A stretch of DNA of 40,568 nt from Peptococcaceae bacterium (lineage in GTDB: Bacteria; Bacillota; Peptococcia; DRI-13; PHAD01): positions 1 through 40,568 of the forward strand of contig JANLFJ010000031.1 in NCBI GenBank assembly GCA_024655825.1. Reading direction: 5' to 3'. Shown in pieces: positions 1 to 40,568 of this stretch; positions within the stretch are counted from its first letter, which is position 1; each line of letters starts with the position of its first letter. The notes below the pieces were generated by a model. That model worked only from the letters and a program-made list of their open reading frames with translations, searched no databases and was not told where the DNA came from. A program made the position numbers and the translations under genes.

Positions 1-2
1 GC

Positions 3-587
3 CTGAGAGCGGAAGTGAGTGTCAACACCAGGCAGGGCATCCCAACCGGCCGGAACAACCCCCAAGAAACGGACAGAGAAAGCAGGGGCTCCTGGGAGAT
101 CATCCCCTGGGCCAAAAAGAACGGTCTTGACCCCAACGAAGTGACCAGGGCGGGGTACGGCTTCGAAGTGAAAGTCAAGACGACATACCGGACCGACTGG
201 GAGACGAAGGTGCCTGCTCCGGCGAGCCCGCACGGCGGCGAATACAGGGGGCCGGCCAGGGTGGTGGCCCAATTTTACGACACCAGGATGCGCTTTGCCG
301 GGCAGGTGGACCTTGAGACGACGGGAGGCAGGCCTGGGGACAAAGAAACAACCTGGGAACTCCCCCTGAAAAGATTCGACTATTCCGACGGCACATACGC
401 CTGGGAGAGGAAACACTACACCGCTGTCAGCGACCCGGACGGCCGTTACGGGGTGAGAGTCATCGTTTTCGACTGCGGCAAAAGCGGGCTGTCAATTTGC
501 CGGGACAAATACGTGACTATCCACGGCGACCTGTACGACGACATCTACACCCGCCCGGCCGCCAAGGAGGAATATTACCATAATTAG
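3..587 (+). CDS. hypothetical protein, C-terminal part (5' end outside window)
   Basis: The reading frame is open from the first bases of the window, so this is probably the end of a longer gene; a GTG at 15 is the only in-window start candidate and has no convincing ribosome binding site. The visible part is about 190 residues, hydrophilic, rich in Arg, Asp, Gly and Tyr, and ends in EEYYHN. It has no transmembrane segment, no Cys-rich motif and no enzymatic motif I recognise. The alternating aromatic/charged pattern would suit a beta-rich extracellular domain, which is inference only. It lies 11 bases upstream of a TadE-like gene, so it is probably part of the pilus locus that follows. Function unknown. 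Confidence 0.6.
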   Translation: MRAEVSVNTRQGIPTGRNNPQETDRESRGSWEIIPWAKKNGLDPNEVTRAGYGFEVKVKTTYRTDWETKVPAPASPHGGEYRGPARVVAQFYDTRMRFAGQVDLETTGGRPGDKETTWELPLKRFDYSDGTYAWERKHYTAVSDPDGRYGVRVIVFDCGKSGLSICRDKYVTIHGDLYDDIYTRPAAKEEYYHN

Positions 588-598
588 CGGGTGAGGGA

Positions 599-1021
599 AT
601 GAAAATATCCTTCTGGATGATATCCGGCCTGTTTGTTTCCATCCTGATTATGGATGTAACAACCGTCTGGGCGACCCGCAATAAAATCGGGGTTGCCCTG
701 GATATGGCTCTCGATGCGGCGATGGTCGGCGGTTTGCTGGAATACGACGCGAAAGGCGGGAAAAGCATTATTGACGAAAGCAAAGGTTATGCTCTTGCCG
801 TGGGTTTTCTTAAAAATAATTTAAGGTTGAACGACCAACTGGAAAACGACTTGCTGAAAAATTCAAAATTTATAGCGACTATTGTTCAGGACGGGAATAA
901 ACCGAGAGGGAAAGTTTTATTCAGTACCGTCATCAAGGCAATGACACCGAAATTATTTGGAATGGAGGGCATCCCGGTCGTTATTACGAAGACCCGGTAC
1001 CATCTCAGCAATTACAAGTAG
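599..1021 (+). CDS. TadE-like pseudopilin / membrane-anchored pilus-locus protein
   Basis: A 140-residue protein with an N-terminal hydrophobic helix (about residues 4-24, MISGLFVSILIMDVTTVWA) followed directly by an amphipathic stretch, ALDMALDAAMVGGLLEY. That stretch resembles the NxxLDxAxxAA-type segment after the membrane helix in TadE/TadG-like proteins. The rest is a small soluble domain. It has only a short N-terminus and no G/xxxxE cleavage motif, so it is probably an anchored pseudopilin rather than a processed pilin. ATG start; GGTGAGGG lies just upstream. It comes first among the Tad-like genes, 18 bases before the TadZ-like gene. Assigned by architecture and context; sequence similarity to TadE itself is weak. 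Confidence 0.5.
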   Translation: MKISFWMISGLFVSILIMDVTTVWATRNKIGVALDMALDAAMVGGLLEYDAKGGKSIIDESKGYALAVGFLKNNLRLNDQLENDLLKNSKFIATIVQDGNKPRGKVLFSTVIKAMTPKLFGMEGIPVVITKTRYHLSNYK

Positions 1022-1039
1022 TTTAGTGGAGGTGGTGTT

Positions 1040-2428
1040 TTGAAGCTGCTGCTGGCCACAAACCATCCCGAAATAGACGCCCTTGTGGAAAAACTTGAAA
1101 CCGAAAAGGGTATAAAAGAGCTTGAAAAATTGCTGAAACAGGAGGGTTTTAACCGGTGGGTCAAGCCAATCCTTATTGTCGACCATGTGCTGTACAGGGA
1201 AAGGCTTATCGAAAAAGCGAAGGCGGCCCAGCCGGATGTTGTCCTATTGTACGACAGGCTGCCGGGTACCGTAGACCTGGAAATACTCCTGGAAGAACTT
1301 AGACTGGAAATAAAAAACAGCGAAGGTAAAGACAGCCGGGTTGTCTTTCTGACATCCCTTGAACAGGGTTCAACCCTTTTGCGAAAGGCCGTCGAGATTG
1401 GAGTATGGGATATTGTTTCAGGGAAAGACATTTACCCGCTTGATGTCATTCGCCGCATCTACCAGCCGGCAAATTACTCCGACGCCGCCCGCTTTCGACT
1501 TGCCTCCGACGACAAAAGCCATGTCAGGCTTGTGCCCAAATACGTGGAAAAAGAAAAAATAGTCGAGGTTCCGGTGATCAAAGAGGTTAAAGTTACGGAA
1601 GTGGTTGAAAAGACGGAATATGTGCGGGTCGGCAATGTGAAGGGGATAAAAGAAACAATACTGGTCTGGTCGCCTTTTGAATCAGGCAAGACGTTCCTTG
1701 CCGTTAACCTGGCGGCAGCCCTGGCTGGGTCGGGATTCAAGATCGTGTTGATTGATGCGGACCTCAAGAACAGGGCGCTGGAAAATTATTTCGACATGCA
1801 GCGAGAAGAGAAGTATGTGTTTTTAAAAGCGATGAAAAACCGGCTGAACCCGGAGGAAGTGCTTGGCAGCTGCCATGTATACAAGAAAAACCTCTACGTA
1901 TTGACTCTCCCTTCCGGGAAAGCAGAGCTGCCGGAAGTGACGGCGGAAGATTTCTTTTTTCTTTACGATAACCTGCGCGGCGAAGCCGATCTTTTCGTTC
2001 TGGACGGGGATAAGAATTTAAAAAGCACGCTGGCCCAGTGCGCCCTGAAATTGTCTTCCCGGATCCTGCTGCCGGTTACTCTCGACCTGGTGCGTGCCCG
2101 GTTGTTAAGGGCAGCCCTGGGAGAGCTTACCGCCGCCGGCGTCCCTTTAAGCAAGCTGGAAATTGTTTTAAACATGCATGTCAAGACCGAGGCTCCCCGA
2201 AAGAAAGAGATCGAAGAGCTGCTTGGCTTTAAAATGCTGCCGGTTGATATTCCGGCCGTTTTCGATACCGCTTTCAAAAGCATATATGAAGGCGTTCCGG
2301 CCTTTGATGCAAGCGGCGCGCCAGGTGCGTTTGTCCAGGCCGTCAGCACGCTGGCGAACCACCTGTGCGGCGGCGAAATAAAGCGGGGCAAGCTGCAGGC
2401 AGCGCGAAAAAGGCTGTTCGGATTTTAA
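1040..2428 (+). CDS. tadZ: TadZ/CpaE-like pilus assembly protein (receiver-like domain + MinD-type ATPase fold)
   Basis: 462 residues. The N-terminal ~150 residues (start MKLLLATNHPEID) resemble a response-regulator receiver fold, as in TadZ/CpaE. A charged Val/Glu/Lys linker (about 170-197, EKIVEVPVIKEVKVTEVVEK) joins it to a ParA/MinD-like domain. The P-loop region reads SPFESGKTFLAVNLA (about 209-223) instead of KGGxGKT: the GKT is kept but the signature first Lys of the deviant Walker A motif is missing. A Walker A'-like LIDADLKNR follows at about 237. In Tad systems TadZ localises the machinery at the pole or membrane. TTG start with GGAGGTGG upstream. A second TadZ-like gene lies at 3083. 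Family assignment is good; ATPase activity is uncertain. Confidence 0.75.
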   Translation: MKLLLATNHPEIDALVEKLETEKGIKELEKLLKQEGFNRWVKPILIVDHVLYRERLIEKAKAAQPDVVLLYDRLPGTVDLEILLEELRLEIKNSEGKDSRVVFLTSLEQGSTLLRKAVEIGVWDIVSGKDIYPLDVIRRIYQPANYSDAARFRLASDDKSHVRLVPKYVEKEKIVEVPVIKEVKVTEVVEKTEYVRVGNVKGIKETILVWSPFESGKTFLAVNLAAALAGSGFKIVLIDADLKNRALENYFDMQREEKYVFLKAMKNRLNPEEVLGSCHVYKKNLYVLTLPSGKAELPEVTAEDFFFLYDNLRGEADLFVLDGDKNLKSTLAQCALKLSSRILLPVTLDLVRARLLRAALGELTAAGVPLSKLEIVLNMHVKTEAPRKKEIEELLGFKMLPVDIPAVFDTAFKSIYEGVPAFDASGAPGAFVQAVSTLANHLCGGEIKRGKLQAARKRLFGF

Positions 2429-2462
2429 ACTCAAAACAGCTTTGGGGAAAGGAGGACGGAGT

Positions 2463-3080
2463 TTGAGAAAACAGCGGCTTGCCCTTATCGTCCTAGGCCT
2501 GCTCATTTCTTTGGGGTCTGCCTGGTTCATGTACAGTTCAACGGAGCGTTTCGTGCAAAAGGCACCGGTGGTCGTGGCCTCCAGGGAAATAGAACCACTC
2601 GAAAGATTTACCCCGGAAAACGTCAGGGTGGTTTTCCTGCCGGCGCAATACGTGCTGCCCGGAGCCGTGACCACAGTGGACGCGGTTGCGGGCAGGCTGG
2701 CCGGGACGAGGTTGTATGAGGGCGAGCAGGTCCTGGGGGCCAAAATTGACCGGGAAGAAATTGTACCGGCGCAAGATGAGAGATACCTTTTTATTCCGTA
2801 CAACAAGATCGTTTTGACGCCGGGGCAAAAAATAGACCTGTACCTTCTCTATAACTCCGAGAAATCGCCTTATGCAGGGGCTGAGAAAGTGCTTGCGGAT
2901 AAGGTCGTGGCCTCCGTAATTAACGAAGCCGGCCAGGATATTCATCATGGAGCGAAGATAAACGAAATGAGCAAATTATCCGGGATTGAAATAATTGTTA
3001 CGGAGGAAGAAATCAAATCGTACCTGGAAAAGGTTCGTTATGCCAAAGAGTATCTCGTCAGGCAAAAACAAGGGGGTTAA
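2463..3080 (+). CDS. cpaB: CpaB/RcpC-like SAF-domain pilus assembly protein
   Basis: 205 residues from the TTG at 2463, chosen because AAAGGAGG lies 7 bases upstream; a TTG at 2442 would put that Shine-Dalgarno inside the gene. Residues 5-23 form one membrane helix (LALIVLGLLISLGSAWFMY). A SAF domain follows, recognisable from PVVVASREIEPLERFTPENV and from the later ...AGRLAGTRLYEGEQVLGAKI segment. A soluble C-terminal domain ends in a charged helix. CpaB/RcpC proteins are periplasmic or extracytoplasmic and partner the secretin in Gram-negative Tad systems. No secretin gene is visible here, so in this organism the protein probably acts on the outer face of the cytoplasmic membrane or in the wall. 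It lies between the two TadZ-like genes, with a 2-base gap to the second. Confidence 0.8.
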   Translation: MRKQRLALIVLGLLISLGSAWFMYSSTERFVQKAPVVVASREIEPLERFTPENVRVVFLPAQYVLPGAVTTVDAVAGRLAGTRLYEGEQVLGAKIDREEIVPAQDERYLFIPYNKIVLTPGQKIDLYLLYNSEKSPYAGAEKVLADKVVASVINEAGQDIHHGAKINEMSKLSGIEIIVTEEEIKSYLEKVRYAKEYLVRQKQGG

Positions 3081-3082
3081 GC

Positions 3083-4273
3083 ATGAAGGCCATCCTGGCT
3101 ACCAATAATCATAAAATAGACCGTTATATCACGACGACTCACCAGGACATCCTGGTTTTGGCCCAGGTTTATGAGAGCGAAAGGTGTTTTGAATCCTTAA
3201 ATATTCATAAACCTGACCTGGTTGTATTCAGCGACGCCCTTATTAAAACGCACTCTTGGGCCGGACAGCGGGAGGCGATCGAGAGGATAAAAGAAACTTC
3301 TCCCGGGGCCAGCCTGGTAGGCCTGTTCACCAGGAGGAAACTGACAAGCAGGCAGGAAAAAGAACTGCAGGACATGGGAATAAGGTACCTTTTTTCCCCC
3401 ATCACCGGTCCTGACCTGAGCGTACTGCTTTACGATGTTGCCGCCCCGAAAAAATTCAACAAGAGTATTAAGCTGATTGCTGTCTGGTCCCCCAAGCCCG
3501 GAGACGGCGCCAGCCTGACCACGGAAGCGGTGGCCCAACTTTTATGGGCGAACAGGACTTACGACGAGGAGATGATTGGAGTTCTTGATTTTAATATCAG
3601 GACCCCTTCTTTGAAATACAGGTTTAAACTGGACGAAGCCAGGTTGATTGATGAGCTTCTTCCTTACATCGGGGGAGGGTTTTTGACCGCCGGTTTGCTG
3701 GAAAAGTATGCCCGGGCGGTCCAGAAAAAAAACGGGCTGCGGTTTGTTGGCGGCATCAGGAGGCCGGAGTTTTACAGCAAGTACCACCCGTCGTGTTTTA
3801 ACGGGCTGTGCGAGGCGGCCGGCGATTTGTTCAGCAAGACAGTGATCGATGCGGGCAATGTCATTGACCATGCCGGGACAATTACCGCCTTGAAGAATGC
3901 CGACCTGGTTTTGGCCGTGCTGCAGCCGAACTATGTTTCCAAGCAGTGCTTAAAACACAGCCTGGGCTTGTTTCCCGCTTACGGCATTAATCCTCATAAG
4001 ATTAAGGTGGTTATAAACCGGTTTTCGCCTGGGATCGACGATGCCCCGGAGTTGATTGCCTCCGGCCTGGATGTGGAAGTGATCGGGACGCTTAGCGACC
4101 TGGGTCCTGCGGCAAACATGATCGGCGACACTTCAGTTTTTGATGATGCCGCAAACAGGGCGGTATCTTCATACCTTGCTTCGCTAAACGAAATTTTGGA
4201 AAAATGCGGTTTGAGCACAGAAAAAGACAAGAAGAAGAAAGGCGGAATTTTTTCCAGGGTGTTTGTGAGATAA
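3083..4273 (+). CDS. second TadZ/CpaE-like protein with degenerate P-loop
   Basis: 396 residues. It opens like the first TadZ (MKAILATNNHKIDRYI versus MKLLLATNHPEIDALV), so the two are likely paralogues. The N-terminus is receiver-like; the MinD-like domain begins near 128. The P-loop position reads WSPKPGDGASLTTEAVAQ (about 134-151), with no GKT/GKS, so ATP hydrolysis is unlikely. The switch-like segment VLDFNIRTPSL (about 167) is retained. The tail is Lys-rich (EKDKKKKGG, then FSRVFVR), possibly membrane- or partner-binding. ATG start with AAGGGGG upstream, 2 bases after cpaB. A catalytically weakened partner of the first copy is a reasonable inference, perhaps as a heterodimer. Confidence 0.7.
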   Translation: MKAILATNNHKIDRYITTTHQDILVLAQVYESERCFESLNIHKPDLVVFSDALIKTHSWAGQREAIERIKETSPGASLVGLFTRRKLTSRQEKELQDMGIRYLFSPITGPDLSVLLYDVAAPKKFNKSIKLIAVWSPKPGDGASLTTEAVAQLLWANRTYDEEMIGVLDFNIRTPSLKYRFKLDEARLIDELLPYIGGGFLTAGLLEKYARAVQKKNGLRFVGGIRRPEFYSKYHPSCFNGLCEAAGDLFSKTVIDAGNVIDHAGTITALKNADLVLAVLQPNYVSKQCLKHSLGLFPAYGINPHKIKVVINRFSPGIDDAPELIASGLDVEVIGTLSDLGPAANMIGDTSVFDDAANRAVSSYLASLNEILEKCGLSTEKDKKKKGGIFSRVFVR

Positions 4274-4286
4274 GGAGTGTTTGGTT

Positions 4287-5588
4287 ATGCCGGATGGTCT
4301 GCAAAACCAGGGGTGCTTCAAACGAATAGAATATGAAGAAGTCTTGGAACTCACCACCAGGTATCTGGCGGACCCCCCGCTTGAAGCCGGGCTAAAAGAA
4401 TTCCACAGCAGGATGTTGAATAACGCTGTGCGCCGGGATCCCTCGGCCAGGGAGTATATTAACCTGATGACGGACTGTTTTCTTGATACTGGCCCTTACC
4501 TTGTGGAGGGGATGACCCGGGAAGAACTGGTTAGGAAACTCTTCCAGGACATGTACGGGCTTGGGCCGATCGAACCCCTCATTGACGACCCGGAGATTCA
4601 AGAGGTTAATGTGAACGGTTATAACAATATATGGTACGAGAAAAACGGGTTGAAACGCAGGGCTGAGGGGATACAATTCGCCAGCGATGAGAAGCTTAAG
4701 CAGGTTATTGACCGGTGCCTGCCGGACAAGGAGGTAAACCGCCTGGCAACCTTCGCCCAGTCGAATTTCGATAATTCGCGCATCTATATCGGAATACCTC
4801 CGGTGGCCAGGGTCCCTTATCTCAATTACCGGAAGTTTTCCGTTTTCACGGCTTCGGAAGAGCAGTACCTGGCTACGGGAACCATCACCAAAGAGGCGCT
4901 TGAGATTCTAAAGCTCCTGGTTGGACACAGGGCCAACATCACCATTATTGGCCCGCAAAACGCGGGGAAAACAACACTGCTTTGTTTTCTTACCGATTAT
5001 TACCCGCGGCATTTCCGGATCGGCGTGCTGGAAAGCCCTGATTTTGAGACTACCATCGAGCGGCGCCGGCCGGAAGGCAACGTCTTTTCTTTGAAAGCAG
5101 ACGAAAAGCTGGGGGTTACGGAGCTGGACATTTTCAAACACGCCCTGCGGTTTTCCGCGGATGTCCTGATCATCCCGGAGGCTCGCGGCGCGGAAATGGA
5201 AGAAGTGCTGAAAGCGCAGCGGCGGGGCAACCGCGGCAGTATGACCACCGCCCACAGCATCTCGCCGGCCAACCTGGTCGATGACATGGTGTTGATGATT
5301 ACGGAATCGGGAAAACAGTATCAACTTGACTTGTTGAAAATGATGGTGGCCAGGTCTTTGGACATCGTCATCGCCATGCATCATTTTCCGGACGGCAAAC
5401 GCAAGGTGATCGGCATTTCGGAAGTGGATTATGAGGACGAGCAAAAAAGGGTAGTGATCAATGAAATTTTCAGGTGGGAAAAAAACACGCTGGTCCGCAC
5501 AAATAATGTTTTACGGGAGGAATTGGTCTACAGCCTGCTCTTTCACGGCGCTTCCCTGGACGAACTCCGGCGGAAGGGGCTGGTTTGA
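4287..5588 (+). CDS. tadA: TadA/CpaF secretion motor ATPase
   Basis: 433 residues, typical for CpaF/TadA. This is the hexameric cytoplasmic ATPase that powers pilus assembly. The N-terminal domain carries MYGLGPIEPLIDDPEIQEVNVN, the family signature around the (L/I)GPIxPLLxDxxIxEIxVN block. Walker A is IGPQNAGKTTLL (about 219-230). The region of the Asp/Glu and Walker B boxes reads DVLIIPEARGAEMEEVL (about 290), and the His box is GSMTTAHS, where most relatives have GSLTTIHA. The start is the ATG at 4287, 9 bases after GGAG; a TTG at 4281 is too close to that site. The stop overlaps the tadB start (TGATG), which implies coupled translation. Confidence 0.93.
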   Translation: MPDGLQNQGCFKRIEYEEVLELTTRYLADPPLEAGLKEFHSRMLNNAVRRDPSAREYINLMTDCFLDTGPYLVEGMTREELVRKLFQDMYGLGPIEPLIDDPEIQEVNVNGYNNIWYEKNGLKRRAEGIQFASDEKLKQVIDRCLPDKEVNRLATFAQSNFDNSRIYIGIPPVARVPYLNYRKFSVFTASEEQYLATGTITKEALEILKLLVGHRANITIIGPQNAGKTTLLCFLTDYYPRHFRIGVLESPDFETTIERRRPEGNVFSLKADEKLGVTELDIFKHALRFSADVLIIPEARGAEMEEVLKAQRRGNRGSMTTAHSISPANLVDDMVLMITESGKQYQLDLLKMMVARSLDIVIAMHHFPDGKRKVIGISEVDYEDEQKRVVINEIFRWEKNTLVRTNNVLREELVYSLLFHGASLDELRRKGLV

Positions 5589-6505
5589 TGAACGGGCTGG
5601 GCTTACTGGTCTGCCTGGGTTGGGCTGTCGGCGTTTTTTTAATTGTTTATACCGCCGGTCTTTCGTTTTTGAAAAAAATGCGTTTTCGTCTCGTTTTCCA
5701 GAAGGATAAAAAAACGCAGAAGCATTTGCTGCTGGCCGGCAATCCGCGGGTAAAACGGTGGAAGGCATACATAGAGGAACACGCGGGATTGGCCGGTTTA
5801 AACTGGAGTTTCAACCGGTTCATGCTGTACTCGCTGGCTGCGTGTATTACTGGATCTTATCTTGCCGGCAAATATCTCCACAACATCTACGTTGTTATTC
5901 CGCTGGGGTTTGGCTTTTCGCTGCTGCCGGGAATACTCCTCGATTTTTTTATCAACAGGAAACAGCGCCTGCTGGAAAAACAGCTGATTGCCGCGGTTCA
6001 GCACTTTATTTCCGAGTACGGAACGCTGCCCAATATTGTTTCTTCCTTGAACAACATTTTGCCGGTAATTGATTACCCGCTTTTTGAAGAGTTGGACCGC
6101 TTGATCAGGGAACTGAACAGCGGCAGGTCCAGCGAAGCGGCCCTTTTCTCTTTTGCCGCCAGGATAAACAGCCGCTGGGCTTACCGCTTCGCGCATATCC
6201 TCAATTTGAGGATAAACAGGGGCGTTGACATCAACGCGATGCTCTTTAACCTTTACATGGATATGAAAACCCGGCTTGTAAAGGAGAAGGAACGCGGCAT
6301 GGAAACCATCGGCGTCAGGATGGAGAGCTATCTCATGTATTTGTTTATCCCGGTGATGTACGCTTTTTCCGCAAAGATTAACCCTGAGGCCCATTACTTG
6401 ATGACCCGCACCGCCGGGGGCAGGCTGATGATGTTTGCGGCCGCTCTTTTGCTTGTGGCCGGCATTTTTTTCAACCTTCGCCTGGGCAGTTCGAGGATAA
6501 AATAG
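5588..6505 (+). CDS. tadB: TadB-like membrane protein (type II secretion F domain)
   Basis: 305 residues. The inner-membrane platform protein of Tad systems, paired with TadC and driven by TadA. Membrane segments are visible at about 5-27 (GLLVCLGWAVGVFLIVYTAG), 77-118 (two helices) and 245-300 (two helices ending the protein). The central cytoplasmic region holds the T2SSF-type helical domain (FISEYGTLPNIVSSLNNILP, then FAARINSRWAYRFAHILNLR). The start is the ATG that overlaps the tadA stop by one base. The next gene is tadC, 15 bases downstream. Sequence is divergent from proteobacterial TadB, but topology, length and position agree. Confidence 0.82.
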   Translation: MNGLGLLVCLGWAVGVFLIVYTAGLSFLKKMRFRLVFQKDKKTQKHLLLAGNPRVKRWKAYIEEHAGLAGLNWSFNRFMLYSLAACITGSYLAGKYLHNIYVVIPLGFGFSLLPGILLDFFINRKQRLLEKQLIAAVQHFISEYGTLPNIVSSLNNILPVIDYPLFEELDRLIRELNSGRSSEAALFSFAARINSRWAYRFAHILNLRINRGVDINAMLFNLYMDMKTRLVKEKERGMETIGVRMESYLMYLFIPVMYAFSAKINPEAHYLMTRTAGGRLMMFAAALLLVAGIFFNLRLGSSRIK

Positions 6506-6520
6506 AAAGGCGGGTGAACA

Positions 6521-7444
6521 ATGATCGCCGCGGCGCTTTTCGCTTTAGGGATAGCCTTGTTGTTTGCGGGGCTGTTTGTCGTGAAGAGGACAAGCCGCTT
6601 CCGGGAAGATCTGTTTGCTGCCAGGAGAAAACGTCTCCTCGGCATGATGCGCCCCTTGCTCTACCTCAGTCCTTGGCAAAGGCTGGCAGGCTGCGGCAGG
6701 CTTCATTCCACGGCCGGGCTCGAGGACCTCTTAACCAGGGCAGGCAACCCAGGGGGCATAAAGGCCCGCCATATTCTGCTGGCCCGTGCCGTTTCGCTGG
6801 TTTTGGCAGTGCTGGCGCCGGCCGCTTATTACGGTTTTTTTGCCGTTTCCCAGTCGGCCCGGCATCTCGTTTCTTCCGGCGGTTTGTCCGTTTTTGAGAA
6901 CCCGCCAACGGCGGCGCCGGCGGCAGCCGTTTTCATTTTCGCCGCGGCGGCGTTTTATGCTCCGGGGCTGATTATACTGGCGATGGTAAAACGCAGGGAA
7001 ATGATCGTCCTCTCCGAACAGGGATTGTTCACGGAGATAGTATTCATTTCTTTGAGAGCAAAATTAAGTTTGCGGGACTCCATAATGGAAGCCGCCAAAA
7101 CAACCGTATATTTAAAACCTTATCTTGCCGCATGTCTCAATGAGTGGCACACCAGCAAGGAAAGGGCCTTAAGCAACCTTAAACAGTCGGTCGCGGTTCC
7201 CGGTTTCCAGGTCGTCATCGACCTGTTGCTGCAGGCTGCTTCGGTAGGAGACGAGAGAATCGCCGGTTTTCTGGAAGAGAACAAAAAGCTGGAGGAAGAG
7301 CTCAAAAACATAGACATCTCGGCAAAGTCGAAAATCAGGCCCCTGGTCATGACCGTTCAAATGGTTTTCCCCTTTTTAATCCTGCTTATTGTTTTGTTTT
7401 ACCCTCTGATCACGCAAGTTGAACTCCTGATCTACAGTTTTTAA
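6521..7444 (+). CDS. tadC: TadC-like membrane protein (type II secretion F domain)
   Basis: 307 residues. The second platform protein. An N-terminal membrane helix (MIAAALFALGIALLFAGLFV), a pair of central helices (about 90-155) and a C-terminal hydrophobic helix (MVFPFLILLIVLFYPLITQV) flank the cytoplasmic T2SSF region, with GLFTEIVFISLRAKLSLRDS and GFQVVIDLLLQAASVGDERI. The lysine- and glutamate-rich LEENKKLEEELKNIDISAKS segment just before the last helix is typical of TadB/TadC. ATG start with AAGGCGGG upstream. The three small pilin-like genes follow immediately. Confidence 0.82.
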   Translation: MIAAALFALGIALLFAGLFVVKRTSRFREDLFAARRKRLLGMMRPLLYLSPWQRLAGCGRLHSTAGLEDLLTRAGNPGGIKARHILLARAVSLVLAVLAPAAYYGFFAVSQSARHLVSSGGLSVFENPPTAAPAAAVFIFAAAAFYAPGLIILAMVKRREMIVLSEQGLFTEIVFISLRAKLSLRDSIMEAAKTTVYLKPYLAACLNEWHTSKERALSNLKQSVAVPGFQVVIDLLLQAASVGDERIAGFLEENKKLEEELKNIDISAKSKIRPLVMTVQMVFPFLILLIVLFYPLITQVELLIYSF

Positions 7445-7465
7445 CCAGGAAAGGTGGTGAGGGCG

Positions 7466-7639
7466 ATGGTGGGCAAATTTTTTAGAACGAAAAGAGGCAG
7501 TATCATTGAGAACATTATTTATCTTATCATTATCGGCGCGCTCAGCTTTACCTTTTACTCCACAAAGTTCAAGACGCCGATGGAATCGCAAATGAATTCA
7601 CTTAACGAAAAAATCCAAACCTGGACGAGTTCGGAATGA
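7466..7639 (+). CDS. small pilin-like protein 1 (Flp-like)
   Basis: 57 residues from the ATG at 7466, with AAGGTGG 8 bases upstream; a GTG at 7454 is in frame but would overlap that site. Layout: short basic leader MVGKFFRTKRG, then the hydrophobic SIIENIIYLIIIGALSFTFY, then a short polar tail ending QTWTSSE. Leader-Gly-hydrophobic order matches type IV prepilins, where the peptidase cuts after Gly. A Glu is present but at position 4 after the Gly rather than the usual 5. It may be the major or a minor subunit of the pilus. Its stop overlaps the next start (ATGA). No Flp-type EY pair is visible, so I avoid the name flp. Confidence 0.7.
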   Translation: MVGKFFRTKRGSIIENIIYLIIIGALSFTFYSTKFKTPMESQMNSLNEKIQTWTSSE

Positions 7640-7848
7640 AAGAATGCCAAAAGGAGGTTGACCGGGTTGGCGGTTCTCAATCGTTTTTTTCCAGCCTTAA
7701 AGGCAATATGATCCAGGTCTTGCTGGCGATTGTCATCATGGGAGCGCTGAGCTATGCTTTTTGGAACAGCTGGCAGGACGGGATCAAAAACGCCGGGAGC
7801 AGTATCAGGTTAAAAATTGAAACGGATGACTGGCTGTCCAAGCAGTAA
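7636..7848 (+). CDS. small pilin-like protein 2
   Basis: 70 residues. The ATG at 7636 overlaps the previous stop by 4 bases. Leader ...SSLKG, then NMIQVLLAIVIMGALSYAFW as the membrane helix, then a polar tail ending DDWLSKQ. The shared core IxGALSxxF links it to the preceding gene (IIIGALSFTFY versus VIMGALSYAFW), so the two look like duplicates. The residue expected to be Glu+5 is Val, with Gln at +4, which would normally disfavour ordinary pilin assembly order. An AAGGAGG at 7651-7657 lies inside the frame with no in-frame start at the right distance, so the overlapping ATG is kept as start. Confidence 0.65.
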   Translation: MKECQKEVDRVGGSQSFFSSLKGNMIQVLLAIVIMGALSYAFWNSWQDGIKNAGSSIRLKIETDDWLSKQ

Positions 7849-7866
7849 AAAAAGAGGTGGAAAACA

Positions 7867-8049
7867 ATGCTGACCAAGGTGGTTTCGTTTTTGAAGGGGG
7901 AAAAAGGCTATCTCATGCTGGAAGCGGTAATCGCCATACTCATGATTGGGGCGGTGACCTTTTTTGTCGTTAACTCCGATCTTTTACCCGGACTAAGGGC
8001 AAAGTGGGAGATGCAGAGCGATATTATCCAAAACAACTGGCTCAATTAG
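7867..8049 (+). CDS. small pilin-like protein 3 with canonical G/xxxxE site
   Basis: 60 residues. Leader MLTKVVSFLKGEKG, then YLMLEAVIAILMIGAVTFFV: Gly followed by a hydrophobic helix with Glu at position 5, the exact prepilin-peptidase consensus. A 25-residue polar tail follows (ending QNNWLN). It shares the IGAxxF core with the two genes before it. ATG start, GAGGTGG upstream. As the only one of the three with a textbook Glu+5 it is the best candidate for the main pilin, although its mature form of about 46 residues is very short, in the Flp range. Confidence 0.72.
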   Translation: MLTKVVSFLKGEKGYLMLEAVIAILMIGAVTFFVVNSDLLPGLRAKWEMQSDIIQNNWLN

Positions 8050-8059
8050 GGGATATAAT

Positions 8060-8488
8060 ATGCTGTTGAAGCGTTTCTGCAAAGAGCAAAAAGGCCACGT
8101 CTTGCTGCAGGCGATGCTCATCATCCCCATGCTGTACCTGGCCCTGTTTTTGCCTTTCGGTTTTTCCGTGGCCCAGCATAAAAGAAGCGTTTTAAATGAC
8201 GTCCTGGACATGGCTTTGCAAAAAGCCGCGGTGGAAGGCGGGATAACGGCGCCGGTAAGGCAGGAGATCATTGAAACGTTGAGGGTCAGGGGCTTCAACC
8301 CGGATGTTGTTACGATTGAACCCGGAGGGTACATTCAAAAGCTGCGCGGGGAAACAATCAGCATTACAATTTCGGTACCGGGGAGTATAGATTCTTTAAA
8401 CGGGGTGAAAGCGATCGGGGGAACACCGCCTCCCGCCGGCTGGCGGATTACCGCTTCGGGGAGCATTATGAGCGAAAAAATACCGTAG
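8060..8488 (+). CDS. TadE-like pseudopilin
   Basis: 142 residues. N-terminus MLLKRFCKEQKG then HVLLQAMLIIPMLYLALFLP: basic leader, Gly, hydrophobic helix with Gln at position 5 where pilins have Glu. The segment after the helix, KRSVLNDVLDMALQKAAVEGG, resembles the first gene's ATRNKIGVALDMALDAAMVGG, so the two share one architecture. The soluble domain ends in a beta-rich stretch (ISITISVPGSID, then GWRITASGSIMSEKIP). Such proteins are minor pilins that prime or cap the fibre. ATG start, 10 bases after the preceding stop. Confidence 0.65.
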   Translation: MLLKRFCKEQKGHVLLQAMLIIPMLYLALFLPFGFSVAQHKRSVLNDVLDMALQKAAVEGGITAPVRQEIIETLRVRGFNPDVVTIEPGGYIQKLRGETISITISVPGSIDSLNGVKAIGGTPPPAGWRITASGSIMSEKIP

Positions 8489-8528
8489 AGGAGGGAGTTG
8501 AGTTATTTTTAAATCAGCGCGCGTATTT

Positions 8529-9020
8529 ATGCGCAACGAAAGAGGCTTTATGCTTTTGTCATTGCTCATGTTAATACCCCTCTTTTGGCTGCTCTGGTGT
8601 TTGACGCTTGACGGCGCCAACGCCAGGTACACTTCGGCAAGAGTGAAAATGTCCTTAAACCGGGCGGTCAAGGGAGCCGTTGCGGCTGTAAACATGGACG
8701 CGCTGGCGGGCGGTGTGGTGGAGATAGACGAAGCAAGCGCCCGCGCCGTTTTTGACAGCCTGCTGCGGGATAACCTTAATCTTAATCTCGACTTTTCGCC
8801 CGCGCAGGATTCCCCCCTGCTGGCCGCTCCCTCCGTCCTGGTGTTTTACGTTTGCCAGGGTCCCGATTACCCGTATGTCTTCAACACGGTCATGGGCCTT
8901 TCTTATACCTTCAATAATCCGGGGGTGCTGGCCGTGATCAGGGCCAGGTGCAGGCACAGGTTCATGGGCGGCTTTGAGCAGGAGATATATGCGTATTCGG
9001 CCGCCGAGATTAAAAGATAG
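8529..9020 (+). CDS. TadE/TadG-like pseudopilin (start uncertain)
   Basis: 163 residues from the ATG at 8529. Leader MRNERG, then FMLLSLLMLIPLFWLLWCL with Ser at position 5, then ARYTSARVKMSLNRAVKGAV, the same post-helix pattern as its neighbours, and a soluble domain of about 110 residues. The ATG has no ribosome binding site nearby. The only strong one, GAGGAGGGA (8488-8496), is about 9 bases before an in-frame ATT at 8505, which would add FKSARVF and give a leader of the same length as in the neighbouring pilins. The ATT start is therefore possible but unproven. Confidence 0.62.
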   Translation: MRNERGFMLLSLLMLIPLFWLLWCLTLDGANARYTSARVKMSLNRAVKGAVAAVNMDALAGGVVEIDEASARAVFDSLLRDNLNLNLDFSPAQDSPLLAAPSVLVFYVCQGPDYPYVFNTVMGLSYTFNNPGVLAVIRARCRHRFMGGFEQEIYAYSAAEIKR

Positions 9021-9043
9021 CATTACAGAAGGATGGTGATCGT

Positions 9044-10714
9044 TTGGAAAGATGCTGGCGCATTCTTTCACTGGCACCGCTCCTTTTTTTAAACAGCGCT
9101 ATGGTTTTTGCCGCCGCTTACATCGATGACAGTTTCAATGACCTGGGCCAGGTGGATACTGTCCATACCACGGCGGAAGTGGATACCGCCAACGGATGGG
9201 TGACCCTTTCCCGCTTGAATATGGCCAATTCTCTGCTTCTTTATGCCGAAAGCCGTGACCTGACCCTGGTAAACGGCGACGCGGTGGAAACATACCAGCC
9301 GTCCGGCGGGTTGATGGTCAAAAACAGCGCTCTTTCCGTCAACGGCGGTCTAAAAAGTCCGGTCAGCATTTCCGGGCACAGCCCGGGCGAGTACCTGGTG
9401 CTGGAAAAAGGAAGCAGGGAAGCCGTTTACTACCAGTATGACGGTACGGGCATGATGAAAAACGGTTCTTTGGGCGTCAGCTTGTTAAACAACCCCCTGG
9501 CCATGTCTGCAGGCGCCGGCTACGATTTTTCGCTTCTCGACGGCAGTGCGGTTAAGTCGTACAGCTTTGACGGGGGCGGCTTCGTGTTAAACGACCAACT
9601 GAGCATCAATCTGGAAGGGGCGAGAGCTGTCGGCATTTCGGCCGGGGCCGGTTCTGGCGAATACAGCGTGGTGGACGGACTGAACAAAAAGATGCTGAGC
9701 TATGTCTGGAACGGATCGGCCATGGAAAAAAGCGAAGCCCTCAGTATAGAAACCGGCCTGACCTCTCCCCGGAGCGTTTCCAGGGACGGCAATTTGTTTT
9801 TCGTGGCGGACGACAGCGGGGTCAAAGCGTTTAATTATGACGGCTCTCGTCTTTTAGCCAATCCCTTTTTGTCTGTCGAGGGGCTGTCAACTCCGCTGGC
9901 GGTCGCCGTGAAACCCGGCGGTCTTGAATATGCGGTTTTACAGTACGACGAAAGCAGCCGTCTGGCCGTAAGTTACTATGCCTTTGACGGCTTGGAGATG
10001 AGGGAAGTCCCGGCGCTCCGCGTCTCCGGCCTTTCAGGTGTCCCGTACGACAATGACCAGCTGCTGGTAGGAAAAGGGGTCACGGCTGCCCGCGGTGTCT
10101 CCGGATTGAAGCTGACCGCCGAAACGGAGTTGCCCACTGGGACTGAGATTGCCTGGGAGACGACGGTTGACGGCGTGACCTGGAAAGAAATATTGAATAA
10201 CGGCCCGGCGGTAAGGTTCGATACTCCCGGGACAAAACCCAATTACAGGGCCGTACTTAAGACAAGCGACATTACGCTTTCGCCTAAAATATTCAGCGTT
10301 TGCCTGTCGGATGCCTCCCTGGCGGTCGATAACATGAAGATAGTGAATATCGTGGGCCCGGAAATACCCGGCAATCCTCCTCTCCCGACAGGCCAGCCCG
10401 TGAAGATATGGGCGGGGTACAACGTGACCTTCCAGGTGGAGACGAGAGGCGGCGCCGAACTGGTGAGCGCATCCATACACGCGGCGGGCGTTCCGGCGAT
10501 CAATTTGAGCTGCGAGCCTTTATTCCCGGCAGGCAGCGATAACAACACCTGGCAGGGAACCTTTCACACGCCCGTTGACGTGCCCCGGGGAACCCTTTTG
10601 GAGATGGACGTTACGGCCGGCAAAGGAGCCGGCCAGGCTTTCGCCTCATACCCCGGTTTTGCGGAGATTTACGCTTCGGCCCTGGAAAACCACCTGATCC
10701 ATTTAACCCACTGA
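9044..10714 (+). CDS. secreted protein with ~six propeller-like repeats and a C-terminal beta domain
   Basis: 556 residues, TTG start after AAGGATGGTGAT. A signal peptide is visible (RILSLAPLLFLNSAMVFAAA, then YIDD). Residues about 55-345 hold roughly six repeats of 43-50 residues, each with a hydrophobic strand ending in a Tyr/Phe-rich motif such as YYQYDGTGMMKNGSLGVS, YSFDGGGFVLNDQLSIN, YVWNGSAMEKSEALSIE and FNYDGSRLLANPFLSVE. Each is followed by a (S/T)PxAVSx-type turn. This is how beta-propeller blades repeat. The rest (about 360-556) is beta-rich and Ig-like, with ETTVDGVTWKEILNN. It is probably a surface or fibre-associated protein exported with the pilus. No catalytic motif seen; not recognised as a named family. 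Confidence 0.7.
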   Translation: MERCWRILSLAPLLFLNSAMVFAAAYIDDSFNDLGQVDTVHTTAEVDTANGWVTLSRLNMANSLLLYAESRDLTLVNGDAVETYQPSGGLMVKNSALSVNGGLKSPVSISGHSPGEYLVLEKGSREAVYYQYDGTGMMKNGSLGVSLLNNPLAMSAGAGYDFSLLDGSAVKSYSFDGGGFVLNDQLSINLEGARAVGISAGAGSGEYSVVDGLNKKMLSYVWNGSAMEKSEALSIETGLTSPRSVSRDGNLFFVADDSGVKAFNYDGSRLLANPFLSVEGLSTPLAVAVKPGGLEYAVLQYDESSRLAVSYYAFDGLEMREVPALRVSGLSGVPYDNDQLLVGKGVTAARGVSGLKLTAETELPTGTEIAWETTVDGVTWKEILNNGPAVRFDTPGTKPNYRAVLKTSDITLSPKIFSVCLSDASLAVDNMKIVNIVGPEIPGNPPLPTGQPVKIWAGYNVTFQVETRGGAELVSASIHAAGVPAINLSCEPLFPAGSDNNTWQGTFHTPVDVPRGTLLEMDVTAGKGAGQAFASYPGFAEIYASALENHLIHLTH

Positions 10715-10734
10715 GATGGAGGAGTGTATAGGGT

Positions 10735-13700
10735 GTGAAAAGACCAGCTTATCTTTTGTTCTTCATGATTATTCTTCCTATGCTGTTCCAGGCCCGCGCA
10801 GACTGTGCCGGCGATTACGGGAACGGTTCGGCCGGCGACATTACAATCACGGCGGCCAAAAACTTAAGCAGCTACAGCAACAAAAACTTCCGGAACCTCA
10901 CCATCGAGGCCGGGGGCAACCTGGTCGTCGATACGGAGGCGACCGTTTTCGTGTCGCAAACCCTGACCGTGAGAAACGGCGGGCGGATAACCAGCGCAAA
11001 CGGTTCAAACGGCTATTATCAGTATGACTATTCTATTGAGGGTTACAGGACTTACAGTCCCACCCAGGGCAAAAACATAACCATCAACGCCGCCAATATC
11101 GTTGTTTCGGCCGGGGCGGACCTTGCCGCTGGCACCGGCGGCAAGGGGTATCCCGGGTACAGCGGCGGAAGCGGGACCTGGGGTCCCGGCAGCGGCGCCC
11201 AGGGAGGCGGTATAGATTTATATTTCGAGACCCTGACCGTAGACAATGCCGCAATCGTTTCAGGCAACGGCGGGCCGGCCGGCGACAACCAAATCTACCG
11301 GTACAGCTCCGGCGGGGGCGGCAGTTCAGGCCACGTGGGCCTGCACGGGGGAACGATAAGCCTAGTTAACGGGGCGAGGATAGAAACGGGCACGGGAGGA
11401 AACGGCCAGCACGCCACCTCATGCTGGGTGCAGGACGGCGGATCGGTATCGGCAGGGCCGGCGGGTTCAAGCGGCAGCATCAGCCTGGAGGGGACCACCT
11501 TGACCGTTGACGCCGCCAGTTCCATCAAAACGGGGCTACCCGGCACGCCGGGGACCGGGTATCCTTATTCAGGCGGCACCAGCGCGGGGGCCTATGCCGG
11601 CGCCGCCGGTTCTTCCGGAAACATCAACCTAAGCAACTTCAGCGCCGTCGACATCTTCGGCCTGGTCCGGACCGGAAACGGCGGCAGCGGCACATACGGC
11701 AGCCTGAATTATTATTCCTACGGCGCGAGCGGCGGGAACGCCGGGACGATAAGCATAACCGGCGCCGGTACGGCGCTGCGGGTTCATTCGACCGGGAGGA
11801 TCGCGGGCGGCACGGGCGGCAGCGGCGGCACTCCCGCCAGTGCTGGGCCGGGCGGGGCCGGGGGCAAAGGCGGGGATGTCGTCGTTTCCGTTTCCCGGCT
11901 TGTCCTGGATCCCGGTTCCCTGGTCTGCGCGGGTGCAGGCGGCGCAGGCGGCAACGGCAAAGACGTTTCCAGCTACGTCAACTGCGCGGGCGGCGCGGGC
12001 GGCGCCGGGGGCAGCGTTACGCTCGCCGTTTCCGGGGCAATCGACAAAGGCAACGAAATAAACATCAAAACCGGCCCGGGAGGAAACGGGGGCGATTGGG
12101 GCGGATACTACACATACAATGAATACTCAGGTTACACCTACTATTTTTGCGGCGGTAGCGGGGGCAAGGGAGGCAGCGCCGTCGTAAACCTCCCTGCCGG
12201 CATTGCCGCCCTTTCCAACCACCTGGTGGAAACAGCGGGCGGCGGGGCCGGCCACAATATTACCTACAATTACACCAACCAGTACTGCACGAAATATTAC
12301 TACCCGGGCACGGGCGGGGCCACCGGCGACCTGACCGTTAACGCGGCCGGCGACCTTGCCCTGAACGGCCCGCGCGTGTTTACCTTTTCCAGGCCGGGAA
12401 GCGGCAATGTCTGGACGCCGAACCCCGCGGTGAAATCGAACAACGGCAGCAGCGGCAGCTGCACGTTCAACGTGGCCGGTCAATTGAACATCGCCGCGGA
12501 CAACGCCGTTTTTTTCGACGACATGGCTTACGGCGGGTACGACGCGGCGAACAGTTCCTCATTGACCATCAACTGCACGAACATAGTTTTCAACTGTAAC
12601 AGGCCGATCAAGTGGTCCAACGTTTCCGGGGGGACACTGGGCATAACAACGGACCTGCGGCAGTTTCCCTACACCCACGAGCAGCTGACGGGGTTCACGA
12701 AAGACTCTGCCCAGACCATTGCCAGCCACATCTACAAATTCACCTGGACGAACACGGCCGATTTGTTCTGCGACATACCGCAGGACGGCTTCCAGGTCAG
12801 CCAGGACGTGTCCTTTACCCTGGACGAGACGATCTACAACCGGTTTCTCAAGCTGTTCACCAGCGTCAGGAGGTACAAGTCCGAGGACGGCGGCACCAAC
12901 TGGCAGGAGATCACTTCCGGGCCCATGACCCGCACCTGGACCTGGAGCGCGCCGGCCACGGTCAAAGGGAACAGCAGGCTGAAGATAGGGGTCACCCCAT
13001 ACGGGTTTGCGGCGGGGGTTTCCGAAATATGGCTGAACGGCGTAAAGCTGAACACCTACTGGACCCCGACCGCCGCCAACCCCCCGGCGATTGTCAGCTA
13101 CAACTACGCCATCCTGGGCACCGACGTCGGCGTGCCCACCGTTACCCTGACCGTGAACGGCAACGAGGAAATAACGGAAAACCCGGTACTGAACGTATGC
13201 ATCAATGCCGTAGATAACGTGACAAAGGCGGAAAACCTTAAATACTACATCAGCCACAACAACGGGCTGGGCCTGACGTCAATTCCTTATTCCGGCATTT
13301 CCAGCTACAGTTACGACCTTTCCGGGTTCTGCGCCGGCGGAAATGCGCCTTCGGGATACTACAAGCTTATGGTCAAGGTTATCGACGAATCTTTTAATAC
13401 CGGGATCGCCACCCGGACCATATATTATTTAAAAACGGAAGACAAACCGGCCCAGCCGATAGAGGCTTCAGCAGGCAATCAGGGCGGTTTCGTCGTTAAA
13501 GACTGGTCCGGGGCAAACAACCTTACGGCAATAGACTATGAAGGCCAAACAGCCTTTGTGGCGAACAAAAACAGCGCGGAACTGGATTTTGCTTCCGCGC
13601 CGTACCCGTATTATCAGATTCGGATTAATGAAAACGGCTACGGGCCGGTAACCGCCAGAACGGTGAAAAGAAAACTGCGCCTGCCTCCGGGGGAAGGGGT

Positions 13701-14046
13701 TCATATCATTGATGTTCGCTACTGCAATGAGGACAGGATCCCCGGAGAAGAGCAGCAGTTTGCGCTTATTGTCGACAGCACGCCGCCTGCGCTGTCGATC
13801 AGAGCCGACGGCGGAGCCGCGGCAACAGGGTCGACCTCTATCCGGTTGAGGGTGACGGTATCCGACAATATTTCGCCGCTGGCCAATCTTAAGTTCAGCT
13901 TCGATCGGGTCAACTGGGACGTGGTGTTGAGCAACGGCTGCGTCACCAAGAGCAGGTTGGTCCCCGGACTTAACTACATCACCCTTTATGCCAGGGACGA
14001 AGGCGGCAACATTGGGCAGGCCACCTGTTCCATCTGGAAATTATGA
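10735..14046 (+). CDS. large exported glycine-rich surface protein
   Basis: 1103 residues, GTG start after GGAGGAGTGT. Signal peptide MKRPAYLLFFMIILPMLFQA, cut probably near ARADCAG. Residues about 30-100 are short beta strands with SSYSNKN and ITSANGSNG turns, as in right-handed beta-helix proteins. Residues about 130-545 are dominated by Gly-Gly-x and Gly-Ser/Ala runs (GGTGGSGGTPASAGPGGAGG) broken by Tyr-rich loops (YYTYNEYSGYTYY) and by recurring strand units such as ISLEGTTLTVD and INLSNFSAVDIF. From about 640 on it is Ig-like, with EDGGTNWQEI and DSTPPALSIRADGG. No LPxTG anchor or C-terminal membrane helix is visible. It sits between the propeller protein and the prepilin peptidase, so it is probably a surface structural protein or adhesin. 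Confidence 0.75.
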   Translation: MKRPAYLLFFMIILPMLFQARADCAGDYGNGSAGDITITAAKNLSSYSNKNFRNLTIEAGGNLVVDTEATVFVSQTLTVRNGGRITSANGSNGYYQYDYSIEGYRTYSPTQGKNITINAANIVVSAGADLAAGTGGKGYPGYSGGSGTWGPGSGAQGGGIDLYFETLTVDNAAIVSGNGGPAGDNQIYRYSSGGGGSSGHVGLHGGTISLVNGARIETGTGGNGQHATSCWVQDGGSVSAGPAGSSGSISLEGTTLTVDAASSIKTGLPGTPGTGYPYSGGTSAGAYAGAAGSSGNINLSNFSAVDIFGLVRTGNGGSGTYGSLNYYSYGASGGNAGTISITGAGTALRVHSTGRIAGGTGGSGGTPASAGPGGAGGKGGDVVVSVSRLVLDPGSLVCAGAGGAGGNGKDVSSYVNCAGGAGGAGGSVTLAVSGAIDKGNEINIKTGPGGNGGDWGGYYTYNEYSGYTYYFCGGSGGKGGSAVVNLPAGIAALSNHLVETAGGGAGHNITYNYTNQYCTKYYYPGTGGATGDLTVNAAGDLALNGPRVFTFSRPGSGNVWTPNPAVKSNNGSSGSCTFNVAGQLNIAADNAVFFDDMAYGGYDAANSSSLTINCTNIVFNCNRPIKWSNVSGGTLGITTDLRQFPYTHEQLTGFTKDSAQTIASHIYKFTWTNTADLFCDIPQDGFQVSQDVSFTLDETIYNRFLKLFTSVRRYKSEDGGTNWQEITSGPMTRTWTWSAPATVKGNSRLKIGVTPYGFAAGVSEIWLNGVKLNTYWTPTAANPPAIVSYNYAILGTDVGVPTVTLTVNGNEEITENPVLNVCINAVDNVTKAENLKYYISHNNGLGLTSIPYSGISSYSYDLSGFCAGGNAPSGYYKLMVKVIDESFNTGIATRTIYYLKTEDKPAQPIEASAGNQGGFVVKDWSGANNLTAIDYEGQTAFVANKNSAELDFASAPYPYYQIRINENGYGPVTARTVKRKLRLPPGEGVHIIDVRYCNEDRIPGEEQQFALIVDSTPPALSIRADGGAAATGSTSIRLRVTVSDNISPLANLKFSFDRVNWDVVLSNGCVTKSRLVPGLNYITLYARDEGGNIGQATCSIWKL
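11130..12330 (+). repeat. glycine-rich imperfect repeat region
   Basis: Within the 1103-residue exported protein, GGN/GGC codons recur as short, irregular tandem units (Gly-Gly-x-Gly-Gly) separated by strand-like segments of about 10-12 residues. The units are not identical at the DNA level, so this is a protein repeat rather than a DNA satellite. Confidence 0.6.
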
Positions 14047-14065
14047 GAGGGGAGGTTGAAGTCAT

Positions 14066-14662
14066 CTGGTAAACACGCTGGTTGTTTGCCTGGCCACGGC
14101 GGCAGCCGTCATTACCGATCTTCGCACGAGGACCATCTACCGAAGGTTGACTATACCCGTGTTTTTGCTGGGCTTGGCCTGGACGGCAGCGCCTTTAGCC
14201 CGGCTTTTCCCGGAGATTACTTGTGACCTGCGGGGGCTGTTTTTGCTGATTAAAATATTGTGGACCTGGCTGGGACCAAGCCTGCTGGTGGCAGTTTATT
14301 CCATATTTCTCTTCTGGCTGGGAATTCTTGACGGGGGTGACGGACAGTTTCTCATTGCCATCACTCCCTGGTGCGGCGGCAGCCTGATGCTGAAGATTGC
14401 CTGGTTCTTTTACCCTGCGGCGTTCGTCTATCTTTTCCTTTATTTGTTGTATACATACAGGTTCGACCTGAAGACGTTGCTTTTGGACCAGGGCAGGGAC
14501 CTTGTTTTGATGCTGAGGTGCTGGCCGATCATTTTGGCCAATATTAAGAACCGTGAAAACCATGTGCTGGTGAAGAACATACCTTATTCCAGCGGCAGGT
14601 TCGAAAGGCCTCCCGGCATGGTGGCGATAGGCGCCGCCGTTCTGCTGGGCCTTGTGTTTTAG
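14066..14662 (+). CDS. prepilin peptidase, A24/TadV-CpaA type, probable CTG start
   Basis: 198 residues if read from the CTG at 14066. This membrane aspartyl protease removes prepilin leaders. The first catalytic-Asp motif is ITDLRTRTIYRRL (Asp18) and the second is LDGGDGQFLIAI, the GxGD box. Three or more hydrophobic helices are visible (LTIPVFLLGLAWTA; LLVAVYSIFLFWLGIL; PAAFVYLFLYLLYTY). In this frame the first ATG/GTG/TTG is the TTG at 14147, which is after Asp18 and would remove half the active site. The stop above is at 14057. GGGGAGG (14049-14055) is 10 bases before CTG 14066. The coding start is therefore most likely CTG, unless a sequencing error hides a normal one. It matches the pilins at 7466-9020 as substrates. 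Confidence 0.78.
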   Translation: MVNTLVVCLATAAAVITDLRTRTIYRRLTIPVFLLGLAWTAAPLARLFPEITCDLRGLFLLIKILWTWLGPSLLVAVYSIFLFWLGILDGGDGQFLIAITPWCGGSLMLKIAWFFYPAAFVYLFLYLLYTYRFDLKTLLLDQGRDLVLMLRCWPIILANIKNRENHVLVKNIPYSSGRFERPPGMVAIGAAVLLGLVF

Positions 14663-14696
14663 AAAATCTATTGGAGCGAGACAAGGGGGGATTGAG

Positions 14697-14951
14697 ATGG
14701 AAATCGGCAAGATCGCCGAAATTATTGACCGGATGCGGGATAACAACAGCATCATTAATAAAAGAATGCTGGAAAAGGAAGACGTCTTGAAGGAACTGGC
14801 GCGTGTCCAGCAAAAGCTTGCCTCCCTGGAACAGGACATCCTCAGGTTGAACCTCGAACAGCAGCGGCTTGATGTTGAAATCAGGCCCCTGATGGCGGAT
14901 TATCTCCAGAGTAATGTTTGGCAGGATGCCGGCGATGATGTTCTCGCTTAG
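14697..14951 (+). CDS. small coiled-coil protein of unknown function
   Basis: 84 residues from the ATG at 14697, with AAGGGGGG upstream; an in-frame start at 14652 would overlap the peptidase gene and lacks such a site. Almost the whole protein is helical with heptad-like spacing (LKELARVQQKLASLEQDILR, then LNLEQQRLDVEI). No membrane segment or cysteine. It could be a cytoplasmic accessory factor of the pilus locus. It is not a family I recognise. It is the last gene before the cobalamin promoter, and no strong terminator is visible behind it. Confidence 0.6.
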   Translation: MEIGKIAEIIDRMRDNNSIINKRMLEKEDVLKELARVQQKLASLEQDILRLNLEQQRLDVEIRPLMADYLQSNVWQDAGDDVLA

Positions 14952-14964
14952 GTAAACAATTATA

Positions 14965-14993
14965 TTGCAATTACGGAAACCATGTAATAGAAT
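14965..14993 (+). promoter_or_regulatory. sigma-A-type promoter of the cobalamin operon
   Basis: TTGCAA (14965-14970), a 17-base spacer and TAGAAT (14988-14993) give a good -35/-10 pair, with transcription expected to start near 15000. It lies about 35 bases before the conserved part of the cobalamin riboswitch, in an AT-rich gap after the pilus locus. Assigned from spacing and consensus only. Confidence 0.6.
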
Positions 14994-15003
14994 TATCATG
15001 TAA
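14981..15003 (+). repeat. direct repeat CATGTAA overlapping the promoter
   Basis: CATGTAA at 14981-14987 and again at 14997-15003, 16 bases start to start. The pair brackets the -10 box and covers the expected transcription start, where a repressor could bind one face of the helix. The sequence is short and AT-rich, so chance is possible. Confidence 0.35.
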
Positions 15004-15020
15004 CCTGAAGACAATTGAAT

Positions 15021-15213
15021 AAGCTTAAGCTTTCAAGGTGCCCTTTTAAAGGGAGAATAGGGAAGCCGGTGCAAATCCGGCGCGGACCCACCACTGTAAA
15101 CGGTGACGAATCCCCATCAATTCCGGCGAGAGCCGGCGGCCACTGTGCATGACACGGGAAGGCGGGGAAGAGGATGAACCGTAAGCCAGGAGACCTGCCT
15201 GAAAGCGCGTGAA
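15021..15213 (+). promoter_or_regulatory. cobalamin (adenosylcobalamin) riboswitch
   Basis: All landmarks of the B12 aptamer are present in order: AGGTGCC (from 15036), the GGGAAgCCGGTGcaAatCCGG block (15060-15080), the cGGaCCCaCCACTGTaaa core (about 15083-15100), a CCGGCGAGAGCCGG arm (15123-15136) and the B12 box GCCAGGAGACCTGCC (15185-15199). Ends are approximate; P1 partners seem to be AAGCTTAAGC near 15021 and TTTAAGC near 15243. It precedes a terminator and cbiM, so vitamin B12 is expected to shut off the downstream operon. Confidence 0.95.
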
Positions 15214-15267
15214 CGCGTCCGAAGGGGATGTAAGCGGTCACGGTTTAAGCGGCTTTTAAGATGGGGA

Positions 15268-15306
15268 AAGGTCTCTTGGCTAATGCTAAAGAGACCTTCA
15301 GTTTTT
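15268..15306 (+). terminator. intrinsic terminator, riboswitch expression platform
   Basis: A perfect 10-bp stem AAGGTCTCTT (15268-15277) / AAGAGACCTT (15289-15298), with a small GC-TAAT-GC inner pairing, followed by CAGTTTTTG. It lies 120 bases before the cbiM start. Premature termination here when the riboswitch is bound would explain control of cbiM and what follows. Confidence 0.85.
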
Positions 15307-15426
15307 GTCAAACAGCTTCTTTACGTTCCTTCCATACTCCGCCCCAGCGGGGCGCCTTTTTACAAGACGGCGGTTTGCTGCCTTCAAATACATTTAATAA
15401 AAGCGAGAAGAAAAGGAGGAATAATT

Positions 15427-16182
15427 ATGGCGAAAAAAGGCTGCTTGTGGAAAAGAACGGCTGGCTGCGCGGCACTGCTTGCGGTTGTTATCGTGTTGCT
15501 GCCCAGGCCGGTTATGGCCATGCACATTATGGAAGGTTTTCTGCCCTTGAAATGGTCGGTTTTCTGGACGGCGGCCAGCCTGCCCTTTGTCGTCCTGGGG
15601 GCGGTTTCCATTTCCCGCCGGCTGGCCCAAAACCCGGAGCTTAAACTCCTGCTTGGAGCAGCGGGGGCGTTTACTTTTGTCCTGTCGGCTTTAAAGATCC
15701 CCTCCGTGACGGGCAGCAGTTCTCATCCCACCGGGGTTGGACTTGGCGCCGCCCTGTTCGGTCCTTTGACCATGAGCGTGCTGGGGGCCATAGTCCTGTT
15801 TTTTCAGGCTGTTTTGCTGGCGCACGGCGGGCTGACCACCCTGGGGGCCAATACTTTTTCCATGGCTGTTGCCGGGCCGTTTATGGCGTACGGCACATAC
15901 CGCCTGGCCGTCAAATTACGCGCTTCCAGGGGGGCGGCGGTTTTTTTGGCTGCCTTTGCCGGGGATTTGATAACCTACGTGGTTACTTCGCTCCAGCTGG
16001 CCCTGGCTTTCCCTTCGCAGCAGGGCGGGGTCATGGCCTCGGCGCTCAAGTTCCTGGGGATTTTTGCCGTAACCCAGCTTCCCCTGGCGGTAAGCGAAGG
16101 GCTGCTGACGGTGGTCGTTTTCAATTTCCTGGTCTCGTACAGCGGCCAGGAGCTGCTGATTTTGGAAAAAGACAACTTCTGA
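15427..16182 (+). CDS. cbiM: cobalt ECF transporter substrate-binding membrane subunit CbiM
   Basis: 251 residues. Start ATG 15427, right after AAAGGAGGAATAATT; a longer frame from 15283 would run through the terminator and is rejected. A signal-like N-terminus ([17 protein letters not shown]) precedes MHIMEGFLP, whose new N-terminal Met-His pair binds Co2+ after cleavage in this family. [17 protein letters not shown] supplies the other conserved His. Several hydrophobic helices follow. With cbiN, cbiQ and cbiO it forms the energy-coupling-factor importer for cobalt. First gene of the riboswitch-controlled operon. Confidence 0.96.
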
Positions 16183-16252
16183 GCAAGCCTGTTGTTAATC
16201 TTAAAACAGCAGACCTTTCCTGAAGAAAAAACGGATGTGAGGAGGAAGCGCC

Positions 16253-16540
16253 ATGTCCTTTGCCCGTAAAAACATTGTGCTTTTGGGACTCGTGGTGGTC
16301 CTTGCCGTCTTTCCCCTGCTGGTGGTTCACGATTCTGATTTCGGGGGAGCGGACGGGGCGGCAAAAGAGAAAATACTGGAAATAAACCCCCAGTACGTGC
16401 CGTGGTTTGATTCAATCTGGGAACCCCCCGGCGGCGAAACGGAAAGCCTGCTTTTTGCTGTCCAGGCTGCCCTGGGCGCCGGTTTTCTGGGTTACTATAT
16501 CGGGCTGCGCAGGGGACAGAAAAAAGCGGCGGAAAAATGA
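16253..16540 (+). CDS. cbiN: cobalt transport protein CbiN
   Basis: 95 residues with two membrane helices, the small auxiliary subunit of the CbiMNQO cobalt importer. N-terminal helix NIVLLGLVVVLAVFPLLVV, an extracytoplasmic loop with ADGAAKEKI and PQYVPWFDSIWEPPGGETES (the conserved PWF/W-PPSGE-type motif), then a second helix ending YYIGLRRGQKK. ATG start with GAGGAGGAAG upstream. Its stop overlaps the cbiQ start (ATGATG). A 70-base gap separates it from cbiM and holds only a weak CTGTT/AACAG hairpin. Confidence 0.95.
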   Translation: MSFARKNIVLLGLVVVLAVFPLLVVHDSDFGGADGAAKEKILEINPQYVPWFDSIWEPPGGETESLLFAVQAALGAGFLGYYIGLRRGQKKAAEK

Positions 16541-17304
16541 TGTTCCCCACCGAGCAGTACGCATACGCCGGTAAGCTGCGCGGCGTCCATCCGCTGGAGA
16601 AATTTTCCTTTGCTGTCGTCACCATGACGCTTGGCCTGGCGGTAAACAGGCCGGAAATATATGTCATAATAACCGTGCTTATGCTGGGCGTGCTTGTGGG
16701 CAAAGCCGGGATTCCGGGAGCGGTTGTGTTGAAAATGCTCCTGGTTCCGCTGGCTTTTCTCTTACCGGGAGCGGCTGCTGTCTCTTTGTCGGTTGGTCCG
16801 GCTGAGGGCGAAACCCTGTGGCAATTCAGCGTTGCCGGCTGCAAGGTAGGATTTACCGCCGCCGGCTTGAGCCTGGCCGGGCACACCGTCTTAAAGTCGC
16901 TGGGTTCCGTAAGCTGTCTTTATTTCCTGGCCTTTACCACGCCGGTGACGGAACTTGTTTATGTGCTCAAGCTTTTGCGCTTTCCGGGCATTATTGTCGA
17001 ACTCGTGGTCCTTATCTACCGTTTCATTTTTATTTTCATGGAATCCGCCTGGCAGCTGTATGTGGCCCAATCCGCCCGGTGGGGTTATTCCAGCTTCAGG
17101 AGGAGCCTTGCTTCCATGGGGGTATTGCTGGCCAATATCTGGGCGAAGGCCTTTCTCCGTGCCGGGCGGGTGCTTACCGGCCTGAACTCCCGTTGTTATG
17201 ACGGTAAACTCGGATTTATCGATGCCCCGTACGTTTTTTCTTTACGGAACATTATTTTCATCGTCCTGCTGGAAGGGGTCTTGCTGCTCCTGGCCCGGTA
17301 TTAG
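16537..17304 (+). CDS. cbiQ: cobalt ECF transporter transmembrane subunit CbiQ
   Basis: 255 residues, the T component that couples CbiM/N to the ATPase. It begins MMFPTEQYAYAGKLRGVHPL; the family opens in this way with a conserved Asp/Glu and HPLEK. Hydrophobic helices follow (YVIITVLMLGVLVG; LLVPLAFLLPGAAAVSLSV). The coupling motif region contains ESAWQLYVAQSARWGYSSF and AFLRAGRVLTGLNSRCYDG, the A-R-G-type signatures contacting CbiO. The start overlaps the cbiN stop by 4 bases; a second ATG lies 3 bases on. Confidence 0.93.
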   Translation: MMFPTEQYAYAGKLRGVHPLEKFSFAVVTMTLGLAVNRPEIYVIITVLMLGVLVGKAGIPGAVVLKMLLVPLAFLLPGAAAVSLSVGPAEGETLWQFSVAGCKVGFTAAGLSLAGHTVLKSLGSVSCLYFLAFTTPVTELVYVLKLLRFPGIIVELVVLIYRFIFIFMESAWQLYVAQSARWGYSSFRRSLASMGVLLANIWAKAFLRAGRVLTGLNSRCYDGKLGFIDAPYVFSLRNIIFIVLLEGVLLLLARY

Positions 17305-17318
17305 GAGGTGACAGCGAA

Positions 17319-18149
17319 GTGCGGTATGTCCTGGAAGCCGAGGATGTTTTTTTCACCTACCCTGACGGGACCAGGGCTCTTAACGGTCTTACCATGAGGG
17401 TTCCCGCAGGTAAAAAAGTTGCCGTGCTTGGTAAGAACGGGTCTGGAAAATCAACCCTTTTTCTCCATTTCAATGGCCTCCAGAGGCCTCAAAAAGGCGT
17501 TGTGAAGTTTAACGGGTCGGCCGTAAGCTATGAGAAAAGGGCGCTGAAACTGCTGAGGAAAAGTGTTGGCATTGTTTTCCAGGACCCTGACGACCAGCTT
17601 TTTTCGGCTAGCGTCTACCAGGATGTTTCTTTCGGTCCCTTGAACCTGGGCTGGCCGGAGGAGAAGACCAGGCGGAAGGTAGAAGAAGTTCTCCGGCAGA
17701 CCGGCCTCTGGGAGGAGTGGAACAAACCGGTGCATTTTTTAAGCCACGGGCAAAAAAAGCGGGCGGCGATTGCCGGTGTTCTGGCCATGGAGCCGGAGGT
17801 GATTGTCCTGGACGAACCGACCGCCGGGCTTGATCCGGCCTTTGGCAGCGATTTGTTGAGCCTGCTCGATAAATTCAACAGGGAAGGGGCTGCCGTGATT
17901 GTCTCCAGCCATAACACCGACGAGATTTACGCCTGGGCGGATCATGTTTTTGTGCTGGAAAGAGGCCGGGTGATCGGGGAAGGCAGCCCGGTGGAAGTTT
18001 TCCGCCGGGAAGATGTGCTCAAAAAGGCCGGCCTTGTCAAACCCTGGGTTCTGGATGTGTTCGATAGACTCGCGGCTTCCGGGAAATTGGACAAAAAAAG
18101 GACGCCGCCCCACAAAAGGGAAGAGCTCCTGGATATTTTGGGTGTTTGA
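17319..18149 (+). CDS. cbiO: cobalt ECF transporter ATP-binding subunit CbiO
   Basis: 276 residues, an ABC ATPase. Walker A VLGKNGSGKSTLF (about 36-48), Q-loop VFQDPDDQLFSASVYQDVSF, signature LSHGQKKRAAIAGVL (the first four are usually LSGG), Walker B VIVLDEPTAGLDPAF and switch His in SSHNTDEIY are all present. The C-terminal extension (about 225-276) is that of CbiO-type ATPases. GTG start with TTAGGAGGTGA upstream, 14 bases after cbiQ. It powers cobalt uptake for the corrin pathway in the same operon. Confidence 0.96.
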   Translation: MRYVLEAEDVFFTYPDGTRALNGLTMRVPAGKKVAVLGKNGSGKSTLFLHFNGLQRPQKGVVKFNGSAVSYEKRALKLLRKSVGIVFQDPDDQLFSASVYQDVSFGPLNLGWPEEKTRRKVEEVLRQTGLWEEWNKPVHFLSHGQKKRAAIAGVLAMEPEVIVLDEPTAGLDPAFGSDLLSLLDKFNREGAAVIVSSHNTDEIYAWADHVFVLERGRVIGEGSPVEVFRREDVLKKAGLVKPWVLDVFDRLAASGKLDKKRTPPHKREELLDILGV

Positions 18150-18197
18150 GCGGCCTGGCAGAAAGAAAAAGGAAGCGAGGGAAAAAGAAAGAGGCCC

Positions 18198-19010
18198 ATG
18201 AAAACAGGTCAAAAGAAAAAGGCCATCCTGGTGGTGAGTTTCGGCACCACTCACCATGACGCCTGCAAAGTGACGATAGAAGCCTGCGAGGAGGAAATAG
18301 CCCGGCGCTTCCCAGGCTACGAAACGCGCAGGGCTTTCACCTCCAACATCATCCGGAAAACCCTCAAAGAACGGGACGGCATGGAAATAGACGATACAGG
18401 CGAGGCGCTCCGGAAACTGAAAGAAGAGGGCTTCGGGGAGGTCATTGTCCAGCCCTTACATATCATCCCGGGTGAGGAGTACCACGAAAAGGTCCTCAAA
18501 CCGGCTGCGCCATACCGTGAACAGTTTGAGAGGCTTGTTGTGGGAAGGACTGTCCTGGCGGCTGCAAGCGATTACGCAGCGGCGGCGGAGGCCCTTAAAA
18601 GACAGCTTCCCAGGCTGGATGAAGACCAGGCCGTTGTATTGATGGGACACGGCTCGGACCATCCCGCCAATGCCTGCTATGCCATGCTGCAGCTGGTTCT
18701 CATGGCTACCCTCCCCCGGGTCTTCATCGCCGGCGTGGAAGGATACCCGGGGATAGGCGACGTTGTTTCCAGGCTGAAGGCCGGCGGGATCAAGAAGGTG
18801 GTCCTGATGCCCTACATGCTGGTGGCGGGGGAACACGCCAAGAATGACCTGGCGGGAGATGAGGATGATTCATGGAAAAAAATGCTGGAAAGGGAAGGGT
18901 TTGAAGTGAGCCTTTACCTGCACGGGTTGGGGGAGAATCCGGCTTACCGGGAGATCTTTGTACGGCGTGTTGCGGACTGCCTAAAAGCGGCTGAGGCTGC
19001 CGGCGCGTAA
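18198..19010 (+). CDS. cbiK: sirohydrochlorin cobaltochelatase CbiK
   Basis: 270 residues. It inserts Co2+ into sirohydrochlorin, the first committed step of the anaerobic corrin route. Start KKAILVVSFGTTHHDACK is typical of CbiK. The two metal-binding His sites are in MGHGSDHPAN (about His150) and AGEHAKNDLAG (about His212), and the PLHIIPGEEYHEKV segment is also conserved. No signal peptide, so cytosolic, unlike some CbiK proteins of sulfate reducers that act in the periplasm. ATG start, 48 bases after cbiO. It receives cobalt from the CbiMNQO importer just upstream. Confidence 0.94.
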   Translation: MKTGQKKKAILVVSFGTTHHDACKVTIEACEEEIARRFPGYETRRAFTSNIIRKTLKERDGMEIDDTGEALRKLKEEGFGEVIVQPLHIIPGEEYHEKVLKPAAPYREQFERLVVGRTVLAAASDYAAAAEALKRQLPRLDEDQAVVLMGHGSDHPANACYAMLQLVLMATLPRVFIAGVEGYPGIGDVVSRLKAGGIKKVVLMPYMLVAGEHAKNDLAGDEDDSWKKMLEREGFEVSLYLHGLGENPAYREIFVRRVADCLKAAEAAGA

Positions 19011-19037
19011 AGACGAGTAAAGGAGGAGCGCGAAAAG

Positions 19038-19682
19038 ATGGGGCCATATTATCCGGTTTGCCTGAACCTGGCGGGTAAAACGTGCGCCGTCGTGGGAGGC
19101 GGCAGCGTGGCGGAACGCAAGGTCCGGTCTCTATTTGAGGCCGGGGGCGGAGTCAGGGTCGTATCGCCGCGGGTGACGAAAGGGATAAAAGAATTAACCA
19201 AAAACGGAAAAGTGACCTGGCTCCGGCAGGAGTATGAACCGGCCTGCCTCGAAGGCAGTTTTCTGGTCGTGGCCGCCACGGGCGACCGCCTTGTCAACAG
19301 CAGGATCGTGGCCGACTGCAAAGAGCGCAATATTCTGGTGAATACGGCTGACAGCCTGCCGGAAAGCGATTTCATCGCCAGTGCTCATTTTAGGAGGGGA
19401 GACCTGGTGATCGCCGTTTCCACCGGCGGCAAAGGCCCGGCCCTGGCCGCTAAAATAAGGGGAGAACTGGAGAGCCTTTATGGACCGGAGTACGCGGTGT
19501 TGCTGGACGTGCTGGGGATGGCCAGGGACATGGCCCGCCGGCGCATCGACGACCCGCTGGCGCGAAGCAAAAAACTTAAAGACATGGTGGCGGGCGGGCA
19601 GGTTTCGCGGCTGGTGCTGGAGGGAAGGCTGGAAGAAGCCAGGGAAGAGGTGAGAAAATGCCTATCGCCGTTTTCGGGTTGA
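19038..19682 (+). CDS. sirC: precorrin-2 dehydrogenase (SirC / CysG N-terminal type)
   Basis: 214 residues. It oxidises precorrin-2 to sirohydrochlorin with NAD+. Start YYPVCLNLAGKTCAVVGGGS matches the family, with the nucleotide-binding GGGSVAERKV. Conserved Asp in VNTADSLPESDFIASAHF and the ISTxGKxPxLA-type VSTGGKGPALAAKIRGELE are present. The helical C-terminal part (about 130-214) is short, as in CysG-type dehydrogenases. ATG start with AAAGGAGGAG upstream, 27 bases after cbiK. Its last 25 bases overlap hemA. It could have some ferrochelatase activity, but CbiK next to it supplies the cobalt step. Confidence 0.92.
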   Translation: MGPYYPVCLNLAGKTCAVVGGGSVAERKVRSLFEAGGGVRVVSPRVTKGIKELTKNGKVTWLRQEYEPACLEGSFLVVAATGDRLVNSRIVADCKERNILVNTADSLPESDFIASAHFRRGDLVIAVSTGGKGPALAAKIRGELESLYGPEYAVLLDVLGMARDMARRRIDDPLARSKKLKDMVAGGQVSRLVLEGRLEEAREEVRKCLSPFSG

Positions 19683-20956
19683 ATCACCGCTCTGCTCCCG
19701 TCGAAATCCGGGAAAAGCTCAGTTTCTCCAGAAGCCGCATTGCAGCCCAAAAGGAGGAAATCGGCGGCCTGCAGGAAGTGGAAGGAGCGGTCATACTTTC
19801 CACCTGCAACAGGACCGAGTTTTACGTTACAACGCAGAATCCGGCCGGCAGCCGCCGCTCGCTTCTCGGTTTTGCCGCCCGGTACAGCGCCTGTCCCCCG
19901 GAAACGCTGGGAAGGCACATTTACTGGAAGGAAGGGCGGGAAGCCGTGCATCACCTGTTCCGGGTGGCCGCGGGGCTTGATTCCATGATGCTGGGCGAAA
20001 GCCAGGTCCTGGGTCAGGTGGAAGATGCCTACAACTACGCCAGGGAATACGGTATTTCCAACAACATATTGAATCCCCTGTTTCAGAAAGCCATCGAAGT
20101 GGGGAAAAGGGTGCGCACCGAGACCAGGATTGACCGCCAGGCCCTCTCCGTCGGTTCTGCCGCCGTAGAGATGGCCAGGGAATTCTTCGGCGGCCTGGAA
20201 GGGCGGGTGGTGCTCGTGCTGGGGGCCGGTGAGACCGGCGAGCTGGCGGCCCGTCACCTTGCTGCCGGCGGCGTGGGGGCAGTGCTCGTAGCCAACCGGA
20301 CTTATGAAAGGGCCCTAAGGCTGGCCCGCGAGTTGAACGGCGAAGCCGTATGTTTTGCCGGGTTTATGTCCTGCCTGGAAAAAGCGGACCTGGTCATCGG
20401 CAGCACAGCCGCTCCCCATTATGTCGTCAGGGCCGCCGATGTGGAGCGCGTTCTGGCTAAAAGAAAGGGCAGGCCGCTTCTCTTCATTGATCTTGCGGTG
20501 CCCCGCGACATTGAGCCTGCCGTGGCCTTGCTCGAGAACGTGTCCCTGCACGATGTGGATGACCTGCAGGGGGTGATCGGTAAAAACCTGGAGGAGAGGA
20601 AGAAGGAAGCGGCTAAAGCGGAACTGCTGGTCAGGGAAGACCTCAACAAGTTCTTCGAGTGGTACGACAGCCTGTTTGTCATTCCCACCATTGCCGCCCT
20701 TAAGGAAAAGGCCGAAAAAATCAAGGAAAAGGAGTTGGAAAAGGCCCTCAGAAAGCTGGGCGGCCTTTCGGAGAAAGAAAAGAAGGTGATCATGTCCATG
20801 GCCGGTTCCATCGTCAACAAATTCCTCTATGACCCGATCATCAACCTGAAAGAGTGCGCGCGCTCGGACAGCGGCCGGTTGTACACGGAAACAATCAACA
20901 AACTGTTCAACCTCTCGAGCGAAGGAAAAGAAATGTCCGGGGAGGACGCGGTATGA
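19658..20956 (+). CDS. hemA: glutamyl-tRNA reductase HemA
   Basis: 432 residues. First step of the C5 pathway: glutamyl-tRNA(Glu) to glutamate-1-semialdehyde with NADPH. It starts MPIAVFGLNHRSAPVEIREK, typical of the family. The catalytic Cys is in LSTCNRTEFYV (about residue 50). The NADPH domain carries LGAGETGELAARHLAAGG, and the LGESQVLGQVEDAY motif is present. The C-terminal dimerisation helix runs to the end. It begins 25 bases inside sirC and its stop overlaps the hemC start (ATGA), so these three genes are translated together. Confidence 0.97.
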   Translation: MPIAVFGLNHRSAPVEIREKLSFSRSRIAAQKEEIGGLQEVEGAVILSTCNRTEFYVTTQNPAGSRRSLLGFAARYSACPPETLGRHIYWKEGREAVHHLFRVAAGLDSMMLGESQVLGQVEDAYNYAREYGISNNILNPLFQKAIEVGKRVRTETRIDRQALSVGSAAVEMAREFFGGLEGRVVLVLGAGETGELAARHLAAGGVGAVLVANRTYERALRLARELNGEAVCFAGFMSCLEKADLVIGSTAAPHYVVRAADVERVLAKRKGRPLLFIDLAVPRDIEPAVALLENVSLHDVDDLQGVIGKNLEERKKEAAKAELLVREDLNKFFEWYDSLFVIPTIAALKEKAEKIKEKELEKALRKLGGLSEKEKKVIMSMAGSIVNKFLYDPIINLKECARSDSGRLYTETINKLFNLSSEGKEMSGEDAV

Positions 20957-21888
20957 GAAAAAAGATCAGGGTCGGCACGAGAACGAGCCGGCTGGCCTTA
21001 TGGCAGGCAGGTTTTGTAGTGAACAGGCTAAAAATTTGCTGTCCGGCATATGAGTTCGAGATTATACCCATTGTTACCGCGGGTGACCGTTTAATTGACG
21101 TTTCCCTGGACACGGCGGGTGATAAGGGGCTTTTTACAAAAGAGCTGGAGCTTGCCCTGCTCAACCGGGAGGTAGACATGGCCGTGCACAGCATGAAGGA
21201 TTATCCCACGGAAGAGACGAACGGCCTGGTCATTGCGGCGGTGACAGAGCGGCACGATCCCCGGGAAGCGCTTATCAGCAAAAGAGGGGAGCCTTTTTTG
21301 CGGCTGCCGGAAGGGACACGGGTCGGGACCAGCAGCCAGCGCCGCAAGTCGCAGCTTCTTCACCGGCGGCCCGATTTGCAGGTCGTGGAGATGAGGGGCA
21401 ATGTCGATACCCGCCTTAATAAACTGGAGACGGTCGATTATGACGCTATCGTCCTGGCTGCGGCCGGTGTGGAAAGGCTTGGCCTCCATGCACGGATAAC
21501 GGAAAAACTTGATTTTTCGGTTTGCCTGCCGGCGGCGGGACAGGGAGCCCTGGGAGTGGAAACAAGGGCCAGCGACGAAGAAACAATTGAGCTTGCCGTG
21601 ATGGTCAATCACCGGGAGACAGCGCGCTGCGTCCTGGAAGAAAGAGCATTTCTCCGGGCGCTGGGGGGCGGCTGCCAGGTTCCTGCCGGTGTGCTGGCGG
21701 TATATGAAAACAAAAAAATTGTTCTGCAGGCGGCGGTGGGCTCGCCCGACGGCAGGCTTATGCTGCGCGCGGCTATTTCCGGGGAAATTGAACCTCCCGG
21801 GGAGTTGGGGGAGGCGCTGTGCCGGCAGTTAAAAAGCCAGGGCGCAGGCAGCATCCTGGAACAAGCCAGAGGGGGGCGGTCGTCATAA
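20953..21888 (+). CDS. hemC: hydroxymethylbilane synthase (porphobilinogen deaminase)
   Basis: 311 residues from the ATG at 20953 that overlaps the hemA stop; a longer frame from 20854 would lie inside hemA. It joins four porphobilinogens into hydroxymethylbilane. Start KIRVGTRTSRLALWQA, substrate motifs HSMKDYPTEE (the acidic/Lys loop) and GTSSQRRKSQL, and the dipyrromethane-cofactor Cys in ALGGGCQVPAG (about 241) are all present. The PAAGQGALGVE motif is intact. Next gene is the cobA-hemD fusion. Confidence 0.97.
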   Translation: MRKKIRVGTRTSRLALWQAGFVVNRLKICCPAYEFEIIPIVTAGDRLIDVSLDTAGDKGLFTKELELALLNREVDMAVHSMKDYPTEETNGLVIAAVTERHDPREALISKRGEPFLRLPEGTRVGTSSQRRKSQLLHRRPDLQVVEMRGNVDTRLNKLETVDYDAIVLAAAGVERLGLHARITEKLDFSVCLPAAGQGALGVETRASDEETIELAVMVNHRETARCVLEERAFLRALGGGCQVPAGVLAVYENKKIVLQAAVGSPDGRLMLRAAISGEIEPPGELGEALCRQLKSQGAGSILEQARGGRSS

Positions 21889-21896
21889 AAAAAGGC

Positions 21897-23441
21897 GTGG
21901 TTTACCTGGTGGGAACAGGGCCGGGGGAGGCCGGATTGATTACGGTGAAGGGGTTGGAATGCATCAGGGCTGCCGATACCATTGTCTATGACCGGCTGGT
22001 GAACACCAGGCTCCTTTCGTATAAGAAACCGGGGTGCCGGCTTGTTTTTGCGGGGAAAGAACCGGGCCGGCACACGCTCAGCCAGCCCGGGATCAACAAC
22101 CTGCTGGTGGAAGAGGCCCTTTCCGGCAGGCTGGTGGCCCGCCTGAAAGGGGGTGACCCGTTCGTTTTCGGCAGGGGCGGGGAAGAGGCTGCTGCCCTGC
22201 GGGAAGCGGGTGTTCCTTTTGAAATAGTGCCGGGAATAACTTCGGCCGTTGCCGCTCCGGCTTATGCAGGCATTCCGGTGACGCACCGCGATTATGCTTC
22301 CAGCTTCACGGTTGTCGCCGGTCATGAGGACCCGGAAAAAGAGCTCAGCAGCCTCGACTGGCCGCGGCTGGCCTCCGAACCGGGCACGCTTGTCTTCTTG
22401 ATGGGAGGGCGAAACCTGCCGGCGATTGTGGAGCGCCTGCTCGGCTGCGGCAAAGACCCCTTGACCCCGGCAGCGGTGATTCGCTGGGGGACGAGACCTG
22501 AGCAGCGGGTGGCGAGCGGGGTGCTGGGCGACATTGCAGAGAAGGTCAAAAAGAGCGGCCTTGCCTCGCCGGCTGTTACCGTCATTGGAGAGGTCGTCCG
22601 GTTGAGAGAAAGCCTGCTGTGGTTTGAAAACAAGCCCCTTTTCGGCAGGCGTGTGCTGGTGACCCGTTCCCGCGAGCAGGCCGGCGAGCTTTCCGGAAAA
22701 ATCGAGGAACTGGGCGGCGAGGCCCTGGAATTGCCGGTTATCTCCATTGTGCCACCCGCCGACTTTTCCGCGCTGGATGCGGCCATTGCCGGGGCTGCGG
22801 GGTACGACTGGCTGGTATTCACCAGCGTGAACGGGGTGCGGTCCTTTTTGGCGAGAATGGCCGCCCTGCAGATCGACATCAGGCGGTTGGGCCGGGCCAG
22901 GTTGTGCGCCATCGGGCCCACGACCGCCCGGGCGCTGGAAGAAAGAGGGCTGGTGGTGGACGTGGTCCCCCCAACTTACCGGGCGGAAGCCGTGCTGGAG
23001 GCTTTGAAAGACAAGTTGTTGCCCGGGCAAAAAGTCCTGCTGCCGCGCGCCAGCCTAGCCAGGACTGTGCTGGTTGACGGGCTAAAGCAAATGGGAGCGG
23101 TGGTGGAAGAGGTCGCGGCCTATGAAACGGTCCTGGAGAGTCCGGATGCGGCGATAATCGAGCTTATTAAAGAAAAAATGAGGAACAAGGAAATCCATGC
23201 CGTTACCTTCACCAGCCCTTCCACCGTCCGCGGTTTGTTGGCCCTGCTGGGGGAAGAGACGAGGGACCTGTTAAAAGGAACGGCTGTGGCCTGCATCGGG
23301 CCGGTCACGGCTGCGGCGGCGGCCGCCGCCGGGCTCGAGGTCAGGATCACGGCCGCCGAGTATACGATTGAGGGGCTGGTCGAGGCTCTCGCCTCATACT
23401 TGGCGAAGGGAAAAAACCGGATTGGAGGAATGAAGCTATGA
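21897..23441 (+). CDS. cobA-hemD: uroporphyrinogen-III C-methyltransferase / uroporphyrinogen-III synthase fusion
   Basis: 514 residues from GTG 21897. The CobA half (about 1-240) has GTGPGEAGLITVKG, RLKGGDPFVFGRGGEEA and PGITSAVAAPAYAGIP, the SAM-methyltransferase motifs that make precorrin-2. The HemD half (about 245-514) begins RRVLVTRSREQAGELSGKIE and carries VFTSVNGVRSF, typical of uroporphyrinogen-III synthase. The fusion is common in Firmicutes. The start is unclear: GTG 21819 has GGGGGAGG 4 bases upstream but overlaps hemC by 70 bases, and an in-frame ATA at 21885 sits 7-8 bases after GAGGGGGG and would give the family-like IKKGVVYLVG. The fusion commits tetrapyrrole flow to both uroporphyrinogen III and precorrin-2. 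Confidence 0.95.
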   Translation: MVYLVGTGPGEAGLITVKGLECIRAADTIVYDRLVNTRLLSYKKPGCRLVFAGKEPGRHTLSQPGINNLLVEEALSGRLVARLKGGDPFVFGRGGEEAAALREAGVPFEIVPGITSAVAAPAYAGIPVTHRDYASSFTVVAGHEDPEKELSSLDWPRLASEPGTLVFLMGGRNLPAIVERLLGCGKDPLTPAAVIRWGTRPEQRVASGVLGDIAEKVKKSGLASPAVTVIGEVVRLRESLLWFENKPLFGRRVLVTRSREQAGELSGKIEELGGEALELPVISIVPPADFSALDAAIAGAAGYDWLVFTSVNGVRSFLARMAALQIDIRRLGRARLCAIGPTTARALEERGLVVDVVPPTYRAEAVLEALKDKLLPGQKVLLPRASLARTVLVDGLKQMGAVVEEVAAYETVLESPDAAIIELIKEKMRNKEIHAVTFTSPSTVRGLLALLGEETRDLLKGTAVACIGPVTAAAAAAAGLEVRITAAEYTIEGLVEALASYLAKGKNRIGGMKL

Positions 23442-24427
23442 GTTTCCCGGTGACAAGAATGCGCAGGCTGAGAAAGTCACCTGCGGTAAGGAAAATGCTG
23501 GCCGGCGTAAACTTGTCGGTAAATGATCTTATTTTTCCCCTTTTTGTGGTGGAGGGAAAAGGGATCGAGAATCCCGTCCGGTCAATGCCGGGCGTTTCCC
23601 AGCTGTCAATTGACAGGATGCTCCCCAAGGTGGAAGAAGTGGTGAAAGCTGGCCTCAAGTCCGTAATCCTTTTCGGCATCCCGGAGAAAAAGGACGGTAT
23701 AGGTTCGGAAGCCTACGCAGAAGAAGGGATCATCCAGCGGGCAATTGCCGCGATAAAAAAAGAGTTCCCGGAACTGGCCGTCATCACCGATGTCTGTTTG
23801 TGCGAGTATACGGATCATGGTCACTGCGGCCTTGTGGAGAACGGCCGGGTTCTGAATGACGCCACCCTGGAACTGCTGGCCAGGACCGCCCTTTCTCATG
23901 CCCGGGCCGGCGCGGACATGGTGGCTCCTTCCGACATGATGGACGGGAGGGTGGGAGCTATCCGCGCCGAACTGGACAGGGAGGGATACGAAGACACCCT
24001 GATCATGGCCTATTCGGTCAAATACGCTTCCGCCTTTTATGGTCCTTTCCGCGAAGCGGCCGGTTCCGCTCCCCGCTTCGGGGACAGGAGCACCTACCAG
24101 ATGGACCCCGTTGCCGCCGCGGAACAGGCCGTGCTGGAAGCATTCCTCGATTTGGAAGAGGGTGCCGACATTATTATGGTTAAGCCGGCCCTGGCTTACC
24201 TGGATATAGTCAGGCGGGTCAGGGAAGAATTCCTCTGCCCGGTGGCCTGCTACAACGTCAGCGGCGAGTACGCCATGATCAAGGCGGCTGCTCAAAACGG
24301 CTGGATTGAAGAAAAAAAAGTCGTGATGGAACTGGTGACGGCCATGAAAAGGGCGGGCAGCGACCTGATCCTGACCTACCATGCCCTGGACCTGGCCGGA
24401 TGGTTGAAGGAGGAAGGCTTTAGATGA
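23438..24427 (+). CDS. hemB: delta-aminolevulinic acid dehydratase (porphobilinogen synthase)
   Basis: 329 residues. It condenses two 5-aminolevulinates to porphobilinogen. N-terminus [14 protein letters not shown] is typical of the family. The zinc-binding segment [13 protein letters not shown] has all three Cys, so a zinc-type enzyme. The Schiff-base Lys residues lie in [12 protein letters not shown] and [11 protein letters not shown] (second about 248). The ATG overlaps the previous stop, and GGAGG is 10 bases upstream. Order hemC, cobA-hemD, hemB, hemL is conserved among many Clostridia. Confidence 0.97.
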
Positions 24428-25734
24428 AAACCGGTTCGCGAAGATCCAAACAATGTTACGAGGAAGCCTGCCGGGTCATTCCCGGGGGTGTCAACAGCCC
24501 GGTTAGGGCGTTCAAGGCTGTCGGGGATTATCCCCTGTTTATCGAGAGCGGTCTTGGCGCGCGGGTTACGGACGTGGACGGGAACGAGTACCTCGATTAC
24601 GTCGGTTCGTGGGGGCCTTTAATCCTGGGACACCGCCACCCGCGGGTCGTCGAAGCAATCCGGGAGTGCCTGGAAAGAAAAGGCACAAGCTTCGGCGCGC
24701 CCACCGAGCTGGAGACAGAGATGGCCAGGCTGATCTGCGAGGCCCTGCCCTCGGTGGAGCTGGTTCGCATGGTCAATTCCGGGACGGAAGCGACCATGAG
24801 CGCGCTGAGGTTGGCCCGCGCCCGTACCGGGCGAAGCAAGCTCCTGAAATTCGAGGGGTGTTACCACGGGCATGCCGATCCTTTGCTGGTCAGGGCCGGT
24901 TCGGGCGCCCTCACCTTCGGCGTTCCTTCCAGCCCGGGAGTACCAAAAGAAACGGCGGCGGAGACCATGACCGCTTCATACAACGACGTGGAAGGAGTAA
25001 TAGAGCTTTTCCGAAGCAGGGGAGAGGAAATCGCCGCGGTCATAGTTGAACCCGTAGCCGGCAACATGGGCGTGGTCCTGCCGGAAAAGGGGTTCCTGGA
25101 AACTTTAAGAAAAATAACGGCTGGATACGGCGCCCTTCTGATATTTGACGAGGTGATCACGGGGTTCCGGCTGGCCTGGGGCGGGTTCCAGAACCTCGTA
25201 GGGATCAGGCCCGACCTGACCTGCCTGGGCAAGATCATCGGCGGGGGGCTGCCCGTGGGAGCTTACGGCGGCCAAAGGGAGGTCATGGAACTGGCAGCCC
25301 CGGCGGGACCGGTTTACCAGGCCGGCACGCTTTCGGGGAACCCCCTGGCTATGAGCGCGGGGCTGGCTGCCCTGCAGGAACTGAAGCAAGGCAATCCCTA
25401 TGAAAGACTGGAAAACATGGGGCGCATGCTGGCTGAAGGGCTGGCTGCGGCGGCCGGAGAAGCGGGCGTCGAGGTGACGGTCAACCGGTGCGGTTCTCTT
25501 CTCACCTGCTTTTTCACCCGGGGCCCGGTCAGGGATTACCGGTCGGCAACCAGGGCTGACACCGGAGCCTACAGAGTCTTTTTCCAGGCCATGCTGGCCC
25601 GCGGCATATACCTGCCGCCGTCCCAGTTTGAAGCCATATTCATTTCCGCGGCCCACGGCGAAGAAGATGTCGAAAAGACCGTCGCCGCAGCCGCCCAAGC
25701 TTTTAAAGAGGTTAAAGTCTGGTATAATAATTAG
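24424..25734 (+). CDS. hemL: glutamate-1-semialdehyde 2,1-aminomutase
   Basis: 436 residues. PLP enzyme that converts glutamate-1-semialdehyde to 5-aminolevulinate, completing the C5 pathway with HemA. Motifs: [12 protein letters not shown] at the start, [17 protein letters not shown] (phosphate loop), [26 protein letters not shown] (Asp to the PLP ring nitrogen) and [17 protein letters not shown] with the PLP Lys (about 270). The start overlaps hemB by 4 bases. Its last codons contain a possible extended -10 promoter for cbiL. Confidence 0.97.
25720..25728 (+). promoter_or_regulatory. possible internal extended -10 promoter before cbiL
   Basis: TGGTATAAT is a perfect -10 with the TGn extension; the -35 region (about 25700-25705, CTTTTA) is poor. 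It lies in the last codons of hemL, 35 bases before the cbiL ATG. If used, it would let the cbi genes be transcribed apart from the hem genes. Predicted from sequence alone. Confidence 0.35.
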
Positions 25735-25754
25735 GAATGCAATGGAGGATAAAC

Positions 25755-26453
25755 ATGCCAGGTGTTTTTTACGGTGTGGGCGTGGGCCCGGGCGACCCGG
25801 AACTTGTCACCGTCAAAGCCGCCAGGACGATCAGGGAAGCCGCGGTGGTCATCGCCCCGCGGGCCGGCCAAAAGGAAGAAAGCATGGCTTTGACCATTGC
25901 CCGGCCGTATCTTAAAGACGCTGCCAGGGTGGTGCTGCTGGACTTCCCCATGGTCGGGGACCGGGAACTGCTGGCGGAATCTTGGCGGCGCGGTGAACGA
26001 ACGGTCCTTGCTCACCTGGAGAGGGGCGAAAACGTTGTGTTTTTGACCCTCGGCGATCCCATGCTTTACGGGACATACAGCTACATATACAAGGCTGTTT
26101 CCGCTTCCGGGTACCAGGTGTGCACCATACCCGGCATTACCTCGTTCAGCGCTGCAGCCAGCAGGGCCGGTATTCCACTGGTCCAGGGCGATGAGGTCCT
26201 GAGCATTGTCCCGGCTGCCGCCGGAAGAGAGACCCTGGCAAGGGTACTGGAAATACCGTCCAACCTTGTCCTGATGAAGGCGCACAACAACCTCCGGGAG
26301 ATAAGCGGGCTGCTGGAGGCGGCCGGGCTGTTGGACGATGCCGTGCTGGTGAGCAAGTGCGGCTTTGAAGACGAAAAGATATACCGCAACCTGCGGGAAC
26401 TGGGGGAGAAAAAGGTCAGCTATTTTTCCACCATTATCGTGAAGAGAAAATGA
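25755..26453 (+). CDS. cbiL: precorrin-2/cobalt-factor II C20-methyltransferase CbiL
   Basis: 232 residues, ATG 25755 after TGGAGGAT; an ATG at 25737 is in frame but the ribosome binding site favours the second. SAM methyltransferase: GVGVGPGDPELVTVKAARTI, the TLGDPMLYGTYSYIY motif and PGITSFSAAASRAGIPL. It adds the C20 methyl group to cobalt-sirohydrochlorin. Related to CbiE, CbiF and CbiH in the same operon. An 86-base gap follows before cbiA, with no clear terminator. Confidence 0.94.
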   Translation: MPGVFYGVGVGPGDPELVTVKAARTIREAAVVIAPRAGQKEESMALTIARPYLKDAARVVLLDFPMVGDRELLAESWRRGERTVLAHLERGENVVFLTLGDPMLYGTYSYIYKAVSASGYQVCTIPGITSFSAAASRAGIPLVQGDEVLSIVPAAAGRETLARVLEIPSNLVLMKAHNNLREISGLLEAAGLLDDAVLVSKCGFEDEKIYRNLRELGEKKVSYFSTIIVKRK

Positions 26454-26539
26454 GGAGCAAAAATTATTCCGGGGGACACCGGGCAAAGAAGCAGGCAGTG
26501 GAACCGGTGTGAGGATCCGGAATGCTGGAGGTGACCGGC

Positions 26540-27958
26540 TTGGACAGGAAAACGGGGTATCCCCGGCTGGTTGTTGCCGGGACGCAAAGCGGCGTGGGCA
26601 AAACCACCGTGAGCCTCGGCCTGATGGCCGCGCTGTCTGGGAGAATGAAGGTCCAGCCTTACAAGGTGGGGCCGGATTACATCGATACGGCCTATCACAC
26701 CTTTATCACCGGCCGGAAGTCGCGCAACCTGGACGGCTGGATGCTGGACGAGGAAGTCCTCGCCTACCTGTTCAGGAAAAACATGGCCGGCGCGGGTATA
26801 GCCGTCATCGAAGGAGTCATGGGCCTGTACGACGGGGCCGAGGCAGGCGGCGGGAGGGGAAGCACGGCTCAGGTGGCCAGGCTCCTGCGGGCTCCTGTCG
26901 TGCTTGTGGTTGACGGCAGCGGCATGGCCGCCAGCAGCGCGGCTTTGGTCAGGGGCTACCGGGATTTTGATCACTCATTGAGCCTGGCCGGGGTGATTTT
27001 CAACCGGCTCGGCGGCGAGGGGCATTATAGGCTGCTGAAAGAGGCCGTGGAAGAGAGCGCGGGAGTCAAGGTCTTCGGTTACCTGCCCCAAGAAGCGGAG
27101 GTGGCGCTGCCGGACCGCCACTTAGGGCTGGTTCCCAGCGCGGAGGTCCCCTCTCTGCGGGAGAAAATCGCAAGACTGGCAGCCTTGGTGGAGAAAACAG
27201 TAGAGGTGGACGAACTTGCCAGGCTGGCCGGGGGATGGCCGTTGGAAGCGCCCGGCGGTTCGTTTGAAGCGGGGACGCCGGTCGGCCGGGAGATACCGGT
27301 CGGGGTGGCCCTGGACGAGGCTTTCAACTTCTACTACTGGGATAACCTTGATCTTTTGGAGGAGCTGGGAGCCAGGCTGGAGTATTTCAGCCCCCTGCAC
27401 GGGGAGAGGTTCCCGGACGGGGTCGGCGGGCTTATCCTGGGCGGGGGGTTCCCCGAGGTTTTCGCCCCTGGCCTGGAGAAGAATGAAGGGATGAGGGAAA
27501 GCCTGAAGGCTGCCTTGAGCAGGGGGCTTCCTTACCTGGCTGAGTGCGGGGGATTGATGTACCTGCTTGAGTCCCTGGTGGACTTTACCGGCGGCGAATA
27601 CCAGATGGTGGGCTGGCTTCAGGGCAAATGCCGCATGACTTCCCGGCTCCAGAGGTTCGGTTATGCCGAACTTATGCTGCAAAAAAGCTGTCTCCTGGGA
27701 GCAAAGGGCCAGGGCATCCGCGTCCACGAGTTTCACCATTCCGCGGTGGAAGGGGTCCAGGCCCCCGCCGCTTACCGTCTCAGCAAGAAAAGAAGCGGGA
27801 AAGTGGTGCAGGAATGGGAATGCGGCTACCTGAAAGGAAACGGCGTGGCCGGTTACCCGCACCTTCATTTCTATGGCAACGCATCGTTTGCCCGCAAGTT
27901 CATGGCGGCGGCGCGCGATTATTTTAACAGCGAAACTACCAGCTGGCGCATTCTTTAA
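26540..27958 (+). CDS. cbiA: cobyrinic acid a,c-diamide synthase CbiA
   Basis: 472 residues from TTG 26540, which has GGAGGTGA 5 bases before; an upstream ATG at 26522 would swallow that site. ATP-dependent amidation of the a and c carboxyls using glutamine. Two domains: an N-terminal P-loop amidoligase (VAGTQSGVGKTTVSLGL, then VIEGVMGLYDG) and a C-terminal class I glutaminase-like domain with the nucleophile Cys in YLAECGGLMYLLE (about residue 336). VHEFHHSAVE carries the conserved His. Confidence 0.95.
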   Translation: MDRKTGYPRLVVAGTQSGVGKTTVSLGLMAALSGRMKVQPYKVGPDYIDTAYHTFITGRKSRNLDGWMLDEEVLAYLFRKNMAGAGIAVIEGVMGLYDGAEAGGGRGSTAQVARLLRAPVVLVVDGSGMAASSAALVRGYRDFDHSLSLAGVIFNRLGGEGHYRLLKEAVEESAGVKVFGYLPQEAEVALPDRHLGLVPSAEVPSLREKIARLAALVEKTVEVDELARLAGGWPLEAPGGSFEAGTPVGREIPVGVALDEAFNFYYWDNLDLLEELGARLEYFSPLHGERFPDGVGGLILGGGFPEVFAPGLEKNEGMRESLKAALSRGLPYLAECGGLMYLLESLVDFTGGEYQMVGWLQGKCRMTSRLQRFGYAELMLQKSCLLGAKGQGIRVHEFHHSAVEGVQAPAAYRLSKKRSGKVVQEWECGYLKGNGVAGYPHLHFYGNASFARKFMAAARDYFNSETTSWRIL

Positions 27959-27979
27959 TAACGGAAGTGGGTGTGCTTT

Positions 27980-29518
27980 ATGACTGCCAGGGCGATCATG
28001 ATCCAGGGCACCGGCTCGTCGGTGGGCAAAAGCCTCCTGGTGACGGCGCTGTGCCGCATTTTCAAGCAGGACGGTTACAGGGTGGCTCCTTTTAAGGCCC
28101 AGAACATGGCCCTCAATTCCTATATCACGGTCTGGGGGGAAGAAATGGGCAGGGCGCAGGTCGTGCAGGCCGAAGCCTGCGGCATACCACCTTCGGCCCT
28201 GATGAACCCCATCCTGCTCAAACCTACCAGCGATAAAGGCGCGCAGGTCATCTGCCTGGGGCGTGTTTATAAAAATATGGCCGCCGGCGAGTACCACCAT
28301 TACAAGCCGGAGCTGAAAGAGATGGTTCTTGGTGCCTACCGCCGGCTGGCCGGGCAGTACGAGATCATCGTCATCGAAGGGGCCGGCAGCCCGGCCGAGA
28401 TCAATCTTCGCGAGGCGGACCTGGTCAACATGGGAATGGCCGAAATGGCCGGCGCCCCGGTAATCCTGGTGGGCGACATCGACCGGGGCGGGGTCTTCGC
28501 CTGGCTGGCCGGGACCATGCTGTTGCTGACGGAAAGTGAAAAGGCCAGGGTCAAGGGCATAATCATCAACAAGTTCCGGGGCGATGAGGAAATCCTCAAA
28601 CCGGGGCTCAAAATGCTGGAGGATATTGTCAAAGTGCCCGTGCTGGGCGTGGTGCCTTACCTGGACCACAATATCGACGATGAAGACAGCGTTACGGAAG
28701 AATTTTACCGCAGGGAAGCGGGGGAAGAGCGGGAAATCTCGGTGGAAGTGCTCCATCTGCCCTACATGTCGAATTTCACCGATTTCAACGTGCTGCGCCA
28801 TTTTCCCGACGTGTCGCTGCGTTACATAAACAGGGGCGGGATGCTGGGAAAACCCGACCTCCTGCTCATTCCCGGGAGCAAGAACACCCTGGCCGACCTT
28901 CTCTACCTGAGAGAATCGGGCATGGAAAGGCAAATCCTGGACTACCATGAAAGAGGCGGGCTGATCATCGGCATATGCGGGGGCTACCAGATGCTGGGGA
29001 AAACGCTGCGGGACCCGCATTTCACCGAATCGACCCTAGGAGAAATTGAAGGGATGGGGCTTTTGGACATGAGCACCGTCATAGAAAAGGATAAGACGAC
29101 AGCGCAGGCGGAGGCCGTGGTTGTCCGGGATGACGCCGCCTTGCTGGAAGGGCTGCGGGGTCAAACGCTGGAAGGCTATGAAATCCACATGGGAATAAGC
29201 GCCTTCGGTCCTGCGGCCCGGCCCTTCACCAAAATAACGAAACGCTCGGGTAAGGATGCCGGCGTAATGGACGGCGTGACAAACAGGGAAGGGACGGTTT
29301 TCGGCACTTACCTGCACGGGATTTTCGACAACACCGCATTTACCCGGAAGCTTGTAAACAATGTCCGCAAAATAAAAGGGCTGCCGCCTGTTCCCGCCAT
29401 CCCTCCCTCCCGCAGGGAATTGAAAGAACGGGAATACGACAGGCTGGCGGACGTTGTCCGGCGGTCCCTGGATATGCGGGCGCTTTACGCCGTTTGGGGA
29501 AAGGGGAATGAGGACTGA
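27980..29518 (+). CDS. cbiP: adenosylcobyric acid synthase CbiP/CobQ
   Basis: 512 residues from ATG 27980 with GGAAGTGG 9 bases upstream; a GTG at 27971 is less likely. It amidates the b, d, e and g carboxyls. N-terminal P-loop domain: MIQGTGSSVGKSLLVTALCR, PFKAQNMALNSYIT, IEGAGSPAEINL. C-terminal glutaminase: IIGICGGYQMLGKTL with the nucleophile Cys, and GTYLHGIFDN with the His. Length matches the family. Two bases separate it from cbiB. Confidence 0.97.
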   Translation: MTARAIMIQGTGSSVGKSLLVTALCRIFKQDGYRVAPFKAQNMALNSYITVWGEEMGRAQVVQAEACGIPPSALMNPILLKPTSDKGAQVICLGRVYKNMAAGEYHHYKPELKEMVLGAYRRLAGQYEIIVIEGAGSPAEINLREADLVNMGMAEMAGAPVILVGDIDRGGVFAWLAGTMLLLTESEKARVKGIIINKFRGDEEILKPGLKMLEDIVKVPVLGVVPYLDHNIDDEDSVTEEFYRREAGEEREISVEVLHLPYMSNFTDFNVLRHFPDVSLRYINRGGMLGKPDLLLIPGSKNTLADLLYLRESGMERQILDYHERGGLIIGICGGYQMLGKTLRDPHFTESTLGEIEGMGLLDMSTVIEKDKTTAQAEAVVVRDDAALLEGLRGQTLEGYEIHMGISAFGPAARPFTKITKRSGKDAGVMDGVTNREGTVFGTYLHGIFDNTAFTRKLVNNVRKIKGLPPVPAIPPSRRELKEREYDRLADVVRRSLDMRALYAVWGKGNED

Positions 29519-29520
29519 AC

Positions 29521-30477
29521 ATGAGCGTTTACATTTTTTCCGGCTTCGTGCTAGACCTGCTGCTGGGCGATCCGGCCTGGATTCCCCACCCGGTGAGGCT
29601 TTTGGGAAAGCTTATCAGCCGGCTGGAGGCAGTGATCCGCAGCCTGGTTCCGAGGGGCGGCAGGGGTCTGAAAGCGGCCGGCGTTATCCTGGCCCTCGTT
29701 ACGGTGGGCTTCGCCTACGGAGCCACCTGGGTCCTTCTGCAGCTGGCCCTGGCCATATCTCCCTGGCTGTATGCCGCCGGCAGCGTGCTTTTCATCTACT
29801 TTGCCCTGGCGGCGCGTTCCCTGGCCGACGAGGCGGGTAAGGTTTACCGGGCCCTGGAGGAAGGCGATTGCCGGCTGGCCCGGAGAAGGCTCTCGCACAT
29901 TGTGGGCAGGGACACCGGAAACCTGGACGAAGAGGGAATAATCCGGGCGGCGGTGGAAACAGTGGCTGAAAACACGGTGGACGGGGTAATCGCTCCCCTT
30001 TTCTACATCTTCCTTGGAGGACCGGCCCTGGGTATGGCCTACAAGGCGGTGAACACCCTGGATTCCATGGTCGGCTACCTGAATGAACGGTACAGGGATT
30101 TGGGCTGGGCTTCAGCCAGGCTTGACGACCTGGCCAACTGGCTGCCGGCCAGGATTACCGGGCTGCTCATGCCCATCGCCGGCGGAGCCTGGGGCAAGGA
30201 TGCCAGGAGGGCTTTCAGGATATACCGGCGCGACAGGCTGAAGCACAAAAGCCCCAATTCAGGTCACCCGGAGGCCGTGATGGCCGGCCTTCTGGGGGTC
30301 AGGCTGGGCGGCACCAATTATTACGGCGGGCAGGCCGTGGAGAAGCCGGTTATCGGAGACGCCGTTAAACCGCTGGAACCGGCCGACATCCTTGAGGCTT
30401 CCAGGATCATGAAAACAACGGCTGTTTTAGGGATACTGTTTTTTTACGCGGTTGCCCTCAAATTCGGTTTCCGCTAG
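29521..30477 (+). CDS. cbiB: adenosylcobinamide-phosphate synthase CbiB
   Basis: 318 residues, integral membrane protein that attaches the aminopropanol-phosphate arm to cobyric acid. Start SVYIFSGFVLDLLLGDPAWI and HPVRLLGKLIS match the family. Helices are visible at about 50-100 (VILALVTVGFAYGATWVLLQ and neighbours) and at the C-terminus. Conserved segments AAVETVAENTVDGVIAPLFY, NTLDSMVGYLNERY and SPNSGHPEAVMAGLLGVRLG are intact. Starts 2 bases after cbiP. Its substrate arm comes from CobD, the next gene. Confidence 0.95.
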   Translation: MSVYIFSGFVLDLLLGDPAWIPHPVRLLGKLISRLEAVIRSLVPRGGRGLKAAGVILALVTVGFAYGATWVLLQLALAISPWLYAAGSVLFIYFALAARSLADEAGKVYRALEEGDCRLARRRLSHIVGRDTGNLDEEGIIRAAVETVAENTVDGVIAPLFYIFLGGPALGMAYKAVNTLDSMVGYLNERYRDLGWASARLDDLANWLPARITGLLMPIAGGAWGKDARRAFRIYRRDRLKHKSPNSGHPEAVMAGLLGVRLGGTNYYGGQAVEKPVIGDAVKPLEPADILEASRIMKTTAVLGILFFYAVALKFGFR

Positions 30478-30493
30478 AAAGGAGCAGCAAAGA

Positions 30494-31582
30494 ATGATGC
30501 CTAAAGAAGGGATCCACGGCGGCAACATCTGGCAGTTCGCCAGGAAATACGGTTTCGATCCGCGGGAGGTTTTGGATTTCAGTTCCAACGCCAGCCCGCT
30601 TCCCCTGCCGGAAGAGGCAAGGGAACTGGCATACGGAGCCCTGGAAGACCTGAGACGCTACCCCGACAGGGAATACCTCGATCTCAGGACCGCCCTGGCC
30701 GGCTATACCGGCTGCCCCTTGGACTGGATTATGGCCGGGAACGGCGCCACCGAACTGCTGTATCTTGTGGCGCGCAGCCTGCGGCCGGCCCGGGTGTTGC
30801 TCCCCGTCCCGTCGTTCGGCGACTATGAGCGCGCCTTCTACGGGACGGACTGCCGGCTTGAATACTTTTACCTGGAGGAAGAAGCGGATTTCAGGCTGGA
30901 TACGGGGGCCTTTCTTGACCGGCTCCGGCAGGGTTTTGAGATGACCATCCTATGCAACCCCAATAACCCCACGGGCCGCCTTATTCCCAGGGAAGAACTG
31001 CTGGCGGTGATTGAGGAGGCCGCAAGGACAGGCGCTGCAGTGCTCGTGGACGAAACATTTGTCGAGTTTGCGCCTGAGCCTGAAGAGGCTTCCGTTTTGC
31101 GGGAACTGGAGAACTATGACAACTTGCTGGTGCTGCGGGCCCTGACCAAGTTTTTTGGCGTGCCGGGATTGCGGCTTGGCTACTTGCTCGCCAACCCCGG
31201 CCTCCTGGAAAAACTGCTTCCCTACAGGGAGCCGTGGACGGTGAACACCCTTGCCTGCACGCTGGGGCCTTTTCTGCTGGGGCATGGCGAGTTTATCAGG
31301 AAGACCAGGGAGTGGATCATGACGGAACGGCCCTTTTTATTCGAGGGTTTGAGACATATCGATAAACTGAAGACATATGAAAGCGCGGCCAGCTTCTTTC
31401 TGCTGAAATCACTGGATGAAAAATGGAACGCCGGTATGCTGCAGGCGGTGCTGGCGGCCGAGAAGATCCTGATCCGTGACGCCAGCAGCTTTGTTTCGTT
31501 GGATAAACGTTTTTTCCGGCTGGCGGTCAAGGACCGGCAGGGCAACGAGAAACTCATCCAGGCCTTGCGCTACTTTTTATAG
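30494..31582 (+). CDS. cobD: L-threonine-O-3-phosphate decarboxylase CobD
   Basis: 362 residues, ATG 30494 after AAAGGAGCAG; an in-frame start at 30452 lies inside cbiB. PLP aminotransferase fold, HisC-like. It makes (R)-1-aminopropan-2-yl phosphate for CbiB. Motifs: HGGNIWQFARKYG and DFSSNASPLPLP at the start (cobD family), ILCNPNNPTGRLIP, VLVDETFVEFAPE and LRALTKFFGVPGLRLGYLLA with the PLP Lys. HisC-type histidinol-phosphate aminotransferase is an alternative, but the start motif and context argue for CobD. A 118-base gap with hairpins follows, unusual for this operon. Confidence 0.92.
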   Translation: MMPKEGIHGGNIWQFARKYGFDPREVLDFSSNASPLPLPEEARELAYGALEDLRRYPDREYLDLRTALAGYTGCPLDWIMAGNGATELLYLVARSLRPARVLLPVPSFGDYERAFYGTDCRLEYFYLEEEADFRLDTGAFLDRLRQGFEMTILCNPNNPTGRLIPREELLAVIEEAARTGAAVLVDETFVEFAPEPEEASVLRELENYDNLLVLRALTKFFGVPGLRLGYLLANPGLLEKLLPYREPWTVNTLACTLGPFLLGHGEFIRKTREWIMTERPFLFEGLRHIDKLKTYESAASFFLLKSLDEKWNAGMLQAVLAAEKILIRDASSFVSLDKRFFRLAVKDRQGNEKLIQALRYFL

Positions 31583-31600
31583 GCTTTGAGCCTTTTGTTT
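31581..31600 (+). terminator. weak terminator-like hairpin after cobD
   Basis: AGGCT (31581-31585), TTG loop, AGCCT (31589-31593), then TTTTGTTT. The stem is only 5 bp, so at most a partial stop. It may reduce read-through into cbiC. Confidence 0.3.
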
Positions 31601-31626
31601 CCCACTCGCCGCACCAGGCAGCCCTG

Positions 31627-31664
31627 TCCCGGTTTTTCCGGTTAATCGTTTTCGGTAACCGGGA
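31627..31664 (+). other. hairpin in the cobD-cbiC gap
   Basis: Perfect 8-bp arms TCCCGGTT (31627-31634) and AACCGGGA (31657-31664) with an inner CCG/CGG pairing. No T-run follows, so it is not an ordinary terminator. It sits 36 bases before the cbiC start and could protect or pause the transcript. Confidence 0.4.
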
Positions 31665-31700
31665 TAGAAGAATACCCTTAAGCCAGGAGGAAGTGTCCCA

Positions 31701-32351
31701 ATGCGCGACTTTATTACCGACCCGCTGTTGATCGAAAAAAAGAGCATGGAAACCATTGACGGGCTCCTGGAAAGCAGTTTCCCGGCCGGGTTGAATTTTT
31801 CTCCAGGGGAGTTGAGAGTGGTAAAGAGGGTCATCCATACGACGGCCGACCTGGAATACGCCGGTATCCTGGAATTCCGCCGCGATCCCCTGGAGGCGGT
31901 AATGGGGGCTTTTCGCGCGGGCTTAAGGCTGGTCACCGATACCCGGATGGCTCTTGCCGGCATCAATAAACAACGGCTGGCCCGCTTCGGGGTGGAGGCC
32001 GAGTGTTTCATGGACGACGAGGACGTGACCCGTGAAGCGAAAGAGAGAGGTGTCACCAGGGCCCTGATCAGCATGGAACGCGCCGCCCGGGATGAACGCA
32101 ACGCCGTTTTCGTAATCGGCAATGCGCCCACGGCGCTGATGCGGCTGGTGAAGATGAGGGAGGAAGGGCTGGTGCGGCCCAGGGCGGTGATTGGCGTTCC
32201 GGTGGGTTTTGTCGGGGCTGCCGAATCCAAGGATCTGCTGGCAGACCTGGACGTGCCCAGTATTATCACCAGGGGCCGCAAGGGCGGCAGCGGTGTGGCT
32301 GCGGCCATTGTCAACTCCATACTATACCAGATGGAGGAGATGGAGGCGTGA
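31701..32351 (+). CDS. cbiC: cobalt-precorrin-8 methylmutase CbiC
   Basis: 216 residues. It moves the methyl group from C11 to C12 to give cobyrinate. It starts MRDFITDPLLIEKKSMETID; the catalytic His is in VKRVIHTTADLEYAG. VGFVGAAESKDLL and ITRGRKGGSGVAAAI near the end are the other family blocks. ATG start with CCAGGAGGAAG upstream. Its stop overlaps the cbiD GTG start by 4 bases. Confidence 0.95.
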   Translation: MRDFITDPLLIEKKSMETIDGLLESSFPAGLNFSPGELRVVKRVIHTTADLEYAGILEFRRDPLEAVMGAFRAGLRLVTDTRMALAGINKQRLARFGVEAECFMDDEDVTREAKERGVTRALISMERAARDERNAVFVIGNAPTALMRLVKMREEGLVRPRAVIGVPVGFVGAAESKDLLADLDVPSIITRGRKGGSGVAAAIVNSILYQMEEMEA

Positions 32352-33466
32352 ACCTGGGGAGCCGCTGGATAAACGGCAGAGAACTGCGGCGGGGATACAC
32401 CACGGGGTCGTGCGCGGCCGCAGCTGCCAAAGCCGCCGCCGCCATGCTGTTCGGCGGCCCAAGCGTCCCGGCGGTGGAAATTGAGACCCCGGCCGGTGTC
32501 AATTTAACCCTGGAAATCTGCGAGTCGAGGCGACAAACAGGAGAAGCCTCCTGTGCCGTGAAAAAGGATGCGGGGGATGACCCTGATATAACGGATGGCC
32601 TGCTCATTTGGGCCACAGCCAGGGAGGCGGCGGAGGGAATAGCCATAAAAGGGGGACCGGGAGTAGGAGTCGTCAGGAAGCCGGGGCTGGCCGTGGGCAT
32701 TGGTCAGCCGGCCATCAATCCCGTACCCCGGCAGATGATTGAAAATGAAGTCGCAAGAGTCTTACCATCCGGTAAAGGGGTGGAGATAATTGTTTCCATT
32801 CCCGGCGGAGAAGAACTGGCCCCCAAAACCTTAAATCCCAAGCTGGGCATTGAAGGAGGTCTTTCCATCCTGGGAACCACCGGTATTGTAGAGCCCATGT
32901 CCGATGAAGCGTGGCAGGAATCGCTGCGGCTTGAACTAAAACAGTTGGCGCAGCTTGGCGCCGCCAGGGTTATTCTGGTCCCCGGCAATTACGGGCAGGA
33001 TTTCGTTTGCCGGGAACTGGGGCTGGCGGGCAGGCCGCTGGTCAGGTTCGGCAATTTCGCGGGTTATGTCCTGCGGGCAGCGGCAGCCCTGGGTTTTCGC
33101 GAACTGCTGCTGGTCGGGGATCTGGGCAAGCTGATCAAGGTTTCTGCCGGTATTTTCAATACCCACAGCGCCGCAGCCGATGCCCGCATGGAAATAATGG
33201 CGGCTTACGCCGGTTTACTAGGAGCGAAAAAGGAAACAATCCGCCGTGTCCTGGAGACGAACACGACGGCGGCAGCCCTGGAATTGCTGGAAAATGAAGG
33301 AATTACAGGCCTGCCCGGGCTGGTGGCCCGGCGCGCCAGCGAAAGGGCGAGAAGTCACATCGACGGGAAAGCAGCCGTTGGGACCGTGCTCTTTTCCGCC
33401 AGCAGGGGACTGTTAGCCATGGATGAGGAGGCCAAAAGAATGGTGGAGAAATTCTATCGTGAATAA
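32348..33466 (+). CDS. cbiD: cobalt-precorrin-5B C1-methyltransferase CbiD
   Basis: 372 residues. It methylates C1 during ring contraction of the anaerobic route and has no counterpart in the aerobic pathway. N-terminal RRGYTTGSCAAAAAKAAAAM is the family signature; later IPGGEELAPKTLNPKLGIEG and ILGTTGIVEPMSDEAW are also conserved. GTG start, overlapping cbiC (GTGA). The end overlaps the first codons of cbiE. Its presence confirms the oxygen-independent pathway. Confidence 0.96.
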   Translation: MNLGSRWINGRELRRGYTTGSCAAAAAKAAAAMLFGGPSVPAVEIETPAGVNLTLEICESRRQTGEASCAVKKDAGDDPDITDGLLIWATAREAAEGIAIKGGPGVGVVRKPGLAVGIGQPAINPVPRQMIENEVARVLPSGKGVEIIVSIPGGEELAPKTLNPKLGIEGGLSILGTTGIVEPMSDEAWQESLRLELKQLAQLGAARVILVPGNYGQDFVCRELGLAGRPLVRFGNFAGYVLRAAAALGFRELLLVGDLGKLIKVSAGIFNTHSAAADARMEIMAAYAGLLGAKKETIRRVLETNTTAAALELLENEGITGLPGLVARRASERARSHIDGKAAVGTVLFSASRGLLAMDEEAKRMVEKFYRE

Positions 33467-34085
33467 AATCCTGGTACTGGGAGTCGGGCCGGGCAGCCCG
33501 GACTACGTCCTTCCCATAATATACGAGAAAGCAGGCCAGTGCGACATCCTGTTCGGAGGCCGGAGGAACCTCGAACTGTTTAAAAATTTAAACAAAGAAA
33601 CAGTTGTCATCAGGTCTCACGTGGAGGAAGTCATCAGCCGGTTAAAAGAAGCGCGCCGGGTGCGGCGGCCGGGTGTCCTGGTTTCGGGCGACCCAGGGCT
33701 TTACAGCTTTTTAACGACACTGCGACAGCACTTCGGAAAAGACGATCTTGAGGTTTATCCCGGGATCAGCTCTCTCCAGTATCTTTTTGCCAGGGGGGCC
33801 CTGCCCTGGCAGGATGCGTGCATAATAAGCCTCCACGGGCGCAGGCTTGAGGACTTGGCTGGCCTGGTGAAGACACGGCCCAAGGTGGCATTCTTTACCG
33901 ACCAGGGGTTCCCGGCGGGAGAAATAGCGAGATTTCTGGTGGAGAACGGGGTCCGGGGAAAACGCGGCCTGGTGGGGGAAGACCTGTCCTATCCCACCGA
34001 AAGGGTGCTCGACTTGCCCCTGGAGAAGCTGGCAGGCCAAGCCGTTTCGAATTTGAGCGTGATGGTGGTTTATGATGATCAATAA
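33459..34085 (+). CDS. cbiE: cobalt-precorrin-7 C5-methyltransferase CbiE
   Basis: 208 residues from GTG 33459, overlapping the cbiD stop; the longer frame from 33423 lies inside cbiD and lacks family similarity. SAM methyltransferase of the corrin set: KILVLGVGPGSPDYVLPII, LVSGDPGLYSFLTTLRQ and PGISSLQYLFARGALPWQDA. With CbiT it does the C5/C15 methylation and decarboxylation that a single CobL does in some species. Ends 14 bases inside cbiT. Confidence 0.94.
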   Translation: MNKILVLGVGPGSPDYVLPIIYEKAGQCDILFGGRRNLELFKNLNKETVVIRSHVEEVISRLKEARRVRRPGVLVSGDPGLYSFLTTLRQHFGKDDLEVYPGISSLQYLFARGALPWQDACIISLHGRRLEDLAGLVKTRPKVAFFTDQGFPAGEIARFLVENGVRGKRGLVGEDLSYPTERVLDLPLEKLAGQAVSNLSVMVVYDDQ

Positions 34086-34686
34086 ACGTTCTTATACGGT
34101 GCCGGGGATACCGGACAGGCTTTTCCTGCGCGGAAACGTTCCCATGACCAAGGAGGAGGTCAGGGTCCTTTGCCTGTCCAAAATGGGGGTCGGCCCTGGC
34201 GGGGTTTTTCTGGACATCGGCGCCGGTACGGGCTCCATTTCCGTGGAGTGCGCGCTGCTGGCGCCTGGAGGAAAGGTCATTGCGGTGGAAAAGGAAGGGC
34301 GGGCGGTGGAACTGATCGAAAAAAACTGCGAGCGGTTCGGCGTTTCCAACGTGCGGGTCATCCAGGGGGAAGCGCCTTCCTGCCTGGAGGGGCTTCCGCC
34401 GGCGGATGGAGTTGTGATCGGCGGCAGCGGCGGAAAACTGGAAGCTATTGTGGACCGGTCCGCCGGGCTGTTGAAACCGGGTGGGCGCCTGGTGATCAAC
34501 GCTGTTCTCCTGGAGACGGCGCAGGCCGGCCTAGGCTTCATGAAAAAGGCGGGTCTTACTTGGGTGGAAGTAACGTTTGCGGCGCTGGCCCGCGGGAGAG
34601 AACTTGGCGGAGGGACGGCCCTGGAACCGCTGAATCCCGTCTTTCTGGTCCGAGGCATCAAGCCCTGTGGACGAAAGGAGCGGTAA
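34072..34686 (+). CDS. cbiT: cobalt-precorrin-6B C15-methyltransferase (decarboxylating) CbiT
   Basis: 204 residues. Class I SAM methyltransferase fold rather than the CbiE type. Start GIPDRLFLRGNVPMTKEEVR is the family signature. SAM-binding motif FLDIGAGTGSISVECALLAP, then VIAVEKEGRAVELIEKNCER and VVIGGSGGKLEAIVD. Starts inside the end of cbiE, so translation is coupled. cbiF begins 3 bases downstream. Confidence 0.95.
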   Translation: MMINKRSYTVPGIPDRLFLRGNVPMTKEEVRVLCLSKMGVGPGGVFLDIGAGTGSISVECALLAPGGKVIAVEKEGRAVELIEKNCERFGVSNVRVIQGEAPSCLEGLPPADGVVIGGSGGKLEAIVDRSAGLLKPGGRLVINAVLLETAQAGLGFMKKAGLTWVEVTFAALARGRELGGGTALEPLNPVFLVRGIKPCGRKER

Positions 34687-34689
34687 GGA

Positions 34690-35445
34690 ATGAAAGTCTA
34701 TTTTATAGGGGCGGGGCCGGGGGACCCGGAACTGTTGACTATCAAGGGCAGGAGGATCATCCAGGAAGCGGATGTCATTGTTTATGCCGGCTCGCTGGTC
34801 AACCCCGCCGTGCTGCAGGGACATAAAAAAGAGGCGGCTGTTTACGACAGTTCTTCCTTGAACCTTCCGGAGGTCCTGCAGATAATGATTGAAGGCGCGA
34901 AAGCGGGCAAAACGGTAGCCCGCGTGCATTCGGGAGACCCCAGTATATACGGCGCCGTGCGTGAACAGGTAGACGGCCTGGCCGCGCAGGGCATTGACTG
35001 CGAGGTCGTCCCCGGTGTCAGTTCTTTCACGGCTGCGGCTGCCGCCCTTAAAGCTGAATACACCCTGCCCGGTGTTTCCCAGGCGGTGATCCTCACCAGG
35101 CAGGAGGGAAGGACGCCTGTCCCGGACGGCCAGGGACTGGCCGAGTTGGCCAGGATAAGGGCTTCGCTGGCTGTTTTTTTAAGCGCGCACCTTATCGAGG
35201 AAGTGGCGGCTGCCCTTATCCCGGCATACGGCGAGGACGGCCCGGCCGCCGTGGTTCAGAAGGTGACCTGGCCGGATGAAAAGATAATCAGGGGAACGTT
35301 GAAGGACATTGCCCGCAAAGCGAGGAAAGAGGGGATTGAGAAGACGGCCCTGGTTCTGGTGGGCGGTTTCCTGGGCAACCGATACCAGTTTTCAAAATTG
35401 TACGATCCCGCTTTCAGCCACGGTTTTAGGGGCGGCCGTCCATGA
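34690..35445 (+). CDS. cbiF: cobalt-precorrin-4 C11-methyltransferase CbiF/CobM
   Basis: 251 residues, ATG after AAAGGAGCGG. Motifs: VYFIGAGPGDPELLTIKGRR, YAGSLVNPAVLQ, RVHSGDPSIYGAVREQVDGL and PGVSSFTAAAAALKAEYTLP. It adds the C11 methyl group. The end overlaps the cbiG start by 4 bases, so the two neighbouring steps (C11 methylation and lactone opening) are coupled. Confidence 0.96.
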   Translation: MKVYFIGAGPGDPELLTIKGRRIIQEADVIVYAGSLVNPAVLQGHKKEAAVYDSSSLNLPEVLQIMIEGAKAGKTVARVHSGDPSIYGAVREQVDGLAAQGIDCEVVPGVSSFTAAAAALKAEYTLPGVSQAVILTRQEGRTPVPDGQGLAELARIRASLAVFLSAHLIEEVAAALIPAYGEDGPAAVVQKVTWPDEKIIRGTLKDIARKARKEGIEKTALVLVGGFLGNRYQFSKLYDPAFSHGFRGGRP

Positions 35446-36503
35446 CGGCGGTTGTCGCCCTGACGGATAGGGCTGCTGCGCTGGCTGTGAAAATCAAAGA
35501 AAGCTGTCCCGGAACAAGCGTCTTTATTCCCCGGCGTTACGGGGAAAAATACCCCGGTCATTGTTATTTCGAGGGAGGGCCGGCATCCCTCATCCGGGAA
35601 ATTTGGCGGGAATACCCCCGGCTTGTCTTCATTATGGCCGCGGGAATTGTCGTCCGCCTCGTTGCACCTCTCCTGGAGGGTAAAGACGCTGACCCGGCGG
35701 TGGTGGTCCTGGACGAGAGAGGCGAGCATGTTGTCTCCCTTCTTTCCGGCCACCTGGGCGGGGCTAATGAACTGGCCCGCGAACTGGCCGCCCTGATCGG
35801 GGCAAAGCCGGTCATCACCACGGCCACCGATGTGGAAGAGCTGCCGGCCCTGGATGAGCTGGCCCGGAAAAACGGCTGCATCCTGGAGAACTCCGGGGAC
35901 TGGAAGAAAATAGCCTTGGCCCTGCTGGACGGGAGAAAAGTCGGGCTGTACAGCACAGCAAAGCTGGGTGCGGAATTCCCGCCGCACGTGGAGAGGATGG
36001 ACGGGACGCGCGCCTGCGGAGAGGGGTATGCCGGAATTATTTATATCACTGAAAAAGAAACGGTGCGGGAAAAGGGGAGAGGAGATGGGCTGCCTTACAT
36101 AATTTTGAGGCCCAGGAACATTATCGCGGGGGTGGGGTGCCGGAGAGACACGAAAAAAGAGGAAATAACCAGTGCCGTTTTGAAAGAACTGGCCCAAAAC
36201 GACATCAGCCGCTACAGCCTTTCTCACCTGGCTACCATTGAGTATAAAAAGGACGAGCCGGGCCTGGCGGAAGCGGCAAAGGAGCTGGGGGTGCCGCTTT
36301 TGTCCATAACGGCGCGCGAGATCGCGGCGGTGGAGGACCGGTTTGCCGTTTCCTCTTTTGTCCAAGCACACCTCGGGGTAGGGGCCGTAGCGGAACCGGC
36401 CGCTTGGCTGGCGGCCAAAGAGCCCTTCCTTATAGCGGGCAAATCACGACATGTTGGGGTAACCGTGGCCCTGGTCAAGGACCGGCGCGTGGTGATCGGT
36501 TAA
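35442..36503 (+). CDS. cbiG: cobalt-precorrin-5A hydrolase CbiG
   Basis: 353 residues. It opens the delta-lactone of cobalt-precorrin-5A and releases acetaldehyde. N-terminal domain VVALTDRAAALAVKIKE, central block VVVLDERGEHVVSLLSGHLG followed by GANELA, and C-terminal domain IIAGVGCRRDTKKEEITSAV; together the full CbiG length. No sign of fusion to CbiH, which follows separately after a 97-base gap with hairpins. Confidence 0.95.
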   Translation: MTAVVALTDRAAALAVKIKESCPGTSVFIPRRYGEKYPGHCYFEGGPASLIREIWREYPRLVFIMAAGIVVRLVAPLLEGKDADPAVVVLDERGEHVVSLLSGHLGGANELARELAALIGAKPVITTATDVEELPALDELARKNGCILENSGDWKKIALALLDGRKVGLYSTAKLGAEFPPHVERMDGTRACGEGYAGIIYITEKETVREKGRGDGLPYIILRPRNIIAGVGCRRDTKKEEITSAVLKELAQNDISRYSLSHLATIEYKKDEPGLAEAAKELGVPLLSITAREIAAVEDRFAVSSFVQAHLGVGAVAEPAAWLAAKEPFLIAGKSRHVGVTVALVKDRRVVIG

Positions 36504-36514
36504 TGCCGGACGCG

Positions 36515-36550
36515 GCCGCATCAATGCGGCAGCATGTCCCGACATGCGGC
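36515..36550 (+). promoter_or_regulatory. competing hairpins between cbiG and cbiH
   Basis: GCCGCAT (36515-36521) can pair with ATGCGGC at 36524-36530 or with the second copy at 36544-36550. Between the two copies is another palindrome, GCATGTC-CC-GACATGC (36532-36547). Pairing with the far copy would disrupt both local hairpins, so two folds exclude each other. No T-run follows. It is the largest gap in the second half of the operon apart from cobD-cbiC and may control cbiH, cbiJ and cobO. Confidence 0.4.
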
Positions 36551-36600
36551 GAGTACGACCGGGAGTGTAAGGGTAACAGAACAACGGGGAGGTTAAAGCG

Positions 36601-37344
36601 ATGGAGGGGAAAAAAGGCAGGGTTTTTGCAGTGGGACTGGGGCCGGGAAGCCCCGGCCATATGACCGGCGAGGTCCTGAAGGCCATTCAGGCCAGCGAAG
36701 CCGTAATCGGCTACCATGTTTATCTGGAGCTAATTGAAGGACTGCTGGCGGGAAAGGAAGTGTTTGCTTCGGGTATGCGCCGGGAGCTGGAACGCTGCGA
36801 AAAGGCCCTGGCCCTCGCCAGAGAGGGAAAAACCGTTTCCCTGGTGAGCGGCGGGGACCCCGGAGTTTACGGGATGGCAGGTCCCTTGCTGGAAATAAAC
36901 GGTAAACAGACGGAGCCGGTAGAAATTGAGGTGGTCCCCGGGGTTACGGCGGCGTGCATGGCCGGGGCCGTCCTGGGCGCGCCTCTCATGCACGACACGG
37001 CTTTGATCAGCCTGAGCGACCTGCTGACACCACGGGAGATGATCAAAAAGCGCCTGCGCCTGGCGGCGGAAGGCGATTTTGTCACAGTGCTTTACAATCC
37101 CGGGAGTGCTTCCCGGTCCGGTTACGTGAAATGGGCCAGGGACATCTTTCTTGAGTACAGAAAAAAAGAAACGCCGGTGGGCATTGTCCGGAACGCGGCC
37201 AGGGAAAACCAGGAGAAATGGATCGCCACCCTTGGGGAACTGGCCGATTATAGTGTGGACATGTTCACTCTGGTCATTATCGGCAACTCCCGGACATACT
37301 GCAGCGGGGGAAGAATGATCACTCCCAGGGGGTATGCATTATGA
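36601..37344 (+). CDS. cbiH: cobalt-precorrin-3 C17-methyltransferase CbiH/CobJ
   Basis: 247 residues, ATG start with GGGGAGG upstream. Ring-contracting methyltransferase. Motifs: VGLGPGSPGHMTGEVLKAIQ, VIGYHVYLELI, SGGDPGVYGMAGPLLE, PGVTAACMAGAVLGAPLMHD and LYNPGSASRSGYVKWA. Normal length, no C-terminal extension with iron-sulfur motif as seen in some CbiH60-type fusions. Stop overlaps the cbiJ start. Confidence 0.95.
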   Translation: MEGKKGRVFAVGLGPGSPGHMTGEVLKAIQASEAVIGYHVYLELIEGLLAGKEVFASGMRRELERCEKALALAREGKTVSLVSGGDPGVYGMAGPLLEINGKQTEPVEIEVVPGVTAACMAGAVLGAPLMHDTALISLSDLLTPREMIKKRLRLAAEGDFVTVLYNPGSASRSGYVKWARDIFLEYRKKETPVGIVRNAARENQEKWIATLGELADYSVDMFTLVIIGNSRTYCSGGRMITPRGYAL

Positions 37345-38159
37345 TCCTGGTCTTGTCGGGAACCGCCGACGGGCGAGAGATAGCCGTGACTTTAAGCAAA
37401 CATGGCTTTCAGGTGCTGGTCTCCGCAGCCACCTCATACGGAGGGATGCTGCACCGGCAGGGTTCGGAGGGGGCTGCCGTAAGAGAAGGCGTTCTTACCC
37501 GGCAGGAAATGGAAGAGCTTATTACCGGGGCTGAAATAAAGGCGGTGGTTGACGCCACCCATCCCTTCGCCGCCGGCGTATCGCGGGCGGCCGTGGAAGC
37601 CTGCGGCAGGCGGGCTGTTCCCTACCTGCGCTATGAGAGGGAGGAGACCAGGCTGGAACCGGGTGCGGAGGGGATTATTGCCGTTTCTTCCTTTAGCGCG
37701 GCGGCTGAAAAAGCCCGGCAGTTTGCGGGCACCGTTTTTCTGACGGTGGGAAGCAGGCACCTGGCCGAATTTTGCCGGGTTATACCGCTGGAACGCCTTG
37801 CGGTCCGGGTGCTGCCGCAGAGCGAAGTCCTGAAAAAATGCGAGGAACTGGGATTGCTGCCCCGCAGCATCGTGGCGATGCAAGGGCCTTTCAGCCGGGA
37901 ACTGAACCGCGAAATGTTCAGGCAGTACCGGGCCGGCGTGATTGTGACAAAAGACAGCGGCCGTGCCGGGGGAACACTGGAGAAGATTTCCGCGGCCCGG
38001 GACCTGAGAATCCCCGTGGTCCTGGTGAAACGCCCCGCCGTCGAGTATCCCCTGGTAGTAAGGGACAAGGATGAACTGCTGGAAGAACTGGGCAGGATTT
38101 TGGGGATACAGGTCAAAGAGACCCGGAGCACGGGGAACAAAAACGCGGCAGGTGAGTGA
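37341..38159 (+). CDS. cbiJ: cobalt-precorrin-6A reductase CbiJ/CobK
   Basis: 272 residues. NADH/NADPH-dependent reduction of the macrocycle. Start MILVLSGTADGREIAVTLSK, then VDATHPFAAGVSRAAVEACG, YLRYEREETRLEP, MQGPFSRELNREMF and VTKDSGRAGGTLEKI, all conserved. ATG overlaps cbiH by 4 bases and its end overlaps the cobO GTG by 4 bases. Confidence 0.95.
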   Translation: MILVLSGTADGREIAVTLSKHGFQVLVSAATSYGGMLHRQGSEGAAVREGVLTRQEMEELITGAEIKAVVDATHPFAAGVSRAAVEACGRRAVPYLRYEREETRLEPGAEGIIAVSSFSAAAEKARQFAGTVFLTVGSRHLAEFCRVIPLERLAVRVLPQSEVLKKCEELGLLPRSIVAMQGPFSRELNREMFRQYRAGVIVTKDSGRAGGTLEKISAARDLRIPVVLVKRPAVEYPLVVRDKDELLEELGRILGIQVKETRSTGNKNAAGE

Positions 38160-38692
38160 CGGTGGAGAAGGGTTATATCCAGGTTTATACGGGAAACGGC
38201 AAAGGAAAGACTACGGCTGCCCTGGGCCTTGGTTTGCGTGCTGTGGGCAGGGGATTGAAAGTGGTAATGTTCCAGTTCTTGAAAGGCGGTTTCAGCGGCG
38301 AGCTTGAAAGTGCGCGGCGGCTGGCTCCATATTTTGAAATACGCCGGTTGGCCGCAGCGGATAAACCAACTTGGGCATTGCTGGAAGATGAAAAAAGTGT
38401 CCTCCGGGAAAAATTCGCTCAGGAATATGCGGAACTGGAAAAATTTATCCGCGAGGGTTCAGCGGACCTGGTTATCCTTGATGAAGTAATGGCGGCGGTC
38501 CATTACGGGTTGCTCAACGCATCCGATGTCTGCAGGCTTATGGAAATAAAGCCGCAAGAAATGGAACTTGTTTTGACTGGAAGGAACGCGCCACCGGAAA
38601 TACTGGAACGGGCCGACCTGGTCACGGAGATGAGGCCGGTTAAGCATTACTACAGCAGCGGAGTAAAGGCCAGGGATGGTATTGAAAGATGA
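38156..38692 (+). CDS. cobO: cob(I)yrinic acid a,c-diamide adenosyltransferase (CobO/BtuR)
   Basis: 178 residues. It attaches the 5'-deoxyadenosyl group from ATP to Co(I). GTG start overlapping cbiJ (GTGA). P-loop YTGNGKGKTTAALGLGLRAV, then MFQFLKGG and VILDEVMAAVHYGLL (Walker B-like), and TGRNAPPEILERADLVTEM near the end; all family landmarks. Last gene of the operon; base composition falls sharply after its stop. No clear + strand terminator is seen directly downstream. Confidence 0.96.
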   Translation: MTVEKGYIQVYTGNGKGKTTAALGLGLRAVGRGLKVVMFQFLKGGFSGELESARRLAPYFEIRRLAAADKPTWALLEDEKSVLREKFAQEYAELEKFIREGSADLVILDEVMAAVHYGLLNASDVCRLMEIKPQEMELVLTGRNAPPEILERADLVTEMRPVKHYYSSGVKARDGIER

Positions 38693-38717
38693 CCGGCAAT
38701 TACGGACTATTTCCATG

Positions 38718-38862
38718 ATATACCAAATAAATAAAAAAAGGGAATATGTTCGATATAATATGACATATTTCCCGAAGGGTTTAGGCTCTAATTGTAGAAT
38801 ATGTAAACCTCATATAAGCCATATTCAATAAAATTATATAGACGAGAGTTAATATACCAAAT
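38718..38862 (+). repeat. direct repeat ATATACCAAAT flanking a small AT-rich segment
   Basis: ATATACCAAAT occurs at 38718-38728 and 38852-38862. They enclose about 120 bases that contain a terminator-like hairpin and a GGTTTA/TAAACC inverted pair. The repeats could be a target duplication or simple AT-rich coincidence. Confidence 0.3.
38733..38773 (-). terminator. - strand terminator facing cobO
   Basis: On the - strand: GGGAAATATGT, loop, ACATATTCCC (stem 38740-38749 with 38763-38773, one bulge), then CTTTTTTTATTTATTT. No T-run on the + strand, so it acts on leftward transcripts and would stop them before they run into the cobalamin operon. No gene directly to the right needs it, except possible transcripts through the structured element. 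Confidence 0.5.
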
Positions 38863-38947
38863 CTTTTGTTGATAATTTAAAAAATATGGCGAATAAAACG
38901 AAAGGTATGTTGTTTTATTACAATATAATGTGTTTAATTCGCAATGC

Positions 38948-39148
38948 ATTTCGGTTAAATGAAGTAATCGGACATCGCTCGCTGCGCTCGCTCGTCCGAT
39001 TATCGGGGCGCGGGCTTCGCCTGCTGATAGGCTCGCTCGCGCAAAGCGCTCGCGACATCGCCTATCAGCAGGTTTACGGACACCCCTTCGCCAAGTGCAA
39101 GCACTAGGGCTCAGGGGCGTCGTAAACCCGCGCCCCGTTAGCCGAAAT
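38948..39148. repeat. element A: nested multi-arm palindrome
   Basis: Arms, from outside in: ATTTCGGTTAA (38948-38958) with TTAGCCGAAAT (39138-39148), 11 pairs with one G-T; TAATCGGAC (38965-38973) with GTCCGATTA (38994-39002); GGGGCGCGGG (39005-39014) with CCCGCGCCCC (39127-39136); inside that, CCTGCTGATAGGC (39020-39032) with GCCTATCAGCAGG (39060-39072) and TTTACG (39073-39078) with CGTAAA (39121-39126), the last enclosing AGTGC/GCACT. The whole folds like a cloverleaf in DNA or RNA. GC-rich inside AT-rich flanks. It has no believable protein; an open frame through it encodes only the palindrome. Not recognised as a known element. Confidence 0.8.
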
Positions 39149-39206
39149 TTTCCTTTTCAGTGATCTCTGCGGTTCCATAGGGCTGCTAAAACCAAGCAAA
39201 AATAAA

Positions 39207-39229
39207 TAACCCCTCATGAAGAGGGGTTA
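39207..39229 (-). terminator. - strand terminator of the MazF-like gene
   Basis: Perfect 9-bp stem TAACCCCTC (39207-39215) / GAGGGGTTA (39221-39229) with a 5-base loop. Read on the - strand it is followed by TTTATTTTTG. It lies about 110 bases after the end of the leftward toxin gene, so that transcript should end here, before element A. Confidence 0.8.
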
Positions 39230-39338
39230 CCGACAAGTCGCCAAACTTGTCATAACTGAATAATTTAATACCGGCGAACTGCCAAGTTCACCATATCTGT
39301 ACTTTTATACTACTATAGCATATTCAAAAAAGCAAGAT

Positions 39339-39875
39339 TTAATTCAGTTTTTCTTGTAAGTATTTTACTTTTCCTTCTAAGGATTTTATAGTATTATCCT
39401 TTTTCACAATGACAGAAGTCATACCTAGAACATTAAACAACTTTCTATCAATTTCCTGCATTTCATCCTTTAACATCCCAATATTATTAATTATGCGTTC
39501 TTTGGCAATTGTTTTAATTTGCCCTAAATCTATTGTTCCCGTTAGTGTTCGGTTATTACCCTTTTCGTCTATGTATTGATAATTCCCTGTAATCTCAATT
39601 TGTATATCGGGAATTGTAAGTTTGCTAGTAGATATGATTGCACAAGTAAAAACAGGAGAAGTAAAATTGTACGCATTTGATTGTAGTACAACACAGGGGC
39701 GTAAAGAATTTTCTTCGCTACCAATATTTTCTCCTAAATCAACGAAGCATACTTCACCACGTTTAACAGTCCAAGTACGTTGATGTTTTTTTGAAATACT
39801 ATAAAATAGTTTTCTCTTATTCCAGTTTAATACACGTTGTGCTTTTTGAAGCAATTCTAATGTTTCTTTATTCAA
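39339..39875 (-). CDS. PemK/MazF-like endoribonuclease toxin family protein
   Basis: 178 residues from the TTG at 39875, which has AAAGGA 8-9 bases upstream; the ATG at 39884 directly abuts that site and is less likely. The core VKRGEVCFVDLGENIGSEEN, then RPCVVLQSNAYN, and CAIISTSKLTIPDIQIEI match MazF/PemK mRNA interferases, with the Arg and Ser/Thr active-site region kept. The GTIDLGQIKTIAKERIINNI block is typical of the longer PemK-like Firmicutes group, which also has an N-terminal helical extension as here. The C-terminal end is coiled-coil-like. No antitoxin gene is visible next to it. AT-rich codon use differs from the operons on the left, which suggests transfer. Confidence 0.85.
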   Translation of the reverse strand: MNKETLELLQKAQRVLNWNKRKLFYSISKKHQRTWTVKRGEVCFVDLGENIGSEENSLRPCVVLQSNAYNFTSPVFTCAIISTSKLTIPDIQIEITGNYQYIDEKGNNRTLTGTIDLGQIKTIAKERIINNIGMLKDEMQEIDRKLFNVLGMTSVIVKKDNTIKSLEGKVKYLQEKLN

Positions 39876-39885
39876 TATTAACATC

Positions 39886-39920
39886 CTTTCTGTGTTACCC
39901 TACCATAATTAGACAGAAAG
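39886..39920. promoter_or_regulatory. inverted repeat between toxin gene and zinc-ribbon gene
   Basis: CTTTCTGT (39886-39893) and ACAGAAAG (39913-39920) form a perfect 8-bp inverted repeat around ACCATAATTAG. It overlaps the leader of the - strand toxin gene, where its promoter should be. Autorepressor operators of toxin-antitoxin genes look like this; the regulator is unknown. Confidence 0.4.
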
Positions 39921-39982
39921 AAGGAAAATCCTGCAAGAATATGTAATATATATTTGAATAATAAGGGAAAGGAGGAAATTGT

Positions 39983-40113
39983 ATGCCGACTACAGGAGAA
40001 AAGCCGGGATAGGTTCTTATACTTGTACAAAATGCGGACAAGTTGTCAGGCTTGATGACTCGTCAGATACTTTACCACCTTGCCCAAGATGTAATAATAC
40101 AGAATATCGCTAA
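39983..40113 (+). pseudogene. zinc-ribbon small protein, broken by one-base frameshift
   Basis: ATG 39983 after AAAGGAGG gives MPTTGEKPG and then TAG. One base further along, the frame reads GSYTCTKCGQVVRLDDSSDT, then LPPCPRCNNTEYR and a stop at 40111-40113. The joined product (about 43 residues) is a typical CxxC...CPxC zinc ribbon, of the PTTGEKPGxGxYxC type. Inserting one base in the CCGGG run near 40004-40008 (GGG to GGGG) restores it perfectly. So it is either a recent pseudogene or a sequencing error in a homopolymer. Role of the intact protein unknown. Confidence 0.7.
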
Positions 40114-40298
40114 AAATTCCATCAAAATCTCAAAGTCTTCATCCGAATACCCATAGGCTTCTCAAACCCTCAAATGTTTACCTGAAGCATGTGGGTATTC
40201 TAGAAGATCTTATTTTATATTAAACAGATATTTTTATTTATAGATTCTTCACAAATGGTAAACGTACATATCTTCATTGATAACGAAATGAATAAATT
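40114..40298. other. AT-rich non-coding stretch
   Basis: No open frame with a ribosome binding site, no strong hairpin and no repeat were found on either strand. It separates the broken zinc-ribbon gene from element B. Confidence 0.5.
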
Positions 40299-40466
40299 GG
40301 AAAACTTTAGCGGTTTTCACGGGCGGGCGCGCCACATTCCCTAACCTAACCGCAGCAACGGCCGGCTCGCCCAAGCCCAAGAAAAGAGCTTTCTATGGCT
40401 TGGCCATCGCCTTAAGGTTCGGAAACGTTGGCAAACGGGATCGTTGCCGAAATTTTCTTTCCAGCA
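40299..40466. repeat. element B: second GC-rich multi-hairpin element sharing its end with element A
   Basis: It ends CGTTGCCGAAATTTTCTTTCCAG (40442-40464), almost the same as element A's end CGTTAGCCGAAATTTTCCTTTTCAG (39136-39160). Hairpins: CCAAGCC (40371-40377) with GGCTTGG (40397-40403), enclosing AGAAA/TTTCT; and GGCAAACG-GGAT-CGTTGCC (40430-40448). GGGCGGGC near 40321 and GGCTCGCCC near 40365 pair imperfectly. The left boundary (GGAAAACTTTAGCGG) is loosely complementary to the right end. Less regular than A, perhaps decayed. Confidence 0.55.
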
Positions 40467-40498
40467 TTATTCTATTTTATCTTATAATCAATTAATTT

Positions 40499-40525
40499 AA
40501 GCTCGTATTCTATTAAGAGCTTTTT
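40499..40525 (+). terminator. possible intrinsic terminator after element B
   Basis: AAGCTC (40499-40504) pairs with GAGCTT (40517-40522), running into TTTTT. The 6-bp stem with a 12-base loop is weak. Confidence 0.35.
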
Positions 40526-40562
40526 GCGATGTAAGCTATTTTTATGATTTTCTAATCGCAAA
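40523..40562. repeat. inverted repeat TTTGCGAT / ATCGCAAA
   Basis: TTTGCGAT (40523-40530) and ATCGCAAA (40555-40562) form a perfect 8-bp inverted repeat with a 24-base spacer, at the end of the window in AT-rich DNA. Meaning unknown; it may belong to a feature that continues beyond the window. Confidence 0.35.
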
Positions 40563-40568
40563 TCAAGC

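Follow-up and report, generated by a model that had tools for sequence, protein, structure and literature searches.

A decayed copy of a probable gene-less integron cassette, folded as an attC-like cloverleaf, near the cobalamin genes of a Peptococcaceae bacterium

The window analyzed here, a stretch of 40,568 nucleotides from a Peptococcaceae bacterium, carries cobalamin biosynthesis genes, including cbiJ/cobK and cobO at 37341-38692. Downstream of this operon lies what is a decayed cluster of integron cassettes, within which a preliminary description had singled out positions 38948-39148 as a nested palindrome of 200 bases. The contig probably terminates within a mobile element present in several copies, since some ten other contigs of this genome have the window's last 50-58 bases (40511-40568), nearly unchanged, at their ends. 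The features discussed below are as follows.

38946 to 38964, forward strand: left flank, GCATTTCGGTTAAATGAAG, resembling the R'' of a host attC (GCA.TTCGGTTAAC expected)
38948 to 38958 with 39138 to 39148: outer stem, 11 pairs, one of them G-T (from the fold)
38965 to 39137, forward strand: conserved unit, a proposed attC-only cassette (constant ends in 21 complete copies, covariation)
38965 to 39003, forward strand: hairpin 1, in which the start TAATCGGAC (38965-38973) pairs with its own R'' GTCCGATTA (38994-39002)
39004 to 39014, forward strand: L'' arm of the 11-bp closing stem (CGGGGCGCGGG), pairing with 39127-39137 (fold)
39019 to 39073, forward strand: arm 2 of the cloverleaf (fold; four pairs changed on both sides)
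39074 to 39125, forward strand: arm 3, with the CTTCGCCAAGTGCAAGCACTAGGGCTC motif (fold)
39127 to 39137, forward strand: closing-stem arm L' (CCCGCGCCCCG), whose last base is the crossover G (fold, covariation)
39138 to 39160, forward strand: start of the following cassette (TTAGCCGAAATTTTCC..), the R' half of the host site (from the starts in intact arrays)
39339 to 39884, reverse strand: PemK/MazF-type toxin of 181 aa, cargo of the following cassette (PF02452, E 2.3e-18)
39979 to 40113, forward strand: small zinc-ribbon ORF of 44 aa, TTG start assumed (PF07295, E 1.6e-7)
40299 to 40443, forward strand: damaged attC of the following cassette, with body, L' and the G|TTGCC crossover (after 40443) present

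The folding of the 200 bases is indeed beyond chance. For 38940-39156, the RNA fold reaches -113.7 kcal/mol against -74.5 +/- 4.3 in shuffled sequences (z -9.1, with 0 of 200 as good), and the DNA fold likewise stands apart from its shuffles (z -8.0, 0 of 200). The nested stems fall where the preliminary description had placed them, and its remark that the stretch encodes nothing sensible agrees with the lack of any ORF of at least 80 aa within it. The 11-pair outer stem exists too, but it belongs to the host site: it arises from the left flank GCATTTCGGTTAA together with the start of the next cassette TTAGCCGAAAT, and relatives found by searching the genome, the order and the phylum have 38965-39137 in common and not this stem. 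The 200 bases are two nested things, a unit of ~175 bp and, around it, an 11-bp stem of the site that hosts it. Rfam, in which a match would have made the structure a known one, gives no family above the gathering score over the feature; the only match in the window is the cobalamin riboswitch RF00174 (15018-15216, 118.8 bits).

Copies of the unit were sought in the genome, its order and its phylum, all genomes compared being drafts, and by pattern in a public genome collection. This yielded 21 distinct complete copies from the order of the window and other lineages of its phylum, mostly of 173-181 nt (the shortest 164 and 170), the named hosts being the Clostridia MAGs SV3-B7.1 and SM3-B6.2, Clostridiales DTU073 and Eubacteriales A05DMB11. 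After a G, the unit starts ATAA.CGGAC or ATAGGACGG, and most copies end ..GCGCC(G/C/A)CG|. The window copy has lost or altered the first base, which is A in nearly all others (AAG|TAATCGG versus NNG|ATAATCGG). More distant copies retain hairpin 1 and the closing stem while their arms differ. A divergent cloverleaf after an attC lies on a contig binned as Thermosipho (L112, JACDNZ010000049.1, 1022-1185), reflecting either transfer to another phylum or mis-binning. Ordinary genes surround one partial copy, which consists of hairpin 1 plus a closing stem that has collapsed (G000:C27, L003:1496-1557); it lies outside any recognised site and counts against reading the unit as a cassette. Plasmid and phage collections gave no match to the unit's DNA, and pattern hits in Geodermatophilaceae and Paraburkholderia were rejected as chance.

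In its general form, the start of the unit, GATAATCGGAC, pairs with its own R'', GTCCGATTATC, across a loop of ~20 nt, and L'', two arms and L' follow. Hairpin 1 covaries, both sides having changed together in G091 (GATAGGACGGAA / TTCCGTCCTATC), and most copies of the G011 type have one mismatched pair in it; the third pair of the closing stem varies among copies as C-G, G-C or T-A. When 12 related copies were aligned over 187 columns, 97.2% of the cells of 51 pairs were paired, and 11 pairs had changed on both sides, against 6.1 +/- 1.2 in shuffles (0 of 500 reached this number), a signal that is abolished by sliding the partners. The fold is therefore conserved, and the homologous copies and compensatory changes that the preliminary description had called for as a check are both present.

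This anatomy is close to that of attC, which the preliminary description had set aside. The unit has the R''-L''-structure-L'-R' layout, its R''/R' and L''/L' arm pairs fold as one strand, its crossover follows a G, and the motif of arm 3 is also found in the terminal arms of the ordinary attC sites of these arrays. It differs in its two large inner cloverleaf arms, its length of about 175 bp and its core, which reads GATAATC / GATTATC in the unit versus GTTRRRY / RYYYAAC in attC; within the arrays, GTTA.. and ..TAAC are seen in the ordinary attC-like sites. The unit may carry an attC of its own at its end: the layout and start/R'' pairing are those of ordinary cassettes, but the core is GAT. 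In a circle, R''-L''...L'-G|ATAATCGGAC would have the regular attC layout except for this GAT in place of GTT. Other cassettes starting with AT exist, one in G139 and another after a unit of L107.

The position of the units is precise. Apart from the window copy, the base before the unit is G in 20 of 20 copies and the bases after it are TTA in 19 of 20; in nearly every copy read, the preceding G belongs to the G^TT crossover in a site resembling attC or attI, within a gene-cassette array that adjoins a tyrosine recombinase. In most copies, another folded module adjoins the unit on the left; where intact, it is arranged like an attC: R'' (e.g. TCGTCTAAC), 1-4 nt, L'' (e.g. GCATTCCCG), a terminal structure, L' (CGGGAATGC), 4-7 nt and R' (e.g. 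GTTAGCTGAAAT). As assessed by eye, these left modules differ widely between copies. The unit separates the G of R' from its TT without replacing anything, and the G011 array contains nearly identical attC sites without it (L029:8120-8229) and with it (about L029:8960-9246). In G006 and G091, the left neighbor is instead an attI-like site directly downstream of the integrase gene, and in G055, G101 and G139 the unit follows sequences resembling the site that adjoins the integrase in G172, although a search of these stretches found no integrase gene next to the unit. Matching attI sites are followed by a gene cassette in G004 and by the unit in G006, while G011 and G012 have a common attI and then different cassettes. 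In intact arrays, a cassette begins with TTA(G/T)(G/A)CGMAAT. At least 8 uninterrupted Watson-Crick pairs join R'' to the start of its own cassette in 29 of 38 cases, as against 4 of 38 for the start of the next cassette and 2 of 38 for a random start.

The copy in the window appears in a poorer state. Judged by its sequence, the left flank looks like the R'' of a host attC without L'' and L', or alternatively a remnant of an attI, and it has no homologue elsewhere in the order. In the damaged attC of the following cassette, R'' ends after GGAAAACTT and L'' is absent, although the body (40321-40453) matches the attC bodies of several genomes, including the intact array of G014, at 74-85%. An integrase of the array type was not found in the window's genome, nor did tblastn detect a remnant of one in the last 3 kb of the window. 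Given a host attC without its L arms, a damaged next attC and a genome without such an integrase, the window copy is best regarded as a remnant.

Elsewhere, the full integron platform of an integrase, an adjacent attI and an attC array in one orientation is found in the related arrays, which are real, and is absent from the window's own genome. The array-adjacent genes encode tyrosine recombinases of 355-399 aa. Around 24 such genes, several of them at contig ends and a few without detected sites, a simple attC finder of our own making, tightened after a first run that was too loose, counted 46 attC-like sites that lie downstream and on the strand of the gene, as against 2 that lie downstream on the opposite strand and 3 that lie upstream. 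The DNA covered came to 126 kb on the downstream side and 152 kb on the upstream side, and the background was 6 hits per 329 kb of shuffled sequence. A contig from a viral collection (L198) has a like arrangement with six evenly built attC sites. Two further contigs from IMG/VR (L199, 3300014502_000005; L204, 3300042549_009448) encode a shorter tyrosine recombinase of 270-275 aa, without the extra N-terminal domain described below and with 86 residues from GLR to HxxR, together with 6 and 9 attC-like sites on the opposite strand; this is another recombinase lacking I2 with an attC-like array.

By sequence and fold search, the best solved relative of the array integrases is VchIntIA (PDB 2a3v), with which they have the catalytic residues and the association with attI and an attC array in common. 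Unlike this IntI, they lack the segment 184-238, the location of I2 and patch III, which is replaced by about 13-20 residues; the IntI-specific additional domain is thus missing, and the distance from GLR to HxxR is 92-93 residues in 15 of 15, whereas two of the phylum's true IntI have 125 and 133. Their cassettes also lie downstream of the 3' end of the integrase gene, and they carry an extra N-terminal domain of ~75 residues. This domain is weakly HARP-like (three of five give E 5e-4 to 2e-3, short of the Pfam cut-off), a likeness that rests on these scores since an AlphaFold model of low confidence did not resolve the domain; that it aids recognition of folded DNA is speculation on our part. 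All four integrases tested pass the cut-off of the XerA-type family NF040815 (NCBIfam), some closely, and fall below that of TIGR02249. They resemble XerA-type recombinases in having no I2, and differ from them in the extra domain and in being tied to attI and attC arrays. A quick tree separates the array enzymes and IntI from XerC/D-like proteins, its internal order not being firm. Among 398 genomes sampled from the phylum, only 2 have true IntI above the TIGR02249 cut-off (G344:C1:1041228-1042172 and G165:C122:3188-4054), both outside the 30 genomes matching the array-recombinase profile, a number that includes IS91-type and partial matches. Tyrosine recombinases of ~300 aa beside several copies were also considered as the integrase. 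They were rejected on the context of the one read with its surroundings (G000:C28, L053:1190-2340), where a ~280 aa tyrosine recombinase is followed by an IS91-type-transposase-like ORF and adjoins a truncated attC. Similar recombinases occur on several cloverleaf contigs of G011.

Could the unit be moved by something other than an integrase? As a multicopy, gene-less and palindromic sequence, it has the traits of a MITE- or PATE-like, IS-related non-autonomous element that is carried by a transposase and targets attC/attI crossovers, and IS91-type elements are present on several of the same contigs. Targeting of this kind is also practised by IS1111-attC elements. Group IIC-attC introns provide a further known example (PMC8876359). 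We nevertheless consider such an element unlikely, as the ends of the unit obey the start/R'' rule of cassettes, its arm 3 motif is common to attC terminal arms, it is found at attI too, no target duplication is visible beyond a shared CG, and no transposase-bearing version with these ends was seen. The crossover position and the start/R'' rule also point away from IS200/IS605 and REP sequences.

Were the unit instead a structured RNA, or a terminator or promoter of transcription borne by the array, with the DNA fold as a by-product, the very stable RNA fold and its covariation would be accounted for, and gene-less cassettes of Vibrio show promoter activity (PMC11014356). However, there is no Rfam match, a search within the unit found neither a pair of promoter-like hexamers nor a hairpin resembling a terminator, and both the crossover position and the start/R'' pairing would be left unexplained, which makes this reading very improbable. 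Transcription of the unit is nonetheless compatible with the data; cassette and transcription roles are not exclusive, and a cassette may act in transcription as well. Least probable of all, to our mind, is that the unit is a mere extension of its host attC, a long extra cloverleaf between L' and R'. Most copies do directly adjoin an attC-like module, yet the attC bodies that precede the unit vary, in G006, G055 and G101 it comes after an attI-like site with no attC, and attC sites without the unit occur in the same array.

We therefore favor, as the likely explanation, that the feature in the window is a decayed copy of a gene-less integron cassette, the whole ~175 bp unit of which is one attC-like site. 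The unit would fold as single-stranded DNA, its start and R'' meeting L'' and L' to form a recombination site, which an integron-type tyrosine recombinase would exchange at an attI or attC, with G|TT as the crossover, so that insertion would land between the G of the host site and the TTA of the next cassette. The fold is conserved, the exact crossover position is repeated, the anatomy is that of a cassette, and a recombinase gene adjoins the arrays; excision and integration, the choice of strand and the enzyme responsible are what we infer. Against a cassette speak the unit's own GAT core, the window copy following no intact attC, and the integrases lacking the domain that IntI needs for folded sites. 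Two of the three guesses of the preliminary description, a non-autonomous mobile element and a recombination site that works in folded single-stranded form, come nearly right when taken jointly, while the third, a structured RNA, gained no specific support.

Gene-less (ORF-less) cassettes are known from Vibrio superintegrons (PMC11014356) and from oral Treponema (PMC8876359). Like these, the unit would be an ORF-free cassette of an integron array, with G|TT crossovers at its boundaries. It differs in consisting almost only of an attC-like site that recurs across many copies and genomes, in its GAT core, and in the different integrase of its host integrons. An earlier description of the unit was not found among open-licence PMC papers, where absence is no proof.

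Complete integrons are reported to be almost absent from Firmicutes, with one, in Limnochorda pilosa, found with IntegronFinder 2.0 (PMC9024848). Integrases are held to have gained the use of single-stranded hairpins through the I2 helix, although causality is unproven because deleting I2 kills IntI1 (PMC7790495). In our view, the odds are about even that an integron lineage of this phylum recombines folded single-stranded attC sites by means of an integrase in which the I2 helix was never present or has been replaced, perhaps aided by the N-terminal HARP-like domain, with the cloverleaf as a selfish gene-less cassette specialised to it. If true, natural integrons without I2 and with attC-like arrays downstream, occurring in many genomes, would make the question of I2 directly testable, and tools that require the IntI-specific domain would class such arrays as clusters lacking an integrase. 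As a minimal gene-less cassette, the cloverleaf would be a natural test substrate, and possibly a cassette that spreads itself.
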